DNA of 64,000 nucleotides from Puniceibacterium sediminis. GTDB lineage: Bacteria > Pseudomonadota > Alphaproteobacteria > Rhodobacterales > Rhodobacteraceae. Position numbers and translations under genes: made by a program. The stretch lies in contig NZ_FZNN01000003.1 in NCBI RefSeq assembly GCF_900188035.1, forward strand, positions 124,001-188,000, read 5' to 3'. Below are positions 1-64,000 of this stretch, one piece after another. The notes under the pieces are model-generated. The model searched no databases. It saw only the letters and a program-made list of their open reading frames with translations, and was not told the origin of the DNA. Within the stretch, counting starts at the first letter, position 1. Every line of letters starts with the position of its first letter.

Positions 1-2
1 TC

Positions 3-185
3 CGGCTGTTGGAGGATTGGGTCGATGATAAAGGCCTGCCACATCTGTCAGAGCTTATCGCGCCAGATGCGGACCTTACCGATATCGCGACCGAATCCAG
101 GACCTCCTCTTCGATGAAGGCCAACCCAGTGACGCTGGAGACCCATCAACTCGTGCAGATCCTCTGGGAAACCCTGCATCGGTAG
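3..185 (+). CDS. C-terminal end of probable iron-containing alcohol dehydrogenase (partial)
   Basis: An open frame enters from the left edge and ends at TAG, leaving about 60 residues. The visible text includes ...DIATESRTSSSMKANPV..., which resembles the extreme C-terminus of group III iron-dependent alcohol dehydrogenases, where a Ser-rich segment is followed by N-P and a last helix. The catalytic and metal-binding parts lie outside the window, so this is a weak family guess. The gene runs on the plus strand and converges on the minus-strand eut-type operon, with a terminator between them. Confidence 0.5.
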   Translation, partial: RLLEDWVDDKGLPHLSELIAPDADLTDIATESRTSSSMKANPVTLETHQLVQILWETLHR

Positions 186-245
186 AGGCAGCGCTCTAGA
201 ATGTGCACCACTCGGGTGCGGTATCCTGTAACGGAAGCGTAGAAT

Positions 246-275
246 AAAAAATAGCGCGCCGGGCCACGGCGCGCC
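246..275 (-). terminator. Intrinsic terminator of the eutB-atf operon
   Basis: An 8-bp GC stem (arms 254-261 and 267-274, loop GGCCA) is followed on the minus strand by a T-rich run (complement of AAAAAA at 246-251). It lies about 30 nt past the aminotransferase stop codon, as expected for the end of the minus-strand operon. Confidence 0.85.
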
Positions 276-307
276 ATCAACTCACAGACTTTCACGAACC
301 CCGGGGA

Positions 308-1681
308 TTAGCCGAGAACCTTTTTCACCGCGATGGCTGTCTTGTCGGCAACCTCGTCCGCCTCTTCACGGGTCAGGCAGAAAGGCGGTGCAAAGCCGAG
401 GATGTCGCCTTGTGGCATGGCGCGTGCGATCACACCCTGTTCAAGCAGCGCCGCCGACAACTGCGGCCCGACCTTGTCCGCGCCGTCAAAGAACGTCCGG
501 CTGTCGCGATCCTTCACGAATTCGACCGCACAAAGCATCCCTTCGCCACGGACATCGCCCACATGAGCGTGTGATCCGACGGCCTCTGCCATCACCTTGT
601 TGAGGTAGGCGCCAATTTCACCCGCATTCTGTACAAGGTTCAGTTCATCGATGAGTTTCAGGTTGGCCACACCGGCTGCCGCCCCGACGGGGTGGGCCGA
701 ATAGGTCCAGCCATGGCCGATCGGGCCGTTCTCATCTGTGCCCTGCTCAAGCACCTTCCACATCTTCTCGCTCACGATGGAACCCGAAAGCGGCGCATAG
801 GCCGAGGTCAGACCCTTGGCGATGGTGATAAGGTCAGGCTTCAGCCCGTAGTGTTCAGAGCCGAACATGGTGCCCAGACGACCGAAACCGGTCACGACCT
901 CATCCGCGATCAGCAGGATGTCGTTCTTTTCCAATACCTTCTGGATCGCATCCCAATACCCGGCAGGTGGCGGCACGATGCCCCCGGTCCCCAGAACAGG
1001 TTCGCCGATGAAGGCGGCAATTGTATCTGCACCTTGCTCTTCAATCAGTTCTTCCAGCTTGGCGACGCAATGGGCGACGAAATCTGCCTCGCTCATCGCC
1101 AGATCGGGGCGGCGGAAGTAATAGGGCGCTTCGGTGTGCACTACCTGGCTTAGCGGCAGGTCGAACTTGTTATGAAACAGCTCCAGCCCGGTCAGCGACC
1201 CGGTCATCAGGCCCGACCCGTGATAGCCGCGCCAGCGCGAGATGATCTTCTTCTTCTCGGGGCGGCCAAGGATGTTGTTGTAATACCAGACCAGCTTGAT
1301 GTTGGTTTCGTTGGCATCCGAGCCAGACATGCCAAAATAGACCTTCGACATATGTGCAGGCGCGCGGTTCATGATCATCTTGGCAAGCGTGATTGACGCC
1401 TCGGTGCCGTGGCCCACGTACGAGTGATAATAGGCCAGCTCTTTCGCCTGGACAGCAATCGCCTCGGCGATATCCTGACGGCCGTAGCCGACGTTCACAC
1501 AGTAAAGACCCGCAAAGGCATCCAGCAGTTTGTTGCCATCACGATCCTCGATGTGACAGTTGGTTCCGCCAGTGATGATCCGCTGCGGGACATTCCCGCG
1601 CGCAAATTCGGCCAAATGGGTCGAAGGGTGGAAAAAGTTCTCGCGGTCCCACTGCTCCAACATGTCATTCTTCAGCATCAT
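308..1681 (-). CDS. atf: Class III PLP aminotransferase of the ectoine-cluster Atf/DoeD type
   Basis: 457 residues, the usual length for class III (omega) aminotransferases. Visible family marks are the GSDANET phosphate-binding segment, EPVLGTGG, the IADEVVTGFGR motif with its cofactor Asp, and the PLP lysine in TIAKGLTSAY. The protein also resembles putrescine/taurine-pyruvate transaminases. Its place as last gene after eutB-eutC-asnC-ssd is the conserved position of atf (doeD) in ectoine catabolic clusters, where the enzyme turns 2,4-diaminobutyrate into aspartate semialdehyde. That substrate is inferred from context. The start is ATGATG, 5 nt after AAGGA. An 82-nt gap holding a perfect palindrome separates it from ssd. 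Confidence 0.8.
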   Translation of the reverse strand: MMLKNDMLEQWDRENFFHPSTHLAEFARGNVPQRIITGGTNCHIEDRDGNKLLDAFAGLYCVNVGYGRQDIAEAIAVQAKELAYYHSYVGHGTEASITLAKMIMNRAPAHMSKVYFGMSGSDANETNIKLVWYYNNILGRPEKKKIISRWRGYHGSGLMTGSLTGLELFHNKFDLPLSQVVHTEAPYYFRRPDLAMSEADFVAHCVAKLEELIEEQGADTIAAFIGEPVLGTGGIVPPPAGYWDAIQKVLEKNDILLIADEVVTGFGRLGTMFGSEHYGLKPDLITIAKGLTSAYAPLSGSIVSEKMWKVLEQGTDENGPIGHGWTYSAHPVGAAAGVANLKLIDELNLVQNAGEIGAYLNKVMAEAVGSHAHVGDVRGEGMLCAVEFVKDRDSRTFFDGADKVGPQLSAALLEQGVIARAMPQGDILGFAPPFCLTREEADEVADKTAIAVKKVLG

Positions 1682-1718
1682 TTTTCCTTTTCTTAAAAAT
1701 TCATTGGGACGCTTGGAA

Positions 1719-1742
1719 AAGAATTTTCGTACGAAAATTCTT
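1719..1742. promoter_or_regulatory. Perfect 24-nt palindrome between ssd and atf
   Basis: The left arm AAGAATTTTCGT is followed directly by its exact reverse complement, with no spacer. It is AT-rich in a GC-rich neighbourhood and lies 38 nt before the aminotransferase start. It has the form of an operator for a symmetric dimer. It could also form an RNA hairpin, but no T-run follows on the minus strand. Confidence 0.55.
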
Positions 1743-1763
1743 GCCTCCGGCCCCAGCGCAGAG

Positions 1764-3248
1764 TCATGCCCAGTCGCGGCATACGTATTTGATTTCGGTA
1801 AAGGCCTCGAGCCCCTGCCGCGCCCCTTCGCGACCCAATCCGGATTGCTTCATGCCGCCAAAGGGGATCGGCGCACCTGTCACCTTGGTTCGGTTCACGG
1901 CAACCATTCCGAATTGCAGGGCCCGGGCCAGACGATAGATCCGCCGGGGATCGACCGTGTGCACATATGCCACCAGACCGTATTCAGTGCTATTGGCGCG
2001 GGCGATGACCTCGTCTTCGGAATCAAACGGTACAATTGCGGCCACCGGGCCAAAGGTCTCTTCCCGCAGCATCAACGCATCGGCAGGCACATCGGCCAGC
2101 ACAGTCGGCTCATAGAACAGCGGACCCAGCGCATGCCGCTTGCCACCGCAGACCAGCCGCGCGCCCTTGGCCAGCGCGTCGGCAACGTGCTCTTCCTGCT
2201 TGGCGACGGCCTTTTCGTTCATCAGCGGGCCAAGGTCAGGGTCATCCATGCCTGTTCCGATCGTCAGCTTCTGCGCTGCCGCCGTGAACTCTTCGACAAA
2301 GGAGTCGTAAATGGGGCGTTCAACAAAGATCCGATTGGCGCCAAGGCAGTCCTGGCCAGAGGTCGCGAACTTTGCCTTGATTGTTTCCTCGACTGCCTGC
2401 GCCAGATCAGCGTCCTTGAACACCAGCACGGGCGCGTGGCCGCCCAACTCCATGATCAGGGTCTTCATGGTGTCGGCGCACTGACGGTACAGCAGTCTCC
2501 CCACTTCGGTCGATCCGGTAAAGGACAGCACCCGCACGCGGGCGTCTTTGGTCCAGGGCTCGACGATCACCGGGGCCTTGCCGGTCACCACATTGAACAC
2601 GCCCGGGGGAAATCCAGCGCGTTCGGCCAATTCGGCCAGCGCCAGCGCGGAAAATGGGGTTTCGGCGCTGGGATGCGAAACCACAGTGCAGCCAGCCGCA
2701 ATCGCTGCGGCGGCCTTGCGGGTCAGCATCGCAGCCGGAAAATTCCATGGCGTGATCAGCGCGGCAACGCCGACTGGCTCGCGCCACAATTCGACCTCGG
2801 CGTCGGGCAGGTGTGATGTCACGCCTTCGATATTCGTGCGACGCGTCTCTTCGGCGTAGAATTCCACGAAATCGGCGGCATAGGTGATTTCGCCCCGCGC
2901 TTCGGAAATCGGCTTGCCCTGCTCAAGCACCATGATCCGGGCCAAGTCTTCGCGGTGTTCGATCATCAGATCGTACCAGCGACGCAGCAGGCGGGCGCGC
3001 TCCTGCGGCAGGGTGGTCGACCAGGTGGCAAAGGCGGCCTGCGCAACGTCAACGGCACTGCGGGATTCGATGCCCGACAGACTGGCGACTTCACCCAGCC
3101 ACTCTCCGTCCGCCGGGTTTGTCACGGCAAATGCGGCACCGTCTGCGGCCCGGCACCATTTACCGCCGATGTACGAAAAGCTGCGCACAAGGCGTTGGTC
3201 GGACACCTGGCCAAGGGGTGTTTTGGGTAGCGTCTGGTGAACGGTCAC
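1764..3248 (-). CDS. ssd: NAD(P)-dependent succinate/aspartate-semialdehyde dehydrogenase (GabD family)
   Basis: 494 residues from a GTG start chosen because AGGAG sits 8 nt upstream; no ATG fits. Aldehyde dehydrogenase marks are TPWNFPAAML, the Gly-rich FTGSTEVG loop, the general-base Glu in MELGGHAPV and the catalytic Cys in SGQDCLGANR. The family oxidises succinate semialdehyde. In ectoine clusters the gene at this position (ssd/doeC) oxidises aspartate semialdehyde to aspartate, which fits a pair with the neighbouring aminotransferase. GABA breakdown by the same two enzymes is the alternative. A palindrome lies about 80 nt upstream, so it may have its own promoter. Confidence 0.85.
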   Translation of the reverse strand: MTVHQTLPKTPLGQVSDQRLVRSFSYIGGKWCRAADGAAFAVTNPADGEWLGEVASLSGIESRSAVDVAQAAFATWSTTLPQERARLLRRWYDLMIEHREDLARIMVLEQGKPISEARGEITYAADFVEFYAEETRRTNIEGVTSHLPDAEVELWREPVGVAALITPWNFPAAMLTRKAAAAIAAGCTVVSHPSAETPFSALALAELAERAGFPPGVFNVVTGKAPVIVEPWTKDARVRVLSFTGSTEVGRLLYRQCADTMKTLIMELGGHAPVLVFKDADLAQAVEETIKAKFATSGQDCLGANRIFVERPIYDSFVEEFTAAAQKLTIGTGMDDPDLGPLMNEKAVAKQEEHVADALAKGARLVCGGKRHALGPLFYEPTVLADVPADALMLREETFGPVAAIVPFDSEDEVIARANSTEYGLVAYVHTVDPRRIYRLARALQFGMVAVNRTKVTGAPIPFGGMKQSGLGREGARQGLEAFTEIKYVCRDWA

Positions 3249-3325
3249 GGGGCATACTCCTCTGACTGGGTTGCGCAAAACCTAGCCGCCCGCCGCCAGT
3301 GAAAGAGACCAAATACACCACCCCT

Positions 3326-3344
3326 GGCAGAGGAATCCTCTGCC
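3326..3344. promoter_or_regulatory. Perfect inverted repeat upstream of ssd
   Basis: Arms GGCAGAGGA and TCCTCTGCC flank a single central A, a 19-bp perfect dyad in the 196-nt gap between asnC and ssd. A site of this form in front of a catabolic gene suggests a regulator-binding site. The adjacent AsnC/Lrp-type protein is an obvious candidate, but this pairing is inference. As an RNA hairpin it would have only a 1-nt loop, which disfavours that reading. Confidence 0.5.
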
Positions 3345-3444
3345 CATCACGCCGGAAGCAGCCCAAACTTGCCTCGGCCTCGAGAGGCGCCTCCTGCTTC
3401 TATCCAAATACGCAAAACTGACCCTGCGCCAAAGCCTCGATGGC

Positions 3445-3924
3445 TTATTCGTCCAGCAAAAGCCCCAGAGGCAGCCCGACCGAGGATTTAACGGGCTTTG
3501 TCACGATATAAGTATAGTATCGCGCCAGCCCGATCCGCGCCTCTAGCAGCGAGTCGATCAGCCTTTGATAGGCGTCGATGTCCCGCGTCACCACTTGCAA
3601 AAGATAATCGAACCCACCGCCCAGAGCCCAGCACCAGGTGACTTCATCATGCATCAGAACCGCGCGTTCGAAAGCTTGGAAATGCTCGGCCTTGTGTCCC
3701 TCAAGCTCGGCAGCGACGAAGACAACCACATGCGGCCCGAACGCCTTGAGCGATAGGCGCGCGCCGTAGCCTTCTATGATTCCGGCCGTTTCCAGTTTCT
3801 TCAGCCGCTCCCAGCAAGGAGTCGGTGACAGGCCCACCTGTTCGGCCAGTTCCGCCTTGGTGATGCGTCCCCGCTGGCTGAGCACCCGGAGGATTTCCAT
3901 GTCGCGCGCGTCAAGTTTCAGCAT
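3445..3924 (-). CDS. asnC: Lrp/AsnC-family transcriptional regulator (ectoine-cluster AsnC)
   Basis: 159 residues, typical for Lrp/AsnC proteins. The N-terminal winged helix-turn-helix reads LDARDMEILRVLSQRGRITK, with the recognition region LSPTPCWERLKKLE. The C-terminal RAM (ligand-sensing) domain begins near residue 65 and contains GGGFDYLLQVV. Its ATG overlaps the eutC stop codon (ATGCTGA), so the two are translationally coupled. In roseobacters a regulator of this type sits between the eut genes and ssd-atf and is thought to sense an ectoine breakdown intermediate. Here that role is inferred from position. Confidence 0.88.
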   Translation of the reverse strand: MLKLDARDMEILRVLSQRGRITKAELAEQVGLSPTPCWERLKKLETAGIIEGYGARLSLKAFGPHVVVFVAAELEGHKAEHFQAFERAVLMHDEVTWCWALGGGFDYLLQVVTRDIDAYQRLIDSLLEARIGLARYYTYIVTKPVKSSVGLPLGLLLDE

Positions 3925-4880
3925 GGCAGGCCCAGCACGTGGGTGGCGATCGCGGTGTCCTGCGCGCCGGTGCCTGTCAGGTCGGCTATGGTGATATCGC
4001 TTTGTTTTTGCCGTCCGTGGTGGGCGCCGGTGATGATCGCGCCCAGTTCCGGTGGGGCGCCACGGGTCCAGACACCGGCCTCAATCGCGGCGCGCAACTC
4101 GCCCAGGCGCTCGACTTGGGATACCCGGTCCGCGACATAAAGGTCGGCGCGCATCAGTGCCGCGGGCACCAGTTCGCATTTCCCCGGTGCGTCCGATCCC
4201 ATCGCTGTGACGTGCAGTTCAGGGTGCAGCCAGTCTGCCTGAAGGATCGGTTCACGCGCCGGTGTCGTGGTCACGACCAGTTGGGACCGTTTCACCAGAA
4301 TGGCGGGATCGCTCGCAACCTCGGCCTCGATCCCCAGCGCGTCAGCCAGATCCGAGGCACAAAGCGCCGCCTTTTCCATGTCCCGCCCCCAGACCAGAAC
4401 CCGTTCGAAAGGGCGCACCAGATGTGCCGCGCGCATTTGCAGACGTGCCTGCAAGCCAGTGCCGATGACGCCCGCCGTTGTCACCTTGGCCGGTGCCAGA
4501 TGCCTCGCCGCCACGGCACCGGCCGCAGCCGTGCGCATGTCGGTGAGGAAACCATTGTCCAGCAGCACTGCCTGCACCTGCCCGGTGGTGGCGGAAAACA
4601 CCGTCATCAATCCGCCAAGGCTGGGCAGACCGCGTTTCGCATTGTCAAAGAACCCCGTGCTGACCTTCAGCGCAAAACTGTCGAGGCCGGGGATATAGGC
4701 GGTCTTTACGTCCACTTCGCCATGCACAGCGGCCAGATCCATCGACAGGATCGGCGGCATGATCACCCCACCACCGGCAAGCGCCACAAAGGCCGCCTCG
4801 ACCACGTCGACAAGCGCCAGATCCAGCGGCACCATGTTGAGCAACTCGGCCTCGGTCAGGATACGGATATCATGCGCCAT
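3918..4880 (-). CDS. eutC: EutC, ornithine cyclodeaminase/mu-crystallin family protein
   Basis: 320 residues. The start MAHDIRIL was chosen because it gives the usual family length and overlaps the end of eutB by 11 nt. Family marks are MPPILSMDL, GEVDVKTAYIPG, the TDMRTAAAGAVAARHLA segment, the nucleotide-binding GVIGTGLQARLQ and a C-terminal DLTGTGAQDTAIA. The text closely follows remembered EutC (ectoine utilisation) proteins. The same fold includes BhcD iminosuccinate reductase, ornithine cyclodeaminase and alanine dehydrogenase, so the exact reaction is not proven. Its eutB partner and the asnC-ssd-atf order favour EutC. Confidence 0.85.
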   Translation of the reverse strand: MAHDIRILTEAELLNMVPLDLALVDVVEAAFVALAGGGVIMPPILSMDLAAVHGEVDVKTAYIPGLDSFALKVSTGFFDNAKRGLPSLGGLMTVFSATTGQVQAVLLDNGFLTDMRTAAAGAVAARHLAPAKVTTAGVIGTGLQARLQMRAAHLVRPFERVLVWGRDMEKAALCASDLADALGIEAEVASDPAILVKRSQLVVTTTPAREPILQADWLHPELHVTAMGSDAPGKCELVPAALMRADLYVADRVSQVERLGELRAAIEAGVWTRGAPPELGAIITGAHHGRQKQSDITIADLTGTGAQDTAIATHVLGLPC

Positions 4881-5889
4881 AGGGCATCCCCTTGATCGTG
4901 ACATCGCCCAGAATAACGTCCCGCCCCGACACGATGCGCGTGAACACATCCATGTCCAGATTGCGCCCTGTGATCACGGTGGCCGTCGGGCCGGTCAGGG
5001 TCAGCTTTCCGGCCTGCACTGCGGCGGTGCCGACGACGCAGCCACCTTCGGCAACGATCCGATCTTCGTAATACAGCGTCTGCATGGCGCGGTAGATTTC
5101 TTCTTCGGTGACCAGAATGACATCATCCAGCAATGCGCGGCACATGGGATAGCTCAGCCGATTTTCCACTCCGATTCCGCCGCCCAGTGAATCCGCAAGG
5201 CTGGCGTATTCGGCGACCTCGACCGGGTGCCCGGCCCGCAAGGATTCGTACATCGCTGCACCCCGGTCCATGCTGATGCCGATGACCTTGACCGAGGGCT
5301 TCAAAGCTTTTGCGGCCAGTGCCACACCCGCCGCCAGACCGCCGCCTGAAAGGGGGACCAGCAACGTCTCGATTTCGGGGCGGCGCTCCATGATCTCAAG
5401 CCCGATGGTGCCTTGCCCTGCGATCACGAAAGGATCGTCGAAGGGCGAGATTTCGACCAGCCCTTCCTCGGCCACCAGTCGTCGGCTTTCGGCAAAGGCG
5501 TCATCCTGTGATCGCCCGACGATCCGCACCTCGGCGCCAAGGGCGCGAATGCCGTCCACCTTGGCCTGCGGCACAAGTTCCGACATGCAGACCACGGCCC
5601 GCATCCCCTTTTCCGCCGCAGCATAGGCCACACCACGTCCGTGATTGCCAGTGGAACAGCAGGTCACACCCGCCGTGCCGTCCGGCAGGTTAGCCACAGC
5701 GTTCAGTGCGCCGCGCAGTTTGAACGCGCCGATGGGCTGCATATTTTCGAGCTTGAGCCAGAACGGCTGGCCGAACTGCGCCTCCAGATAGGGAGAGGGG
5801 ACAAGGGGTGTGTCGTCGGCAACACCGCGCAGCACGTCGGCGCCGGCCCGGATGTCGTTCAGCGTGAGGGAGGGGGACAGATCTGTCAT
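4870..5889 (-). CDS. eutB: EutB, threonine dehydratase-like PLP enzyme
   Basis: 339 residues of the fold-type II PLP family. The cofactor lysine is K57 in GAFKLRGA. The substrate loop is STGNHGRGVAYAA and the phosphate-binding glycine loop is SGGGLAAG. The family covers threonine/serine dehydratases, beta-hydroxyaspartate dehydratase (BhcB) and EutB of hydroxyectoine breakdown. The tight 11-nt overlap with eutC and the asnC-ssd-atf genes behind it support EutB. eutA, eutD, eutE and the uehABC transporter usually found beside it are missing here, since galM lies upstream. A dehydratase for another hydroxylated amino acid is therefore possible. Confidence 0.83.
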   Translation of the reverse strand: MTDLSPSLTLNDIRAGADVLRGVADDTPLVPSPYLEAQFGQPFWLKLENMQPIGAFKLRGALNAVANLPDGTAGVTCCSTGNHGRGVAYAAAEKGMRAVVCMSELVPQAKVDGIRALGAEVRIVGRSQDDAFAESRRLVAEEGLVEISPFDDPFVIAGQGTIGLEIMERRPEIETLLVPLSGGGLAAGVALAAKALKPSVKVIGISMDRGAAMYESLRAGHPVEVAEYASLADSLGGGIGVENRLSYPMCRALLDDVILVTEEEIYRAMQTLYYEDRIVAEGGCVVGTAAVQAGKLTLTGPTATVITGRNLDMDVFTRIVSGRDVILGDVTIKGMPYGA

Positions 5890-5925
5890 GGCCGGACTAT
5901 AGGATCGCGGGCAAAGGCGTGGAAG

Positions 5926-6882
5926 TCATGGCGTGATCTCGATCTGCAGATGCTGGCGGTAGGGCCGATCGGGGGTGCACAGGATTGATCCGAACTGCGG
6001 ATGCATCAGCGCACCGGGGAGGTTCTGTGCCTCAAGGCAGATCCCGGCAAAGGGCGCGTGGGCGGCACTGCCATTGGTTTCAGCATGAGGCCCGAGGGTG
6101 TTCGAGGTATAGAGCTGGATGCCCCGCTGGTCCGTCCAGAGCCGCAGTCGCATGCCGTTTGGCGCGGTGACTTCGGCCTGTGGGCCGTCGGTGTCATCCA
6201 ATACAACGTTGCCGTCCCAGCCGGTGCGCGCCGGGTCCGCTTCGGCCAGCACTTTCGGGGTGCGGAAATCGTAAGGGGTGCCGGTCACATCCGCAATCTC
6301 GCCCGTGGGCATCAGATCTGGGCCATTGGGTGTGTAGTGTGACGCGGCAAGGCGCAGCGCATGATCACGCACACCGCCGAAACCCATGAGGTTGAAATAA
6401 AGGTGCTGTGCCAGATTAATAGGCGTTTCCCGGTCGGGGCGCACCATCATTTCATAACTTAGGCGGTGGCCATCAAGGGTCATCTTCACTTCGGCATCGA
6501 CCGCGCCGGGGTAACCCTGATCCAGATGCGGGGAATGCAGGCGCAGTGTCACCGCCCTGTCACCCTCGGGCGAAAGGATCCAGTTGCGCAGCCCAAACCC
6601 GCCCGAACCGCCATGAATGTGGTGCGGAGGTGCGTTTACGTTCAGCGGCCAGACCTGTCCGTTCAGTTCGAACCGCGCATCGCGGATGCGGTTCACGACC
6701 CGGCCGCAAAGCGCGCCCATGGCGACAGGATTTGTGCGATAGGATTCGGGATCCGCATAGCCAAGAACGACCGGTACGCCGCCCACACGCCAGTGTTGCA
6801 CCACGCAACCCATCGACAGCACGGTGATTTCGACATCGCCGTCACGCAGCGTATGGCTTTGGATAGGGTCGGATGGCGTCAC
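5926..6882 (-). CDS. galM: Aldose 1-epimerase (galactose mutarotase)
   Basis: 318 residues from a GTG codon with AGGAG 8 nt upstream. Interconverts alpha and beta anomers of hexoses in the cytoplasm. Family features are HIHGGSGGFG with the substrate-binding His, the catalytic His in AQHLYFNLMG, and the catalytic Glu in FAGICLEAQNLPGA near the C-terminus. Its stop lies 36 nt before eutB on the same strand, so the two may be cotranscribed although their functions are unrelated. It may support the hexose importer found 8 kb away. Confidence 0.9.
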   Translation of the reverse strand: MTPSDPIQSHTLRDGDVEITVLSMGCVVQHWRVGGVPVVLGYADPESYRTNPVAMGALCGRVVNRIRDARFELNGQVWPLNVNAPPHHIHGGSGGFGLRNWILSPEGDRAVTLRLHSPHLDQGYPGAVDAEVKMTLDGHRLSYEMMVRPDRETPINLAQHLYFNLMGFGGVRDHALRLAASHYTPNGPDLMPTGEIADVTGTPYDFRTPKVLAEADPARTGWDGNVVLDDTDGPQAEVTAPNGMRLRLWTDQRGIQLYTSNTLGPHAETNGSAAHAPFAGICLEAQNLPGALMHPQFGSILCTPDRPYRQHLQIEITP

Positions 6883-7203
6883 GTTCGCGGCTCCTGCGTA
6901 GAAGGGTCCGCGCCACTCTGACCAATGGGGCGGCACTGTCAAACAGGTGGGGGCAGGTGATACAATCGAAATACGGTCAGGGATGTCATTCCGGCGAAAC
7001 CCCCGCCTGTTTTGCGCCCGACGAACGGGAGGTGATACCGCCAGTCCGCAACGGTCAGGGGGGCAGGGGAAACAAAGCACCTTGTTTTAGGATCATGGGT
7101 GGGACTGTGGGCGGGCGCAGAGGAGCGAATTGGCACAGACTGGCCCTGTCAGAGATGTAATCTGGCTATACCCCGGCGCGCAAACGCGCATAGGGTGCGG
7201 CGT
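6883..7203. other. Divergent intergenic region, galM / MFS transporter
   Basis: 321 nt with no convincing gene. It must hold the promoters for galM and the MFS gene. A small hairpin (GCGCG-CAAA-CGCGC, 7176-7189) precedes the MFS start. I looked for a cobalamin or other known riboswitch core and did not find one. Confidence 0.5.
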
Positions 7204-8445
7204 ATGACGCCAGAGCACGCACCCCCCGACACATCACCATTCGACAGCCGCTATTCCTGGGCGCGTCTGGGCATTACCCTGTTGATTGCCGTGATGGGCA
7301 ATGTCGGCATGTGGGCGATCATCGTGATCATGCCCGAGGTCGGTGCCGAATTCGGTGTCAGCCGGGCCGAGGCCACTTTGCCCTACACAACCACGATGAT
7401 TGGCTTTGCGCTGGGCAACATGGTTATCGGCCGCGCGGTGGACCGCTGGGGCGTGACAACGGCGCTGTCAGGCGCGGCGCTGCTGATCGCGGTTAGCTAC
7501 GGCGTTGCCGCGTTCAGCCCGACCATCATGGTGCTGAGCCTTGTGCAACTGGCCATCGGTTTTGGCACGGCTTCGTGCTTTGGTCCGCTGATCGCGGACA
7601 TATCGCTTTGGTTCGACAGGCGGCGCGGTATTGCGGTCGGAATCGCCGCCTCGGGAAACTACCTGTCGGGCGCGATCTGGCCGGTGTTGCTGGGCTGGCT
7701 GGCAGAGGACGCGGGCTGGCGGTGGATCTACATGGTTCTGGCGGTTCTGACCGTGGTGATGATCCTGCCGCTTGCCCAGTTGCTGCGCCGTCGTCTGCCG
7801 CTAGACGCAACGGCACAGGCCGAGGCAAAGTCCGCCTCTCGCGCCCGGTCAACCGGGTTCAGCCCAAGCCAGCTCAGCTGGATGCTGGGGCTGGCGGGCA
7901 TTGCCTGTTGCGTGGCGATGTCCATGCCGCAGGTGCATATCGTAGCGCTTTGTGTCGACATGGGGTTCGGCGCGACCGTCGGTGCCGAGATGCTGTCGCT
8001 CATGCTGCTTGGCGGGGTGGTGTCGCGCATCCTGTCCGGGCTGCTCGCCGACCGGCTGGGTGGCGTGCGCACGCTGCTGATCGGCTCGGCCCTACAGGGC
8101 ATCGCGCTGTTCCTGTATCTGCCTGCCGGTGGGCTGGTGTCGCTCTACCTCGTCAGCCTTGTGTTCGGTCTGAGCCAGGGCGGGATCGTGCCGAGTTATG
8201 CGGTCATCGTGCGCGAATACCTTCCGGCGCGAGAAGCAGGGGCAAGGGTCGGGTTCGTCATGATGATGACGATTCTGGGCATGGCGCTGGGTGGCTGGAT
8301 GTCGGGTTGGATCTATGATGTGACAGGCAGCTATCAGTGGGCGTTTCTCAACGGAATCGCTTGGAACGGCTTGAATATCGCGATCATGGTGGTGATTCTG
8401 TTGCGCGGACAGCGTGGTCAGGGAATGCGGGCAGTGCCTGCCTGA
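7204..8445 (+). CDS. MFS transporter (oxalate/formate or NNP-like group)
   Basis: 413 residues, almost all in about 12 hydrophobic segments, with the major-facilitator signature between helices 2 and 3 (VIGRAVDRWGVTTA) and a repeat of it in the second half (GLLADRLGGVRTLL). The start at MTPEHAPP was chosen because everything upstream lacks hydrophobic or conserved character. Substrate unknown. The pattern is like CynX/oxalate-formate antiporter-type carriers that take up small organic anions. It is divergent from galM and convergent with trhO. Confidence 0.85.
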   Translation: MTPEHAPPDTSPFDSRYSWARLGITLLIAVMGNVGMWAIIVIMPEVGAEFGVSRAEATLPYTTTMIGFALGNMVIGRAVDRWGVTTALSGAALLIAVSYGVAAFSPTIMVLSLVQLAIGFGTASCFGPLIADISLWFDRRRGIAVGIAASGNYLSGAIWPVLLGWLAEDAGWRWIYMVLAVLTVVMILPLAQLLRRRLPLDATAQAEAKSASRARSTGFSPSQLSWMLGLAGIACCVAMSMPQVHIVALCVDMGFGATVGAEMLSLMLLGGVVSRILSGLLADRLGGVRTLLIGSALQGIALFLYLPAGGLVSLYLVSLVFGLSQGGIVPSYAVIVREYLPAREAGARVGFVMMMTILGMALGGWMSGWIYDVTGSYQWAFLNGIAWNGLNIAIMVVILLRGQRGQGMRAVPA

Positions 8446-8451
8446 AGCGCA

Positions 8452-8479
8452 GCGGCAGGGGCCGCCTCAGTCCTGCCGC
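8452..8479. terminator. Hairpin between convergent MFS and trhO genes
   Basis: Eight-bp arms GCGGCAGG and CCTGCCGC around a 12-nt loop lie in the 48-nt gap between two convergent genes. There is no T-run on either strand, so this may be a two-way pause or mRNA-end stabiliser rather than a classical terminator. Confidence 0.4.
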
Positions 8480-8493
8480 GGACCGATGCAGAC

Positions 8494-9414
8494 CTAGGAG
8501 TCTTCGGGAAGGTCCTGATGAAGGTGGCGTTCACCGCGCGCTTTTGCCAGCAGGATTTGTTTCTGCCGCTCGCGGAAACGGGCCTTGTCCTCGGACGTGG
8601 TTTCGTCTGCACAAAGATGGCAGGCGACGCCTTCCTCGAATTCGGGACGGTCCCGGTCTGCTGGCAGGATCGGGCGGCGGCAGGCGTGGCACAGTTCGTG
8701 GGGTCCTTCGGTCAGGCCGTGGCCGACCGAAACCCGCCCGTCAAAGACAAAGCATTCGCCCTGCCACCGGCTTTCTGCCTCCGGAACCTCTTCGAGATAT
8801 TTCAGGATGCCACCCTTGAGGTGATAGACGTCCTCGACTCCCTGACCCAGTAGGTAGTTGGTGGACTTTTCGCAACGGATGCCGCCGGTACAGAACATCG
8901 CGATGCGCTTGTTGTGGAAGCGGTGTTTGTTTTCCTCCCACCAGGCAGGGAAGTCCCGAAAGCTGGCGGTTTGCGGATCCACCGCGCCGTCGAAACTACC
9001 GATGGCGACCTCGTAATCGTTGCGGGTGTCGATCACCGCCACATCCGGGGCCAGGATCAATTCGTTCCAGTCCGCAGGGGCGACATAGTGGCCGGTACGC
9101 GCCAACGGGTCCACGTCCGGCTGGCCCATGGTCACGATTTCTTTCTTCAGCCGCACCTTCATGCGGGCAAAGGGGCGCGTCGCTGCAGTCGACAGCTTCC
9201 AGTCGATGTCGGCGCAGCCGGGCAGGGCGCGGATCTGGTCCAGCACCGCCGTTACTCCCGCTTCGGGACCGGCGATGGTGCCGTTGATCCCCTCGGGGGC
9301 GAGCAGCAGAGTGCCGGTCACGCGGTTCGACAGGCAGGCCGCGCGCAGGGGCGCCTGATACGCGGCAGGATCCGCGAAACGGGTAAAGTGATAGAGGGCA
9401 GCAACGGTGAACAT
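8494..9414 (-). CDS. trhO: tRNA uridine(34) hydroxylase, rhodanese family
   Basis: 306 residues. An N-terminal alpha/beta domain (LLLAPEGINGTIAG) is followed by a rhodanese domain carrying VIDTRNDYE and the active-site loop MFCTGGIRCEKST. The C-terminal part has two CxxC pairs (CHACRRP and CHLCADE), typical of YceA/TrhO. The family hydroxylates U34 of certain tRNAs to give 5-hydroxyuridine, using oxygen. The start MFTVAALYHF was chosen by homology. The open frame continues upstream, but that part is only the antisense of pncA. Confidence 0.92.
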   Translation of the reverse strand: MFTVAALYHFTRFADPAAYQAPLRAACLSNRVTGTLLLAPEGINGTIAGPEAGVTAVLDQIRALPGCADIDWKLSTAATRPFARMKVRLKKEIVTMGQPDVDPLARTGHYVAPADWNELILAPDVAVIDTRNDYEVAIGSFDGAVDPQTASFRDFPAWWEENKHRFHNKRIAMFCTGGIRCEKSTNYLLGQGVEDVYHLKGGILKYLEEVPEAESRWQGECFVFDGRVSVGHGLTEGPHELCHACRRPILPADRDRPEFEEGVACHLCADETTSEDKARFRERQKQILLAKARGERHLHQDLPEDS

Positions 9415-9525
9415 TAGGGCGATGTACGCCCGCCGCGACCCCAGATCAAGAGACTGGTGTCCGAGGATCTTGAGCAGCGCGGCGGAGCGCCCTAGTCTGC
9501 CCAGAACCCCAGAAGGAGCTCCGCC

Positions 9526-10119
9526 ATGCCCGCCCTGATCGTGATCGACGTCCAGAAGGATTTCTGCCCTGGCGGTTTGCTTGCCGTGCCGGATGGTGAT
9601 GCGGTGGTCGCGCCAATCAACGCCATGATGCCCGATTTCGATGCGGTGATCCTGACGCAGGACTGGCATCCGCAGGGCCATAGCTCTTTCGCCAGCCAGC
9701 ATCCGGGCAAGGCGCCACTGGAAATGATCGAGATGCCCTATGGGCCGCAGGTGCTCTGGCCCGATCACTGTATTCAGGGATCGGACGGCGCCGCGTTTCA
9801 TGCGGATCTGAACGTCAATCCTGCGGACCTGATCATCCGCAAGGGATACCGTCGTGCAATCGACAGCTATTCCGCATTTTTTGAAAATGACCATGTCACG
9901 CCAACAGGGCTGGATGGCTACCTGCGCAGTCGCGGCATCAATGACCTGACAATGGTCGGCCTTGCCTTTGATTTCTGCGTTTTCTACTCGGCCATGGATG
10001 CCGCAAAGCTGGGTTACAGCGTCACCGTGCGGCGCGATGCAACGCGCGGTATCGATTTTGACGGATCGTCCCAAACCGCCCAGACCGCCATGCAGGAGGC
10101 CGGGGTGATTCTGATCTAA
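9526..10119 (+). CDS. pncA: Nicotinamidase
   Basis: 197 residues of the isochorismatase-like hydrolase family; converts nicotinamide to nicotinate for NAD salvage. The catalytic triad is visible as D8 (VIDVQKDF), K106 (IIRKGY) and C151 (AFDFCVFYSA). The metal site is DWHPQGHSSF, and WPDHCIQG is also conserved. AAGGAG precedes the ATG. The product is the substrate of the nicotinate phosphoribosyltransferase 2.3 kb downstream, so both salvage steps lie in this neighbourhood with a sensor kinase between them. Confidence 0.95.
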   Translation: MPALIVIDVQKDFCPGGLLAVPDGDAVVAPINAMMPDFDAVILTQDWHPQGHSSFASQHPGKAPLEMIEMPYGPQVLWPDHCIQGSDGAAFHADLNVNPADLIIRKGYRRAIDSYSAFFENDHVTPTGLDGYLRSRGINDLTMVGLAFDFCVFYSAMDAAKLGYSVTVRRDATRGIDFDGSSQTAQTAMQEAGVILI

Positions 10120-10185
10120 GCCTCTTGCGGCTTTATTAACTGGACGGGGGCTACACCGGGCACGAACAGGTTTGGTGGCCCCCGC

Positions 10186-12534
10186 ATGATGCGTTCTCCT
10201 CTTGGCTCCGATGCTCAGGCGATCGCGTTCGAAGCGCGACATTCGCCCGAAGGACTGCTGGCCCGGTATGCCAATGGCAGGGTCAAGCATTTCTGGGCGC
10301 GTCAGGTGCTGACCGCGATTGGGGCCGGTTCACTCGCTCTTCTCGATACCGTCCAACTGGGTCTGATCACTTGTGCCTTGGCTCTGGTGGGAGAAGGAGT
10401 CGACTGCGCGATCTTGCGTCAGGTCCCGCGCTGGTTGAAACGCGGCATGCCTTTTGACTGGATAAGTAGAATTACCACGGTAACGGCCGGCTTTCAGGCG
10501 ATGACCATTTCGGCTTGCATTCTTCTGACGCTCCTCGCTCAGTCAGAACATCATGTCAGCTTTTTCGCCATCGCCTTCCTTGTCGGTGCGACCTTCAATG
10601 CAGGCGTTGTAATCACATATCACCCGCCCGCCGGGAAAACGCGCGTTGGAATCTACGCGGCGACAGGTCTTATATATATGGCGCTGGACATCGCCATGGA
10701 AGGCGGGCTTGTCGCGCATCACGGCTTTGAAATGATGGCCGTCCTGCTGATGGCCAACAATGTCCGGGCCTTCCTGACCATGGTCATCGGGGCGCAGCGC
10801 TATCATGTTCAGTCTAATCGCGAACTGATCAAGGGTGCGCAGGCGCTGGAAAAAAGCAACCAGGAACTGCTGGAAGCCCAGCGAGAGGCGCGCCAGCTGG
10901 CACTAGTCGCCCGCCACGCCAATGACAGCGTGATTATGTCCGACAAGCACGGCAAAATCATCTGGATCAACGAGGCCTTCCAGAAGGTGACCGGCTTTGG
11001 CTGGCATGAGGCCGTGGGTCAGGAGGCGGGCGCCCTGCTTAACGGCCCCGAGACCGACGCAGAAACAATCCAGGCTATTCAGTCCGCCGTTCGAGAAGGT
11101 CGCCCGGTGCGTACGCATATCCTGAATTACACAAAGGACGGGCGCCGGATCTGGGTGGACATCAATCTTGTGCCTATCTGCGATGAAGATGGGCAAACAG
11201 ACGTGGTTGTTGCTGTCGAGCGGGACATCACCGCAGCCAAGATGCATGCGATAGAATTGGCCGGGGCCAAGGCAAAGGCCGAAGAAGCGGCGCGCGCCAA
11301 GGCTGCCTTTCTTGCGACCATGAGCCATGAGATCCGCACACCGATGAATGGCATCATCGGGATGTCGGATCTTCTGTCCGAAAGCGCGCTTGGCCCGCAG
11401 CAGCGCGAATATGTCAGTGCCATCCATACCTCTGCCGAGTCACTCCTGCGGATCATCAACGATATTCTCGACTATTCCAAACTCGACGCGGGCAAGATGA
11501 CCATGGTGGAGGAACCCTTCAGCCTGGCGCGCTGCATCCGTATGTCGGCAGATCTGTTGCGTGGTTCAGCACGCGACAAGGGCCTGTTTCTGGATATCTG
11601 CCACGACATGGCGCTGCCTGATATCATCATGGGTGACGAAGGGCGTGTGCGACAGGTGTTGCTCAACCTGCTTGGCAATGCGGTCAAGTTCACGGCGGCC
11701 GGCGGCATCACGCTGCGGGTCATGGCTGAACGCAAGGGGACCACCTATGCCGTGAGGATCAGTGTGACGGACACCGGGATCGGCGTGCCCCCCGACCGGG
11801 CAGCGCGTATTTTCGAACAATTCGAACAGGCCGATGTCGCCACGACCCGCAAGTTCGGCGGGACTGGTCTGGGTCTTGCCATCTCGCGGCAGCTGGCGCA
11901 GCGGATGAACGGAAATCTGGTCCTGATGCCGGGGGACAAACCGGGTGCCACCTTTGTCTTCACCTTTGCCGCCAGCGCTCAGCCAGCAGAGCGGCCCACC
12001 GAACTCCGGGCTCCCGCAGTGACCCAGGTGCTGGACCTGACAGGTATCACGATCCTGCTTGCAGAAGACAATCGAACCAACAGTCTCCTGATCGCCCGGT
12101 ATCTTGCAGACGCGGAGATCACTCTCTGGTTTGCGACAAACGGGCGGGAAGCGGTGGAACTTGTTCGCGAACACAAACCCGACGTGGTGCTGATGGATGT
12201 CTCGATGCCGGAACTGGACGGTATCACCGCAACAATTCAGATCCGCGAAACCCAAGGATGGCAGCCACATATCATCGCGCTGACGGCCAATGCCTTTGAT
12301 TCGGACCGTGACGACTGCATTGCTGCAGGCATGAACGACTTTCTTCCCAAGCCAGTTCGCAAGGCGGATCTATTGGCGGCATTGGCACGGAGTCCCAGGG
12401 TACACAAACCGCTTGGATCGTCCCCGACGCATCGCGTATCAGGGGAGGGACAAGCAAAAGAGGCCCCGAATTGGACATCGCAACCCGCGTCTGGAACCAC
12501 AAGTGGAAGATCGACCCGATCGTCCGGTCTCTGA
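10186..12534 (+). CDS. Membrane PAS-containing hybrid sensor histidine kinase
   Basis: 782 residues. Roughly residues 35-205 hold five or six hydrophobic helices. A coiled linker and a PAS domain follow (about 235-360, ANDSVIMSDKHGKIIWINEAF). Next are the dimerisation domain with phospho-acceptor H381 in MSHEIRTPMNG, an ATPase domain (N-box NLLGNAVKF, G-boxes DTGIGV and GGTGLGLAI), and a receiver domain with phospho-acceptor D671 in VVLMDVSMPELDG and KPVRK lysine. The last 40 or so residues look unlike any domain because they are read across the start of pncB. No phosphotransfer domain or dedicated response regulator is adjacent. The signal is unknown. Confidence 0.9.
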   Translation: MMRSPLGSDAQAIAFEARHSPEGLLARYANGRVKHFWARQVLTAIGAGSLALLDTVQLGLITCALALVGEGVDCAILRQVPRWLKRGMPFDWISRITTVTAGFQAMTISACILLTLLAQSEHHVSFFAIAFLVGATFNAGVVITYHPPAGKTRVGIYAATGLIYMALDIAMEGGLVAHHGFEMMAVLLMANNVRAFLTMVIGAQRYHVQSNRELIKGAQALEKSNQELLEAQREARQLALVARHANDSVIMSDKHGKIIWINEAFQKVTGFGWHEAVGQEAGALLNGPETDAETIQAIQSAVREGRPVRTHILNYTKDGRRIWVDINLVPICDEDGQTDVVVAVERDITAAKMHAIELAGAKAKAEEAARAKAAFLATMSHEIRTPMNGIIGMSDLLSESALGPQQREYVSAIHTSAESLLRIINDILDYSKLDAGKMTMVEEPFSLARCIRMSADLLRGSARDKGLFLDICHDMALPDIIMGDEGRVRQVLLNLLGNAVKFTAAGGITLRVMAERKGTTYAVRISVTDTGIGVPPDRAARIFEQFEQADVATTRKFGGTGLGLAISRQLAQRMNGNLVLMPGDKPGATFVFTFAASAQPAERPTELRAPAVTQVLDLTGITILLAEDNRTNSLLIARYLADAEITLWFATNGREAVELVREHKPDVVLMDVSMPELDGITATIQIRETQGWQPHIIALTANAFDSDRDDCIAAGMNDFLPKPVRKADLLAALARSPRVHKPLGSSPTHRVSGEGQAKEAPNWTSQPASGTTSGRSTRSSGL

Positions 12535-13760
12535 TCGACACCGATTTTTACAAATTGCTGATGTGTCAGTCGGTGTTTCGCAACAAACCCGACACCCAGG
12601 TGACCTTCAGCCTCATCAACCGCTCTACGCATATCCCACTGGCCAATCTGATCGACGAAGGTGAGTTGCGCGAGCAGTTGGATCATATCCGGTCCCTGTC
12701 GCTGCGGCGCGGGGAATCGACCTGGATGCGCGGCAACACGTTTTACGGCAAGCGCCAGATGTTCCGCCCCGACTTCATGGATTGGTTCGAAAAACTGCGC
12801 CTGCCGCCTTATCATCTCGAACGCGTCGGCGATCAGTATGAGTTGACCTTTGAGGGCAGCTGGCCCGAGGTCATGCTTTGGGAAATTCCGGCGTTGGCCG
12901 TGCTGATGGAGTTGCGCGGCCGGGCTGTCCTGAACACGATGGGCCGCTTCGAATTGCAGGTGCTCTATGCGCGAGCCATGACCAAGCTTTGGGAAAAAGT
13001 CGAACATCTTCGGCAGGTGCCCGACCTGCGTATCGCCGATTTCGGGACCCGTCGCAGGCACTCCTTCCTGTGGCAGGACTGGTGCGTGCAGGCCATGCAG
13101 GAGGGGCTCGGGAACGGTTTCGCGGGCACGTCGAACTGCCTGATCGCCAAGAATCGCGATATGGAGGCGATCGGCACCAACGCCCATGAACTGCCGATGG
13201 TCTACGCCGCCCTGGCAGAAGACGACGCCGCGCTTGCCAGCGCACCCTATGATGTTCTTGCCGACTGGCACGAAGAGCATGAAGGAAACCTGCGCATCAT
13301 CCTGCCCGACACCTATGGAACGAACGGATTTCTGCGCAATGCCCCTGACTGGCTGGCTGGCTGGACGGGCATCCGCATCGACAGCGGCGATCCTGCTGCG
13401 GGGGCGGAAACTGCGATCCGCTGGTGGCAGGAACGTGGTGAGGATCCGCGTACCAAGCTGGTGATTTTCTCGGACGGGCTGGACGAAGCGAAAATCGTTG
13501 AACTGCACAAACAGTTTCTGGGCCGCGTCAGGGTCAGTTTCGGCTGGGGCACGCTTTTGACCAATGACTTCCGCGGGCTGACCGAAGGCGACCGGCTTGC
13601 CCCGTTCAGCCTGGTTTGCAAGGCGATTTCGGCGAACGGACGGCCAACGGTCAAGCTGTCGGACAACCCGAACAAGGCGATGGGGCCGCAAGATCAGATC
13701 GACCGCTACAAGCGTGTATTCGACGTCGGGGCGCAGAAGCGGTTCGAAGTATTGGTGTGA
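12471..13760 (+). CDS. pncB: Nicotinate phosphoribosyltransferase
   Basis: 429 residues. Forms nicotinate mononucleotide from nicotinate and PRPP, the step after nicotinamidase. Family marks are IDTDFYKLLMCQSVF near the N-terminus, DFGTRRRHS, GTSNCLIAK and the phosphate site IRIDSGDP. The start is TTG, since no ATG or GTG precedes the conserved N-terminus in frame and AAGAGG lies 7 nt upstream. It overlaps the end of the kinase gene by 64 nt in another frame, so its translation may depend on that gene. Confidence 0.93.
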   Translation: MDIATRVWNHKWKIDPIVRSLIDTDFYKLLMCQSVFRNKPDTQVTFSLINRSTHIPLANLIDEGELREQLDHIRSLSLRRGESTWMRGNTFYGKRQMFRPDFMDWFEKLRLPPYHLERVGDQYELTFEGSWPEVMLWEIPALAVLMELRGRAVLNTMGRFELQVLYARAMTKLWEKVEHLRQVPDLRIADFGTRRRHSFLWQDWCVQAMQEGLGNGFAGTSNCLIAKNRDMEAIGTNAHELPMVYAALAEDDAALASAPYDVLADWHEEHEGNLRIILPDTYGTNGFLRNAPDWLAGWTGIRIDSGDPAAGAETAIRWWQERGEDPRTKLVIFSDGLDEAKIVELHKQFLGRVRVSFGWGTLLTNDFRGLTEGDRLAPFSLVCKAISANGRPTVKLSDNPNKAMGPQDQIDRYKRVFDVGAQKRFEVLV

Positions 13761-13763
13761 ACC

Positions 13764-14795
13764 TCAGTCGCGCAGGTGCGGCCCGTCAACCGGCGCGATG
13801 ATCCTTTGCAGCGTTTCGGGGGGCTCGCCATCAATGCGGCGCAGCAGGATTTCGCCCATCTGTTGTCCAGTCTTTTCGACGTCCTCGAATATCGACCTGA
13901 ACTTGGGCCGCATCAGATCGAATACCGGTGAGGCTTGCTTGATCAGCATGTCGACCTGATCGCCCGCAACCATACGTGCATCATCGATTGCTGCCAGTGC
14001 GGCCAGTGCCATCACCTCGCCCACGCAGACGATCCCGTCGGGCGGTGTGTCCGACAGCAGCATTTCCTTCAGCCGCCGCGCGATCTCGGCCGGGGGTGTG
14101 TCGATGCTGAGGTCTTCGGGAATGATATGCTCGATGCCGGCCTCGCGCACTTCGGACAAGAAACCAAATCGCAAGTGCTGGGAAAACGTGAACTGCGCCT
14201 GCGGCAGTACGATCATCAGCCGTCTGCGCCCCGCCTTTAGCAGCCACTGGACGGATTGGCGGGCAAAGGCTTCGTTGTCGAAATCGACATAGGCGTGTGG
14301 TGTCGTGAATTCTGTGCGCCCGTGGCTGACAAAGGGAAAGTCCTGTTCAAGCAGCAGCCGCACCCTGGGATCAAAACATTCGGTCCGGGACAGCACGATT
14401 CCGTCCGCAAGGTTGTTACGCAGGATGTTCCGTATCACCGATATCCGGTCCGAATCGATGAAGTCCGGGGTGATCGTGACCGAATAACCGGTGCCCCGCA
14501 GTGCCGCCGTGATCCCGTTCAGCAGCACATGGGTAAAGCCCAGATATTCATGCCCGGGATTGATCAGAAGCGAGATAACCTTTGTGCGGCCGGTCCGCAG
14601 CCTTTGCGCTGCGCGGTCCGGCACATAACCCAGCGTTTTCGCGGCCGTGGCCACCGTGTCGCGCGTCGTTTGTGCGATCTTGGGATCATTCGCCAGCGCC
14701 CTGGACACGGTTGTCACAGCATAGCCCGTCGCCTGGGCGACGGTCTTGAGGGTCGGCTTTCCGACCGGACGAGTCTGTGGCAGATCCTTGGTCAC
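13764..14795 (-). CDS. LacI-family transcriptional regulator of the sugar ABC operon
   Basis: 343 residues. The N-terminal LacI helix-turn-helix reads TLKTVAQATGYAVTTVSRALAN, followed by the hinge helix around AAQRLRTGRT. The rest is a periplasmic-binding-protein-like effector domain. It is divergent from a complete sugar ABC transporter and separated from it by 224 nt carrying two operator-like sites. It very likely represses that transporter and is relieved by a sugar or sugar phosphate. It ends 3 nt from the convergent pncB stop. Confidence 0.9.
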   Translation of the reverse strand: MTKDLPQTRPVGKPTLKTVAQATGYAVTTVSRALANDPKIAQTTRDTVATAAKTLGYVPDRAAQRLRTGRTKVISLLINPGHEYLGFTHVLLNGITAALRGTGYSVTITPDFIDSDRISVIRNILRNNLADGIVLSRTECFDPRVRLLLEQDFPFVSHGRTEFTTPHAYVDFDNEAFARQSVQWLLKAGRRRLMIVLPQAQFTFSQHLRFGFLSEVREAGIEHIIPEDLSIDTPPAEIARRLKEMLLSDTPPDGIVCVGEVMALAALAAIDDARMVAGDQVDMLIKQASPVFDLMRPKFRSIFEDVEKTGQQMGEILLRRIDGEPPETLQRIIAPVDGPHLRD

Positions 14796-14837
14796 AATCC
14801 TGTCGATTTCCCTTGGGTTTCCTGGATGTCGCTTGGT

Positions 14838-14855
14838 TTGTATAACGTTACAAAC
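14838..14855. promoter_or_regulatory. LacI-type operator candidate (regulator-proximal)
   Basis: TTGTATAACGTTACAAAC is an imperfect dyad centred on AACGTT, the usual centre for LacI-family boxes. It lies 43 nt upstream of the regulator start, a place suited to autoregulation. It shares CGTTACAA with the second site downstream. Confidence 0.6.
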
Positions 14856-14946
14856 ATGGTTCGACTGTCAATGACTTTCGAGATTCGCCTTTTTTAATAG
14901 TGCTTTATGCTGCAACTGCGAACAAAGCGTGGCCCCAAAATAGCTG

Positions 14947-14980
14947 TTGACATAATGACTATTTAAATCGTTACAATAAA
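14947..14980 (+). promoter_or_regulatory. Promoter with overlapping operator for gtsABC
   Basis: A consensus -35 TTGACA (14947-14952) is followed after 19 nt by TACAAT. The -10 region overlaps AAATCGTTACAAT, which repeats the CGTTACAA core of the upstream operator candidate. Overlap of a LacI-type box with the -10 would block polymerase binding. The transcription start would lie about 40 nt before gtsA. Confidence 0.55.
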
Positions 14981-15019
14981 CGCGGACGAGATCATGTCGT
15001 ACCATTCTGGGAGGATAAA

Positions 15020-16267
15020 ATGAAACTTATCAAACAACTCAAACTGTCTGCAGCGGCCTTGGCCCTGTCCGCAACCGCTGCCGCGGCGGCGGATGTCGAG
15101 GTTCTGCACTGGTGGACTTCGGGCGGTGAAGCAGCTGCGCTGAACGTGCTGAAAAATGACCTCGAAGGTCAGGGTATCGGCTGGATGGACATGCCGGTTG
15201 CCGGCGGCGGCGGCGAAGCGGCGATGACCGTGCTGCGTGCGCGCGTCACATCGGGCAACGCGCCGACGGCCGTGCAGATGCTGGGTTTCGACATCACGGA
15301 CTGGGCAAAGGAAGGCGCGCTTGCCAACCTCAACGACGCTGCCGCCGCAAATGGCTGGGACGCAGTGGTGCCCGAGGCATTGCAGAAATTCTCCAAATAC
15401 GAAGGCAACTGGGTTGCTGCGCCGGTCAACGTTCACTCCGTGAACTGGGTCTGGGCCAACAAGAAGGTGTTTGACGACAACAACATCGCCGTCCCCACCA
15501 CCTGGGAAGAGTTCGAAGCCGCGATGGCGACGCTGAAAGCGGCCGGTGTGACGCCGATCGCACAGGGCGGCCAGCCTTGGCAGGAAGCGACGCTGTTCGA
15601 TTCCGTTGTGATGGCCACAGGCGGTCCCGATTTCTACCAGAAGGCTCTGATCGACCTGGACCCCGAAGCACTGGGTTCGGACACCATGAAGCAGGCGTTT
15701 GATCGTCTGGGTGAAATCCGCGCCAATGTGGATGACAACTTCTCGGGTCGTGACTGGAACCTGGCCACTGCGATGGTGATCAACGGCGAAGCCGCCATGC
15801 AGATCATGGGCGACTGGGCCAAAGGTGAATTCGTCGCTGCGGGCAAGGTTCCGGACGAGGATTTCCTGTGCTTCCGCTTCCCGGGCACGCAGGATCAGGT
15901 GATGTTCAACGCCGACCAGTTTGCCATGTTCGACCAGGGTGGCGTCGTGTCGCCCGAGCAGGCAGCACTGGCCACCGCGATCATGTCGCCGACATTCCAG
16001 TCCGCGTTCAACGTGGTCAAAGGCTCGGTTCCCGCACGCACCGATGTGCCTGACACCGACTTTGACGCTTGTGGCAAGAAGGGCATCGCCGATCTGGCTG
16101 CGTCCTCCTCCTCGGGCAACCTGTTCGGCTCGCTTGCTCAGGGTTACGGCGCCCCGGCGTCGATCAAGAACGCCTACTATGACGTTGTGACGGCCTTCTT
16201 CAACGGTTCCTTTGACAGCCAGACGGCGACCGAAGAGCTGGTGACAGCTATCGAAATCGCGCAGTAA
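15020..16267 (+). CDS. gtsA: Periplasmic sugar-binding protein of ABC importer (glucose/mannose type)
   Basis: 415 residues with a signal peptide of about 23 residues ending ATAAAAA. The mature start [18 protein letters not shown] and the [17 protein letters not shown] segment closely resemble glucose/mannose-binding proteins such as Pseudomonas GtsA. It captures the sugar in the periplasm and delivers it to GtsBC. Strong GGGAGG 6 nt before the ATG. Glucose as ligand is inferred from sequence resemblance; galM nearby is consistent with hexose use. Confidence 0.88.
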
Positions 16268-16277
16268 GCGCGGCCCC

Positions 16278-16305
16278 GGGGTTCGGCGCCTTTGCGCCGG
16301 ACCCC
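16278..16305 (+). other. Stem-loop between gtsA and gtsB
   Basis: A 12-bp stem (16278-16289 with 16294-16305, one G-U pair) closed by the loop CTTT, with no T-run. Such hairpins after a binding-protein gene protect the upstream mRNA end and help keep binding protein in excess over the membrane components. Confidence 0.65.
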
Positions 16306-16337
16306 ATTCCAAACACCCTGACAGACTGGACCGCGTC

Positions 16338-17234
16338 ATGGCATCTGCACCCGCGCAGGCGGATTTCAAAACCCGTCTGCAGAACCTGATTCCCAAGCTG
16401 GTGCTCGCGCCCTCGCTGGCGGTGATCTTCCTGTTCGTCTACGGATTTATCATCTTCACGGGCTACCTGTCTTTCACCGACAGCCGTATTTTGCCCAGCT
16501 TTAATCTTGTCGGGTTCGAGAATTACTCAAAGCTCTTCCGCCTGTCGCACTGGACCACCTCGATCACCAATCTGGCGATCTTTGCCAGCCTCTATATCGG
16601 CATCTCCACGCTGATCGGCCTCTCGCTCGCCACGTTTCTCGATCAGAAGATCCGGGGCGAAGGCCTGCTGCGTCCGATCTATCTCTACCCGATGGCGCTG
16701 TCCTTCATCGTGACTGGCACCGCATGGAAATGGCTGCTCGATCCCGGTATCGGACTTGAACATACCATGCACCTCTGGGGCTGGACCTCGTTCCATTTTG
16801 ACTGGATCAAGAATTCCGACTACGCGATCTACACGGTCGTCATCGCCGCCGTCTGGCAGTCCAGTGGTTTTGTCATGGCGATGTTCCTCGCCGGCCTGCG
16901 CGGGATCGACAACGAAATCCTGAAGGCCGCACAGATGGACGGGGCAGGCAACTGGCAGATGTATCGCCGGATCATCCTGCCGCAGCTGCGCCCAGCGTTC
17001 TTGTCGGCTTTCGTGATCCTGTCCCACCTTGCGGTCAAATCTTATGACCTCGTCATTGCACTGACAGGCGGTGGCCCGGGTCGGGCAACAGAATTGCCGG
17101 CAACGTTCATGTATTCCTACACCTTCACGCGTAACCAGATGGGTATCGGTGCCTCGTCTGCCGTCATCATGCTGATGACCATCGCGGCGATCATGGTGCC
17201 CTATCTCTACGCCGAACTGCGGGAGAAGAAATAA
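16338..17234 (+). CDS. gtsB: Sugar ABC transporter permease 1
   Basis: 298 residues with six predicted membrane helices and the inner-membrane permease EAA loop (EILKAAQMDGAGNWQMYRRIILPQLRP) that contacts the ATPase. MalF/UgpA-type permease. Its stop overlaps the gtsC start by one base (TAATG), which implies coupled translation and equal amounts of the two permeases. Confidence 0.9.
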   Translation: MASAPAQADFKTRLQNLIPKLVLAPSLAVIFLFVYGFIIFTGYLSFTDSRILPSFNLVGFENYSKLFRLSHWTTSITNLAIFASLYIGISTLIGLSLATFLDQKIRGEGLLRPIYLYPMALSFIVTGTAWKWLLDPGIGLEHTMHLWGWTSFHFDWIKNSDYAIYTVVIAAVWQSSGFVMAMFLAGLRGIDNEILKAAQMDGAGNWQMYRRIILPQLRPAFLSAFVILSHLAVKSYDLVIALTGGGPGRATELPATFMYSYTFTRNQMGIGASSAVIMLMTIAAIMVPYLYAELREKK

Positions 17235-18115
17235 TGTCTGTCGCAACCCAAGACACCGCCCTGCGTACGGGGCGCGTTGCCCGCACCCTTATCTACCTGT
17301 TCCTGTTGCTGATGGCGCTGTTTTATCTGCTGCCCTTCGGGATCATGGTGATCAACTCGCTCAAACCCTTGTCTGAAATTACCGGCGGCAACATGATGTC
17401 CCTGCCGCAGGAATGGACGCTGGACGCCTGGCGCGCCGCATGGTCCACCGCGCAGATCGGGGTTGAGCCGACGGGTATGCGGCCCTACTTCTGGAACTCG
17501 ATCAAGATGGTCGTTCCCGCCGTTGCCATCTCGACCGTGCTGGGTGCGCTGAACGGCTATGTGCTGACGAAATGGCGGTTCCGGGGCGATACGATCCTCT
17601 TCGGTCTGATGCTGTTTTCCTGCTTCATCCCGTTCCAGATCGTCCTGATTCCAATGGCGCGCGTGCTGGGCCTGATGGGGCTTGCCGGGACGACCAGCGG
17701 TCTGATCCTTGTCCACGTCGTCTATGGCATCGGTTTTTCCACGCTGTATTTCCGCAACTACTATGCGGTTTTCCCGACGGAACTCGTACGTGCTGCGATG
17801 ATGGACGGCGCGGGATTTTTCCGGATCTTCTGGCGCATCCTGATGCCGTCTTCGGGGCCAATCACCGTGGTCTGCATCATCTGGCAGTTCACCAACATCT
17901 GGAACGACTTCCTGTTCGGCGCATCCTTTGCGGATTTCGACAGCCAGCCGATCACCGTTGCGTTGAACAACCTCGTGAACTCCTCCACCGGAGTAAAAGA
18001 GTACAACGTCCACTTTGCAGGCGCGATCTATGCCGCCCTTCCAACACTGCTCGTCTATATCGTGGCGGGCCGGTATTTCGTGCGCGGGCTGATGTCCGGA
18101 TCGGTCAAGGGGTGA
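17234..18115 (+). CDS. gtsC: Sugar ABC transporter permease 2
   Basis: 293 residues of the MalG/UgpE type: six membrane helices and an EAA loop, here [23 protein letters not shown]. It forms the membrane channel with GtsB. The NSL motif after the first helix and the C-terminal MSGSVKG tail match permeases of glucose/mannose-type importers. The next gene begins 70 nt later. Confidence 0.9.
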
Positions 18116-18185
18116 TGACGATGCACCTGAACAACATGCACGGCGTCAAGACGCCCCTTTCTATTCCAACCGAAGGGTTGCCCTC

Positions 18186-19301
18186 ATGAGCTTTCTCAAG
18201 ATCGACAACGTCACCAAACGCTACGGCGCCGTCGAGGTGCTGCACCGCGTCGATATCGATGTGCAGCAGGGTGAATTCCTGGTCCTCGTTGGGCCTTCGG
18301 GTTGTGGCAAGTCCACGCTGCTGAACATGATCGCGGGGCTTGAAGAGATTTCTTCGGGCACCATCGCGATCAAGGACAAGCCGATGAACGGCGTGCACCC
18401 AAGCAAGCGTAACATCGCCATGGTGTTCCAGTCCTACGCGCTTTACCCCAACATGACCGTGGGCAAGAACATCACCTTTGGTCTGGAAATGCATGGCGTT
18501 CCGAAAGAGGATCGCGACCGCGCGATGGACAAGGTCGCCGACATGCTCCAGATCAAGCCGCTGCTGGATCGCAAGCCCGGCCAGCTTTCTGGCGGTCAGC
18601 GCCAGCGTGTTGCGATGGGCCGCGCGCTCGTCCGGGACCCGGACGTGTTTCTGTTCGACGAACCGCTGTCCAACCTTGATGCCAAGCTGCGCGTCGACAT
18701 GCGGACCGAGATCAAGAAGCTGCACCAACGTCTTGGCACCACCATCGTCTATGTCACCCACGACCAGATTGAGGCGATGACTCTGTCCACCCGCATCGCG
18801 GTGATGAACGGCGGCTATATCCAGCAGCTGGGCACGCCCAAGGAAATCTACGACACGCCGAACAATATCTTTGTCGCGGCCTTCATGGGGTCACCGTCGA
18901 TGAACCTGCTGGATGCGGTGATCCGCATCAAGGGTCCGGATGCAGCGGCCGAGATCACCGATTACAACGGTCATCCGATCACGCTGCCGCTGCCGCTTCC
19001 TGCGGCATCACTTGCAGGTCGCGATGGCACCAAGGTTGTGCTTGGTATCCGGCCCGAGGCGATCACCGATCCCGACGGCGCGGACAAGTCTGCCAAAATC
19101 GTGGTCCAGATGCAGAACAAGATCGATGTGACGGAGCCTGCCGGTTCGGACACCTTCATCACAACCACGATGGTCGGCAAGGATGTGATCGGTCGGATGC
19201 GCGCCGATGCCCACGTCAACGCCGGTGACATCGCGGATCTGTCGATCAACATGGACAAGGCGGTGATCTTCGATCCGAAAAGCGAAGACCGCATCGTCTG
19301 A
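18186..19301 (+). CDS. gtsD: Sugar ABC transporter ATPase (MalK/UgpC family)
   Basis: 371 residues. Walker A is GPSGCGKST, the Q-loop is [13 protein letters not shown], the signature is LSGGQRQR, Walker B is [16 protein letters not shown] and the switch His is in VTHDQ. The C-terminal third is a MOP/TOBE-like regulatory domain (VLGIRPEAI). It powers the GtsBC permease. The length and C-terminal domain match ATPases of the carbohydrate CUT1 family. The sugar specificity is not readable from this subunit. Confidence 0.9.
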
Positions 19302-19307
19302 CAATTG

Positions 19308-19329
19308 GCGCCCGTCTGCGGGCGGGCGC
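19308..19329 (+). terminator. Hairpin at end of sugar ABC operon
   Basis: A 9-bp GC stem (GCGCCCGTC with GGCGGGCGC, one wobble) and a TGCG loop begin 7 nt past the ATPase stop. No T-run follows, so termination may be partial or factor-dependent. Confidence 0.5.
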
Positions 19330-19414
19330 GTCATCGCACTCCAGAAAAATCACACGTTCCCCTTGCCGCCTGCACAAGCTAGTTATCCAGCAAACTCATG
19401 CAGGAGATCCCCGG

Positions 19415-20836
19415 ATGACGCAGGACTATCCCGTCTACGGCCGCATCGACGGCCCCATCGTGATGATCGGTTTCGGCTCGATCGGCAAAGGCACCTGGCC
19501 CCTGATCGAACGCCATTTCGACTATGACGCCAGCAAACTGACCGTAATCGAACCCGACCATGCGCAGGCCAATTTTCTGCGCCAGCACGGGCTGAAGCAT
19601 CTGCAAGTCGCGATCACAAAAGACAATTATCGCGAAGTCCTTGGCGATCTGTTCAGCGAAGGCAAAGGCTTCTGCGTCAATCTCTCGGTCGATACCTCTT
19701 CGCTTGATCTGATGAAATACTGCCGGGAACTGGGCGTGCTTTACATCGACACCGTGGTCGAACCCTGGGCCGGTTTCTACTTTGATACCCAGAACAACGC
19801 CGAACGCACCAACTATGCCCTGCGCCAGAAGGTCCGCGACGAAAAGGCCGCAAACCCCGGCGGCCCCACGGCGGTCAGTTGTTGCGGCGCGAATCCCGGC
19901 ATGGTCAGCTGGTTCGTCAAGGAGGCGTTGCTGACGTTGGCCAAGGATACCGGCCACGACACCACCACGCCGACTGACCGCGACGGCTGGGCCAAACTGA
20001 TGCAGAGCCTTGGCGTCAAGGGTGTCCACATCGCCGAACGGGACACACAGGCCCGGCGTGTCCCGCGGCCGCGCGGTGTCTTCGTCAACACATGGTCGGT
20101 CGAAGGTTTCATCTCCGAAGGGTTTCAGCCGGCCGAACTAGGCTGGGGCACGCACGAAAAGTGGTTCCCCGAAAACGGTCACAGCTACGACACCGGCTGT
20201 CAGGCCGGCATCTGGCTGGAACGCCCCGGCGCGATCACCCGCGTGCACACATGGTGCCCGACCCCGGGGCCGCAGTTTGGTTACCTCGTGACCCATAACG
20301 AGGCGATCTCGATCTCGGACTACTACACCGTCGGCGACGCGGCCAAACCCGAATTCCGCCCGACCTGCCACTACGCCTACCACCCCTCGGACGATGCGGT
20401 GCTTTCCCTGCACGAGATGTTCGGCTCGGGTCGTCAGCAGACCAAACACCACATTCTGACCGAAGATGAGATCGTCGAGGGCATCGACGAACTGGGTGTG
20501 CTCCTGTTCGGCCATAAAAAGAATGCTCTCTGGTACGGCTCGCGGCTGTCGACCGAAGAGACCCGCGATCTGGCGCCGTATCAGAATGCCACCGGCCTTC
20601 AGGTCAGCTCGGCTGTTCTGGCGGGCATGGTCTGGGCGTTGGAAAACCCCATGGCCGGCATCGTCGAGACGGACGAGATGGACCATGCGCGGTGCCTCGA
20701 AGTGCAGCGGCCCTACCTTGGTCCGGTCGAGGCGCATTACACCGACTGGACCCCGCTGCAGGACCGGTGGGAGCATTTTCCCGAGGATATCGACGATTCC
20801 GACCCCTGGCAGTTCCGCAACGTGCTGGCGAGCTAG
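19415..20836 (+). CDS. hss: Homospermidine synthase
   Basis: 473 residues. Joins aminobutyl groups from putrescine (NAD-dependent) to give sym-homospermidine, a main polyamine of many alphaproteobacteria. The N-terminal Rossmann motif is VMIGFGSIGKGTWPLI. Other marks are DTVVEPWAGFYFD, SCCGANPGMVSWFVKEALL and THEKWFPENGHSYDTGCQAGIWLERPG (partly shared with the active-site tunnel of the Blastochloris enzyme). AGGAG stands before the ATG. It appears monocistronic, between the sugar importer and hisC. Confidence 0.93.
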   Translation: MTQDYPVYGRIDGPIVMIGFGSIGKGTWPLIERHFDYDASKLTVIEPDHAQANFLRQHGLKHLQVAITKDNYREVLGDLFSEGKGFCVNLSVDTSSLDLMKYCRELGVLYIDTVVEPWAGFYFDTQNNAERTNYALRQKVRDEKAANPGGPTAVSCCGANPGMVSWFVKEALLTLAKDTGHDTTTPTDRDGWAKLMQSLGVKGVHIAERDTQARRVPRPRGVFVNTWSVEGFISEGFQPAELGWGTHEKWFPENGHSYDTGCQAGIWLERPGAITRVHTWCPTPGPQFGYLVTHNEAISISDYYTVGDAAKPEFRPTCHYAYHPSDDAVLSLHEMFGSGRQQTKHHILTEDEIVEGIDELGVLLFGHKKNALWYGSRLSTEETRDLAPYQNATGLQVSSAVLAGMVWALENPMAGIVETDEMDHARCLEVQRPYLGPVEAHYTDWTPLQDRWEHFPEDIDDSDPWQFRNVLAS

Positions 20837-20954
20837 AGGAAAGCGTAAAACAAGTCCCAGCCTTGATGGTCGGGTGGGTGTAGCCCGCACTTCCCACTTG
20901 CCGCTTTTCTTGCCGAACCGCCCTCGCTAAACACCTTCCAACAGGAGTTCACAG

Positions 20955-22040
20955 ATGACACAGATCACGCCCCAGCCCGGCATCATGGACATCGCCCTTT
21001 ATCAGGGTGGCAAGGCGCATGTGGATGGCGTGTCCAACGTGGTCAAGCTCAGCTCGAACGAGAACCCTTTTGGCCCCAGCCCCGCCGCTATGGAGGCTGT
21101 TCGCCGCTCGGCGCACGAATTGCACCGCTACCCCAACACCGACCACGCGTCACTGCGGCAGGCCATTGCCGAGGTGCACGGACTGGACGCCAACCGCATC
21201 ATCTGTGGTGTCGGCAGCGACGAAATCATCCACTTCCTCTGCCAGTGTTATGCCGGTCCGGGGGATGAAGTGGTGCACTCGGTGCATGGTTTCGGCATGT
21301 ACCGGATCTCTGCTCTGGCTTCCGGCGCGACCCCGGTCGAGGTCCCCGACAGCGAACGCGTCACAGATGTCGACGCGTTCCTCGCGGGCTGCTCTGAGCG
21401 CACCAAACTGGTCTTTGTCGCCAACCCCAACAACCCCACCGGCACGATGATCGGCATGGCCGAGATTGAGCGCCTTGCCGAAGGTATTCCGCCGCAAGCG
21501 ATCCTTGTCCTTGACGGTGCTTATGCAGAATACGTCGAAGGCTACGATGGCGGCGCGGCGCTGACGCAGGCGCGTGACAACGTGGTGATGACCCGCACAT
21601 TCTCCAAACTCTACGGCCTTGGTGGTTTGCGCGTCGGCTGGGGCTATGGCCCGCAGGAAATCATCGACGTCCTCAACCGTATCCGCGGGCCTTTCAACCT
21701 GTCCAGCACCGCCCTTGTCGCGGCCGAGGCAGCAGTTCGTGATCAGGCCTATGCCGATAAGTGTCGCGCCGAAAATGCGCGAATGCGGTCCTGGCTGTCC
21801 GAGGCGCTGGCCGAACATGGCGTGCCGTCCGACACCTCGACCGCGAATTTCGTCTTGGCCCGCTTCGGTTCCGTCGAAGAGGCAGAAGCCTGCGACATCT
21901 ACCTTCAATCCCAAGGGCTGATCGTGCGCCGGGTGGGGTCCTACAAGCTGCCGAATGCCCTGCGCATCACTGTGGGCGATGAATCATCCTGCCGCCGGGT
22001 CGCTCATGCCGTGGGGCAGTTCAAGGCAGGTCAGCGATGA
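20955..22040 (+). CDS. hisC: Histidinol-phosphate / aromatic aminotransferase
   Basis: 361 residues, class I/II PLP fold. Marks are [25 protein letters not shown], the Asp in LDGAYAEYV and the PLP lysine in [17 protein letters not shown]. It makes histidinol phosphate and in this group often also transaminates prephenate or phenylpyruvate. The 4-nt ATGA overlap with the following prephenate dehydrogenase gene supports a role in tyrosine and phenylalanine synthesis here. Confidence 0.92.
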
Positions 22041-22957
22041 CTGAGGTATACCCCCGCGTCGCCCTGATCGGTCTGGGCCTGATCGCCTCGTCCATGTTCT
22101 GGGCGATGAAACGACGCGGCGTGGTCGGTCATGTCACCGGCTACGCGCGTTCTGCCGCAACCCGTGACACCGCCCGACGCATCGGATTGTGTGACACCGT
22201 TTGCGACAGCGCCGCCGAAGCTGTGGAAGACGCCGATCTGGTGGTCCTTGCCGTTCCGGTGGGGGTCATGGGCGATGTGGCCGCGGAAATCGCTCCGTAC
22301 CTCAAACCCGGCTGCACTGTGACAGACGTCGGTTCGGTCAAGAAGACGGTGATCGAGGCGGTCGCGCCCCACCTTCCAGAAGGCGTGCACTTCGTGCCGG
22401 GGCACCCGCTGGCAGGCACCGAACACTCCGGCCCAGAATCCGGCTTTGCCAGCCTTTTCGACAACCGCTGGTGCCTGCTTGTCCCCGTCGAGGGGGCCGC
22501 ACCCGAAGCGGTCGAAACGCTGACCACCTTCTGGCAGGCGCTGGGCGCAAATGTTGAACTGATGGATGCCGAACATCACGACCTTGTCCTTGCCGTCACC
22601 AGCCACACACCGCACCTGATCGCTTACACCATGGTGGGCGTGGCGGACGACCTGCGCCGTGTCACCGACAGCGAAGTCATCAAATACTCTGCCGCCGGTT
22701 TCCGCGATTTCACCCGCATCGCGGCATCCGATCCGACCATGTGGCGCGACGTGTTCCTCAACAACAAAGAGGCGACTCTGGAAATCCTCGGCCGCTTTAC
22801 CGAAGAGCTCTTTGCCCTTCAGCGCGCCATCCGCACCGGCGACGGCGACCACCTTCACGCCTATTTTACGCGCACCCGCGCCATTCGACGTGGTATCATC
22901 GAGGCGGGTCAGGACACCGATGCCCCGAATTTTGGACGAACAAGAACGGAGCGGTAA
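22037..22957 (+). CDS. tyrC: Prephenate/arogenate dehydrogenase
   Basis: 306 residues, monofunctional (no chorismate mutase domain). N-terminal NAD-binding motif [17 protein letters not shown], then [13 protein letters not shown] and the conserved [14 protein letters not shown]. It oxidises prephenate or arogenate toward tyrosine. The HisC-type aminotransferase upstream can act on either side of this step. The stop shares one base with the next start. Confidence 0.92.
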
Positions 22958-23844
22958 TGCGGCTGATAGTCAAAGGCTTCTTGGCGCTTGTCCTTGCCAC
23001 ATCTGCCTTTGCCGAGTCTCCTGATACCTCGCTCCGCCCAGTTGCCCGCCTTCAGAACAGCATCGCGCCGCCCTCTGTGGCCACAGCAAACGTCGTTTTG
23101 CCACGTCTTTCGGCGGATAGCCGCCCCGCCGCCCGGCCCGGAATGCCTGAGGTCGCGCTGATCGCAAATTCGCCACGCGCTGCGGTCGGGCGCAACGAAC
23201 GTCTGCCTGATTTGGCCGCTCCTTCTGCCTCAAGCCTCGCCGTTAGCCGGACTCTGCGCCCATCGCTTCGCCCCGCTGCCATCGTTCAGGCGGCCATGGT
23301 CCAGCGGAAAAAACAGGCGCGCGGGGCTGTCTGTGGTGACCCGGCACTTCAGGGTGAAAGTATCGGCCTTGTGTCCGGGCGTCTTGGCGGTTGCGGCATC
23401 AAGGATGCTGTGCGCTTGCGCTCGGTCAACGGTATCTCGCTTAGTCAGCAGGCGCTGATCAACTGCACCACCGCCAAGACGCTGAAACGGTGGGTCGACA
23501 CATCGCTGATCCCCGCCGTCGGTTCGCGGGGCGGGGGCGTGGCGCGTATCACCGTCGCTGCACATTACGCATGCCGGTCGCGAAACAATCAAAAGGGCGC
23601 GAGGATTTCCGAACACGGAAAAGGCCGCGCCATCGACATTTCAGGGTTTCGCCTGCGCGACGGGTCCCGGATTACCGTTCTGAAAGGCTGGGATACCACT
23701 CAGGACGGTCTCCTGCTGCGCAAACTGCACAAGGCAGCCTGTGGTCCGTTCGGCACCGTGCTGGGGCCGGGGTCAGATGGGTTTCACCGTGACCATTTCC
23801 ATTTCGACACAGCCGCTTACCGCAGCGGGTCCTATTGCCGCTGA
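22957..23844 (+). CDS. Exported extensin-like family protein
   Basis: 295 residues. The start overlapping the tyrC stop (TAATG) gives a signal peptide [20 protein letters not shown] proline- and alanine-rich linker of about 100 residues leads to a C-terminal extensin-like domain (CGIKDAVRLRSVNGISLSQ, a Cys pair, ISEHGKGRAIDISGF and DGFHRDHFHFD). The HxxxxxxD and HFHFD residues are like the metal-binding set of M15-type peptidases, so a cell-wall role is likely. No link to tyrosine synthesis is known; only the transcript is shared. Confidence 0.82.
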   Translation: MRLIVKGFLALVLATSAFAESPDTSLRPVARLQNSIAPPSVATANVVLPRLSADSRPAARPGMPEVALIANSPRAAVGRNERLPDLAAPSASSLAVSRTLRPSLRPAAIVQAAMVQRKKQARGAVCGDPALQGESIGLVSGRLGGCGIKDAVRLRSVNGISLSQQALINCTTAKTLKRWVDTSLIPAVGSRGGGVARITVAAHYACRSRNNQKGARISEHGKGRAIDISGFRLRDGSRITVLKGWDTTQDGLLLRKLHKAACGPFGTVLGPGSDGFHRDHFHFDTAAYRSGSYCR

Positions 23845-23857
23845 GCCTGCCTTGACA

Positions 23858-23875
23858 CGGCCCGCCAACGGGCCG
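23858..23875 (+). terminator. Hairpin after the hisC-tyrC-extensin-like operon
   Basis: A perfect 7-bp stem CGGCCCG/CGGGCCG with a CCAA loop, 14 nt after the stop codon. No T-run follows. Confidence 0.4.
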
Positions 23876-23924
23876 AAGACGTTCCTGGGCGCTAAAAGGC
23901 GCTGTGACAGGACATGAGGTGAGC

Positions 23925-23972
23925 ATGGCCCAGTTGGCCGGACGCGGATCACCGGCAACGCCCGCATGGTAG
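23925..23972 (+). CDS. Possible 15-residue upstream ORF coupled to the AbrB-family gene
   Basis: ATG with GAGGTGAGC just in front opens a frame encoding MAQLAGRGSPATPAW and stops at TAG, overlapping the next gene's ATG (23966) in another frame. The downstream ATG has no clear ribosome site of its own, so termination-reinitiation could supply its translation. No peptide function is suggested by the sequence. Confidence 0.3.
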   Translation: MAQLAGRGSPATPAW

Positions 23973-25060
23973 TTGCCAAAAACAAGGACGATCAGCTGAA
24001 GACGCTGTCGCGGCGTGCGCTTTGGGGGCATATCACCTTGGCGCTGACACTTGGGGTTGCCGGGGGGCTGCTGTTCAGCAGTCTTGGCTCGCCCCTGCCC
24101 TGGATGCTGGGGCCGATGATCTTCAACACCATTGCCGCCGTTCTGAACGCCCCCATTCGCCCGCCGATCCGGGTGCGCCCCTATGTGATCGTGGTCATCG
24201 GCGTGATGCTGGGTGCCGGATTCAAGCCCGAGGTGATCACACAGGCCAGGGACTGGCTCGTGTCCTTCGGGTTTCTCGGTCTCTACCTTGCGGTGTCCTG
24301 CGTTCTTGTCGTGCCGTTCTACCGCAGGTTCGGCGGTTTCGATCTTGTCACCGCCTTTTTCGCCGGGATGCCCGGGGGCCTGAACGAGATGATCCTGATT
24401 GGTCGCGACTACGGCGGTGACGATGCCAAGATCGCGCTTGCCCATGCGGCGCGCATTGTCATCGTGGTTTCTCTGGTGGCGGTCTGGTTTCGCCTGATCG
24501 CGGGCTATGATCTGGGCGACCGGTCACAATTCGGGGTCAGCTTTTCGGAGATCCCTCTGCGCGATCTGGCGGTGCTGACGGTCTGCGGCATTCTGGGTTT
24601 CTATCTTGGCCCGTTGCTGCGCCTGCCCGCGCCGACCCTGATCGGTCCCATGATTGTCAGCGCGGTTGCGCATCTTGCGGGGCTGGCCAGCAACCCGCCG
24701 CCGTCCGAGCTCGTGGTACTGGCGCAGCTGATACTGGGCACGATCATCGGTTGCCGGTTCGTGGGCTCCAAGGCGCGCGACATTGGCCATGCGCTGCTGC
24801 TCAGCCTGGGTGCTACGATCATCATGTTGGCCGTCACCGTGGTTTTTGCGGTGGCATTCCACGGCCTGTTTGGCCAGACGACCGAGCAGGTCCTGCTGGC
24901 CTATTCCCCCGGCGGTCTGGCTGAAATGAGCCTTGTCGCGCTCGCCATGCATGCACAGGTTGCCTATGTCGCCAGCCACCATGTTGTGCGCATCACAATG
25001 GTAATTCTGTTCGCGCCGCTGGTCTTTCGCTGGTTGCAGCGTCGGTCAGCCAGGGGCTGA
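23966..25060 (+). CDS. AbrB-family integral membrane protein (PF05145 type)
   Basis: 364 residues with about ten hydrophobic helices arranged as two copies of a repeated unit. Each half starts with LPWMLGPMI or APTLIGPMI and later has an AGMPGGLNEM or SPGGLAEMSL motif. Such proteins are often labelled AbrB or putative ammonia monooxygenase, neither of which is supported by experiment; a transport role is more likely. It converges on tlpA with a 20-nt gap. Confidence 0.8.
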   Translation: MVVAKNKDDQLKTLSRRALWGHITLALTLGVAGGLLFSSLGSPLPWMLGPMIFNTIAAVLNAPIRPPIRVRPYVIVVIGVMLGAGFKPEVITQARDWLVSFGFLGLYLAVSCVLVVPFYRRFGGFDLVTAFFAGMPGGLNEMILIGRDYGGDDAKIALAHAARIVIVVSLVAVWFRLIAGYDLGDRSQFGVSFSEIPLRDLAVLTVCGILGFYLGPLLRLPAPTLIGPMIVSAVAHLAGLASNPPPSELVVLAQLILGTIIGCRFVGSKARDIGHALLLSLGATIIMLAVTVVFAVAFHGLFGQTTEQVLLAYSPGGLAEMSLVALAMHAQVAYVASHHVVRITMVILFAPLVFRWLQRRSARG

Positions 25061-25080
25061 CGCGTGGGTCTTGGCTGCCG

Positions 25081-25659
25081 CTACTCTTCCCCGATCAGCG
25101 CCCGCAACATCGCCTTGGCGCTGTCCGAAGACCACTCTGCATCGCCCTGAAGTCGTCCGACCTCCTGCCCCTCGGGGTTGATAATCACCGTTATCGGCAG
25201 GCCCAGAACGCCCATCTCGCGCGCCAGCAACGACTTGGGGTCGCGGTGCAGTGGCAGGTTCGTCACGCGGATCTCGTTAAAGAATTTCTGCATGGCACTC
25301 GGCGGATTGCGCCCCGTGGCGATGGTCACAACTTCGAAATTCTCTCCGCCCAGCTCGGTCTGCAACTCTGACAGCATGGGCATTTCCTTGCGGCAGGGTG
25401 CGCACCATGTGGCCCAGAAATTCAACAGCACCCATTTCCCTTGGTAATCCGCCAGCGACAATTGATAGTCCGCCAGAGACAATGGCTTCTGATCGAATCC
25501 GGTAAATTGCGACGTGCCGACTGCTTTGGGCACTGAATGGAAATTCATCTTCTTCATGTCCCCCTCGCGCAGCGCCGATGCAGCGTCCACATCGGCAAGG
25601 GTCGGGTTTGCAAGAACGACAAGGCCGGTATAGACGAACGCGAGAAGATATCGTTTCAT
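25081..25659 (-). CDS. tlpA: TlpA-like thiol:disulfide interchange protein, exported
   Basis: 192 residues with an N-terminal signal ([22 protein letters not shown]) and a thioredoxin fold carrying the redox motif WCAPC in [15 protein letters not shown] and the cis-Pro loop [12 protein letters not shown]. It probably reduces periplasmic cysteines, for example during cytochrome maturation. A seven-residue tandem duplication (LSLADYQ twice) lies just before the first thioredoxin strand. It is divergent from argH with a 23-nt gap, so the promoters overlap. Confidence 0.88.
25441..25482 (-). repeat. 21-bp tandem duplication within tlpA
   Basis: Two adjacent 21-nt units (25441-25461 and 25462-25482) differ at 3 positions, all synonymous, so both encode LSLADYQ. 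The repeat keeps the reading frame. Confidence 0.9.
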
Positions 25660-25682
25660 TTTGCCTCCGAAGGGCTTTGCTT

Positions 25683-27074
25683 ATGTCTGACACAACCTCG
25701 AACCAGATGTGGGGCGGCCGCTTTGCCGCCGGACCGGATGCGATCATGGAGGCGATCAATGCCTCGATCGGGTTCGATCAGCGGATGGCGGCTCAGGATA
25801 TCGCCGGCTCTCGGGCCCATGCCGCCATGCTTGGCGCGACGGGCATCGTCAGTCCTAGCGACGTCGAGGCCATTCGGAAAGGCCTTCTCACGGTCTTGTC
25901 AGAGATCGAGACCGGCCAGTTCCAGTTTTCCACCGCTCTGGAAGACATCCACATGAACGTCGAATCCCGCCTGACCGAGGTGATCGGCGCCCCGGCGGGT
26001 CGTCTGCACACAGCACGGTCGCGCAACGATCAGGTGGCGACCGATTTCCGGCTATGGGTTCGCGATCAGCTGGATGCCACGGACGCGGGTCTTGTGGCGC
26101 TGATGAAGGCGCTGCTGACCCAAGCCGAGGTTGGCGCCGGTTGGGTCATGCCCGGTTTCACCCACCTTCAGACCGCGCAGCCGGTGACATGGGGCCACCA
26201 CATGATGGCCTATGTCGAAATGTTCGCGCGCGATCTGTCGCGCGTCCGCGATGCCCGCAAACGCATGAATGAATCGCCCCTTGGCGCGGCGGCGTTGGCC
26301 GGCACATCCTTTCCCATCGACCGGCACATGACTGCCGAGGCGCTGGGGTTCGACCGTCCGATGGCGAACTCGCTTGATGCCGTGTCGGACCGCGACTTTG
26401 CTCTGGAATTCCTGAGCACGGCCAGCATCTGTGCCATGCACCTGTCCCGCTTTGCCGAGGAACTGGTGATCTGGTCCTCTGCCCAGTTCCGTTTTGTCAC
26501 GCTGTCTGACCGCTTTTCCACCGGCTCCAGCATCATGCCGCAGAAGAAGAACCCCGATGCGGCGGAACTGATCCGTGCCAAGATCGGTCGGATCTTTGGT
26601 GCCAATGTCGCACTGATGATGGTGATGAAGGGCCTGCCGCTGGCCTATTCAAAGGACATGCAGGAAGACAAGGAACAGGTCTTTGACGCCGCTGACAACC
26701 TCATGCTGGCACTGGCCGCGATGGAAGGCATGGTGAAAGACATGTCCGCCAACCGTGAATCGCTGGAACGCGCGGCAGCAAGCGGTTTTTCGACGGCCAC
26801 GGACCTTGCCGACTGGCTTGTGCGCATCCTCGACCTACCTTTCCGTCAGGCGCATCACATTACCGGCGCGCTGGTGGCTTTGGCGGAAAAGAAGGGCTGC
26901 GATTTGCCTGATCTTACCTTGGCCGACATGCAGGGTGTGCACGAAGGCATCACCGATGCCGTGTTCGAGGTGCTGGGCGTGCACAATTCCGTCGCCTCGC
27001 GTCTCAGCTATGGCGGCACCGCCCCGACGCGCGTGCGCGAACAGGTAGCCCGCTGGCAGGAGCTTTTGGGATGA
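25683..27074 (+). CDS. argH: Argininosuccinate lyase
   Basis: 463 residues, cytoplasmic tetramer of the fumarase/aspartase superfamily that makes arginine and fumarate in the last arginine step. The start [15 protein letters not shown] was chosen by homology. Marks are [28 protein letters not shown] and the superfamily signature [15 protein letters not shown]. Its stop overlaps the next start as ATGA. The gene order tlpA-argH-lipoprotein recurs in Rhodobacteraceae. Confidence 0.96.
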
Positions 27075-27241
27075 GACTCGCTATCATCCTCAGCGTTCTG
27101 GCGCTGTCCGGCTGCGGCGCAGATGGCGAACCCGTTCGCCCGTCGTACACTGCCACCCTGAGTGGGGGCAGCAGTGGCGTGCATTTGGGCGGCGCTGTGG
27201 GTCTGAGCAAGGGCCCGGTATCGATCGGATACGGGTTCTGA
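27071..27241 (+). CDS. Small lipoprotein coupled to argH
   Basis: 56 residues beginning [19 protein letters not shown], a type II signal with lipobox LSGC. The mature part is Gly/Ser-rich ([19 protein letters not shown]) and ends in GYGF. It starts on the ATGA shared with the argH stop, so it is translationally coupled. Short lipoproteins follow argH in many alphaproteobacteria; its function is unknown to me. Confidence 0.75.
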
Positions 27242-27256
27242 TCACGCGACAGCGCC

Positions 27257-29281
27257 TTAGCGCAGTTCCACAGACACCCGACCAGAGGCTCCTGTCGCGT
27301 CTATCACCGTCAGGGTTGTGAACCCCGGTCCATTGGTCGGAATCAGCGTTTCGGGGCGTCGCAGGTTTGCCGTCACGACGGCACCGTCGCGCAATACCGT
27401 GAACGGTGCCTTGCCATCACGCAGTTTCAGCGGGAAACCCGCATCGCCTGCTGCCAGCCGCGCCCCGTCCGGCGGGAACCGGATCGACAGTTTCGGCGCG
27501 TTGTTCTGCATCCCGCCAAAGCGCTGTAACGGCAGGGGCAGATCGGCATTCGACACTATCAGTGTATCGGCGGGCGGCGGTGGCAAAGGCACCGGCTGGC
27601 TGCGCACACGACCCAACACCTCGAACAGCAGCGGGGCGGCTTCATCGCTGCCAAAGGCACCGGGCACCGGCGTCCCGTCAGGTCGCCCGATCCACACCCC
27701 AACCACATAGCGCCCGTCATAACCGACCGCCCAGGCATCGCGGTGCCCGTAGGATGTGCCGGTCTTGAACGCCACGCGGCCCCGCGGCCCGGAGGCGGCT
27801 GGCGGCACGATTCCGGCAAGGATGTGCCCCACCTGCCAGGCCGCGCGCGGACTTAGCACCTGTTGGCCTGCGCCGCTGGCATCGCCTGTCCAGCGCAGGG
27901 GCGTTGCGCGTCCGCCTTTGGCCAGCATGGCATAGACTTGCACCAGATCCTGCAAGGTTAGCCCGACGCCGCCAAGGCTGACCGCCAACCCGGGCACACC
28001 GGTCGGCAGGTCCGGATGCGCCCCGGCGCGACGCAGCGCCTCCATCAAATGTGCGGGGCCAAGCGCCTCGGTCAGACGCACCACAGGGATGTTGAGCGAC
28101 AATTGCAGCGCCTCGATTACCCGGATGTCGCCGCGAAACTGGTGGTCAAAGTTCTGCGGCGCGTAGCCGCCGAACTGCACTGGTGTGTCCGAGATCAGCG
28201 TTTCGGGATGCGCCAGCCCCCGGTCAAAAGCCAACCCGTAGACCAGCGGTTTCAACGTCGACCCGGGCGACCGCACGGCCTGCGTCATATCGACGAACCC
28301 CTGCCCAAGAGTATTGTCATAATCCGGCGATCCGGCCGAGCCGAGGATTTCGCCAGTCACATGATCCGCCACCAGAATGGCCAGCGACAGACGCGCATCG
28401 CGCCCCGCCATATGCCGCTGTGCCAGCGTTTCCAGCCGCACCTGCAATCCACCGTCCAAAGTCGTGTCCACCCGCCCGCGCCCCAGCGCCAGCGCCCGAT
28501 CGGCCAGATGCGGGGCCAGTTGCGGCACCGGGCGACGCGCGACAGGGCTGGAGTCTCGCAGCGCGGCATCGGCGGCCTCGGCGCTTAGGACGCGGGCGGT
28601 GACCATACGCGCCAGCACCCGGTCCCGCGTCGTCCGCGCAGTATCGGCAAACCGATCAGGGCGGCGGGTTTCGGGCGATTGCGGCAGCGCGACCAGCAGC
28701 GCGGCCTGCGACGGGGTCAGGCGGCGCGGTTCCTTGCCGAAATACGCCAGCGTGGCGGCGCGCAGCCCTTCGATATTGCCGCCATAGGGCGCGATCAGCA
28801 GATATAGCGACAGGATCTGGTCCTTGCTCAACTGTCGTTCCAGCGCCAGCGCCACACGCACCTGCCGCAGCTTTCCGCCCCAGTCACCGGTGCCGCTGTT
28901 CTCAAGCAGCCGCGCCACCTGCATGGTCAGGGTCGACCCGCCCGAAACGACTCTGCCATTGCGCAGCGCTTGTATTCCGGCCCGCAGGATTGCGCGGGGA
29001 TCAACCCCGCTGTGGTGGTAGAACCGCCTGTCCTCATAGGCCAGCAGCATATCGACGAACAGCGGATCAACCGCATCAAGGGTCAGCGCCATCCGCCAGC
29101 GCCCATCCTCGACGGTATAGGCGCGCAGCAATGCGCCATCGCGGTCGCGCACCTCCGGTGCGGTCGCAATAACCAGTGGCGGCAGCACCGTTGCGCCCAT
29201 CCAGCCGTCAAACCCATCACGCAGCGCCGCCCCGGACCACATCACCAGGGTCAGCGCCAGCAGCAACCGGTCAGGGCGCAT
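27257..29281 (-). CDS. pbpC: Penicillin-binding protein 1C
   Basis: 674 residues, anchored by one N-terminal helix. The glycosyltransferase domain (about 45-230) has AYEDRRFYHHSGVDP and GGSTLTMQVARL. The transpeptidase domain has SPGSTLKPLVYG (catalytic SxxK), SLN and FKTGTSYG. The C-terminal 90 residues form the BiPBP_C domain (LSIRFPPDGARLA). It polymerises and cross-links peptidoglycan. It overlaps the preceding glycolipid-binding gene by 11 nt and belongs to the alpha-2-macroglobulin operon, the same partnership as in E. coli yfhM-pbpC. Confidence 0.95.
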   Translation of the reverse strand: MRPDRLLLALTLVMWSGAALRDGFDGWMGATVLPPLVIATAPEVRDRDGALLRAYTVEDGRWRMALTLDAVDPLFVDMLLAYEDRRFYHHSGVDPRAILRAGIQALRNGRVVSGGSTLTMQVARLLENSGTGDWGGKLRQVRVALALERQLSKDQILSLYLLIAPYGGNIEGLRAATLAYFGKEPRRLTPSQAALLVALPQSPETRRPDRFADTARTTRDRVLARMVTARVLSAEAADAALRDSSPVARRPVPQLAPHLADRALALGRGRVDTTLDGGLQVRLETLAQRHMAGRDARLSLAILVADHVTGEILGSAGSPDYDNTLGQGFVDMTQAVRSPGSTLKPLVYGLAFDRGLAHPETLISDTPVQFGGYAPQNFDHQFRGDIRVIEALQLSLNIPVVRLTEALGPAHLMEALRRAGAHPDLPTGVPGLAVSLGGVGLTLQDLVQVYAMLAKGGRATPLRWTGDASGAGQQVLSPRAAWQVGHILAGIVPPAASGPRGRVAFKTGTSYGHRDAWAVGYDGRYVVGVWIGRPDGTPVPGAFGSDEAAPLLFEVLGRVRSQPVPLPPPPADTLIVSNADLPLPLQRFGGMQNNAPKLSIRFPPDGARLAAGDAGFPLKLRDGKAPFTVLRDGAVVTANLRRPETLIPTNGPGFTTLTVIDATGASGRVSVELR

Positions 29282-29831
29282 GGCAGTTTTCCCAGTGGCC
29301 GGGATATTGGGTGACAAAGCCATGTTCGTTCACCCGAAACTGCGTCGAATAGCCGGTCTGTTCAGCGCGATATTGCACCACGTGACCGCGCTGGCGGGTG
29401 TAGACCTGATCCAGCGGTTCAACGGTGCCCGACGGATCGCGTAGCCAGGCCGCACGGCAGGGCAGGCGGCCAATATCCGGCAAACGGCGCAGCGGCATGA
29501 GATTGGTCGCCGGAGTGAATCCAAGGTCGATATCCGTCGCTCCTGCCACCTGCGGCTGCACCACACCGTTCAACTGCCAGGCAGCCCCCGACCGAACAAG
29601 GCGCAGGGCGACACGCGTGTCACCATGATTGCCGGTGATATCGGCGCTGGTTGTGGTCCAGTCCGGCCCGCAGCGCACCACATAATCCAGCGCGGCCCAG
29701 CCATGGGAATGGTGAAACTGCGCATGACCCACCAGCATCCAGCCGCCGGTCAATTGGGTCAGGGTGCAAGAATCCTCGCCTTCGCGATCCAGTGCGCGCC
29801 AGTGCATCCGGCAAATGACGGTTCCGCTCAT
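29271..29831 (-). CDS. Putative glycolipid-binding protein (PF06475 type)
   Basis: 186 residues without a signal peptide. The text WRALDREGEDSCTL, LDYVVRCGPDWTT, DLGFTPATNLMPLRRL and PLDQVYTRQRG matches the putative glycolipid-binding (DUF1089) family. The molecular role of this family is poorly known. It sits between an alpha-2-macroglobulin and PBP1C, 10 nt behind the former and overlapping the latter, so all three should share one mRNA. Confidence 0.82.
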   Translation of the reverse strand: MSGTVICRMHWRALDREGEDSCTLTQLTGGWMLVGHAQFHHSHGWAALDYVVRCGPDWTTTSADITGNHGDTRVALRLVRSGAAWQLNGVVQPQVAGATDIDLGFTPATNLMPLRRLPDIGRLPCRAAWLRDPSGTVEPLDQVYTRQRGHVVQYRAEQTGYSTQFRVNEHGFVTQYPGHWENCHAP

Positions 29832-29841
29832 GTTCGTCCCT

Positions 29842-32800
29842 TCATTCGGTGATTGTCATGGCGCCGGTATCGGTCCGGGCGCGGTACTGCGGGCGGTACA
29901 TATCCTCGACCGAGGCCGCCGGATGGTGAAACACCCCCGGCGACACCGCCCGTACCACATAGGCCAGTTGGAAGGCCTCAGCCGATTCCCAGTCGACGGC
30001 CGCAAGGAACCGGTCACTGCGGAACTCGACGTTGCGCGTTTCGGCAGGGTCGAGCCAGTCCAGCGCACGGATGTCACCGGCGCGCAGCAGGTTGGGATTG
30101 TCGATCTCGAACCCGGCGGGCAGGGGGTCATCCACCATCAGCCGGGCGCCGGTGTCTTCGGCCGGGCGTACGGTCAGAACGGTCACCAGCCGGTCTCCGA
30201 TCGCCACAGGACCGGACAGCGCAACGCCGTCCATCGTGTAATAATCCCGCGTGATCGCATAGCCATATCCCCCGGCTGGGGCGGGCACCGACGGCACGCC
30301 CAGCGTTGTCAGGGTGATGTCGGTCGGTGCCCCTGCGGTGTTGCGGATCTCCTGCGGTTGCAGCACATCCCCTGACAGCCGCCGGATAAACGGCCCCGAT
30401 ACCGGTGCTCCGTCTACAGTCAGCCCCGAAACCGTGGGGTCCTGCACCAGCGCATGTGCCGCCAGCAATGACCAGCTTTGCTCTTGCGTGGACATCGGGC
30501 GGTCGGCGGAGGCGATCCGGACGGTCAGCGCCTCGCGATCCACCGCTATGCTCCCGGCCTCGACCGCCAGCGACAACAGCCCCGCTGCATCACGCAAATT
30601 CGACCCATAGTCGGTGCGGTAGCCCGAGGGCTCTGCCCCGACCTGCCCGGACAGTTTTTGCGCCGCCTTGGCGAACATCATGTCGGCGCGGGTCTGGTCG
30701 CCATAGCTCGCCAGCGCCGCGCCCATCTGTGCCTGCGCCAACGGGGTGGCGAAATCATCCGCCATGGTGTCGGCATAATACCGCAGATCCCCCATCGCCG
30801 CCTGACCTTCGCGGGCCAGCACCATCAGCGCATAGGCGATATCCTCGCCCCCCTGATCGAAATCGGCGGCATAGGCGATGCGGTTGCGCAGATTGTCCAT
30901 TGCGGCCTTGAACGCAACGACGGGCACGCCGTGCCCCGCCGTCCGTGCCCGGCTCAGGAAGTCCGAGACATAGGCGTCGAGCCAGAAATCCCCGGAGTCA
31001 GCGGACCAAAGGCCAAAGGCCCCATTCGCCGCCTGCCGCGTCAGGATCTTGGTGATGGCCTGATCCACCCGCGCGTCCATCTGCGCCTTTGGCCCCAGCC
31101 CCATCGCCTCGGCCACACTGGACATGTACAGCAGCGGCAGAGCCTGCGACGTGACCTGTTCCGTGCAGCCATATGGGTAGCGGTCCAGCGACGCCATCAG
31201 CCCCGGCGCGTCGAACCGCGCCAATGGACCGGCAGCCAGAAACGCCGTCGCCGTGTCGGGGCGCAGCCCGTCAAAGACATGCTGATCAAGGGTAAAGGTC
31301 TGCCCGGAGGCAAGCGAAAAGCGCCGCGTTTCGGCCACGACCGGATCGTTCGCCCGCACACCCAGCGTCAGCGTCTTGATCAGTTGCGTGCCGTCCGGTG
31401 TGGTCAGCGCCACGCGGATCGTGTGATCGCCCCCTTCCTGCGCGCTTAACGGAATACGCAGCCGCGTGGTGCCGTGATCACTCAGGTCCACACCCGAGGG
31501 CACGGCGGTCGCATCCAGTACCAGACCGTCGGCGGTCACATCCAGCCCCATCCGCCCAGCCGGTCCCGTGGCGTGGACAATCTCAAGCAGCAGGCGCGCG
31601 GTATCACCGGGCGCAAGGAACCGTGGCAGGGATGCACTGACCACCACCGGATCGCGGACAAGCACGTCCCTTGATGCCTGACCCACGGCGGTCGGCGACC
31701 AGGCAATCGCCATCAGCCGCACGGTGCCGTTGAATTCGGGCATGTCGAAACTGACCTCGGCACGACCATCGACAACCCTCACAGGCCCCGAAAAGAAGGC
31801 GACAAGCTCCTCTGTCGGCGGCGGGCTTTGCAGGCGCATCTGCGCGGATGCATCGCCACCGGAACGGACCTGCCCCATCGCGCCATTCATGCCGTCGATC
31901 AGCCGACCGTACAGGTCGCGCATTTCAACCCCCAGCCGACGCTGGCCAAAGTAATAGGTCGACGGATCGGGGGCTTTGAACCCGGTCAGATTCAGGATTC
32001 CCAGATCGACCGCGGCAAGCGTCACATAGACCTCTTGCCCATCACCCAGCCCATCAACGACCACGGCAGCAGACAGCGGCCCGCGCGGCGTGGATTCGGC
32101 CATTGTCTCAATCGAAACAGACAGCTGCCGCGCGCCGGGGGCGATCGACGCATGGGCCAGCCCCAGACTGCGCGCCGGGTTCTGCCCCGCCGCCACATCC
32201 ATCGGCCGGATGACCTGCGCCGTGACATAGGCCCCGGCGCCCCATTCATCAGTGACCGGCACGGGAATCAGGTTTTCGCCCTCGCTCACCTCGACCGCCT
32301 GCATTGAAATCACGTGATTGCTCAGCACCGTCACCAGCGCCTTGCCCGCATAACGCGGCACGATGCGCAGCATTGCCGTGTCACCGGGGCGGTATCCGGG
32401 CTTGTCGAGCGACAGTTCCAGCGTGTCCGGCGTCGCGGCGGCATCGGCGGGCGCGTACCAGCCCGCATCAAACCCGACCGACGATGCGACGTAACTGCCT
32501 CCCAGCCGTTCGACCACCAGTTCGTACTGGCCCCAGCCGACAGCCTGCGACAGTTCCACCGGGTCGCTGCCCAGCATGACGGTGCCCGAAGCCACCTGTT
32601 TGCGGGTTGTCACGGGTTCCCAGTCCCAGTTGCCGTAAAGCTGATACCACTGGTACCGTGTTTCGACCCGGTTCAGGGTCCATTGCGCCTCCATCCCGAC
32701 CGGGGTCAGCTCCGCGCCCACGGCCTGCAACAGGAACTGCGCCTCGGCCCCGTTCGGCACGGCATCGTCGAACAGCGGTTTGATTCCGATCATCGGCTGT

Positions 32801-35280
32801 ATGGGCGCCAGCGGACGGGTGATCATGCGCTCAACCGGCCGACCGGATCCCTCGGCCAGCCGCAGGGTGATTTCGGCGCTATAGGGCCGCCCGGCGGTGA
32901 TGCCGTCCGCGTCAGGCAGTGGCAGCGCAAGTTGTGCAAACCCGTTTGCATCTGTGCGCAGATCACCGGGAAGGCTGCGGGTCTGGACGTCCGTTTCATC
33001 GTCATGCAGGCCGAATTTATACCCCGGAAAGGCATCCAGAGAGTCCCGCGCCGATAGACGCAACTCGCCCTCGATCGGCAGATCGGCCCCCGGCGCACCG
33101 AACAGATACCGGGCTGAAACCTCCAGCAGCGGCGGTGACGACGCGCGGATCGCCCCCTCGGGCAGGGTCAGGGCAAAGTCGATACGTTCGGGCACAAAAT
33201 CTTCGACCAGCAGGGTCTGACGCGCCAGCGCCGGGGCATCCACATCTGCGAAAACCGCCAACTGCCATGTTCCGCGCGGGACAGACTGCGCCAGTGGCAG
33301 GTTGAACACATGCCCGCCCGCGACTCCGCTCGTCGACAGGGTCCGCGTATATTCCACACCGTCGGGGCGGGTCAGGATCGCCGTGACCGGCACACCGTCT
33401 ATGGCCGCAAGGTCCGCGTCGCGCAAAAGGGCCGTGGCATGGATCACCTCGCCCGCCCGATAGGCCCCACGATCCGTGGCGAGAAAGGTATCGATTGGCC
33501 CGGCAGGCTCGCGCCCCTCGACCCCACGGTCGGACAGGTCAAATGCCGGATCGGTCAGCGACAGAAAGGCCAGATCACTGTCCCCCTGACGCACGACGAC
33601 CATGGCGGGCGCCGACCCATCCGTGCCGCGTATCAGACCGGGGGCAAAACTTGCCACGCCATCGCTGTCAGTCCGCGCCATGGCCAGTTCACGGTTGGAC
33701 CGCGACACCAGCGTGAGCGACAGACCCTCAAGCGCCGAGGCATCGGACAGCGCGCGCGCAAAGACGTGCAGGCCGTCCACCCCCGACAGGGTGGTCAGGC
33801 CAATGTCGGTCAGCACAAACCACTGGGTAGCGCCCGCATCTTCGTAGGGGTCCGCCCCGACAACCGACGCCGTCAGCGCATAGATCCCCGGTTCAAGATC
33901 GCCCACCACTGCGCCCATCGGCAATCGGGTCATCACATCGGCGTTCAGACGGTTTTCCACCTCGCCAGTGCCGGTCCATATCTTTTCTGCCAGATCGTCG
34001 TTGAAATACTCCAGCTCATACTGCCCCAGAGGGCGACCGAAATAGTTGTCTTGCAAGGCGCGCACCATGTTGCGGTCGCTCACCCGCGACAGGGACAGGG
34101 ACACCTCATCCAGATTTACCGTCTCGATCGGCAGCCCGGCATCAGCGGAGCGGGGCAGCACATAGGCCCGCCCCGGAAACCGGACCGACGGGCTGCGGTC
34201 GCGCACATACAGCGTCACCGGCACATCGCGCGTCAGCTCCTCGCCCGCAGCCGAGGGCAGACCAGCACGGAAGGTCAGCGTATAGCGCTGGCCATGTTCC
34301 ACGCCGTCTATGCAGATCTGACGCTCTGACGGCTGCACAACCAGCCGCTGATCAGGCAGGCGGACATATGGCGCATACTCCACGCCGGCCTTGATCAAAG
34401 GTTCAGAAAACTCCGCACAGATGCGGGGCGCGGCGCTGTCCGCCTCTACGGTCGTGTCGATGACACGAAAACCGTATTTGCCCACGGCATCGTCCAGCAG
34501 CGCGGTGACGTCGGCGCGCGGCTGAAGGCTTTCGGCCAGTCGCAGCGCCGGGATCATCTCGCGGCCCCGGTCAAGCGCTTCCAAAGATTGTGCCAGTGCC
34601 ACCAAGGCGTTGACCCTTTCAGGGGTGCTGCCTGCGCGAAGGTACGCATTGATGGCGGACAGCTCGGCCCGCTCCTGCAATTCGCGCTGTTCGCGGTTGT
34701 TTTTCTCGGACCCGGCCAGAACCCCGGCCAACCGCCCGTATTCGATCCACAGATCGGTGGTATCCATCTGGGCCAGCGCGGCACCGGTCCAGTTCATTGC
34801 CTGGCGTGTGTTGCCTCGGGCCATCTGTTCCCGCGCGGCCTGCATCAGCTGCTCGCCGCTCCATTCGCCGCCGCCGTGCAGGGTGGCCAGCGCTTCGGCC
34901 TGCGCACGGGCGCGGGTCAGATCGGTTTCTGGCAGAAAGCCGAGGTCCTGCGCCCGCGACGCGGCCTGCGACAGCACCGCAGCGGGTGTTGCCACGACCT
35001 GCGCCGACACTGCGCCATCATAGGGACTGCGGTCGCTGATGGCGGATTTTGGGAAACATGCGCGCGAACGGGTGTTGAAGGTAAAGGCCTGACAGGCCGG
35101 ATCGTTCAGGCACACGCGCTGGCAGGCATCCAGCGTCGTGTCGAACAGAGTCTGCAGATCGGCACCGTAGAAATCCACGTCCCGCGTCACGATCAGGCGC
35201 CGTTCTGGCACCGGATTCTGCGCCAGCGCAGGGGCAAGGCCCAGCATCAGAAACGCGATGGCTGTGAATAGGCGACGCAT
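29842..35280 (-). CDS. Bacterial alpha-2-macroglobulin with N-terminal PAN/Apple-like domain
   Basis: 1812 residues, start chosen at MRRLFTAIAFLMLGL with GGGGAGG upstream and a signal peptide ending ALA. Residues about 28-95 form a Cys-rich PAN/Apple-like module (DACQRVCLNDPACQAFTF). Then come repeated macroglobulin (MG) beta domains, a bait region and a thioester domain with C1372 in YGCTEQ, the CxEQ thioester motif. Such proteins guard the periplasm by trapping proteases that breach the outer membrane, and PBP1C repairs the wall. Operon order A2M, glycolipid-binding, pbpC. There is no lipobox, so it should be soluble rather than membrane-anchored. Confidence 0.93.
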   Translation of the reverse strand: MRRLFTAIAFLMLGLAPALAQNPVPERRLIVTRDVDFYGADLQTLFDTTLDACQRVCLNDPACQAFTFNTRSRACFPKSAISDRSPYDGAVSAQVVATPAAVLSQAASRAQDLGFLPETDLTRARAQAEALATLHGGGEWSGEQLMQAAREQMARGNTRQAMNWTGAALAQMDTTDLWIEYGRLAGVLAGSEKNNREQRELQERAELSAINAYLRAGSTPERVNALVALAQSLEALDRGREMIPALRLAESLQPRADVTALLDDAVGKYGFRVIDTTVEADSAAPRICAEFSEPLIKAGVEYAPYVRLPDQRLVVQPSERQICIDGVEHGQRYTLTFRAGLPSAAGEELTRDVPVTLYVRDRSPSVRFPGRAYVLPRSADAGLPIETVNLDEVSLSLSRVSDRNMVRALQDNYFGRPLGQYELEYFNDDLAEKIWTGTGEVENRLNADVMTRLPMGAVVGDLEPGIYALTASVVGADPYEDAGATQWFVLTDIGLTTLSGVDGLHVFARALSDASALEGLSLTLVSRSNRELAMARTDSDGVASFAPGLIRGTDGSAPAMVVVRQGDSDLAFLSLTDPAFDLSDRGVEGREPAGPIDTFLATDRGAYRAGEVIHATALLRDADLAAIDGVPVTAILTRPDGVEYTRTLSTSGVAGGHVFNLPLAQSVPRGTWQLAVFADVDAPALARQTLLVEDFVPERIDFALTLPEGAIRASSPPLLEVSARYLFGAPGADLPIEGELRLSARDSLDAFPGYKFGLHDDETDVQTRSLPGDLRTDANGFAQLALPLPDADGITAGRPYSAEITLRLAEGSGRPVERMITRPLAPIQPMIGIKPLFDDAVPNGAEAQFLLQAVGAELTPVGMEAQWTLNRVETRYQWYQLYGNWDWEPVTTRKQVASGTVMLGSDPVELSQAVGWGQYELVVERLGGSYVASSVGFDAGWYAPADAAATPDTLELSLDKPGYRPGDTAMLRIVPRYAGKALVTVLSNHVISMQAVEVSEGENLIPVPVTDEWGAGAYVTAQVIRPMDVAAGQNPARSLGLAHASIAPGARQLSVSIETMAESTPRGPLSAAVVVDGLGDGQEVYVTLAAVDLGILNLTGFKAPDPSTYYFGQRRLGVEMRDLYGRLIDGMNGAMGQVRSGGDASAQMRLQSPPPTEELVAFFSGPVRVVDGRAEVSFDMPEFNGTVRLMAIAWSPTAVGQASRDVLVRDPVVVSASLPRFLAPGDTARLLLEIVHATGPAGRMGLDVTADGLVLDATAVPSGVDLSDHGTTRLRIPLSAQEGGDHTIRVALTTPDGTQLIKTLTLGVRANDPVVAETRRFSLASGQTFTLDQHVFDGLRPDTATAFLAAGPLARFDAPGLMASLDRYPYGCTEQVTSQALPLLYMSSVAEAMGLGPKAQMDARVDQAITKILTRQAANGAFGLWSADSGDFWLDAYVSDFLSRARTAGHGVPVVAFKAAMDNLRNRIAYAADFDQGGEDIAYALMVLAREGQAAMGDLRYYADTMADDFATPLAQAQMGAALASYGDQTRADMMFAKAAQKLSGQVGAEPSGYRTDYGSNLRDAAGLLSLAVEAGSIAVDREALTVRIASADRPMSTQEQSWSLLAAHALVQDPTVSGLTVDGAPVSGPFIRRLSGDVLQPQEIRNTAGAPTDITLTTLGVPSVPAPAGGYGYAITRDYYTMDGVALSGPVAIGDRLVTVLTVRPAEDTGARLMVDDPLPAGFEIDNPNLLRAGDIRALDWLDPAETRNVEFRSDRFLAAVDWESAEAFQLAYVVRAVSPGVFHHPAASVEDMYRPQYRARTDTGAMTITE

Positions 35281-35410
35281 GAAAACCTCCCCGTGCAGTT
35301 GAGTTACCGTGGCACGCAGGTCCCGGACCATGCAACGATTCCCGCCGGGCCAACTTAAACACTTCTTCACGTTGAATGCGCAAAAGTACCCTCATGTGAC
35401 GGAGAGTGGC

Positions 35411-37930
35411 ATGAATCTGGCCCAGAAACTGGCCGAGGAACGACGCGCCCGACTGGCGGCAGAGCGGCTGCTTGAACTCAAGCAGGCGGAACTTTTTGCT
35501 GCCAACCGCAAACTTGGTCACCATGCCCGCAGGCTCAGCCACGAAATCACCGAAACCCGGGCCGAAGTGGCAACTGTGCGCGACGAAAATGTGCGCGTCA
35601 GAACCGAACTGGGCGAAGCGTTTCAGAAGATCGAAGTGGTTGAAGGCCAACTCTGGAAGGCGCTGCGCTCTGTCCGTGACGGGTTTGCCCTGTTCAATGC
35701 CGAAGGACTGCTGGAACTGGCCAACCCGCCCTACCTTGCTGTGTTCGAGGGGCTTGATAGCATCGGCCCCGGAACCAGCTATGCGCATTTTGTCGATATG
35801 ATGGTCGAAGAGGGCATCGTCGACCTCCAAGGCGAAGCGGCGCAGGTATGGCGTGGCCGGATGCTCTCCCGGTGGGATGAAACAGAGATTCCGCCCATCA
35901 CCATCCGCCTCTGGTCCGGTCAATTTCTCAAAATTCAGGACCGGCGCACACCGGATGGCGGGATCGTCAGTCTTGCCACCGACATCACGGAACTGATGCG
36001 GATGTGGTCGGCGGTCGAGGAATTGCCGGATGGCTTTGTCATCTACGATTCCGATGATCGTCTGCTGATGAGCAACGCGCCCTACCGCCACATGTATGAA
36101 TCAAGTGCCGAGGCGATGGTCGCCGGCGCGACCTTCGAGGAGATCCTCAGGTTTGGATTGGAAAACGGCCAGTACCAGGAGGCGCACGGCCGTGAGGCAG
36201 AGTGGCTCGAAGAGAGAATGGACCGACACCGCCTGCCATCCTTTGAGCACGAACAGCAACTCACCGACGGGCGCTGGCTGCGGGTGTATGAAAAGGAAAC
36301 CTCGGATGGCGGGCGGGTCGGGCTGCGCATCGACATCAGTCAGATGAAACAGGTCCAGCAGGATCTGCAAGAGGCCAAGGCCCGCGCCGAATCCGCCAAT
36401 CGTGCCAAGTCGTCCTTTCTTGCCAACATGAGCCATGAGATCCGCACACCGATGAACGGCGTGGTCGGCATGGCTGACCTGCTGATAGACGCTAATCTGA
36501 GCGAAGAGCAGCGGCTTTATGCAGAGACCATCCGCAATTCGGGCGAGGCGTTGCTGGTCATCATCAACGATCTGCTCGACTTCTCCAAGATCGAAGCAGA
36601 AATGCTGGTTCTGCATCCGGAGCCCTTCGATCTGGAAAGCGCGGTGCATGAGGTGGTCATGCTGCTGCAGCCGACCGCGCGCGAGAAGGCAGTGGAATTG
36701 CTGGTTGATTACGACATGTTCCTGCCATCCCGGTTCGTCGGGGATGCCGGACGTCTGCGCCAGGTGCTGACCAACCTGCTCGGGAATGCGATCAAGTTCA
36801 CCATCGAGGGGCACGTGCTGGTCCGCATCGTCGGACTACCGGGCGAGGATGGCATGACCGCGATCCACCTCACGGTCGAGGATACCGGCATCGGCATCCC
36901 GGCGGACAAGGTGGAACACGTATTCGGCGAATTCAATCAGGTCGATGACGAACGCAACCGCCAGTTCGAGGGGACAGGCCTTGGCCTTGCCATCTCTCGC
37001 AGGCTGATCGAACTGATGGACGGAGAGATCTGGGTCGATTCCGAACTGGGCAAGGGGTCGTGCTTTGGCTTCCGCGTGGTGCTGCCGACGGACATGCCGG
37101 TCGTCTTTGAATCGGTCAAGGTGCCCGAGGGGTTGAAACGGGTCCTCGTGGTCGACGACCACAGCGCCACCCGCAGTATTCTGGGCAAACAGTTGGGCAT
37201 TCTTGGGCTGGAGGTCGCTTTTTGCCAGTCCGGGGCAGAGGCGATCGATCATGGCAAAGATCCGTTCGACCTGCTGATCATCGAGCAGGATCTGCCGGAT
37301 ATGGACGGCCTTAGCCTTGCCACCGAAATGCGGCGCGTGGGGCACAAGGTGCCGGTGCTTCTGTTCAGCCGCAATCCCGGCGCACTTCAGAATTCCAGAT
37401 CACGGGGCGATGTGACGGCGATCCTGCAAAAACCCGTGGCACGCCGTGCCCTGTTCGCGGCGATCGAAGGGGTGAACGGGCATGATACCGCTGTTGCTGA
37501 CGCCTCGGGTCCGGCTGAAAAAGCGCCGGATCTTGGGCCGATGCGCGTTCTTGTGGCCGAAGACAACAAGACCAACCAACTGGTGTTCCGCAAGATGGTG
37601 TCGTCGCTGGATCTGGATCTGGTCTTTGCCAACAACGGATTTGAGGCAGTGGAGGCTTTTCAGGCCAGCCGCCCCGACATCATCTTCATGGATATCTCAA
37701 TGCCCGGCATGGACGGCAAGGAAGCCACCCGCGAAATCCGTAAACTCGAAGGTAACGGGCCGCATGTCCCGATCATCGCCGTCACGGCCCACGCGATGAC
37801 CGGCGACCGCGAAGGTATTATCGAGGCCGGTCTTGACGACTACCTTACCAAACCGCTGCGCAAGGCTGAACTGATTGCCAAGTTCAGCGAGTTTGTCGCC
37901 GCCCCCGCAGACAAGCGCGCGGTGGGGTGA
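35411..37930 (+). CDS. Soluble hybrid histidine kinase with two receiver domains
   Basis: 839 residues without membrane helices. Residues 1-90 are a coiled coil (MNLAQKLAEERRARL...). Two PAS-like domains follow (about 95-205 and 210-320), then H342 in MSHEIRTPMNG, an ATPase domain (NLLGNAIKF, DTGIGIP, GTGLGLAI) and two receivers. Receiver 2 has the normal phospho-acceptor D761 (IIFMDISMPGMDG). Receiver 1 (about 573-690) keeps DD and K but has E625 where the phospho-Asp should be (LIIEQDLPDMDG). GGAGA stands before the ATG. It is divergent from the alpha-2-macroglobulin operon. The signal is unknown but likely cytoplasmic. Confidence 0.92.
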   Translation: MNLAQKLAEERRARLAAERLLELKQAELFAANRKLGHHARRLSHEITETRAEVATVRDENVRVRTELGEAFQKIEVVEGQLWKALRSVRDGFALFNAEGLLELANPPYLAVFEGLDSIGPGTSYAHFVDMMVEEGIVDLQGEAAQVWRGRMLSRWDETEIPPITIRLWSGQFLKIQDRRTPDGGIVSLATDITELMRMWSAVEELPDGFVIYDSDDRLLMSNAPYRHMYESSAEAMVAGATFEEILRFGLENGQYQEAHGREAEWLEERMDRHRLPSFEHEQQLTDGRWLRVYEKETSDGGRVGLRIDISQMKQVQQDLQEAKARAESANRAKSSFLANMSHEIRTPMNGVVGMADLLIDANLSEEQRLYAETIRNSGEALLVIINDLLDFSKIEAEMLVLHPEPFDLESAVHEVVMLLQPTAREKAVELLVDYDMFLPSRFVGDAGRLRQVLTNLLGNAIKFTIEGHVLVRIVGLPGEDGMTAIHLTVEDTGIGIPADKVEHVFGEFNQVDDERNRQFEGTGLGLAISRRLIELMDGEIWVDSELGKGSCFGFRVVLPTDMPVVFESVKVPEGLKRVLVVDDHSATRSILGKQLGILGLEVAFCQSGAEAIDHGKDPFDLLIIEQDLPDMDGLSLATEMRRVGHKVPVLLFSRNPGALQNSRSRGDVTAILQKPVARRALFAAIEGVNGHDTAVADASGPAEKAPDLGPMRVLVAEDNKTNQLVFRKMVSSLDLDLVFANNGFEAVEAFQASRPDIIFMDISMPGMDGKEATREIRKLEGNGPHVPIIAVTAHAMTGDREGIIEAGLDDYLTKPLRKAELIAKFSEFVAAPADKRAVG

Positions 37931-38033
37931 GGGACACTGAGCAGGGCTGCGATCCCCAAAAGACCGGACCAAAGCACCCCTGGCCGGGCCGCCAGAGTAC
38001 GTGTGTCCAAGAAAAATAAGTCAGGGGCGTCGA

Positions 38034-38804
38034 TTAGGCGTCGTAGGGGCGCACAAAGACCGGCTTTTCCTCAGTGCTCAGATCGGGGCGGTAGGCGTAG
38101 CCGCCGCTGTCAAAGTCCAGCAGGCTCGCCGGATCGTCCAGCCGCCGCGTAATGATATAGCGCGCCATCGCCCCGCGCGCGCGCTTGGCGAAAAAGCTGA
38201 TCATCTTTGGCGTGCCGTTCTTATCTTCCAGAAACTGTGGAGTGATCAGCCGCAGTTTCAGAGCCTTGCGCGGCACGGCACCAAAATATTCCTGACTGGC
38301 ACAATTCACCAGCACATCGGTCCCCAGGGCCTGCCCCTGCGCGTTCAGGTCATTGGCCAGCGTGTCGCGCCAGTAGTCATAGAGCGAGGTCCCACGCCGC
38401 GTCTTCAGCCGGCTGCCCATTTCCAGACGGTAGGGCTGAATCGCATCGCATGGGCGCAACAGGCCATATAGCCCCGAAAGGATGCGCAGATGGTCCTGCG
38501 CCCAGTCAATTTCATCCGGGTCCAATGAGGTAGCATCGAGCCCCTGATAGGTGTCCCCGGCAAAGGCCCAGGCCGCGGGTCGCACCGCCTCTGGTTCCGG
38601 CTCTTCGGCAAAGGTGCGGAACCGGTCGCGGTTGAGCCGGGCCAGATCGTCGCTGAGACCCATCAGATCCTTCAACGCGCCAAGGGTAAGATTGCGCGCG
38701 GTGGTGGCCAGCCGCACGGCATCCTCCTGATAGGCGGGTTCTGTTGTGGTCAGGGCGGTTTCGGCCCAGTCCAGCCGCTTGGCCGGGGAAATCACGACGA
38801 GCAT
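38034..38804 (-). CDS. yaaA: Peroxide stress protein YaaA
   Basis: 256 residues, full length for the YaaA/DUF328 family. Conserved opening MLVVISPAKRLDW, then LSGLYGLLRPCDAIQPYRLEMG and the C-terminal SFFAKRARGAMARYI. The family limits free iron and DNA damage during hydrogen peroxide stress and binds DNA with a helix-hairpin-helix-like part. It is followed on the same strand order by recQ upstream (45-nt gap), so the pair may be cotranscribed. Confidence 0.92.
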   Translation of the reverse strand: MLVVISPAKRLDWAETALTTTEPAYQEDAVRLATTARNLTLGALKDLMGLSDDLARLNRDRFRTFAEEPEPEAVRPAAWAFAGDTYQGLDATSLDPDEIDWAQDHLRILSGLYGLLRPCDAIQPYRLEMGSRLKTRRGTSLYDYWRDTLANDLNAQGQALGTDVLVNCASQEYFGAVPRKALKLRLITPQFLEDKNGTPKMISFFAKRARGAMARYIITRRLDDPASLLDFDSGGYAYRPDLSTEEKPVFVRPYDA

Positions 38805-38849
38805 CGGGCGCTCCTTCTGAGGTTGCCGGTTCCGGCGTTTCCGGGGGAT

Positions 38850-40919
38850 TTAGCCCGCGCCGTGCAGAACGTCCAGAAAAGCGGGGCCAAAACGCTCTGC
38901 CCGCCGCTCGCCCAGCAGCCGTTCAAGCGATTCCGGGTTTGGCTTGTGCATCTGCGCCACCTTGGCAAGCATCCCCGCCGAACAGCTGAGCGGTTTGTCA
39001 TGCCCGTCTGGCCCGCGCGCAAGATCCGCCTGCGCGGCCAGCAGCTGGTCATAAAGCGCGCCGGCATCGCGCCCGGCCAGCTTGCGCCGCGTGGGGTGCA
39101 TCTCTTCCGTGGCGCCGTTCAGCACGGACAGGAATTCGGACCCGTATTTTTCCAGCTTCTTCGCGCCAACACCGTTGATCCGCGCCATCGCATCCAGACT
39201 TGCGGGGCGTTCCTCGACCATCTCGATCAGCGTCCGGTCGGGAAAGATCATGTAGGCGGGCAGGCTGGCCGCCTCGGCCAGCGCACGCCGCTTGGCCTTG
39301 AGCGCCGAGAGCAGCGGCGCATCCTCGTCACTGACCATCGCCTTGATCGCCGGGCGGCGGTCGGATGCAGCCCGGTTCAGGCTGTCGCGGCGCAGGGTGA
39401 TCGTGGTTTCGCCGCGCAGCAGGGGTCGTGCGGTCTCGGTCATCACCAGCGCGCCATGGCGGGCGGCATCCGGGCGTAGCAAATCAAACCCCATCATCTG
39501 CCGGAACACCCCCTGCCAGGCGGCCTTGCCCAGATCGCGGCCCACGCCGAATGTCGGCAGGGCGTCGTGCCCGCGCTGTTTCACCTTGTCCGTCGCATTG
39601 CCGGTCAGCACGTCGATCAGATGCCCCGCGCCGAAACTCTCACCGGTGCGCAGCGCAGCCGACAGCGCCTTGCGTACGGCTTCGGTCCCGTCAAAGACTT
39701 CGGGCGGGCTTTCGCAAAGATCGCAGTTACCACAGGTGATTTCGGTCTCCCCGAAATAACCCAGCAACGTCTCGCGGCGGCATTTCTGCGCCTCGGCCAG
39801 ACCCAGCAAGGCGTTCAGCCGACCATGGTCCGCCGCCTGCCGTTCCGGCGGAGCAAGTCCTTCGTCGATCTGGCTGCGCCGCAGGCGGATGTCATCGGGG
39901 CCGAACAGTGTCAGCGTTTCGGCAGGCGCACCATCACGGCCCGCGCGGCCGATCTCCTGATAGTAGGATTCGATGGATTTTGGCAGATCCGCGTGGGCGA
40001 CCCAGCGGATGTCGGGCTTGTCCACACCCATGCCAAAGGCGACCGTGGCCACAACGATCAGCCCGTCTTCCTGCTGGAACCGGGTTTCCACATGGCGGCG
40101 GTCTTCGGCCTCCATCCCGCCGTGATAGTGGCACGCCGCATGGCCCGCCTGTCCCAGCGCCGTCGCCAGACCTTCGGTCTTGGCCCGCGTGCCGCAATAG
40201 ACGATGCCGGACTGGCCCTTGCGGGCGGCGGCAAAATTCAGGATCTGCGCCCGGGGTCCATCCTTGGCGGCAAAGGCAAGGTGGATGTTGGGCCGGTCAA
40301 AACCGTGCAGAAAAGTCGACGGCTGCTCGCCCTCGAACAGGCGCTGCACGATCTCGACCTGGGTTTCGCTGTCGGCCGTGGCGGTAAAGGCGGCCAGCGG
40401 CACATCCAGCGCGCGACGCAATTCACCAATGCGCAGGTAATCGGGGCGGAAATCATGGCCCCACTGGCTGACGCAATGCGCCTCATCCACGGCGATGAAC
40501 GACACACCGGCCCGCGCCAGCATCCGCTGGGTGCCGGTATTGGCCAGCCGTTCGGGCGCGAGGTACAGCAGCTTCAGCGTGCCCTCGGCCAGCTGGGTCC
40601 AGACTGCGTCGGTTTCTTCTTCGGTATTCCCGCTGGTCAGCGCACCCGCTGCGACACCTGCCTCGCGCAGCCCGCGAACCTGATCACGCATCAGTGCGAT
40701 CAACGGGGAAATCACCAGCGTGACGCCGGGCCGCAGCAGGGCGGGCAGCTGAAAACACAGGGATTTGCCACCGCCTGTCGGCATGATGGCCAGCACGTTG
40801 TCGCCCCGCGCCACCGCTTCGACAATCTCGCCCTGACCGGGGCGGAAGGCATCAAACCCGAAAACGTCGCGCAGAATCGCGCTTGCTTCGGAAAGATTTC
40901 CGCTAGGGCCGTCGGGCAT
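38850..40919 (-). CDS. recQ: ATP-dependent DNA helicase RecQ
   Basis: 689 residues. Superfamily 2 helicase core with Walker A MPTGGGKS, DEAH box VDEAHCVSQWGHDFRPDY and motif VI QEIGRAGRDG. The RecQ-C-terminal zinc site has four Cys (KCRRETLLGYFG...CGNCDLC). An HRDC domain follows near residue 530 (PAYMIFPDRTLIEM...INGVGAKKLEKYG). It unwinds branched DNA in recombination and repair. The ATG start was chosen over a TTG 15 nt upstream. I found no alphaproteobacterial LexA box (GTTC-N7-GTTC) in front of it. Confidence 0.95.
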   Translation of the reverse strand: MPDGPSGNLSEASAILRDVFGFDAFRPGQGEIVEAVARGDNVLAIMPTGGGKSLCFQLPALLRPGVTLVISPLIALMRDQVRGLREAGVAAGALTSGNTEEETDAVWTQLAEGTLKLLYLAPERLANTGTQRMLARAGVSFIAVDEAHCVSQWGHDFRPDYLRIGELRRALDVPLAAFTATADSETQVEIVQRLFEGEQPSTFLHGFDRPNIHLAFAAKDGPRAQILNFAAARKGQSGIVYCGTRAKTEGLATALGQAGHAACHYHGGMEAEDRRHVETRFQQEDGLIVVATVAFGMGVDKPDIRWVAHADLPKSIESYYQEIGRAGRDGAPAETLTLFGPDDIRLRRSQIDEGLAPPERQAADHGRLNALLGLAEAQKCRRETLLGYFGETEITCGNCDLCESPPEVFDGTEAVRKALSAALRTGESFGAGHLIDVLTGNATDKVKQRGHDALPTFGVGRDLGKAAWQGVFRQMMGFDLLRPDAARHGALVMTETARPLLRGETTITLRRDSLNRAASDRRPAIKAMVSDEDAPLLSALKAKRRALAEAASLPAYMIFPDRTLIEMVEERPASLDAMARINGVGAKKLEKYGSEFLSVLNGATEEMHPTRRKLAGRDAGALYDQLLAAQADLARGPDGHDKPLSCSAGMLAKVAQMHKPNPESLERLLGERRAERFGPAFLDVLHGAG

Positions 40920-41105
40920 GAGGTGAACCTGCAATTTAAACTAAATCTGCTCTCATACCAATTCTCACACACTCAGAATCGGTAAACAAGGGCGCGAAAC
41001 CCCTGTTCATCTGCCACCCGCCAGTTTTGCATAAGCAAAATTCGCGGTGAATACTCCGGGGGGCGTCAACCGTCAGGGCGACGGGAGCAGCGCCCCCGAA
41101 CCACC

Positions 41106-41399
41106 TCAGAAGTTGTAGAAATATGCGGCATTGTTGGCCAGAACGATCCGCAGTGCGTAGATCGCCACCAGCGTGACCAGCGGGGCAAGGTCGATGCCGC
41201 CCATCGCGGGCAGAATGCTGCGGATGCGCGAATAGATCGGCTCGAGCAGGCGGTTCAGCCCGTCCCAGATCTGGGCGACCAGCGGCTGACGCAGGTTGAG
41301 CACCTGAAAATTGATCAGCCAGCTCATGATCACATGCGCGATGATGAAGAACCAGACGATATCCAGAATAAGCATCAGGATCTGAAACAGCGATTGCAT
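41106..41399 (-). CDS. YggT family membrane protein
   Basis: 97 residues with two hydrophobic helices around a short amphipathic segment, LLEPIYSRIRSILP, which is typical of the YggT/YlmG family (cell envelope or division-related, role unclear). The start MQSLFQILMLILD was picked for the correct family length; the open frame upstream is not conserved. A clear terminator was not found in the 186 nt between it and recQ, which hold only a small dyad TTTTGC-ATAA-GCAAAA (41025-41040). Confidence 0.9.
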   Translation of the reverse strand: MQSLFQILMLILDIVWFFIIAHVIMSWLINFQVLNLRQPLVAQIWDGLNRLLEPIYSRIRSILPAMGGIDLAPLVTLVAIYALRIVLANNAAYFYNF

Positions 41400-41534
41400 G
41401 GGGTATGGGTCCTTTTTGCGCGTACAGCGACCAAGACCTAAGGGCGGACAGGCCAAAGGGCAAGAGTGCCGCAAGGTCTTGGTTGACGCGGCGGCCCTGA
41501 CTTGCCCGAAAGGGACACAAATCAGGAGAGCGCC

Positions 41535-42092
41535 ATGTATCCCTTTGTCCGACTGTTCAAGGAATTGTTCCTGCATCGCAATGCCCCGCGGCTGGCCCTG
41601 GGCGAAGTTCATGTGTCGCATCACATCTGCTGGCCCTGGGACATCGACCTGTGGATGGAGCTGAACAATGGCCGCACGCTGACGGTCTATGATCTGGGGC
41701 GGATCCCGATGGCGCAGCGCAGCGGTCTGATCACGGTCCTGCGCCGGATGCGCTGGGGGCTGACCATCGCCGGCACCTCGGTGCGCTACCGCCGCCGGGT
41801 GCGGATGTTTGACCGGATCGAGATGCGCTCGCGGCTGCTCTGCTGGGATGCGCGGTTCATGTATCTGGAACAAAGCATGTGGAAGACGGATGGCGAATGC
41901 TCCAGCCACGCGGTCTATCGCAGCGCCATCACAGACCGCAACGGCATCGTGCCGACCTCGGACGTGATGCTTCAGATGGGGATAGACGTCGAATCCCCCG
42001 CCATGCCCGACTGGGTGGTGCGCTGGACCGAAGCCGAGGCCCTGCGCCCCTGGCCGCCAATGCAGGATGACGTCCGGATTGGTGATCAGTAG
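41535..42092 (+). CDS. Thioesterase-like (hot-dog fold) protein
   Basis: 185 residues beginning MYPFVRLFKELF after AGGAGAG. The segment CWPWDIDLWMELNNGRTLTVYDLGR is the conserved active-site region of acyl-CoA thioesterases related to THEM6/YbgC, in which the Asn-Asn-Gly helix carries the substrate. SVRYRRRVRMFDRIEMRSRLLCWD forms the second conserved strand pair. The substrate is unknown. It is divergent from yggT and followed by an MFS gene. Confidence 0.8.
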   Translation: MYPFVRLFKELFLHRNAPRLALGEVHVSHHICWPWDIDLWMELNNGRTLTVYDLGRIPMAQRSGLITVLRRMRWGLTIAGTSVRYRRRVRMFDRIEMRSRLLCWDARFMYLEQSMWKTDGECSSHAVYRSAITDRNGIVPTSDVMLQMGIDVESPAMPDWVVRWTEAEALRPWPPMQDDVRIGDQ

Positions 42093-42178
42093 ATCCCCAA
42101 GGGGCCGTCGTTTTGCACAACTCCCCCTTGCCAGTCCGCCCACTAGACCGTCTTATCGCCGGAAAATCCGGGGGCACC

Positions 42179-43543
42179 ATGGCAAGCGATACCGACATCA
42201 CCGCTGTTGATCCGCGCACATTGCGCAAACGCATCTGGGGCTGGTTCTTTTTCGACTGGGCCAGCCAGCCTTACAACACGCTTCTGCTCACCTTCATCTT
42301 TGCGCCCTACGTCAAGGAACTGATGGGCGACGGCACCGCCGCGCAATCGGCATGGGGGTTCGGCATTGGCGCGGCGGGCGTGATCATTGCCATCTTCGCC
42401 CCGTTTCTGGGCGCGCTGGCGGACACCGGAGGCAATCGCCTGCGCTGGATCTGGCTGTTTTCGGCGCTTTACGTGATCGGATCGGGCATGTTGTGGTTCG
42501 CGGCACCCGGCGATTTCCATCTGATCACCACGCTCTTCTTCTTTGCCATTGGTCTGATCGGGATGGAGTTCGCGACGATCTTTACCAACGCCATGCTGCC
42601 CGATCTGGGCCCAAAGGAGGAAATCGGTCGCATCTCGGGCAATGGCTGGGCTTTTGGCTATGTCGGCGGGATGATCACCCTGATCCTCATGCTGGTGTGT
42701 TTTGCCGAAAGCGCCACAACCGGCAAAACCTTTGTTGGCCTCACGCCGCTGTTCGGGCTGGACCCGGAAATGCGCGAAGGCACCCGGTTCGTCGGACCGC
42801 TGACCGCGATCTGGTACGCGGTCTTCATGATCCCGTTCTTTCTGTACGTCCGCGACCCACGCGCTAAACCCGCGCCCAAAGGGGCCGTGGCCAAGGCGCT
42901 CAGGGATCTGCGGCACACCATTAGCAAGCTGCCGCAGTCGCCGTCGCTGTTTGCCTATCTCGGATCGTCGATGTTCTACCGCGATGCGCTGAACGGGATG
43001 TATGCCTTTGGCGGCATCTACGCCGCCGGCGTTCTGGGCTGGACGGTGGTCGACGTTGGTATCTTCGGCATCCTCGCCATCATCGCGGGCGCGGTTTTTG
43101 CCTGGCTCGGTGGCATGGCGGATGTGCGGTTCGGGCCCAAGACGGTGATTGCCACCTGCATTCTGATCCTGACCGGCGTCGCCGTGACCATCGTGCTGAT
43201 CTCTCGCACCAGCGTGCTGGGCTTTCCGGTCGCACCGGATTCGAACCTGCCCGATATCGCATTCTACATCATCGGCGCGCTGATCGGCGCGGCCGGCGGG
43301 GTGATCCAGTCGGCAAGCCGCACGATGATGGTTCGTCAGGCCGACCCGAACCGCATGACCGAAGCCTTTGGCCTCTATGCCCTGGCCGGCAAGGCGACCA
43401 GCTTTATCGCCCCGACCTTGATCGGTGTCGCCACATATCTCAGCGGATCACAACAAGTTGGGGTTTCCCCGCTCATCGGCCTTTTCGTCTTGGGGTTGAT
43501 TCTGCTACTCTGGGTCAAACCCGACGGAGATCGAGCAGCATGA
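42179..43543 (+). CDS. MFS transporter of the UMF1 (Atg22-like) family
   Basis: 454 residues with 12 hydrophobic helices. Family marks are FFFDWASQPYNTLLLTFIFAPY in helix 1, GALADTGGNRLRW and a late GAAGGVIQSASRTMMVRQADPNRMTEAFGLYALAGKATSF. UMF1 proteins relate to vacuolar amino-acid exporters, so amino-acid or peptide export is possible. The stop overlaps mepA as ATGA, so they are cotranscribed. Confidence 0.85.
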   Translation: MASDTDITAVDPRTLRKRIWGWFFFDWASQPYNTLLLTFIFAPYVKELMGDGTAAQSAWGFGIGAAGVIIAIFAPFLGALADTGGNRLRWIWLFSALYVIGSGMLWFAAPGDFHLITTLFFFAIGLIGMEFATIFTNAMLPDLGPKEEIGRISGNGWAFGYVGGMITLILMLVCFAESATTGKTFVGLTPLFGLDPEMREGTRFVGPLTAIWYAVFMIPFFLYVRDPRAKPAPKGAVAKALRDLRHTISKLPQSPSLFAYLGSSMFYRDALNGMYAFGGIYAAGVLGWTVVDVGIFGILAIIAGAVFAWLGGMADVRFGPKTVIATCILILTGVAVTIVLISRTSVLGFPVAPDSNLPDIAFYIIGALIGAAGGVIQSASRTMMVRQADPNRMTEAFGLYALAGKATSFIAPTLIGVATYLSGSQQVGVSPLIGLFVLGLILLLWVKPDGDRAA

Positions 43544-44484
43544 TACGACCTATTCTGGCACTGACGCTTCTGGCCGCTCTTGCGGCTTGCGGCGGCGACA
43601 GGCCGTCAAAGAACCTGCAAAGCATGTCACGCGGCCCTGTGGCCACGGTCGTCCCCGTGTCCGGGGTTGTCTCCAGCAAAAGCGCCAAGCAGCTTTTCGG
43701 CAATGAACATGAACCGTCGCGCCAGCGGTCGGAATCCTTTGGCAGCTATGCCAGAGGCTGCGCGGCCGGCAACGTTCAGCTGCCCGAAACCGGCCCGACA
43801 TGGCAGGCCATGCGCCTGTCGCGCAACCGCAACTGGGGCCAGCCGGTCACCATTGATTTCATTCAGGATCTGTCGCGCAAGGCCGCGCAGCAGCCGGGTT
43901 GGTCCGGGCTCTATGTCGGGGACATCAGTCAGCCAAAGGGCGGCCCGATGATCACTGGCCATGCCAGCCACCAGATCGGTCTGGATGCAGACATCTGGAT
44001 GCTGCCGCCCAAGAATACCTCGCTTGACCGGGCAGACCGCGAAAAAATCTCGTCCATCTCGATGCAGCGGGCCAAAGGTGCCTATGTGAATGGCGACTGG
44101 ACGCGCCAGCATCACGAAATCCTCAAGGCCGCCGCCAGCGATCCACGCGTCGCGCGGATCTTTGTCTTTCCCGGTGCCAAGGTGCAGATGTGCAAGGATG
44201 AAACCGGCGACCGCAGCTGGCTGAACAAGGTCCGCCCGTGGTACGGGCACCACTATCATTTCCACGTCCGCCTTGCCTGCCCTCCGGGTGCGACCGGCTG
44301 CGTCAATCAGGCCGCGCCCCCGCCCGGCGATGGCTGCGCCGACGCACAGGCCTGGGTCAACAACATCCTCAACCCGCCACCCCCAAAACCGCGTGATCCC
44401 AACGCCCCAAAGCCCAAGCCGAAACGTGAACTCACCCTGAACGATCTGCCCGGCCAATGCTCAGGCGTTCTCGCGTCGCGCTAG
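43540..44484 (+). CDS. mepA: Penicillin-insensitive murein endopeptidase, lipoprotein
   Basis: 314 residues. The start MIRPILALTLLAALAACGG carries a lipobox LAAC, so it is probably an outer-membrane lipoprotein, unlike soluble E. coli MepA. Metal-binding residues are visible in GHASHQIGLDADIWM and HHYHFHVRLACP. It cuts D-alanyl-meso-diaminopimelate cross-links in peptidoglycan. The C-terminal 40 residues are Pro/Lys-rich. It overlaps the next gene by 28 nt. Confidence 0.92.
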   Translation: MIRPILALTLLAALAACGGDRPSKNLQSMSRGPVATVVPVSGVVSSKSAKQLFGNEHEPSRQRSESFGSYARGCAAGNVQLPETGPTWQAMRLSRNRNWGQPVTIDFIQDLSRKAAQQPGWSGLYVGDISQPKGGPMITGHASHQIGLDADIWMLPPKNTSLDRADREKISSISMQRAKGAYVNGDWTRQHHEILKAAASDPRVARIFVFPGAKVQMCKDETGDRSWLNKVRPWYGHHYHFHVRLACPPGATGCVNQAAPPPGDGCADAQAWVNNILNPPPPKPRDPNAPKPKPKRELTLNDLPGQCSGVLASR

Positions 44485-45341
44485 GCGCGGCCCTGGCGGC
44501 GCTTCTGACACTTCAGGTGTCGGCCAGCCCGATCCAGCGCGCGCAGTTCATCGACACATTCACCTGGCTGATGCCGGACCGGGGCTTCGGCGGGTTCTCG
44601 GGGCTTGAAATCAGCAGCGACGGCCAAAGCTTTACCGCTATTGGTGACCATGCCCATATCGTGCAGGGCCAGTTCCAGCGTCGGGATGGGCGCATCGCGG
44701 GCGTCGTCTCCGGCCCGATCAAGCGGATATTTGACACCCGGGGCAAAAGGCTGGATCTGGAGAGGCGGGACAGCGAGGGCCTCGCGATCAGCGCGGACGG
44801 ACGCATCTTCATCTCGTTCGAAGGTGGCAACCGGGTGTGGGAATATCACGAAAAGCAATCCGTGCCGCTACCCCACCCCAAGGCCTTCGACAAGATGCAG
44901 AAGAATTCGGGACTGGAGGCGCTGGCCATCGACGCCAATGGCTGGCTTTATACGCTGCCCGAACGGTCGGGTGCGCTGACCCGCGACTTTCCGGTCTACC
45001 GGTTTCGCGATGGCACCTGGGATCAGCCGTTTTCGATCCCCCGCACAGCCCCATTTCTGGTGGTAGGCGCGGATTTCGGCCCCGACGGCAGGCTCTACAT
45101 ACTGGAGCGCTCCTTTACCGGTTTCAGCTTTCAAAGCCGGGTGCGCCGCTTCGACGTTACGGATACTTCCATCAGCGCAGGCGAAACCCTGCTTGAATCC
45201 AGCAACGGCCAGTTCGACAACCTCGAAGGCCTGTCAGTCTGGCGCGACGCGCAGGGCCGGATACGCCTGACAATGATCTCGGACGACAATTTCCGCTTTT
45301 TCCAGATCACCCAGTTCGTCGAATACGCCGTTACGGAATAA
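44457..45341 (+). CDS. Exported esterase-like phytase-fold protein
   Basis: 294 residues with a signal peptide ending VSAS. Text such as GFGGFSGLEISSDGQSFTAIGDHA, DSEGLAISADGRIFISFEGGNRVWEY and FDNLEGLSVWRD fits the esterase-like activity of phytase family (PF13449), a six-bladed beta-propeller with Asp/Glu metal-binding loops. The real substrate is unknown. Overlap with mepA implies a joint transcript. Confidence 0.8.
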   Translation: MLRRSRVALGAALAALLTLQVSASPIQRAQFIDTFTWLMPDRGFGGFSGLEISSDGQSFTAIGDHAHIVQGQFQRRDGRIAGVVSGPIKRIFDTRGKRLDLERRDSEGLAISADGRIFISFEGGNRVWEYHEKQSVPLPHPKAFDKMQKNSGLEALAIDANGWLYTLPERSGALTRDFPVYRFRDGTWDQPFSIPRTAPFLVVGADFGPDGRLYILERSFTGFSFQSRVRRFDVTDTSISAGETLLESSNGQFDNLEGLSVWRDAQGRIRLTMISDDNFRFFQITQFVEYAVTE

Positions 45342-45368
45342 CTTGCACCATGGCCTGTCAGGGTCTAA

Positions 45369-45421
45369 GGCCCTCCGGTCCCCAACCGGGGGCCAAGTTC
45401 CCGCAACCTTGGAAAAACGGG
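45369..45421 (+). promoter_or_regulatory. Probable preQ1-I riboswitch controlling the queuosine-precursor transporter
   Basis: The leader contains CCAAG (45393-45397), the loop UUCCCGCAAC, CUUGG (45408-45412) and a tail AAAAACGGG. P1 is CCAAG/CUUGG. The loop CCCG pairs with the tail CGGG across an A-rich strand, giving the H-type pseudoknot of preQ1-I aptamers; the order UUC, P2 strand, C, then A-run, P2' strand parallels the Bacillus subtilis aptamer. An upstream 10-bp hairpin (45369-45394) shares C45393-C45394 and competes with P1. The pseudoknot ends 9 nt before the ATG, so ligand binding would block ribosome access. The downstream gene family fits exactly. Confidence 0.75.
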
Positions 45422-45429
45422 CCATACAC

Positions 45430-46059
45430 ATGACACGTCAACACCTTCCCGGGATTCTGGCCATGGCGGCCATTGTCCTTGCCTCCAACATTCTGGTGCA
45501 GTTCCTCTTTGGCAACTGGCTCACCTGGGGAGCCTTCACCTATCCCTTCGCCTTTCTGGTCACCGACCTCATGAACCGGATCTACGGTGCCCGCGCCGCG
45601 CGTCAGGTCGTCTTCGCGGGTTTTGTGGTCGGGATCGTCTGCTCCCTGATCGGCACACAGATCATGGGTGAATACGGCCCGCTGGTCACATGGCGTATCG
45701 CCATCGGCTCTGGCGTGGCGTTCCTCACCGCACAAATGCTGGACGTCGCCATCTTTGATCGTCTGCGCACGGGTGCATGGTGGCGCGCGCCGCTGGCCTC
45801 GACGCTGGTCGGCTCGTCCGTGGACACAATGCTGTTCTTCTCCATCGCCTTCTCCGGCGCGCTGTCGTTCATCGAACCTGCCAACGATGTTTCCTGGGCA
45901 GCAGAGGCGCTGCCACTACTGGGCTTTGGCCCGCTGGTGCCGCTCTGGGTGTCGCTGGCCGTCGCGGACTGGGGCGTCAAGCTGGGCCTGGCCCTGATCG
46001 CGCTGATCCCGTTCCGAGTGATCGTTTCAAAGGCAATGGCCGGAAAAATCATCGCCTGA
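45430..46059 (+). CDS. yhhQ: Queuosine precursor transporter (YhhQ/VUT family)
   Basis: 209 residues with six hydrophobic helices. Family marks are FGNWLTWGAFTYPFAFLVTDLMNRIYG and TAQMLDVAIFDRLR...SSVDTMLFFSIAFSG. It imports preQ0/preQ1 for queuosine synthesis in tRNA. The start MTRQHLPG was chosen because it follows the riboswitch-like leader directly. It has no good Shine-Dalgarno apart from G-rich bases held in the pseudoknot, which agrees with translational control by preQ1. Confidence 0.92.
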   Translation: MTRQHLPGILAMAAIVLASNILVQFLFGNWLTWGAFTYPFAFLVTDLMNRIYGARAARQVVFAGFVVGIVCSLIGTQIMGEYGPLVTWRIAIGSGVAFLTAQMLDVAIFDRLRTGAWWRAPLASTLVGSSVDTMLFFSIAFSGALSFIEPANDVSWAAEALPLLGFGPLVPLWVSLAVADWGVKLGLALIALIPFRVIVSKAMAGKIIA

Positions 46060-46138
46060 CGGCAAAAAACGCTTTGCGATTCAAACCTCTCATGCCACCT
46101 TTCCCTTAGGTTCAACGTAATTGAAAGGAGGTGATCCA

Positions 46139-46195
46139 GTGTCGAGAGAAACATTGGAGAGAGGTGTCGGAACAGTTCGGAGGATGACGCCCTAG
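46139..46195 (+). CDS. 18-codon ORF behind an extended Shine-Dalgarno
   Basis: GTG start 7 nt after AGGAGG encodes MSRETLERGVGTVRRMTP and stops at TAG. The initiation signal is far stronger than any other in the window, which argues that ribosome loading here is the point. The peptide is basic and has no recognised domain. It could be a leader peptide whose translation controls the folding of the surrounding RNA. Another possibility is that only ribosome binding matters. Confidence 0.45.
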   Translation: MSRETLERGVGTVRRMTP

Positions 46196-46263
46196 GGCAG
46201 CCCCGGGGTCAAACCCCTCCCGAATTGGTGAGCGCCTAACCGGCCCCACCTCCTCAATTCTCG

Positions 46264-46295
46264 AAGGGCCGTCCGAAGATCGGGCGGCCCTTTTT
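46264..46295 (+). terminator. Intrinsic terminator before arfB
   Basis: A 12-bp stem (46265-46276 with 46280-46291, one G-U pair) closed by a 3-nt loop is followed by TTTTT. It lies 36 nt before the arfB start, so transcripts from upstream must pass it to reach arfB unless arfB has its own promoter in that short space. Confidence 0.9.
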
Positions 46296-46330
46296 GCCTG
46301 CCAGACCACGACCGCGAAATGGAACGAACG

Positions 46331-46753
46331 ATGCTACGGATCAACGACAGGATAGCGATCGAGGACTGGGAACTGACCGAACAGTTCATCCGCGCTTCGG
46401 GACCCGGCGGGCAGAACGTGAACAAGGTCTCTTCGGCGGTCGAACTGCGGTTCGAGGCAGAGCGTTCGCCGAACCTGCCGACCGCGGTCAAGATACGCCT
46501 GCGCAAACTCGCCGGGCGGCGCTGGTCCAAAGAGGGCGCGCTGGTGCTTCAGGTCGACGAAACCCGCAGCCAGGTCCGCAACCGCGAAATCGCTCGCGAC
46601 CGGCTGAGCGAGTTGATCCGGCAGGCCTGCGAAAAACCCAAACGCCGTATCCCGACAAAGCCGACTCTGGGGTCAAAAAAACGCCGCCTGCTGGCCAAGA
46701 AGGTCCGGGGCGAGGTCAAGGCCCTGCGTGGCAAGGTCGAAGGCGAAGGTTGA
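46331..46753 (+). CDS. arfB: Alternative ribosome-rescue factor ArfB (peptidyl-tRNA hydrolase)
   Basis: 140 residues, the E. coli ArfB length, when started at MLRINDRIAIEDWELTEQF; an ATG 12 nt upstream is also possible. It carries the GGQ motif (RASGPGGQNVNKVSS) that hydrolyses peptidyl-tRNA in stalled ribosomes. A basic C-terminal tail (KKRRLLAKKVRGEVKALRGK) enters the empty mRNA channel. No stop-codon recognition domain is present. The strong terminator immediately upstream suggests that its expression is limited. Confidence 0.95.
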   Translation: MLRINDRIAIEDWELTEQFIRASGPGGQNVNKVSSAVELRFEAERSPNLPTAVKIRLRKLAGRRWSKEGALVLQVDETRSQVRNREIARDRLSELIRQACEKPKRRIPTKPTLGSKKRRLLAKKVRGEVKALRGKVEGEG

Positions 46754-46933
46754 TGTCACAGGGGGCGCTGCCCCAATCGGGCGTTCCGGGCGCTTTCCCG
46801 CCGCAGGCGATCCGGCATCGCCACCCATGCGTCATGCACCTCTCATGCGTCACGGTGCGACCCGCGCCAAAGGAGGCGGCACGCCGACGCGGCTGACCAG
46901 TGCGCGCAAACGCGCGCTCCGCAGGATCAACGC

Positions 46934-49489
46934 TCAGAACCGTTCGAGCAGGCGTTCGAGGTAGTCCAACTCTTCGTCCGGCCTCTGGCCTTCACCTGAC
47001 CGACGGCGGATTTCGTCCAGCAGTTCGCGGGCGCGGCGATAGACGTCTTCGCCCTGCAACATGCCGTCTTCTGATCCGATCTGTCCACTGCTGCCGGCGC
47101 TGCGCCCCAACGGGTCGCGCTGTTGCCCGGGCTGGGTGCCCTCGGCCATGCCTTGCTGACCCTGGTTCTGCTGTTGTTGCTGCGCCAGCGCCTCGCCAAG
47201 GTTGCGCATGCCCTCGCGCAGGGCCTCCATCGCTTCGGACTGTTTGTCGATGGCTTCGGCCAGATTGTCGCCGCGCAGGGCGTCTTCGGCGCCTTCCATA
47301 GCACCCTCGGCCCGGTTCAGCGCATCGCGCGCGGCGTCACCTTCGGCGGTGCCCTGTCCGGGCAGGTCGCTGCGCTGGCGGTTCAGCTCGTCGCGCAGGT
47401 CACGTTGTCGCTGGGCCAGATCCTGCTGCAACGACTGGCCGCCCTCGCCTTGCTGTCCCGGTTGCTGGCCCTGACCCCCTTGCTGACTTTGCCCTTGCTG
47501 GCCCTGTTGCCCCTGGCCGGGCTGTTGCCCCTCCTGACCGGGGTTGAACTGCTCCTGCAAATCGCGGAACGCCTGATCCGACAGGCTCTGCTGATCGCGC
47601 AGCGTTTCCGACAGATCCTCCATCGCCTGCTGGCCCGGGGATTGCCCACCCTGACCCTCGCCCTGGGTCACGCGCATGTTTTCCATCATCTGGCGCAGCT
47701 CTTCCAGCGCCTGCTGCGCCTCGGCCATGCGGCCCTGCTCCATCAGCTCCTGAATCTTGTCCATCATCGCCTGCAGATCGCTTTGGTTCATCTGCATGCC
47801 TTCCTGATTCTGCGACATCTGCGAATCCGGGTTCTGTTCGGCCTCTTTCTGGGCCTCGGCGCTCAGCTGGCGCATGTAGTCGTCCGTGGCCTCGCGCAGC
47901 TCCTGCATCAGCTCGGCGATTTCCTGATCCGAGGCGCCATTCTTCATCGCCTCGGCCAGCCGGTCCTGCGCCCGCTTCAGCCGTTCGCGCGCATCGTCCA
48001 GATTGCCCTCTTCCAGCAACAACGCCAGATCCCACATGGCATTCGAAAGCTCGGCCTGCTGATCGTCTGTCATACCGAAACGCGCAAAACTCTCCATGCG
48101 GCGCAGGATGGTGCGCAGCCGCAGGTAATGCACGGCAGAGCGGAATATATCGTCGGGCCGGTGCGACACCGCGCGCAGGATCTGACCGATGTCGCGGGCA
48201 TTGTCACGGTTCCATAGCAGCGCGCGCCGCTGTTCGATGATCGCGGCGGCCATCGGGTCAAAGAACCGCCGCCCGGGCAGTGTCATGACCTCTGGCGCGA
48301 CAGACCCGTCCTGACCGGCGGCATCCTCGACCGACAGCGTGATCGTGACCGGCAGGTTCGCCCATGGATGTTCCGAGAAATTTTCGATCAGGGTTTCGGT
48401 GAATTTCGACCGGTCGCCCGAAATCGGCATCGGCAGCGGCACCTCGATCGCGTCGCGCGCTTCGGGGGCGATGCGCTGGCCATAACGGCGCTCCACCTGA
48501 TCCAGCGCCAGTTCGAACCGCGCCGTGCCCGCGATCACGCCGTGATCGTCCGTCGCGGCAAAGGGGATCGATGCCTCACCGTCATAGCTGGCCTCGACCT
48601 CACCCTCGCGCGTCACCATGGGCGGCTCATCCGGGGCCATCGCAACATCCCAGACCCGCCCGCCCGGACCGTCGATGGCTAGGGTGCCGGACTGCACGAC
48701 AGTGAATTCCTGCGCCGTTTCGGGGTTGCCGCCATCGGGCAGCGGGTTGCCGGACACGCTTTCGCTGACGGTCAGCGCGCCGACCTCGCCATACATCCGC
48801 AGGGTGATGCGTGCGCCCTCGGGCACGTTCAGTGCGCTGTCGGTGATGTCATTCAGGTAGATCGACGGCAGCCGCGTATATGCCGGCGGTTCCATCCAAC
48901 CCTCCCATGTGGGACCAGAGGCAAGGTTCGCGCCGCCCGGACCCATGCCGGTGACGGACTGCACCCGCAGAACCGACCCGAACAGCAGCGCCGTGAACAA
49001 CGCCAACAGGGCGACATAACGCAGCGCAAAGGGATCGGCGGCGGACACCCGCAGATCCGGCTGCACCGCCTTTGCTTCGGACAGCCGCGCGCGCATCCGC
49101 GCCTGATGCGCCCGCCAAACGGCAAGCGAGGCCGCGTCGTCGCCGCCAATCGCCTGTGTATCCAGCACGGATTGAATCGGGTTGCCCCGCATCGTCGCGT
49201 CCAGCCGTGCCAAGGCACCCGCGCGCGTCGGCATCCGGAAACGCCGCGCACCCCAGACCGCCGCCACCACCACGCCCAGACCAAGAACGCCAACCGCAGC
49301 CCAGATCACCTCGACCCGGACCAGATCCTGCAGCCCCAGCATCAGCGCCGCCACCGCGACGAACACCACGGACCACAGCGGCCAGAACGCCCGCACGACC
49401 CGTTCGGCAACCATCCCTGTGCGTGTCAGAAACAGCGGGCCGCGAACGGCCTTGAAAATCTCGGGGGGCAGTGTGTCCGGTGACGCCAT
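46934..49489 (-). CDS. TIGR02302/DUF4175 family membrane protein
   Basis: 851 residues. Two N-terminal membrane helices (about 30-75) and another near 155-175 precede an extracytoplasmic beta-rich part (WMEPPAYTRLPSIYL). A long helical region follows (500-620), rich in Glu, Gln and Arg. From about 620 to 790 there is a low-complexity Gln/Gly/Pro linker with QGQQGQ-type runs, then a helical C-terminus. Found across alphaproteobacteria beside lysA and presumed to be an envelope protein; the mechanism is unknown. It ends the lysA transcript on the minus strand. Confidence 0.85.
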   Translation of the reverse strand: MASPDTLPPEIFKAVRGPLFLTRTGMVAERVVRAFWPLWSVVFVAVAALMLGLQDLVRVEVIWAAVGVLGLGVVVAAVWGARRFRMPTRAGALARLDATMRGNPIQSVLDTQAIGGDDAASLAVWRAHQARMRARLSEAKAVQPDLRVSAADPFALRYVALLALFTALLFGSVLRVQSVTGMGPGGANLASGPTWEGWMEPPAYTRLPSIYLNDITDSALNVPEGARITLRMYGEVGALTVSESVSGNPLPDGGNPETAQEFTVVQSGTLAIDGPGGRVWDVAMAPDEPPMVTREGEVEASYDGEASIPFAATDDHGVIAGTARFELALDQVERRYGQRIAPEARDAIEVPLPMPISGDRSKFTETLIENFSEHPWANLPVTITLSVEDAAGQDGSVAPEVMTLPGRRFFDPMAAAIIEQRRALLWNRDNARDIGQILRAVSHRPDDIFRSAVHYLRLRTILRRMESFARFGMTDDQQAELSNAMWDLALLLEEGNLDDARERLKRAQDRLAEAMKNGASDQEIAELMQELREATDDYMRQLSAEAQKEAEQNPDSQMSQNQEGMQMNQSDLQAMMDKIQELMEQGRMAEAQQALEELRQMMENMRVTQGEGQGGQSPGQQAMEDLSETLRDQQSLSDQAFRDLQEQFNPGQEGQQPGQGQQGQQGQSQQGGQGQQPGQQGEGGQSLQQDLAQRQRDLRDELNRQRSDLPGQGTAEGDAARDALNRAEGAMEGAEDALRGDNLAEAIDKQSEAMEALREGMRNLGEALAQQQQQNQGQQGMAEGTQPGQQRDPLGRSAGSSGQIGSEDGMLQGEDVYRRARELLDEIRRRSGEGQRPDEELDYLERLLERF

Positions 49490-49525
49490 TCGCCTCTCCT
49501 GCTGGTCAGCCGCAGAGAGGATACC

Positions 49526-50791
49526 CTACAACCATTCAGGAATGGTATCGCGGGAAATCATTTCGTCAAAGCTTGGCCGCGCCCGAATGACCGCAAAGTG
49601 ATCACCTTTCACCAGAACCTCGGGCACAAGGGGCCTTGTGTTGTATTCCGACGCCATAACGGCCCCATATGCACCGGCCGAGCGAAAGGCGACGACGTCC
49701 CCGGCCTGCAATTGGGGCATCATCCGTGCCTTGGCAAAGGTATCGCCGGATTCGCAGACCGGCCCGACAATGTCATAGGGCAGCTGTTCGGCACCTGCCT
49801 CGGGCTCATTCAGCGGCACGATATCGTGCCAGGCATCATACATCGCCGGGCGGACCAGATCGTTCATCGCGGCGTCAAGGATCAGAAACTCGCGCCCCTC
49901 GCCCTGCTTGACATAGATCACCTCGCTGACCAGCAGCCCGGCATTCCCGGCGATCAGCCGCCCCGGCTCGATCTCGATCTCGCAACCCAGATGCCCGACG
50001 GTCCGCTGGATCAGCTTGCCGTAATCGGTGGGCAGCGGAGGCGCCTCGTTTGAGCGCGCATAGGGAATGCCCAGACCGCCGCCCAGATCCAGACGGCGGA
50101 TATTGTGGCCATCGGCGCGCAACTGTTCGGTCAGTTCGGCCACCTTGAGGTACGCCGCCTCGAACGGGGCAAGGTCGGTCAGCTGGCTGCCGATATGCAC
50201 ATCGATGCCAATCACCTCCAGCCCCGGCAGGGCGGCGGCCTCGGCATAGACGGCACGCGCCTTGGCAATCGGAATGCCGAACTTGTTTTCGGATTTGCCG
50301 GTGGCGATCTTTGCATGGGTCTTGGCGTCCACATCGGGGTTCACCCGGATGGTGATCGGTGCGACCTTGCCCATCGCGCTGGCCACTTCGGACAGCACCA
50401 GCATCTCGGGCTCGCTCTCGACGTTGAACTGGCGGATGCCGCCTTCCAGCGCCATGGCGATCTCGTCCCGGGTCTTGCCGACACCGGAAAACACGATCCG
50501 TTCGCCCGGTACACCGGCGGCCTTGGCGCGGGCATATTCGCCGCCCGAAACCACATCCATTCCGGCACCAAGTGCTGCCAAAGTCTTCAGGATCGCCTGA
50601 TTGCTGGCCGCCTTCATCGCGTAACAGACCAGATGGTCCATCCCGGCAAGCGCCTCATCGAACAGCCGGAAATGCCGCTCCAGCGTGGCCGTTGAATAGA
50701 CGTAAAAGGGGGTGCCGACCGCCGCCGCGATCTCGCTCACGGCAACATCCTCGGCAAACAATACGCCGTCGCGATAAAGAAAATGATCCAT
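49526..50791 (-). CDS. lysA: Diaminopimelate decarboxylase
   Basis: 421 residues, fold-type III PLP enzyme for the last lysine step. The PLP lysine is in CYAMKAASN, HIGSQ and the Gly-rich LDLGGGLGIPY are conserved, and the second active-site residue is Cys in GPVCESGD. It reads on toward the DUF4175 gene with a 36-nt gap. In many relatives lysA follows argH and a small lipoprotein; here argH and lysA are 22 kb apart. Confidence 0.96.
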   Translation of the reverse strand: MDHFLYRDGVLFAEDVAVSEIAAAVGTPFYVYSTATLERHFRLFDEALAGMDHLVCYAMKAASNQAILKTLAALGAGMDVVSGGEYARAKAAGVPGERIVFSGVGKTRDEIAMALEGGIRQFNVESEPEMLVLSEVASAMGKVAPITIRVNPDVDAKTHAKIATGKSENKFGIPIAKARAVYAEAAALPGLEVIGIDVHIGSQLTDLAPFEAAYLKVAELTEQLRADGHNIRRLDLGGGLGIPYARSNEAPPLPTDYGKLIQRTVGHLGCEIEIEPGRLIAGNAGLLVSEVIYVKQGEGREFLILDAAMNDLVRPAMYDAWHDIVPLNEPEAGAEQLPYDIVGPVCESGDTFAKARMMPQLQAGDVVAFRSAGAYGAVMASEYNTRPLVPEVLVKGDHFAVIRARPSFDEMISRDTIPEWL

Positions 50792-50907
50792 GCCAGCCTT
50801 CCCTAAGGTATCGCCAACGCAATTACTTCAGCGCGGTCTGTCCGACCACCCCGAAAAACGCGGCCCCCCCACAGCCTTCCCGCCGCGCGACCCCATGGTT
50901 CATCTGG

Positions 50908-50945
50908 CTAAAAGGGTTCCGGCGGTCAGACCGACCGCCGGGACC
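50908..50945 (-). terminator. Intrinsic terminator after thiolase
   Basis: A 13-bp stem (50915-50927 with 50933-50945, one mismatch or wobble) lies just past the thiolase stop. It is followed on the minus strand by CCCTTTTAG. Confidence 0.7.
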
Positions 50946-50948
50946 GTA

Positions 50949-52127
50949 TCACAGCCGTTCGATCGCCAGCGCGATCCCCTGACCGCCACCAATGCACATG
51001 GTGATCAGCGCCCGCTTGCCGCCAATCCGCTCCAGCTCGTACAGCGCCTTGACCGTCAGGATCGCGCCCGTCGCCCCCACCGGATGACCCAGCGCAATGG
51101 CCCCGCCGTTGGGATTGACCTTCGCGCCATCCAGCCCAAGCACCTTGTTCACTGCCAGCGCCTGCGCCGCAAAGGCCTCATTGCTCTCGACCACGTCGAA
51201 ATCCGCAGCTCTCAGCCCGGTCTTTTCCAGCAGCTTTTCAACCGCAGGCACCGGACCGATGCCCATGACCTCGGGGCGCACCCCGGCATGGGCATATCCC
51301 AGCACCCGCGCGCGCGGCTTCAGCCCCGCCGCCTCGGCCGCGCCCGCACGCGCAAAGACCAGCGCCGCCGCGCCGTCATTGATGCCGCTGGCATTGCCCG
51401 CCGTGACCGAACCATCCTTCTGGAACACCGCGCGCAGACCGGCCAGCGCCTCGGCGCTTGTCGCCTTGGGGTGCTCGTCGACCTCAAACGCCACCATGTC
51501 ACGCTTCACACGCACCTCGACCGGCACGATCTGATCGCGGAACCGCCCCTCGGCAATCGCCGTCGCCGCGCGCTGCTGGCTGAGCAGCGCAAAAGCATCC
51601 TGTGCCTCGCGGCTGATGTCATGCTCGGCCGCGACGTTTTCCGCCGTGATCCCCATATGGCCGGTGCCAAAGGGGCAGTTCAGCGCGCCCAGCATCATAT
51701 CCAGCGTCTTTACATCGCCCATCTTTGCGCCCCAGCGCTGATCCGGCACGATGTAGGGGCTGCGCGACATGCACTCGGCCCCGCCGGCCAGGGCGAAATC
51801 CGCATCCCCCAGCTTCAGCGACTGAACCGCCGAGACAATCGCCTGCGCCCCCGACCCGCAGAGCCGGTTGACGTTCATCGCAGGCACCGTCTCTGGCACA
51901 CCCGCATCCATCGCGGCGACCCGGCTCAGGTACATGTCGCGAGGTTCCGTATTGATCACATTGCCAAACACCACATGACCGATCTGGCCGCCCTTGACCC
52001 CGGCGCGCTCCAGCGCGGCACGGGCCACGGTGGTGCCCAAAGTGATCGGTGTGGTGCCTGCCAGCGCGCCGCCAAAGGCGCCGATGGCGGTGCGCGCGCC
52101 GCTCAGGATGACGATATCGTCGGACAT
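50949..52127 (-). CDS. Acetyl-CoA C-acetyltransferase (thiolase)
   Basis: 392 residues. Catalytic C90 in NVNRLCGSGAQAIVSA, the His in GGAIALGHPVGATGA and the second Cys in MCIGGGQGIA are all present. It condenses or cleaves acetyl-CoA and acyl-CoA. The length and motifs fit biosynthetic PhaA/AtoB-type or BktB-type thiolases. No reductase or beta-oxidation partner is adjacent, so the pathway is open. It is divergent from the XRE-cupin regulator. Confidence 0.9.
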   Translation of the reverse strand: MSDDIVILSGARTAIGAFGGALAGTTPITLGTTVARAALERAGVKGGQIGHVVFGNVINTEPRDMYLSRVAAMDAGVPETVPAMNVNRLCGSGAQAIVSAVQSLKLGDADFALAGGAECMSRSPYIVPDQRWGAKMGDVKTLDMMLGALNCPFGTGHMGITAENVAAEHDISREAQDAFALLSQQRAATAIAEGRFRDQIVPVEVRVKRDMVAFEVDEHPKATSAEALAGLRAVFQKDGSVTAGNASGINDGAAALVFARAGAAEAAGLKPRARVLGYAHAGVRPEVMGIGPVPAVEKLLEKTGLRAADFDVVESNEAFAAQALAVNKVLGLDGAKVNPNGGAIALGHPVGATGAILTVKALYELERIGGKRALITMCIGGGQGIALAIERL

Positions 52128-52256
52128 GATGTTTTCTCCCCCGGGGTTTCGCGCAAACTATGCGGTTCCGGGTGCGCCTTGTCAGCCGCGACGTTCCGTC
52201 AGAGACCGCCCCGCCCCTGATTGACAGCAGTCGCGCGACCCGGCACATCTTCTGTC

Positions 52257-52823
52257 ATGACGGAGGATACCGACGATATGCTGTCGCGCCTGCCCGCGCG
52301 GCTGAAAGCGGCCCGGCGCGCGCAGGGGCTGTCGCTCGATGGCGTGGCGAAACTGTCGGGCGTGTCCCGGTCGATGGTCAGCCAGATCGAACGCGGCACC
52401 TCGTCCCCCACCATCGCGACCCTCTGGAACCTGACCCGCGCGCTGCAAGTGGATTTCGCCGGCTTGCTGGACAGGACGGCCGGCGCGGGCGAGATCGAGA
52501 TTCTGCGCAGCACCGAGGTGCCCACCATCGACAACCGTGGCCAAGCCTGCCGCCTGCGCATCCTGTCGCCCCCCGAAGAGGCCGGTCGGCACGAGGTCTA
52601 TGACCTTGTGCTTGGCGACGGCGGTGCTTTGGTCAGCGCCGCCCACCGGCGCGGCGCGCGTGAGCATCTGACAGTGATCGAAGGCCGGATCGAGGTCACC
52701 TCGGGCACCTCGGTCGAGGTTCTGACCGCCGGCGACACAGCCCGCTACGCGGCCGATCTGGCACATGCGATCCGCGCTGTCGCTGGTCCGGCGCGGGCCT
52801 TTCTGGTGGTGCAGAACGCCTGA
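52257..52823 (+). CDS. XRE-family regulator with C-terminal cupin sensor
   Basis: 188 residues. The N-terminal helix-turn-helix is LKAARRAQGLSLDGVAKLSGVSRSMVSQIERG (about 12-45). The C-terminal half is a cupin barrel (EHLTVIEGRIEVTSG). Regulators of this form often sense amino acids or small carboxylates. It lies directly upstream of kbl-tdh in the same direction and is a natural candidate to control threonine breakdown. A dyad in the intervening 165 nt could be its site. Confidence 0.88.
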   Translation: MTEDTDDMLSRLPARLKAARRAQGLSLDGVAKLSGVSRSMVSQIERGTSSPTIATLWNLTRALQVDFAGLLDRTAGAGEIEILRSTEVPTIDNRGQACRLRILSPPEEAGRHEVYDLVLGDGGALVSAAHRRGAREHLTVIEGRIEVTSGTSVEVLTAGDTARYAADLAHAIRAVAGPARAFLVVQNA

Positions 52824-52925
52824 ATTCAGGACAGGTCGCGCGGCCCGAACCCCGACATATTTGGAATATGAAAGAACGCCAGAGATCGGTCCGGGGCAAC
52901 CCGCGCTGAAATTCGCGCCGATCAC

Positions 52926-52945
52926 ATTTCTTCTATTTGAGAAAT
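52926..52945. promoter_or_regulatory. Dyad in the kbl promoter region
   Basis: ATTTCT and AGAAAT are separated by 8 bp within an AT-rich patch, 44 nt before kbl. The spacing fits a helix-turn-helix dimer, and the XRE-cupin protein encoded just upstream is a candidate ligand-responsive binder. Confidence 0.4.
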
Positions 52946-52988
52946 TTATCCGTCATGTTAGATAACCTCTCATGCAACGGAGATTGCC

Positions 52989-54173
52989 ATGAACAGCACC
53001 TTTCTGACCCGGATCACTGACACCCTGAGCGAGATCGAGGCCGACGGCCTGCGCAAGGTCGAACGCCCGATGACCTCGCCCCAGGGCGCGAAAATCACCG
53101 TCGGCGGCCGGGAAATGCTGAACCTTTGTGCCAACAACTACCTTGGGCTAGCCAACCATCCCCGTCTTATCGCGGCGGCAAAGGATGCGATGGACAGCCA
53201 TGGCTATGGCATGGCCTCTGTCCGGTTCATCTGCGGCACGCAGGATCTGCACCGCGAGCTGGAACAGAAACTGGCCGCCTTTCTGGGCAAGGATGACAGC
53301 ATCCTCTTTGCCGCCTGCTTTGATGCCAACGCCGCCGTGTTCGAACCCCTGCTTGGCCCCGAGGATGCGATCATCAGCGACAGCCTCAACCATGCGTCGA
53401 TCATCGACGGCGTGCGGCTGTGCAAGGCGAAACGCTATCGCTACGCCAACGCCGATATGGACGACCTTGAAACGCAGTTGAAACAGGCCCGCGCCGACGG
53501 GGCACGCGATATCATGATCGCCACCGACGGTGTGTTCAGCATGGACGGCTTCCTCGCCCCGCTGCCCGGGATCACCGCGCTGGCCGCGAAATATGACGCG
53601 CTGACAATGGTCGATGACTGCCACGCCACCGGTTTCATGGGCGCAACCGGCGCGGGCACGCCGGAACATTTTGGCGTCGATGTGGACATTCTGACCGGTA
53701 CTTTGGGCAAGGCGCTGGGCGGAGCGATCGGCGGCTATATCGCCGGTCCGCAGCCGGTGATCGACCTGCTGCGCCAACGCGCGCGCCCCTATCTGTTTTC
53801 CAACGCGCTGCCGCCCGCCGTGGTCGCCGCCGGGATCGCGGTGCTGGACCTTATCAAAAACGGCGACACCCTGCGCGCCCAGCTGTTCGAAAACGCCCGC
53901 TACTGGCGCGCCGGTCTGGAACGCCTCGGCTTTGACGTCCTGCCCGGCGAACACCCCATCATCCCCGTGATGACCCATGAGGCCCGCATCGCGCAGGACA
54001 TGGCGACCGGCCTGTTTGAAAACGGCGTCTATGTCTCGGGCTTCTTCTTTCCGGTGGTGCCCAAGGGGCGCGCCCGCATCCGCACGCAGATGAACGCCGC
54101 CCTGACCCGCGACGATCTCGACACCGCTCTGGCGGCCTTTGGCACCGTCGGCAAGAAACTGGGAGTGATCTGA
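52989..54173 (+). CDS. kbl: Glycine C-acetyltransferase (2-amino-3-ketobutyrate CoA ligase)
   Basis: 394 residues of the alpha-oxoamine synthase PLP family. Conserved parts are [35 protein letters not shown], the cofactor-binding [10 protein letters not shown] and the PLP lysine in GTLGKALGG. It splits 2-amino-3-ketobutyrate with CoA to glycine and acetyl-CoA, completing threonine breakdown begun by Tdh. tdh starts 1 nt after its stop codon. Confidence 0.96.
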
Positions 54174-54174
54174 G

Positions 54175-55215
54175 ATGCACAATGATATGAAGGCATTGGT
54201 CAAGGCCGAGCCGCGCGAAGGTCTGTGGATGCAGCGCGCCCCGGTGCCAGAAATCGGGCCCGATGACGTGCTGATCCGCGTGAACAAGACCGGGATTTGC
54301 GGCACGGACGTGCATATCTGGAACTGGGACGGCTGGGCGCAGCGCACCGTGCCGGTGCCGCTGATCACCGGCCATGAATTCGCCGGCGAGATCGTCGAAC
54401 TGGGCCGCAACGTCGACGGTCTGGAACTGGGCCAGCGGTGTTCAGGCGAAGGCCACCTGATCGGCAAGAAAAGCCGCCAGAGCCGCGCCGGCAAGTTCCA
54501 TCTTGACCCCGCCACGCGCGGCATCGGCGTCAACGAACCCGGTGCCTTTGCGCAATTCCTGCGCCTGCCGGCCTTCAACGTGGTGCCTTTGCCCGATGCC
54601 ATCGACGATGAAATCGGCGCAATCCTCGATCCGCTTGGCAATGCGGTGCACACCGCGCTCAGCTTTGATCTGGTGGGCGAAGACGTGCTGATCACCGGCG
54701 CCGGCCCCATCGGGATCATGGCGGCCGCGGTGGCGCGGCACGTCGGCGCGCGGCATGTGGTGATCACCGATGTCAATCAGGCACGGCTGGATCTGGCCGC
54801 ACAGGTGACGGATGTGGTGCCGGTCAATGTCGCGCATGAGGATCTGAAAGACGTCGTTGCGCGGCTCAAGATGAAGGAAGGTTTCGACGTCGGGCTTGAG
54901 ATGTCAGGCAATCAGCAGGCGCTGGACCAGATGGTCGAGGCGCTGGTGATGGGTGGCCGTATCGCCCTGCTGGGCATCCCGCCGGGCAAGTCCCCCGTGG
55001 ACTGGAGCCGCATCGTCTTCAAGGCGATCACGCTGAAAGGCGTCTATGGCCGCGAGATATTCGAGACATGGTACAAGATGATCGCCATGCTGGAAAACGG
55101 TCTGGATGTGCGCCGGGTGATCACCCACCGCTTTGGCGTCGACGACTTTGCCGAAGGGTTCGAGGCGATGCGTTCCGGCACCAGCGGCAAGGTCGTGCTG
55201 GACTGGCGCGGCTGA
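54175..55215 (+). CDS. tdh: L-threonine 3-dehydrogenase lacking the structural-zinc cysteines
   Basis: 346 residues, zinc-dependent medium-chain dehydrogenase. Catalytic zinc ligands C42 (GICGTDVH) and H67 (TGHEFAGE) are present, and the NAD motif is [10 protein letters not shown]. In E. coli Tdh four Cys (93, 96, 99, 107) hold a structural zinc. The aligned residues here are G97, S100, S103 and D111 ([20 protein letters not shown]), so that zinc must be absent. The rest of the sequence is very close to E. coli, including LEMSG and [12 protein letters not shown], so catalysis should be kept. It makes 2-amino-3-ketobutyrate for Kbl. Confidence 0.94.
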
Positions 55216-55218
55216 ACG

Positions 55219-55455
55219 TCAGACCCGCCGATCCATCCGGACGGGATGATCGGGCACCTTGGGTTCAGGCACCTTCGGGCGGCCCTCAAGCTGTGCCAGC
55301 AGCCCCCTGCGCAAACGCACCGCGAACTTGCGCCGCGCGCCACGAATCCGCCGCCGAAGCACAGACAGCAAAAGCTGTGGCAGGCTTTTACCCGGGCGAG
55401 CATTGCCCTGTGCGGCAACGTTATAAGAGTCGGAGTGGCGAAACGGGTCTGTCAT
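55219..55455 (-). CDS. Small basic hypothetical protein
   Basis: 78 residues, very rich in Arg and Lys in the middle (VLRRRIRGARRKFAVRLRRG), with a polar start MTDPFRHSDSY. It fits neatly between tdh (3 nt away, convergent) and mscS (51 nt upstream on the same strand), which favours a real gene. The ribosome site is weak and I recognise no family. It could be an RNA- or DNA-binding peptide or merely an open frame in GC-rich DNA. Confidence 0.35.
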   Translation of the reverse strand: MTDPFRHSDSYNVAAQGNARPGKSLPQLLLSVLRRRIRGARRKFAVRLRRGLLAQLEGRPKVPEPKVPDHPVRMDRRV

Positions 55456-55506
55456 GACGCTAACCCTAGCGGCGACTCCCTTTCCAACCGATGAAGATTC
55501 ACGCCT

Positions 55507-56871
55507 TCAGTCAGGCAAATCCACCGCAGCGGCGCGCTGATTGGTGGTCCGCAGGGTCGACCCTTCCAGCATCGTCACTTCGCGCTGCGGGAAGGGGATC
55601 GAGATGTCGTTTTCCTGAAACGCATCCCATAGCGCCAGAAACACATCGCCCCGGATGTTGGTCAGCCCGCCGATCGGATCACTGATCCAGAACCGCAGGA
55701 TGTAATCGACCGAGGAATCACCGAAACCCACGATGTGGCAGACCGGCGGCTTGAACGACAGCACACGCTTGACCCCGGCCGCCGCCTCGATGGCGATGCG
55801 GCGTACCTTGTGCGGATCGTCGTCATAGGCCGCGCCGAAAAAGATATCGAGCCGGACAAATTCGTTGGAATGGGACCAGTTGACCACCTGCCCGGTGATC
55901 AGATCCTCGTTCGGAATCAGGTATTCCTTGCCGTCCCGGGTCAGCACCGAAACATAGCGCGCGCCCAGCGACTGGATCCAGCCGAACGTCTCGCCCAGCG
56001 ATATCACGTCCCCCGGTTTGATCGACTTGTCCAGCAGGATGATGATGCCCGAAACAAGGTTCGACACCACCTTTTGCAGACCAAAACCAAGGCCGACACC
56101 GATGGCCCCCGACAGCACCGCAAGCCCGGTCAGATCGACGCCAACCAGCTTGAGCCCGTAAAAGAACGCCGTGCCATACAGCACCACCTGCAGGAACTTG
56201 ATCGCCAGCACCTGCATCGACGGCGAAATTTCCGGGTTGCTGCGGATACGGGCAGAGGTGGACGTCGACAGGAACCGCGCGACAACGATCAGCAGGCCCA
56301 GCGTCACCGCCGCCTGCGCAATCAGCCACAGCGATATCCGCGTACTGCCCACGGACAGCGCAAAGCTGTCCAGCAGCGTCTGCGCCTCAGAGGTCAGCCC
56401 CAGGATCGACAGGGTGACCCAGGCCCAGGCGCCATAACGCACCGCCGACCGCATCAGCCCGTTCGCGATCAGCCGGGTGGCGAAAACGATGAACAGCCAG
56501 GCGGTTGCCAGTTCCGAAATGACCCCCAGAAGGTAGGAACGCGACGGCCAGGTCACCTCCTTCATCACGGCGACGACCACCCAGATCAGCAGGACGAACA
56601 GGATCATCCGCAGCCGGCGATGCATCAGAACCAATACCCGCATCTGCCACTTTGGCCGGCCTTCCAGCCCGCGCATCCATTCGTGGACGCGGGGCTTCAG
56701 CACGGCGGCCAGCACCAGCGCCGCAACAAAGATGCCAAGGGCAATGAACAGCTGATAGGCGTTCCACGGCCGCAACAGCCCGATCAGGAACAGCTCGCTC
56801 CGCGCCGCCAGCCCAAGGGCGATTTCCTGCACCTGTTCAAGCGGCGCATGGCTTAGCTCATCTGGGTTCAT
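55507..56871 (-). CDS. Mechanosensitive ion channel, MscS family
   Basis: 454 residues. Four or five N-terminal helices extend the sensor part. The pore helix and beta domain show GLAVLSGAIGVGLGFGLQKVVSNLVSGIIILLDKSIKPGD followed by YLIPNEDLI, the hallmark of MscS proteins. It opens under membrane tension to release solutes on osmotic downshock. In a bacterium with part of an ectoine pathway, a role in osmotic balance is plausible, though it lies 50 kb away from that cluster. Confidence 0.92.
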   Translation of the reverse strand: MNPDELSHAPLEQVQEIALGLAARSELFLIGLLRPWNAYQLFIALGIFVAALVLAAVLKPRVHEWMRGLEGRPKWQMRVLVLMHRRLRMILFVLLIWVVVAVMKEVTWPSRSYLLGVISELATAWLFIVFATRLIANGLMRSAVRYGAWAWVTLSILGLTSEAQTLLDSFALSVGSTRISLWLIAQAAVTLGLLIVVARFLSTSTSARIRSNPEISPSMQVLAIKFLQVVLYGTAFFYGLKLVGVDLTGLAVLSGAIGVGLGFGLQKVVSNLVSGIIILLDKSIKPGDVISLGETFGWIQSLGARYVSVLTRDGKEYLIPNEDLITGQVVNWSHSNEFVRLDIFFGAAYDDDPHKVRRIAIEAAAGVKRVLSFKPPVCHIVGFGDSSVDYILRFWISDPIGGLTNIRGDVFLALWDAFQENDISIPFPQREVTMLEGSTLRTTNQRAAAVDLPD

Positions 56872-57034
56872 GCTGCTTCCGGACTGTCATGTCGCCCAGC
56901 GTTGCACCAAGCATCGCCGCAAGGCAAGCCGCGTCGGCATCGCGTGGCCTGCTCCGGGCCCTGCAAACACGGCGACAACGGCGCGCCCAACCCCGCTCTT
57001 GATAGACTCGGGGCAAAGGAGTATCTCGCTGCGC

Positions 57035-57121
57035 ATGACAATGGTGTTCGACATTGATGACCGCGCACGCCTGCGCGAACGCTTTTTCGGCGCCACGCAC
57101 ACCGTGCTGGCCCGACTATAA
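57035..57121 (+). CDS. Possible 28-residue protein or leader upstream of leuC
   Basis: ATG-ACA-ATG opens a frame of 28 codons ending in [14 protein letters not shown] and stopping at TAA, 77 nt before leuC. AAGGAG precedes it by 13 nt (19 nt for the second ATG). It has only three Leu codons near the end and none in a run, so it is not an obvious leucine attenuator. The peptide ending looks non-random, but I cannot name a family. The 327-nt gap from mscS to leuC holds nothing else I can support. Confidence 0.35.
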
Positions 57122-57198
57122 GCCAGAGCGCCCCGCAACGGGCGCCCCAGCCGCACGCCCACTCAAAATTTTCGAACATCATCAAAGGGAGAGGACGC

Positions 57199-58605
57199 AT
57201 GTCCCCCAAAACGCTCTATGACAAGATCTGGGATGCCCATGTCGCCCACGAGGCCGAAGACGGCACCTGTCTGCTGTACATCGACCGTCACCTTGTCCAC
57301 GAAGTGACCAGCCCGCAGGCGTTTGAAGGTCTGCGCATGGCTGGCCGCAAGGTCCACGCCCCGGACAAGACGATCGCCGTGCCGGACCACAACGTGCCGA
57401 CCACGCTTGACCGCGCCAATGCCGCGACGATGACCGAAGACAGCCGCATCCAGGTCGAAGCGCTCGACAAGAACGCCAAGGATTTCGGTATCCACTACTA
57501 CCCTGTGTCTGACGTCCGTCAGGGCATCGTGCATATCGTCGGCCCCGAACAGGGCTGGACCCTGCCCGGCATGACCGTGGTTTGCGGCGACAGCCACACC
57601 GCGACGCACGGCGCCTTTGGCAGCCTTGCCCATGGCATCGGCACCTCCGAAGTTGAACACGTCCTTGCCACCCAGACGCTGATTCAGCGCAAGGGCAAGA
57701 ACATGAAGGTTGAAATCACCGGCAAGCTGGCCCCCGGCGTCACCGCCAAGGACATCACCCTGTCCGTCATCGGCAAGACCGGCACAGCCGGCGGCACCGG
57801 CTATGTCATCGAATATTGCGGTGAAGCGATCCGCGATCTGTCGATGGAAGGCCGCATGACCGTCTGCAACATGGCCATCGAAGGCGGCGCCCGCGCCGGC
57901 CTGATCGCGCCGGACGAAAAGACCTTTGCCTATGTCATGGGCCGCCCCCACGCGCCGAAAGGTGCCCAGTGGGAGGCCGCGATGAACTGGTGGAAAACCC
58001 TCTATTCCGATGACGACGCCCATTGGGACAAGGTTGTGACCATCAAGGGCGAAGACATTGCGCCCGTCGTCACATGGGGCACCTCGCCCGAAGACGTTCT
58101 GCCGATCACCGCCAACGTGCCCGCCGCCGACTCCTTTACCGGTGGCAAGGTGGACGCGGCCAAACGCTCGCTCGAATATATGGGCCTGACCGCCGGAATG
58201 CCCCTGTCCGATATCAAGATCGACACCGTCTTCATTGGCTCCTGCACCAATGGCCGGATCGAAGATCTGCGCGCCGCTGCCGCCATCCTCAAGGGGAAAA
58301 AGATCAAGGACGGAATGCGCGCCATGGTCGTCCCCGGTTCGGGCCTTGTCCGTGCCCAGGCCGAGGAAGAAGGCCTTGCCGACATCTTTATCGAGGCGGG
58401 CTTTGAATGGCGCATGGCCGGCTGTTCCATGTGCCTTGCGATGAACCCCGATCAGCTCGCCCCCGGCGAACGCTGCGCGGCCACGTCGAACCGCAACTTT
58501 GAGGGCCGTCAGGGCCGGGGCGGACGTACCCACCTCATGTCCCCCGCCATGGCCGCCGCAGCGGCAGTGACCGGGCATCTGACCGATGTGCGCGACCTGA
58601 TGTGA
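57199..58605 (+). CDS. leuC: 3-Isopropylmalate dehydratase, large subunit
   Basis: 468 residues, aconitase superfamily. The [4Fe-4S] ligands are in [14 protein letters not shown] and [45 protein letters not shown] is the conserved N-terminal core. With LeuD it isomerises 2- to 3-isopropylmalate in leucine synthesis. GGGAGAGG precedes the ATG. It is followed by a stem-loop and a repeat array before leuD. Confidence 0.97.
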
Positions 58606-58612
58606 TCCCTCT

Positions 58613-58642
58613 GCGTCACCCCGCCCCAACGCAGGGTGACGC
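58613..58642 (+). other. Stem-loop after leuC
   Basis: Perfect 9-bp arms GCGTCACCC and GGGTGACGC around a 12-nt loop, beginning 8 nt past the leuC stop, followed by GGATTTAAC. It may protect the leuC mRNA end or cause partial termination before leuD. Confidence 0.55.
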
Positions 58643-58696
58643 GGATTTAACGTAAACCAACGGGTAATAGCCGCAGCACTGGCAACAGCGTTCCAG

Positions 58697-58736
58697 CCAT
58701 ACGCCAGCCATACGGTTTCCATACGCAAACCATACG
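58697..58736 (+). repeat. Four CCATACG repeats with 11-bp period, leuC-leuD gap
   Basis: CCATACG occurs at 58697, 58708, 58719 and 58730, each start exactly 11 bp from the previous. The 4-bp spacers differ (CCAG, GTTT, CAAA, then TCTG), so the conserved heptamers stand on one face of the helix. The array ends 34 nt before leuD. Confidence 0.85.
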
Positions 58737-58770
58737 TCTGCCAGCCCCGCCAAAGTGTCAGGAGACACCC

Positions 58771-59376
58771 ATGGAAAAGTTCGACAAACTCACCGGCATC
58801 GCCGCCCCGCTTGACCTGATCAACGTCGATACCGACATGATCATCCCCAAACAGTTCCTCAAGACGATCAAGCGTTCGGGCCTTGGCGTGAACCTGTTTG
58901 ACGAGATGCGCTATGACGACGACCGCAACGAAATCCCCGATTTCGTGCTGAACAAACCGCAGTACCGCGATGCTCAGATCATCGTGGCCGGCGACAACTT
59001 CGGCTGTGGATCGTCCCGTGAACACGCCCCCTGGGCGATCAAGGATTTCGGGATTTCTTGCGTCATCGCGCCAAGTTTCGCGGATATCTTCTACAATAAC
59101 TGCTTCAAGAACGGCATCCTGCCGATCGCCCTGCCGCAGGAACAGATCAACGTTCTGATGAAGGATGCCCAAAAAGGCTCCAACGCCCGGATGGAAATCG
59201 ACCTTGAGGCGCAGACCATCACCACATCCGATGGCGAGGTGTTCACCTTCGACGTCGACGCGTTCAAGAAACATTGCCTGATGAACGGACTCGACGATAT
59301 CGGCCTGACGATGGAAAAAGCCGCGTCAATCGATACCTTCGAAGCCGCCGCCGCCCAGTCCCGCCCCTGGGTCTGA
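58771..59376 (+). CDS. leuD: 3-Isopropylmalate dehydratase, small subunit
   Basis: 201 residues, the swivel domain of the isopropylmalate isomerase. Marks are [36 protein letters not shown] and [21 protein letters not shown]. It pairs with LeuC to finish the active site. CAGGAGA precedes the ATG. The 165-nt separation from leuC carries the hairpin and repeats, so its expression may be tuned separately. Confidence 0.97.
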
Positions 59377-59709
59377 CGCCGCATCCGGCATGGTCCCGCC
59401 GCGCCGTGTCAAAACCGCGCGGCGGCCTCCGGCTGTAAAAACCCTTCTGACAAGCCGCTCACCCAGCGCCGAGCGCACACGACATGACACAGCCCACGAC
59501 AGGGGCGCTTCAGCCATGTCCGGGCTTTCGATCATTTCGGCATCACATGCGCCCCCTTTTGCCTGCAAAAATTACTGAATGTTTCCAATAGGCTTGATGC
59601 CTTGGGCGAAAGCAGGCAAATAATGGGAACCGGGTCGACATTGGCGCGCACAGGCTGAAACTAGGACGCGGCATCCAATCGCGACTGTCAGATTGGAAAG
59701 GAAGCGGCA
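59377..59709. other. Intergenic stretch leuD to membrane-protein gene
   Basis: 333 nt without a supported gene. Its one clear structure is an inverted repeat, TTTGCCTGC (59558-59566) and GCAGGCAAA (59612-59620), 45 nt apart, enclosing a more AT-rich segment. A promoter for the next gene should lie in its last 100 nt, but no convincing -35/-10 pair was found. Confidence 0.45.
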
Positions 59710-60540
59710 GTGTTCAATCGCATGATCAGAGCAGGCATTCGTGCCGCTCTTGTGGCCATGCTAATCATGTTTCCTGCCCTGATGCTGCGCGGCTCGGCCA
59801 CGGAAACCACACAGATCGTTGTCCTTCTGGCCATTCTGGCCGCCATTCTGACCTTCGCGGAATACTTCAGCCGCTATCCCTCGGTTATCGAATTCCGCAA
59901 CGCTCCGCCGTTCAACCGGCTGCGCTTTGCCGCGCTGTTCCTGAGCGTGGTTCTGTTGACGGCCATGAACCACCGCGTCGCCGACCCTACGGTCATCAGC
60001 AGCACGCTGAACGGGTGGGGCATGTACATTGGTAGGGCGTTGGATTTCCCTTTATCGCCAATCCACCTGATGATGCTTCTGATGCCGCCAGACGTGCCGC
60101 TGACCGACGTTCAGCGCCTGTGTTGTCAGGCCGGGGTGGCCTATGTGGTTTCACTTCTGACCATGCTGGTGTTTGTCTTTCTGGTGCGCTTCATGAATTG
60201 GCCCAGCCAAAGCAGGGCGTTCAACTTCTGGGTCAATCTGCCCAGTTTCGATCCGACTGCGGGTGGTGACGTGATCTACCACCTCAGGCGGGATGCCCGT
60301 GTTAACGTCGCATTAGGGGTCTTGCTGCCATACTTGATCCCGGTCGTGATGAAAGCGGCCACCTACGTGCTGGATCCGGCCACGCTCGGTGATCCACAGA
60401 CCCTGATCTGGATGATGACCGCATGGGCCTATCTGCCGGCAAGCATGATGATGCGCGGCATCGCGCTGTACCGCATTGCCGACCTGATCAGGAAAAAACG
60501 CAGTCGCGCGCACGCGCAGGCCGACTTTCAGTCTGCCTGA
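59710..60540 (+). CDS. Hypothetical integral membrane protein between leuD and leuB
   Basis: 276 residues from a GTG start with AGGAAG 6 nt upstream. Six or so hydrophobic helices alternate with short loops (helices near 10-30, 36-52, 72-88, 135-160, 200-220 and 232-250). It ends in a basic tail RKKRSRAHAQ. I recognise no domain. The position inside the leucine cluster, directly before an exported EEP-family protein, suggests that those two act together rather than in leucine synthesis. Confidence 0.65.
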   Translation: MFNRMIRAGIRAALVAMLIMFPALMLRGSATETTQIVVLLAILAAILTFAEYFSRYPSVIEFRNAPPFNRLRFAALFLSVVLLTAMNHRVADPTVISSTLNGWGMYIGRALDFPLSPIHLMMLLMPPDVPLTDVQRLCCQAGVAYVVSLLTMLVFVFLVRFMNWPSQSRAFNFWVNLPSFDPTAGGDVIYHLRRDARVNVALGVLLPYLIPVVMKAATYVLDPATLGDPQTLIWMMTAWAYLPASMMMRGIALYRIADLIRKKRSRAHAQADFQSA

Positions 60541-60548
60541 TCAAGGGT

Positions 60549-61538
60549 TTGTTAACCTTTGCACCGCTGCTGTTAACACTTTCCTTACTCTTTCCAACGC
60601 CCACAGGTGCGGACACTCTGCGTGTCGCCACATGGCACGCGAACCTTAGCCGCAAGGGCCCCGGCCTGCTGCTGCGGGATGTATCTGCGGGCAAGGACGC
60701 CGAAATTCCCGCTATTCTTCAGGGTCTTGCGCTTCTCGATGCCGATGTCCTGCTGCTCAGCGACATCGACTATGACCTTGATCTTCAGGCGCTGACCGCG
60801 CTGCGCGACCGGCTTGCGCAGGACGGCCCGGCCTATCCGCATCTCTTCGCGCGCCGTCCCAATACCGGGCGTCCCACTGGCCTTGACCTTGATGGCGACG
60901 GGCGCTTGGGTGGCCCGCGCGACGCGCAGGGGTTCGGCTATTTCAACGGGCAGGGCGGGCTGGCCATCCTGTCGCGCCTGCCGATCGATGCTGATGGGGT
61001 CACCGACCTCAGCGACCTTCTGTGGCGCGATCTGCCGGGCAGCCAGATGGCGGCAGACGATCCCGGGGCTGAAATTCAGCGGCTCTCGACCACGGCGCAC
61101 TGGGACGTTCCGGTGATCCTTCGGCAGGGCAAGCGCCTGAACCTGCTGGTTTATCACGCCACGCCCCCGGTATTTGACGGCCCCGAGGACCGCAACGGGC
61201 GGCGCAACGCGGATGAACTGCGGCTCTGGCAACATTACCTTGATGGCGCTCTGGCTCAGACCCCGCCGAAAGGCAGTTTTATCCTGCTGGGCAATGCCAA
61301 CCTTGATCCCCTGCGCGGCGATGGTCTGCATCACGTCATGCAGGCCTTTCTGAACGATCCCCGCCTGCGCGACCCGGCGCCGGATACCATCACCGCCAAC
61401 TGGCCCGCCCCGGGCCCCGGCCCGATGCGCGTCAGCTACGCGTTACCCTCGGCGGACCTCAGGGTGATAAACGCCGGGCAGGGCGATCCTGTCGGACCGC
61501 ACCGCCCGATCTGGATCGACATCGAAATCACACCTTGA
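60549..61538 (+). CDS. Exported endonuclease/exonuclease/phosphatase-family protein
   Basis: About 329 residues if it begins at a TTG giving a signal peptide LLTFAPLLLTLSLLFPTPTGA. No ATG or GTG fits near the signal, and the start is uncertain. The EEP fold is suggested by LRVATWHANLSRKG, DADVLLLSDIDYD, GQGGLAILSRLPID, LLVYHATPPVFDGPEDRNGRRNADE and the late SFILLGNANLDPLRGDG. Aligned with classical members, some catalytic residues differ (for example GNANLDP instead of GDFN, SYALPSADL at the end), so the activity may be altered. It follows the membrane protein by 8 nt. Confidence 0.7.
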   Translation: MLTFAPLLLTLSLLFPTPTGADTLRVATWHANLSRKGPGLLLRDVSAGKDAEIPAILQGLALLDADVLLLSDIDYDLDLQALTALRDRLAQDGPAYPHLFARRPNTGRPTGLDLDGDGRLGGPRDAQGFGYFNGQGGLAILSRLPIDADGVTDLSDLLWRDLPGSQMAADDPGAEIQRLSTTAHWDVPVILRQGKRLNLLVYHATPPVFDGPEDRNGRRNADELRLWQHYLDGALAQTPPKGSFILLGNANLDPLRGDGLHHVMQAFLNDPRLRDPAPDTITANWPAPGPGPMRVSYALPSADLRVINAGQGDPVGPHRPIWIDIEITP

Positions 61539-61673
61539 TCACCCCAGGGCGGCAGGCACCCGCATCGGTAAAAAACAAAGCCTTTCCAGCCGTGCAGGAC
61601 AGCATTTCTTGACGATCCGGCGCGGCACCGTTACGCGAGTGCGCAACATGTGTGACCAAAGGACACCCCCAAC

Positions 61674-62783
61674 ATGAGCAACCCCTCGCTTCTTATCCTG
61701 CCCGGTGACGGGATTGGCCCCGAAGTCATGGCCGAGGTGCGCAAGATCATCGGCTGGTACGGCGCAAACCGCGGCCTGAACTTTGACGTGAGCGAGGATC
61801 TCGTCGGTGGCGCCGCCTATGACAAACACGGCACGCCCCTGACCGACGCCACCATGGCCAAGGCGCAAGAGGTGGATGCCGTCCTTCTGGGTGCCGTCGG
61901 CGGCCCGAAATACGACGTGCTGGATTTCAGCGTGAAACCGGAGCGCGGCCTGCTGCGCCTGCGCAAGGAAATGGATCTTTACGCCAACCTGCGCCCGGCC
62001 CAATGCTTTGACGCGCTTGCCGATTTCTCGTCGCTGAAGAAAAACGTCGTGGCCGGCCTCGACATCATGATCATCCGCGAACTGACCTCCGGCGTCTACT
62101 TTGGCGAACCGCGCGGGATCTTCAAGGAAGGCAACGAACGCGTCGGCATCAACACCCAGCGCTACACGGAATCCGAAATCGAACGTGTGGCCCGTTCCGG
62201 TTTTGAAATGGCCCGCAAGCGCGGAAACAAGCTGTGTTCGATGGAAAAGGCCAACGTGATGGAATCCGGCGTGCTGTGGCGCGAAGTGGTCCAGCGCATC
62301 GGCGACACCGAATACCCCGATGTCGAACTGTCGCACATGTATGCCGACGCCGGCGCCATGCAGCTGACCCGCTGGCCCAAGCAGTTCGACGTCATCGTCA
62401 CCGACAACCTGTTCGGCGACCTGCTGTCCGACCTTGCCGCCATGCTGACCGGTTCGCTAGGTATGCTGCCCTCGGCCAGCCTCGGCGCGCCGATGGCCAA
62501 TGGCCGCCCCAAGGCCCTGTACGAACCCGTACACGGCTCGGCGCCCGATATTGCCGGTCAGGGCAAGGCAAACCCGATCGCCTGCATCCTGTCCTTCGCC
62601 ATGGCCCTGCGCTACAGCTTTGATCAGGGGGATGAAGCGACCCGGCTTGAAAAAGCTGTTGAGGCGGTTCTGGCCGATGGCTTCCGCACTGCGGACCTGC
62701 TGGGAGAAGAGGGGGTAAGCCCGGTATCGACCTCGGAAATGGGTGATGCGGTGCTCAAGGCGCTGGATGCCAGCATCGCCTGA
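61674..62783 (+). CDS. leuB: 3-Isopropylmalate dehydrogenase
   Basis: 369 residues. Begins [18 protein letters not shown]. Substrate-binding Arg residues are in [32 protein letters not shown] is conserved, and the metal/NAD signature reads [33 protein letters not shown]. It oxidatively decarboxylates 3-isopropylmalate. Separated from leuCD by two unrelated genes and closed by a strong terminator. Confidence 0.97.
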
Positions 62784-62808
62784 TCGCAGCTGACACGAAC
62801 CAAAGCTG

Positions 62809-62832
62809 AAGCCCCCCGCGCGGGGGCTTTTT
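62809..62832 (+). terminator. Intrinsic terminator after leuB
   Basis: AAGCCCCC pairs with GGGGGCTT around a short GC loop and runs into TTTTT. It lies 26 nt past the leuB stop. Classical and strong. Confidence 0.93.
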
Positions 62833-62942
62833 GCTGTCAGATGAACGGGTGATTCAGAAACACCGGGTATTGCCTCTTGAACCAACGCGTCCTGCGGGGG
62901 TAGCAAAGTTCATGTTAGCGAAAACAGCGAGCGGTGAGGAAG

Positions 62943-63908
62943 ATGAGTCCAAACGTAAACGGCGCACTCCTGTCGCTCCTGTCTTTCGGGATTTATGCCA
63001 GTCACGACGTGATCGTCAAAACTCTGGGTGGCACCTACAGCCCCTTCCAGATCGTGTTCTTCAGCGTGCTCTTCAGCTTTCCACTCGCGATGATCTTGCT
63101 GATCCGCGACTCGGAACCGGGCCATCTGCGCCCCGTTCATCCCTGGTGGACCGCCCTGCGCACCGTCGCAGCCGTCACAACCGGTGCCTCTGCGTTTTAT
63201 GCCTTTTCCAACCTGCCGCTTGCACAGGTCTATGCGATCCTCTTTGCCGCGCCGCTGATCATCACGCTTCTGTCGATCCCCATTCTGGGGGAACGCGTGC
63301 GCCTGCGCCGCTGGATGGCGGTGATCGTCGGGTTGTGCGGCGTTCTGGTCGTGCTGCGTCCCGGTATGACCACCCTTGCCGCCGGTCACATGGCGGCACT
63401 TGTGGCGGCCTTCGGATCGGCGCTGGCGTCAATCATCGTGCGCAAGATCGGAAACGAGGAACGCCCCGTCGTGCTGGTACTCTATCCGATGCTCACCAAC
63501 TTTGTGGTGATGGGCGCGCTGACCGCCTTTGTCTATGTCCCGATGCCGCTGGAACATCTGGCGCTGAACGCCACCATGGCGCTGCTGGGCTTTACCGCGT
63601 CGATCATCATCATCTACGCCTACAAGGCGGCCGAGGCGGTGATCGTCGCGCCGATGCAATATTCCCAGATCCTGTGGGCGACGATCTTTGGCGTCCTGTT
63701 GTTTGACGAAATTCCCGATGCGCTGACCCTGCTGGGTGCGGGAATCATCATCGCCAGCGGCATCTACATCGTGGTGCGCGAAGGCGTTGCGGATACGTCT
63801 GAAAACACGCCGGTGCTCCAGAACCGCAGCCGGTTTGAGACCGGAACAATCCCGCGGATCAGTACGCTTTTGCGTCTGCGCAAGGACAGGGCCAAAGATC
63901 CGCACTGA
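62943..63908 (+). CDS. DMT-superfamily (EamA) transporter
   Basis: 321 residues with ten hydrophobic helices in two EamA halves (GALLSLLSFGIYASHDVIVKTLGG and HMAALVAAFGSALASIIVRKIG). The C-terminal tail is polar and basic. Such carriers export amino acids or metabolites; this substrate is unknown. ATG MSPNVNG was preferred over a GTG three codons earlier because it matches the remembered family start. Confidence 0.85.
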   Translation: MSPNVNGALLSLLSFGIYASHDVIVKTLGGTYSPFQIVFFSVLFSFPLAMILLIRDSEPGHLRPVHPWWTALRTVAAVTTGASAFYAFSNLPLAQVYAILFAAPLIITLLSIPILGERVRLRRWMAVIVGLCGVLVVLRPGMTTLAAGHMAALVAAFGSALASIIVRKIGNEERPVVLVLYPMLTNFVVMGALTAFVYVPMPLEHLALNATMALLGFTASIIIIYAYKAAEAVIVAPMQYSQILWATIFGVLLFDEIPDALTLLGAGIIIASGIYIVVREGVADTSENTPVLQNRSRFETGTIPRISTLLRLRKDRAKDPH

Positions 63909-63953
63909 GCCCTTGCCAAAGCATCCGCAACGGGCTATCCCGCCCGCCACGGT

Positions 63954-64000
63954 CGGAGTGTAGCGCAGCCTGGTAGCGCACCTGCTTCGGGAGCAGGGGG
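63954..64000 (+). tRNA. tRNA-Pro (CGG), 5' part
   Basis: CGGAGTG begins the acceptor stem. The D-arm GCGCAGCCTGGTAGCGC follows, then the anticodon stem CCTGC/GCAGG with loop TTCGGGA, giving anticodon CGG. The window ends in the variable region, so the T-arm and 3' end are outside. Confidence 0.93.

Follow-up and report, generated by a model that had tools for sequence, protein, structure and literature searches.

Our analysis suggests that a perfect complement of the 16S rRNA 3' tail in Puniceibacterium sediminis is part of an autonomous small gene, in which a ribosome would be captured by the nascent RNA, the finished RNA would close on itself, and the act of translation would matter more than the peptide. 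We hold this reading at a probability of roughly 58%. The window analysed is a whole stretch of 64,000 nt of this genome, in which the unit occupies 178 nt. Its ORF, ribosome site, mask and terminator, and their conservation across the class Alphaproteobacteria, can be read directly from the DNA. We propose that this is a real, conserved and under-described element, and that the Rfam family RF01867 (CC2171) be reinterpreted as translated: on sequence evidence, a catalogued sRNA family looks like a translated short-ORF message whose ribosome site is about as long as such a site can be. The family is conserved, mostly in single copy, in a class where for one model species, Caulobacter, most start codons are reported to lack a Shine-Dalgarno site (PMC4117421).

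The ribosome site and its short ORF

The 17-mer GAAAGGAGGTGATCCAG (Table 1) had been described from the sequence alone as a perfect 17-nt complement of the 16S 3' tail. The genome's own 16S 3' end (...GCGGCTGGATCACCTCCTTTCT, locus L031) confirms this, being the exact complement of the 17-mer. A search of the genome with the 15-mer AAAGGAGGTGATCCA at up to one mismatch gave only two matches, i.e. this site and the antisense strand of the 16S end. The predicted pairing energy between the site and the 16S tail is -26.8 kcal/mol, with -20.9 for the runner-up among the 15-nt sites of the 64-kb window that pass a simple motif filter.

The unit is widespread in Rhodobacteraceae. Our first search of 60 relatives found it in 29 genomes, 27 of them among the 36 of the same family (its own genome included). 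A model built on 25 loci (R1) found it in 181 of the 198 family genomes and 180 of the 197 genera, leaving 17 genomes without a match. Most counts below come from a comparison set of 100 loci, which represent 98 genera and include the window; L003, L004, L016, L024, L026, L214 and L215 were left out of this set, as were ten loci repeating genomes already included. Alignment A1 excludes L021, whose ORF is truncated, and L026, L028 and L029, which have different ORFs. In 81 of the 100 loci the site can form all 15 pairs, counting G-U, with the 15-nt tail of 16S rRNA, and in 97 it can form at least 14. In the commonest variant, GGTGGTCC (24 loci), an A-U pair with the tail becomes G-U. We read this conserved tail pairing as probable selection for pairing over the entire 16S tail, past the usual core.

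The 16S complement is the predicted ribosome site of a conserved short ORF, which the sequence-only reading missed. It had stated that the unit holds no larger gene, which is true, while overlooking the 18 codons inside. The GTG start (46139-46141) overlaps the last base of the 17-mer. The ORF is exactly 18 codons long in 95 of the 100 loci (25 of 26 Rhodobacteraceae-type loci viewed in an earlier sample) and starts with GTG in 99. The stop codons are freely exchanged, with 45 TGA, 35 TAG and 20 TAA. No locus has TGG at codon 19, though purines vary freely at both variable stop positions; about 15 of 95 would be expected under independence, these 95 loci having been chosen for a stop at that position, and the other five loci have no tryptophan there either. 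Codons with a single difference are synonymous in 44% of cases in frame, compared with 28% and 26% in the shifted frames; these frame counts, as well as the pairing counts below, treat the loci as independent, ignoring phylogeny. The family member L026 carries another ORF type, of 26 codons. At L021 the ORF has only 12 codons and stops right after VGT, a hint that the peptide may do without its last six residues.

Table 1. Features of the unit and its surroundings, in positions of the window
Feature	Position	Strand	Basis or remark
VUT/YhhQ-type transporter gene (PF02592), upstream	45430..46059	+	start taken at ATG 45430
-35-like hexamer TTGCGA, predicted own promoter	46074..46079	+	sequence
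Match to Rfam RF01867 CC2171, model 1-159 of 159	46115..46291	+	43.8 bits, E 3.1e-8
17-mer GAAAGGAGGTGATCCAG, putative Shine-Dalgarno site of the short ORF	46123-46139	+	sequence; pairing; relatives
5' strand of masking helix P1 (GGAGGTG)	46127..46133	+	minimum-energy fold; alignments
Hairpin P2 (TCCAGTGT / ACATTGGA), holds the GTG start codon	46135..46158	+	fold; 95.5% of cells paired
18-codon ORF, GTG start, VSRETLERGVGTVRRMTP, stop TAG 46193-46195	46139..46195	+	reading frame; relatives
Helices P3 (46167-46170 x 46240-46243) and P4 (46173-46180 x 46220-46227), between the ORF and the 3' half	46167..46243	+	
Anti-Shine-Dalgarno strand CACCTCCTCAATT; conserved part CACCTCC 46247-46253	46247..46259	+	fold; alignments
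Intrinsic terminator, 14-bp stem and U-run	46263..46295	+	fold; terminator in 100/100 related loci
arfB (RF-1 domain protein, MLRINDRI...)	46331..46753	+	37 nt behind the terminator stem

The mask, the fold and the transcript

The sequence-only reading had proposed that a downstream strand could mask the site by 13 bp, and that an internal hairpin and a strong terminator complete the unit. The minimum-energy fold contains all three, CACCTCCTCAATT pairing over 13 bp with the ribosome site. The unit folds at -83.5 kcal/mol (z = -5.04), with none of 200 shuffles as low, and the fold of the opposite strand is less remarkable (z = -2.66, 2 of 200 shuffles). A generic terminator scan of the window does not list the terminator at 46263-46295, a likely reason being that its stem pairs into the U-run. 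L012 and L022 carry tandemly repeated short units, of the kind GTGCACCCGG / GTACACACCCC, directly behind the terminator.

The predicted masked pairing is conserved, as had been claimed. Over the 100 loci, whose alignment (A2) was fitted to the structure so that its counts lean towards that structure, helix P1 is paired in 99.4% of cells, and the whole structure has standard pairs in 94.8% of cells, compared with 89.5% for shuffles and 36.5-58.0% once the partner strand is shifted along. An earlier MAFFT alignment of 25 sequences gave 91.6%, against 36-57% slid. Changes on both sides of a helix were found in all four pairs of P3 and in six of the eight pairs of P4. P1 changes on one side only, mostly from C to T or from A to G, and a pair is retained in almost every case; no compensatory change is possible there because the strand of the ribosome site is invariant. 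The check that had been suggested in relatives thus gave a mixed outcome: the 16S complement and the structure are kept and compensatory changes occur in P2 to P5, but not in P1. A generic test for a helix between the Shine-Dalgarno or start region and the sequence before the terminator gave a weak result, with only 21 of 68 sequences at 5/100 or better.

In the window, the core of the site has a predicted pairing probability of 0.86 in the full RNA versus 0.49 before the mask is transcribed. The RNA's own mask binds the site at -16.5 kcal/mol, less strongly than the 16S tail does. Messages closed between their 5' and 3' parts are known, such as those of type I toxins, in which a 3' strand sequesters the ribosome site in the finished RNA. 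The window RNA is like them in having a site that a 3' strand is predicted to mask; a type I toxin is a hydrophobic peptide countered by an antisense antitoxin, whereas VSRETLERGVGTVRRMTP is short and charged.

No promoter was listed for the unit by a general sigma-70 scan. In 64 of the 100 loci, however, the GAAAGG of the ribosome site is preceded at 47-49 nt by the best TTGACA match, and such a hexamer at a set distance suggests that the RNA has its own promoter and starts near 46112. The predicted transcript would then span about 46112-46295.

Spread in Alphaproteobacteria and the relation to RF01867

The exact site AAAGGAGGTGATCCNDTG occurs in 63 of 385 genomes of the class, once in each, and a reversed-pattern control gave none. 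The other 322 genomes lack it, and the distribution in the class is patchy at the sensitivity used. Among 62 class sequences (the window's own excluded), frame 0 stays open through the first 17 codons in 60, compared with 24 and 36 for the other frames; ORFs of 17-31 codons are found in 50 of the 62, versus 8 and 14. Searching named genomes for the 21-mer GAAAGGAGGTGATCCAGTGTC gave at least 119 stretches. The matches listed come from Rhodobacterales, Hyphomicrobiales, Caulobacterales (Brevundimonas, Phenylobacterium), Acetobacteraceae and Rhodospirillales, together with one Sphingomonadales bin and unresolved proteobacterial bins, and 79 of the 80 listed have ORFs of 12-31 codons, versus 32 and 21 in the other frames. 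The shorter AAGGAGGTGATCCNDTG is present in 47 of 86 class genomes, a count tallied by hand from a phylum-wide table, versus 1 of 213 phylum genomes of other classes (G636:C50:51745-51761). In other Alphaproteobacteria the site is nearly always followed by an ORF of 14-36 codons and a terminator, usually once per genome, and a terminator lies behind it in 68 of 69 class sequences. Five loci (L066, L070, L084, L121 and L122) combine the same maximal ribosome site with ORFs of 39-57 codons, which in all except L070 begin like exported small proteins; they may represent a different use of the site.

Self-masking is widespread in these sequences and not universal. When the strongest pairing of the site with any other part of the RNA is compared with 100 dinucleotide shuffles, 67 of 224 distinct sequences fall among the lowest five, where about 11-13 would be expected; this test covers sequences that have a terminator and at least 40 nt of remaining RNA. 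The results differ among groups, which were assigned by simple peptide patterns: 40 of 121 for the Rhodobacteraceae type, 11 of 33 for the W motif and 9 of 11 for the Bradyrhizobium type, versus a weak 7 of 48 for the others and a shuffle-like 0 of 11 for the EQP type.

We consider that the window RNA belongs to, or stands beside, RF01867 as a divergent, probably translated relative; our probability for this is the one given above for the mechanism as a whole. The match scores 43.8 bits at permissive cmscan thresholds, below the gathering score of 75 bits, and at gathering scores Rfam has no family in the window. The two are alike in their 5' end (CAACA...GAAAGGAGGUGAUCCAGUGUC), similar length, terminator and full-length cmscan alignment, with the likeness strongest in the nearly identical first 30 nt and the terminator and the alignment poor elsewhere. 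They differ in that the long-range helix CAUUGUC/GACAAUG of RF01867 does not form in the window, where it meets non-standard pairs and gaps; the Shine-Dalgarno site would pair with CACCTCC instead. As a counterpart of that helix in Rhodobacteraceae we considered a pairing of codons 2-4 with TCTCGA, which by eye fails in the loci having TCTAGA. RF01867 is filed in Rfam as an sRNA, whereas the relatives of the window RNA and the class members have what appears to be a conserved short coding ORF.

Matches to RF01867 at E 0.01 or better were found in 69 of 289 Alphaproteobacteria genomes, nine of them above the gathering score, leaving 220 without a match. Of 14 named control genomes, Caulobacter vibrioides and Deinobacterium chartae gave matches, one of them over the cut-off. 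We viewed 30 RF01867 loci, one being the window, and the other 29 all have the 16S complement followed by an ORF of 18-26 codons at the same distance. RcsR1 (RF02552) was rejected as a relative: its Rfam match has only 17 bits (E 0.26), and a review places its transcription at the position of the trp attenuator RNA rnTrpL (PMC7143759). CC2171 was listed as MH_s33 in a screen of Mesorhizobium huakuii, with RNA-seq coordinates of 215 nt, and in the available passages it is outside the nine RNAs tested by Northern blot (PMC5596092). It also appears in a table of the Rfam 15 paper (PMC11701678). In the open-licence literature we found no description of CC2171 as a coding RNA or as having a 16S complement.

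The proposed mechanism and its rivals

We suggest that the RNA 5' end pairs with the whole single-stranded 16S 3' tail and starts the 18-codon ORF, and that the same site can be taken by CACCTCC near the 3' end or, outside this family, by a strand within the ORF that closely resembles the 16S tail. A 30S subunit would capture the site while the RNA is nascent or free 30S is plentiful; since transcription reaches the mask only some 115 nt after the site, the subunit can win on the nascent RNA. The terminated, finished RNA would close and become a poor message. The unit could thus work as a co-transcriptional ribosome-capture switch, and if the self-mask works as proposed, the cell would have a simple way to sense free ribosomal subunits. 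Transcription and translation here, the kinetic order and any output are what we infer.

Several observations count against this mechanism. The start codon has a predicted pairing probability of 0.99 in hairpin P2, with or without the mask, which argues against efficient initiation. The one-sided changes in P1 give no compensatory proof, and the mask is at shuffle level in the EQP group and weak in the 'other' group. The RF01867 score below gathering, the poor alignment past the 5' end and terminator, and the patchy distribution in the class also weigh against it. The strongest published counterpoint is the statement from Caulobacter ribosome profiling that ncRNAs are in general not translated; CC2171 is not named in the passages available (PMC4117421). 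In S. meliloti, 33% of 54 non-annotated translated short ORFs were found by ribosome profiling to lie on annotated sRNAs (PMC10117765), so that a coding reading is plausible in principle.

The S. meliloti duf1127-1 leader is similar in design, a short translated ORF on a small RNA with the ribosome site and first codons in a predicted hairpin, and its authors describe it as suited to sensing ribosome shortage (PMC12218461). It differs in having no intrinsic terminator (termination is probably Rho-dependent) and a DUF1127 gene downstream (PMC12218461). Beside the class loci examined, a search for a simple DUF1127 motif gave nothing, and we take this leader as an analogue only, having rejected it as a homologue on both grounds. 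Extended Shine-Dalgarno sites in S. aureus, where the pairing extends toward the start codon and is used with weak start codons, show that such helices are compatible with initiation (PMC13009471). They belong to another phylum, and the passages available describe no self-masking small RNA (PMC13009471).

The main rival holds that the RNA is a normal small message made for its 18-aa peptide, with the strong site simply ensuring high expression and the structure tuning it. We think this unlikely, though it fits the conservation within families. In Rhodobacteraceae the core VSRxxLExxVGT is largely kept, together with the in-frame excess of synonymous changes, and in the Bradyrhizobium type (L234, L239, L243, L244, L252, L260, L261, L271, L284, L285 and L104) the 14-aa peptide VSxxKRCHLAGIAR is near-invariant, exceeding in conservation those seen in the other clades. 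Against it, the last five codons (14-18) vary freely among Rhodobacteraceae, and the peptides of different families share little beyond Met/Val-Ser. Many Hyphomicrobiales-type members have a peptide motif WIVAS, encoded by TGGATCGTCGCCTCC. This sequence nearly repeats the 16S tail TGGATCACCTCC and could form 6 + 6 bp with the ribosome site from inside the ORF; at the DNA level the motif coincides with a strand pairing that site.

An alternative hypothesis could be a class-wide device reading free 30S, in which capture during transcription chooses between an open, translated RNA and a closed, inert one; we regard it as rather unlikely. One molecule would carry both the complement of the entire 16S tail and a strand competing with that tail. 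The competing strand would be TGGATCGTCGCCTCC in the ORF in many clades, or the 3' CACCTCC in Rhodobacteraceae. Translation would gate an sRNA, with the peptide as a by-product, and the freed anti-Shine-Dalgarno strand of the open RNA could act on other messages.

It seems improbable to us that the Rhodobacteraceae unit is a regulated leader of arfB, where read-through when ribosomes are short or stalled would raise the rescue factor ArfB. The leader role had been raised from the sequence alone. In its favour, arfB follows in 87 of the 100 loci, and in 52 of the 87 fewer than 60 nt (minimum 10) separate the terminator end from the arfB start. A further promoter would hardly fit into such a gap, so that arfB is probably reached by read-through in these 52. 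In this family the unit bears on the transcription of a ribosome-rescue gene. On the other side, in 13 of the 100 loci the RNA is retained and no arfB match turns up within the 485-1689 nt searched from the site. A pairing of CCGGCCC with the GGGCCG arm of the terminator is appealing as an antiterminator in the window, but across 99 loci such local pairing, the kind covered by the test, is no better than in shuffles (rank 3/60 or better in 5 of 99, with a mean z of -0.38). On the upstream side, all 26 Rhodobacteraceae-type loci have the VUT-type transporter gene. L022 has, in addition to arfB, three more stretches matching the ArfB C-terminal part at 733-1672 nt behind the site; they are possibly lysine/arginine-rich low-complexity genes.

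Outside the family the neighbours of the unit are unrelated. Clustering of the flanking ORFs gave no neighbour common to more than a few loci, and Pfam named 6 of 20 downstream ORFs, in six different families (M13 peptidase, TPR, PLP decarboxylase, ILVD/EDD, aminotransferase class IV and Meth_synt_2), four in the same orientation and two in the opposite one. Longest-ORF neighbours were rejected as a test of autonomy: many are shadow ORFs in GC-rich DNA, and their strand counts were therefore not used. An RNA present across the class, for which we found no shared neighbour outside the family, can be a leader of arfB at most locally. With its site, ORF and terminator kept class-wide beside unrelated genes, the unit appears to be an autonomous small mRNA or dual-function RNA, more than a leader of arfB.

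A non-coding regulator, i.e. a sponge for 30S or for sRNAs with anti-Shine-Dalgarno seeds with an incidental ORF, is very improbable in our view: the full 16S complement is indeed the most widely conserved element and RF01867 is filed as an sRNA, but the ORF has a near-fixed length in the family, interchangeable stops and a fixed start position. Chance, or a fragment of 16S antisense sequence, is suggested by the 17-mer being antisense to the 16S 3' end and has a negligible probability, refuted by conservation, as the match ends at 17 nt and the unit recurs throughout most of the family with its own structure and ORF.
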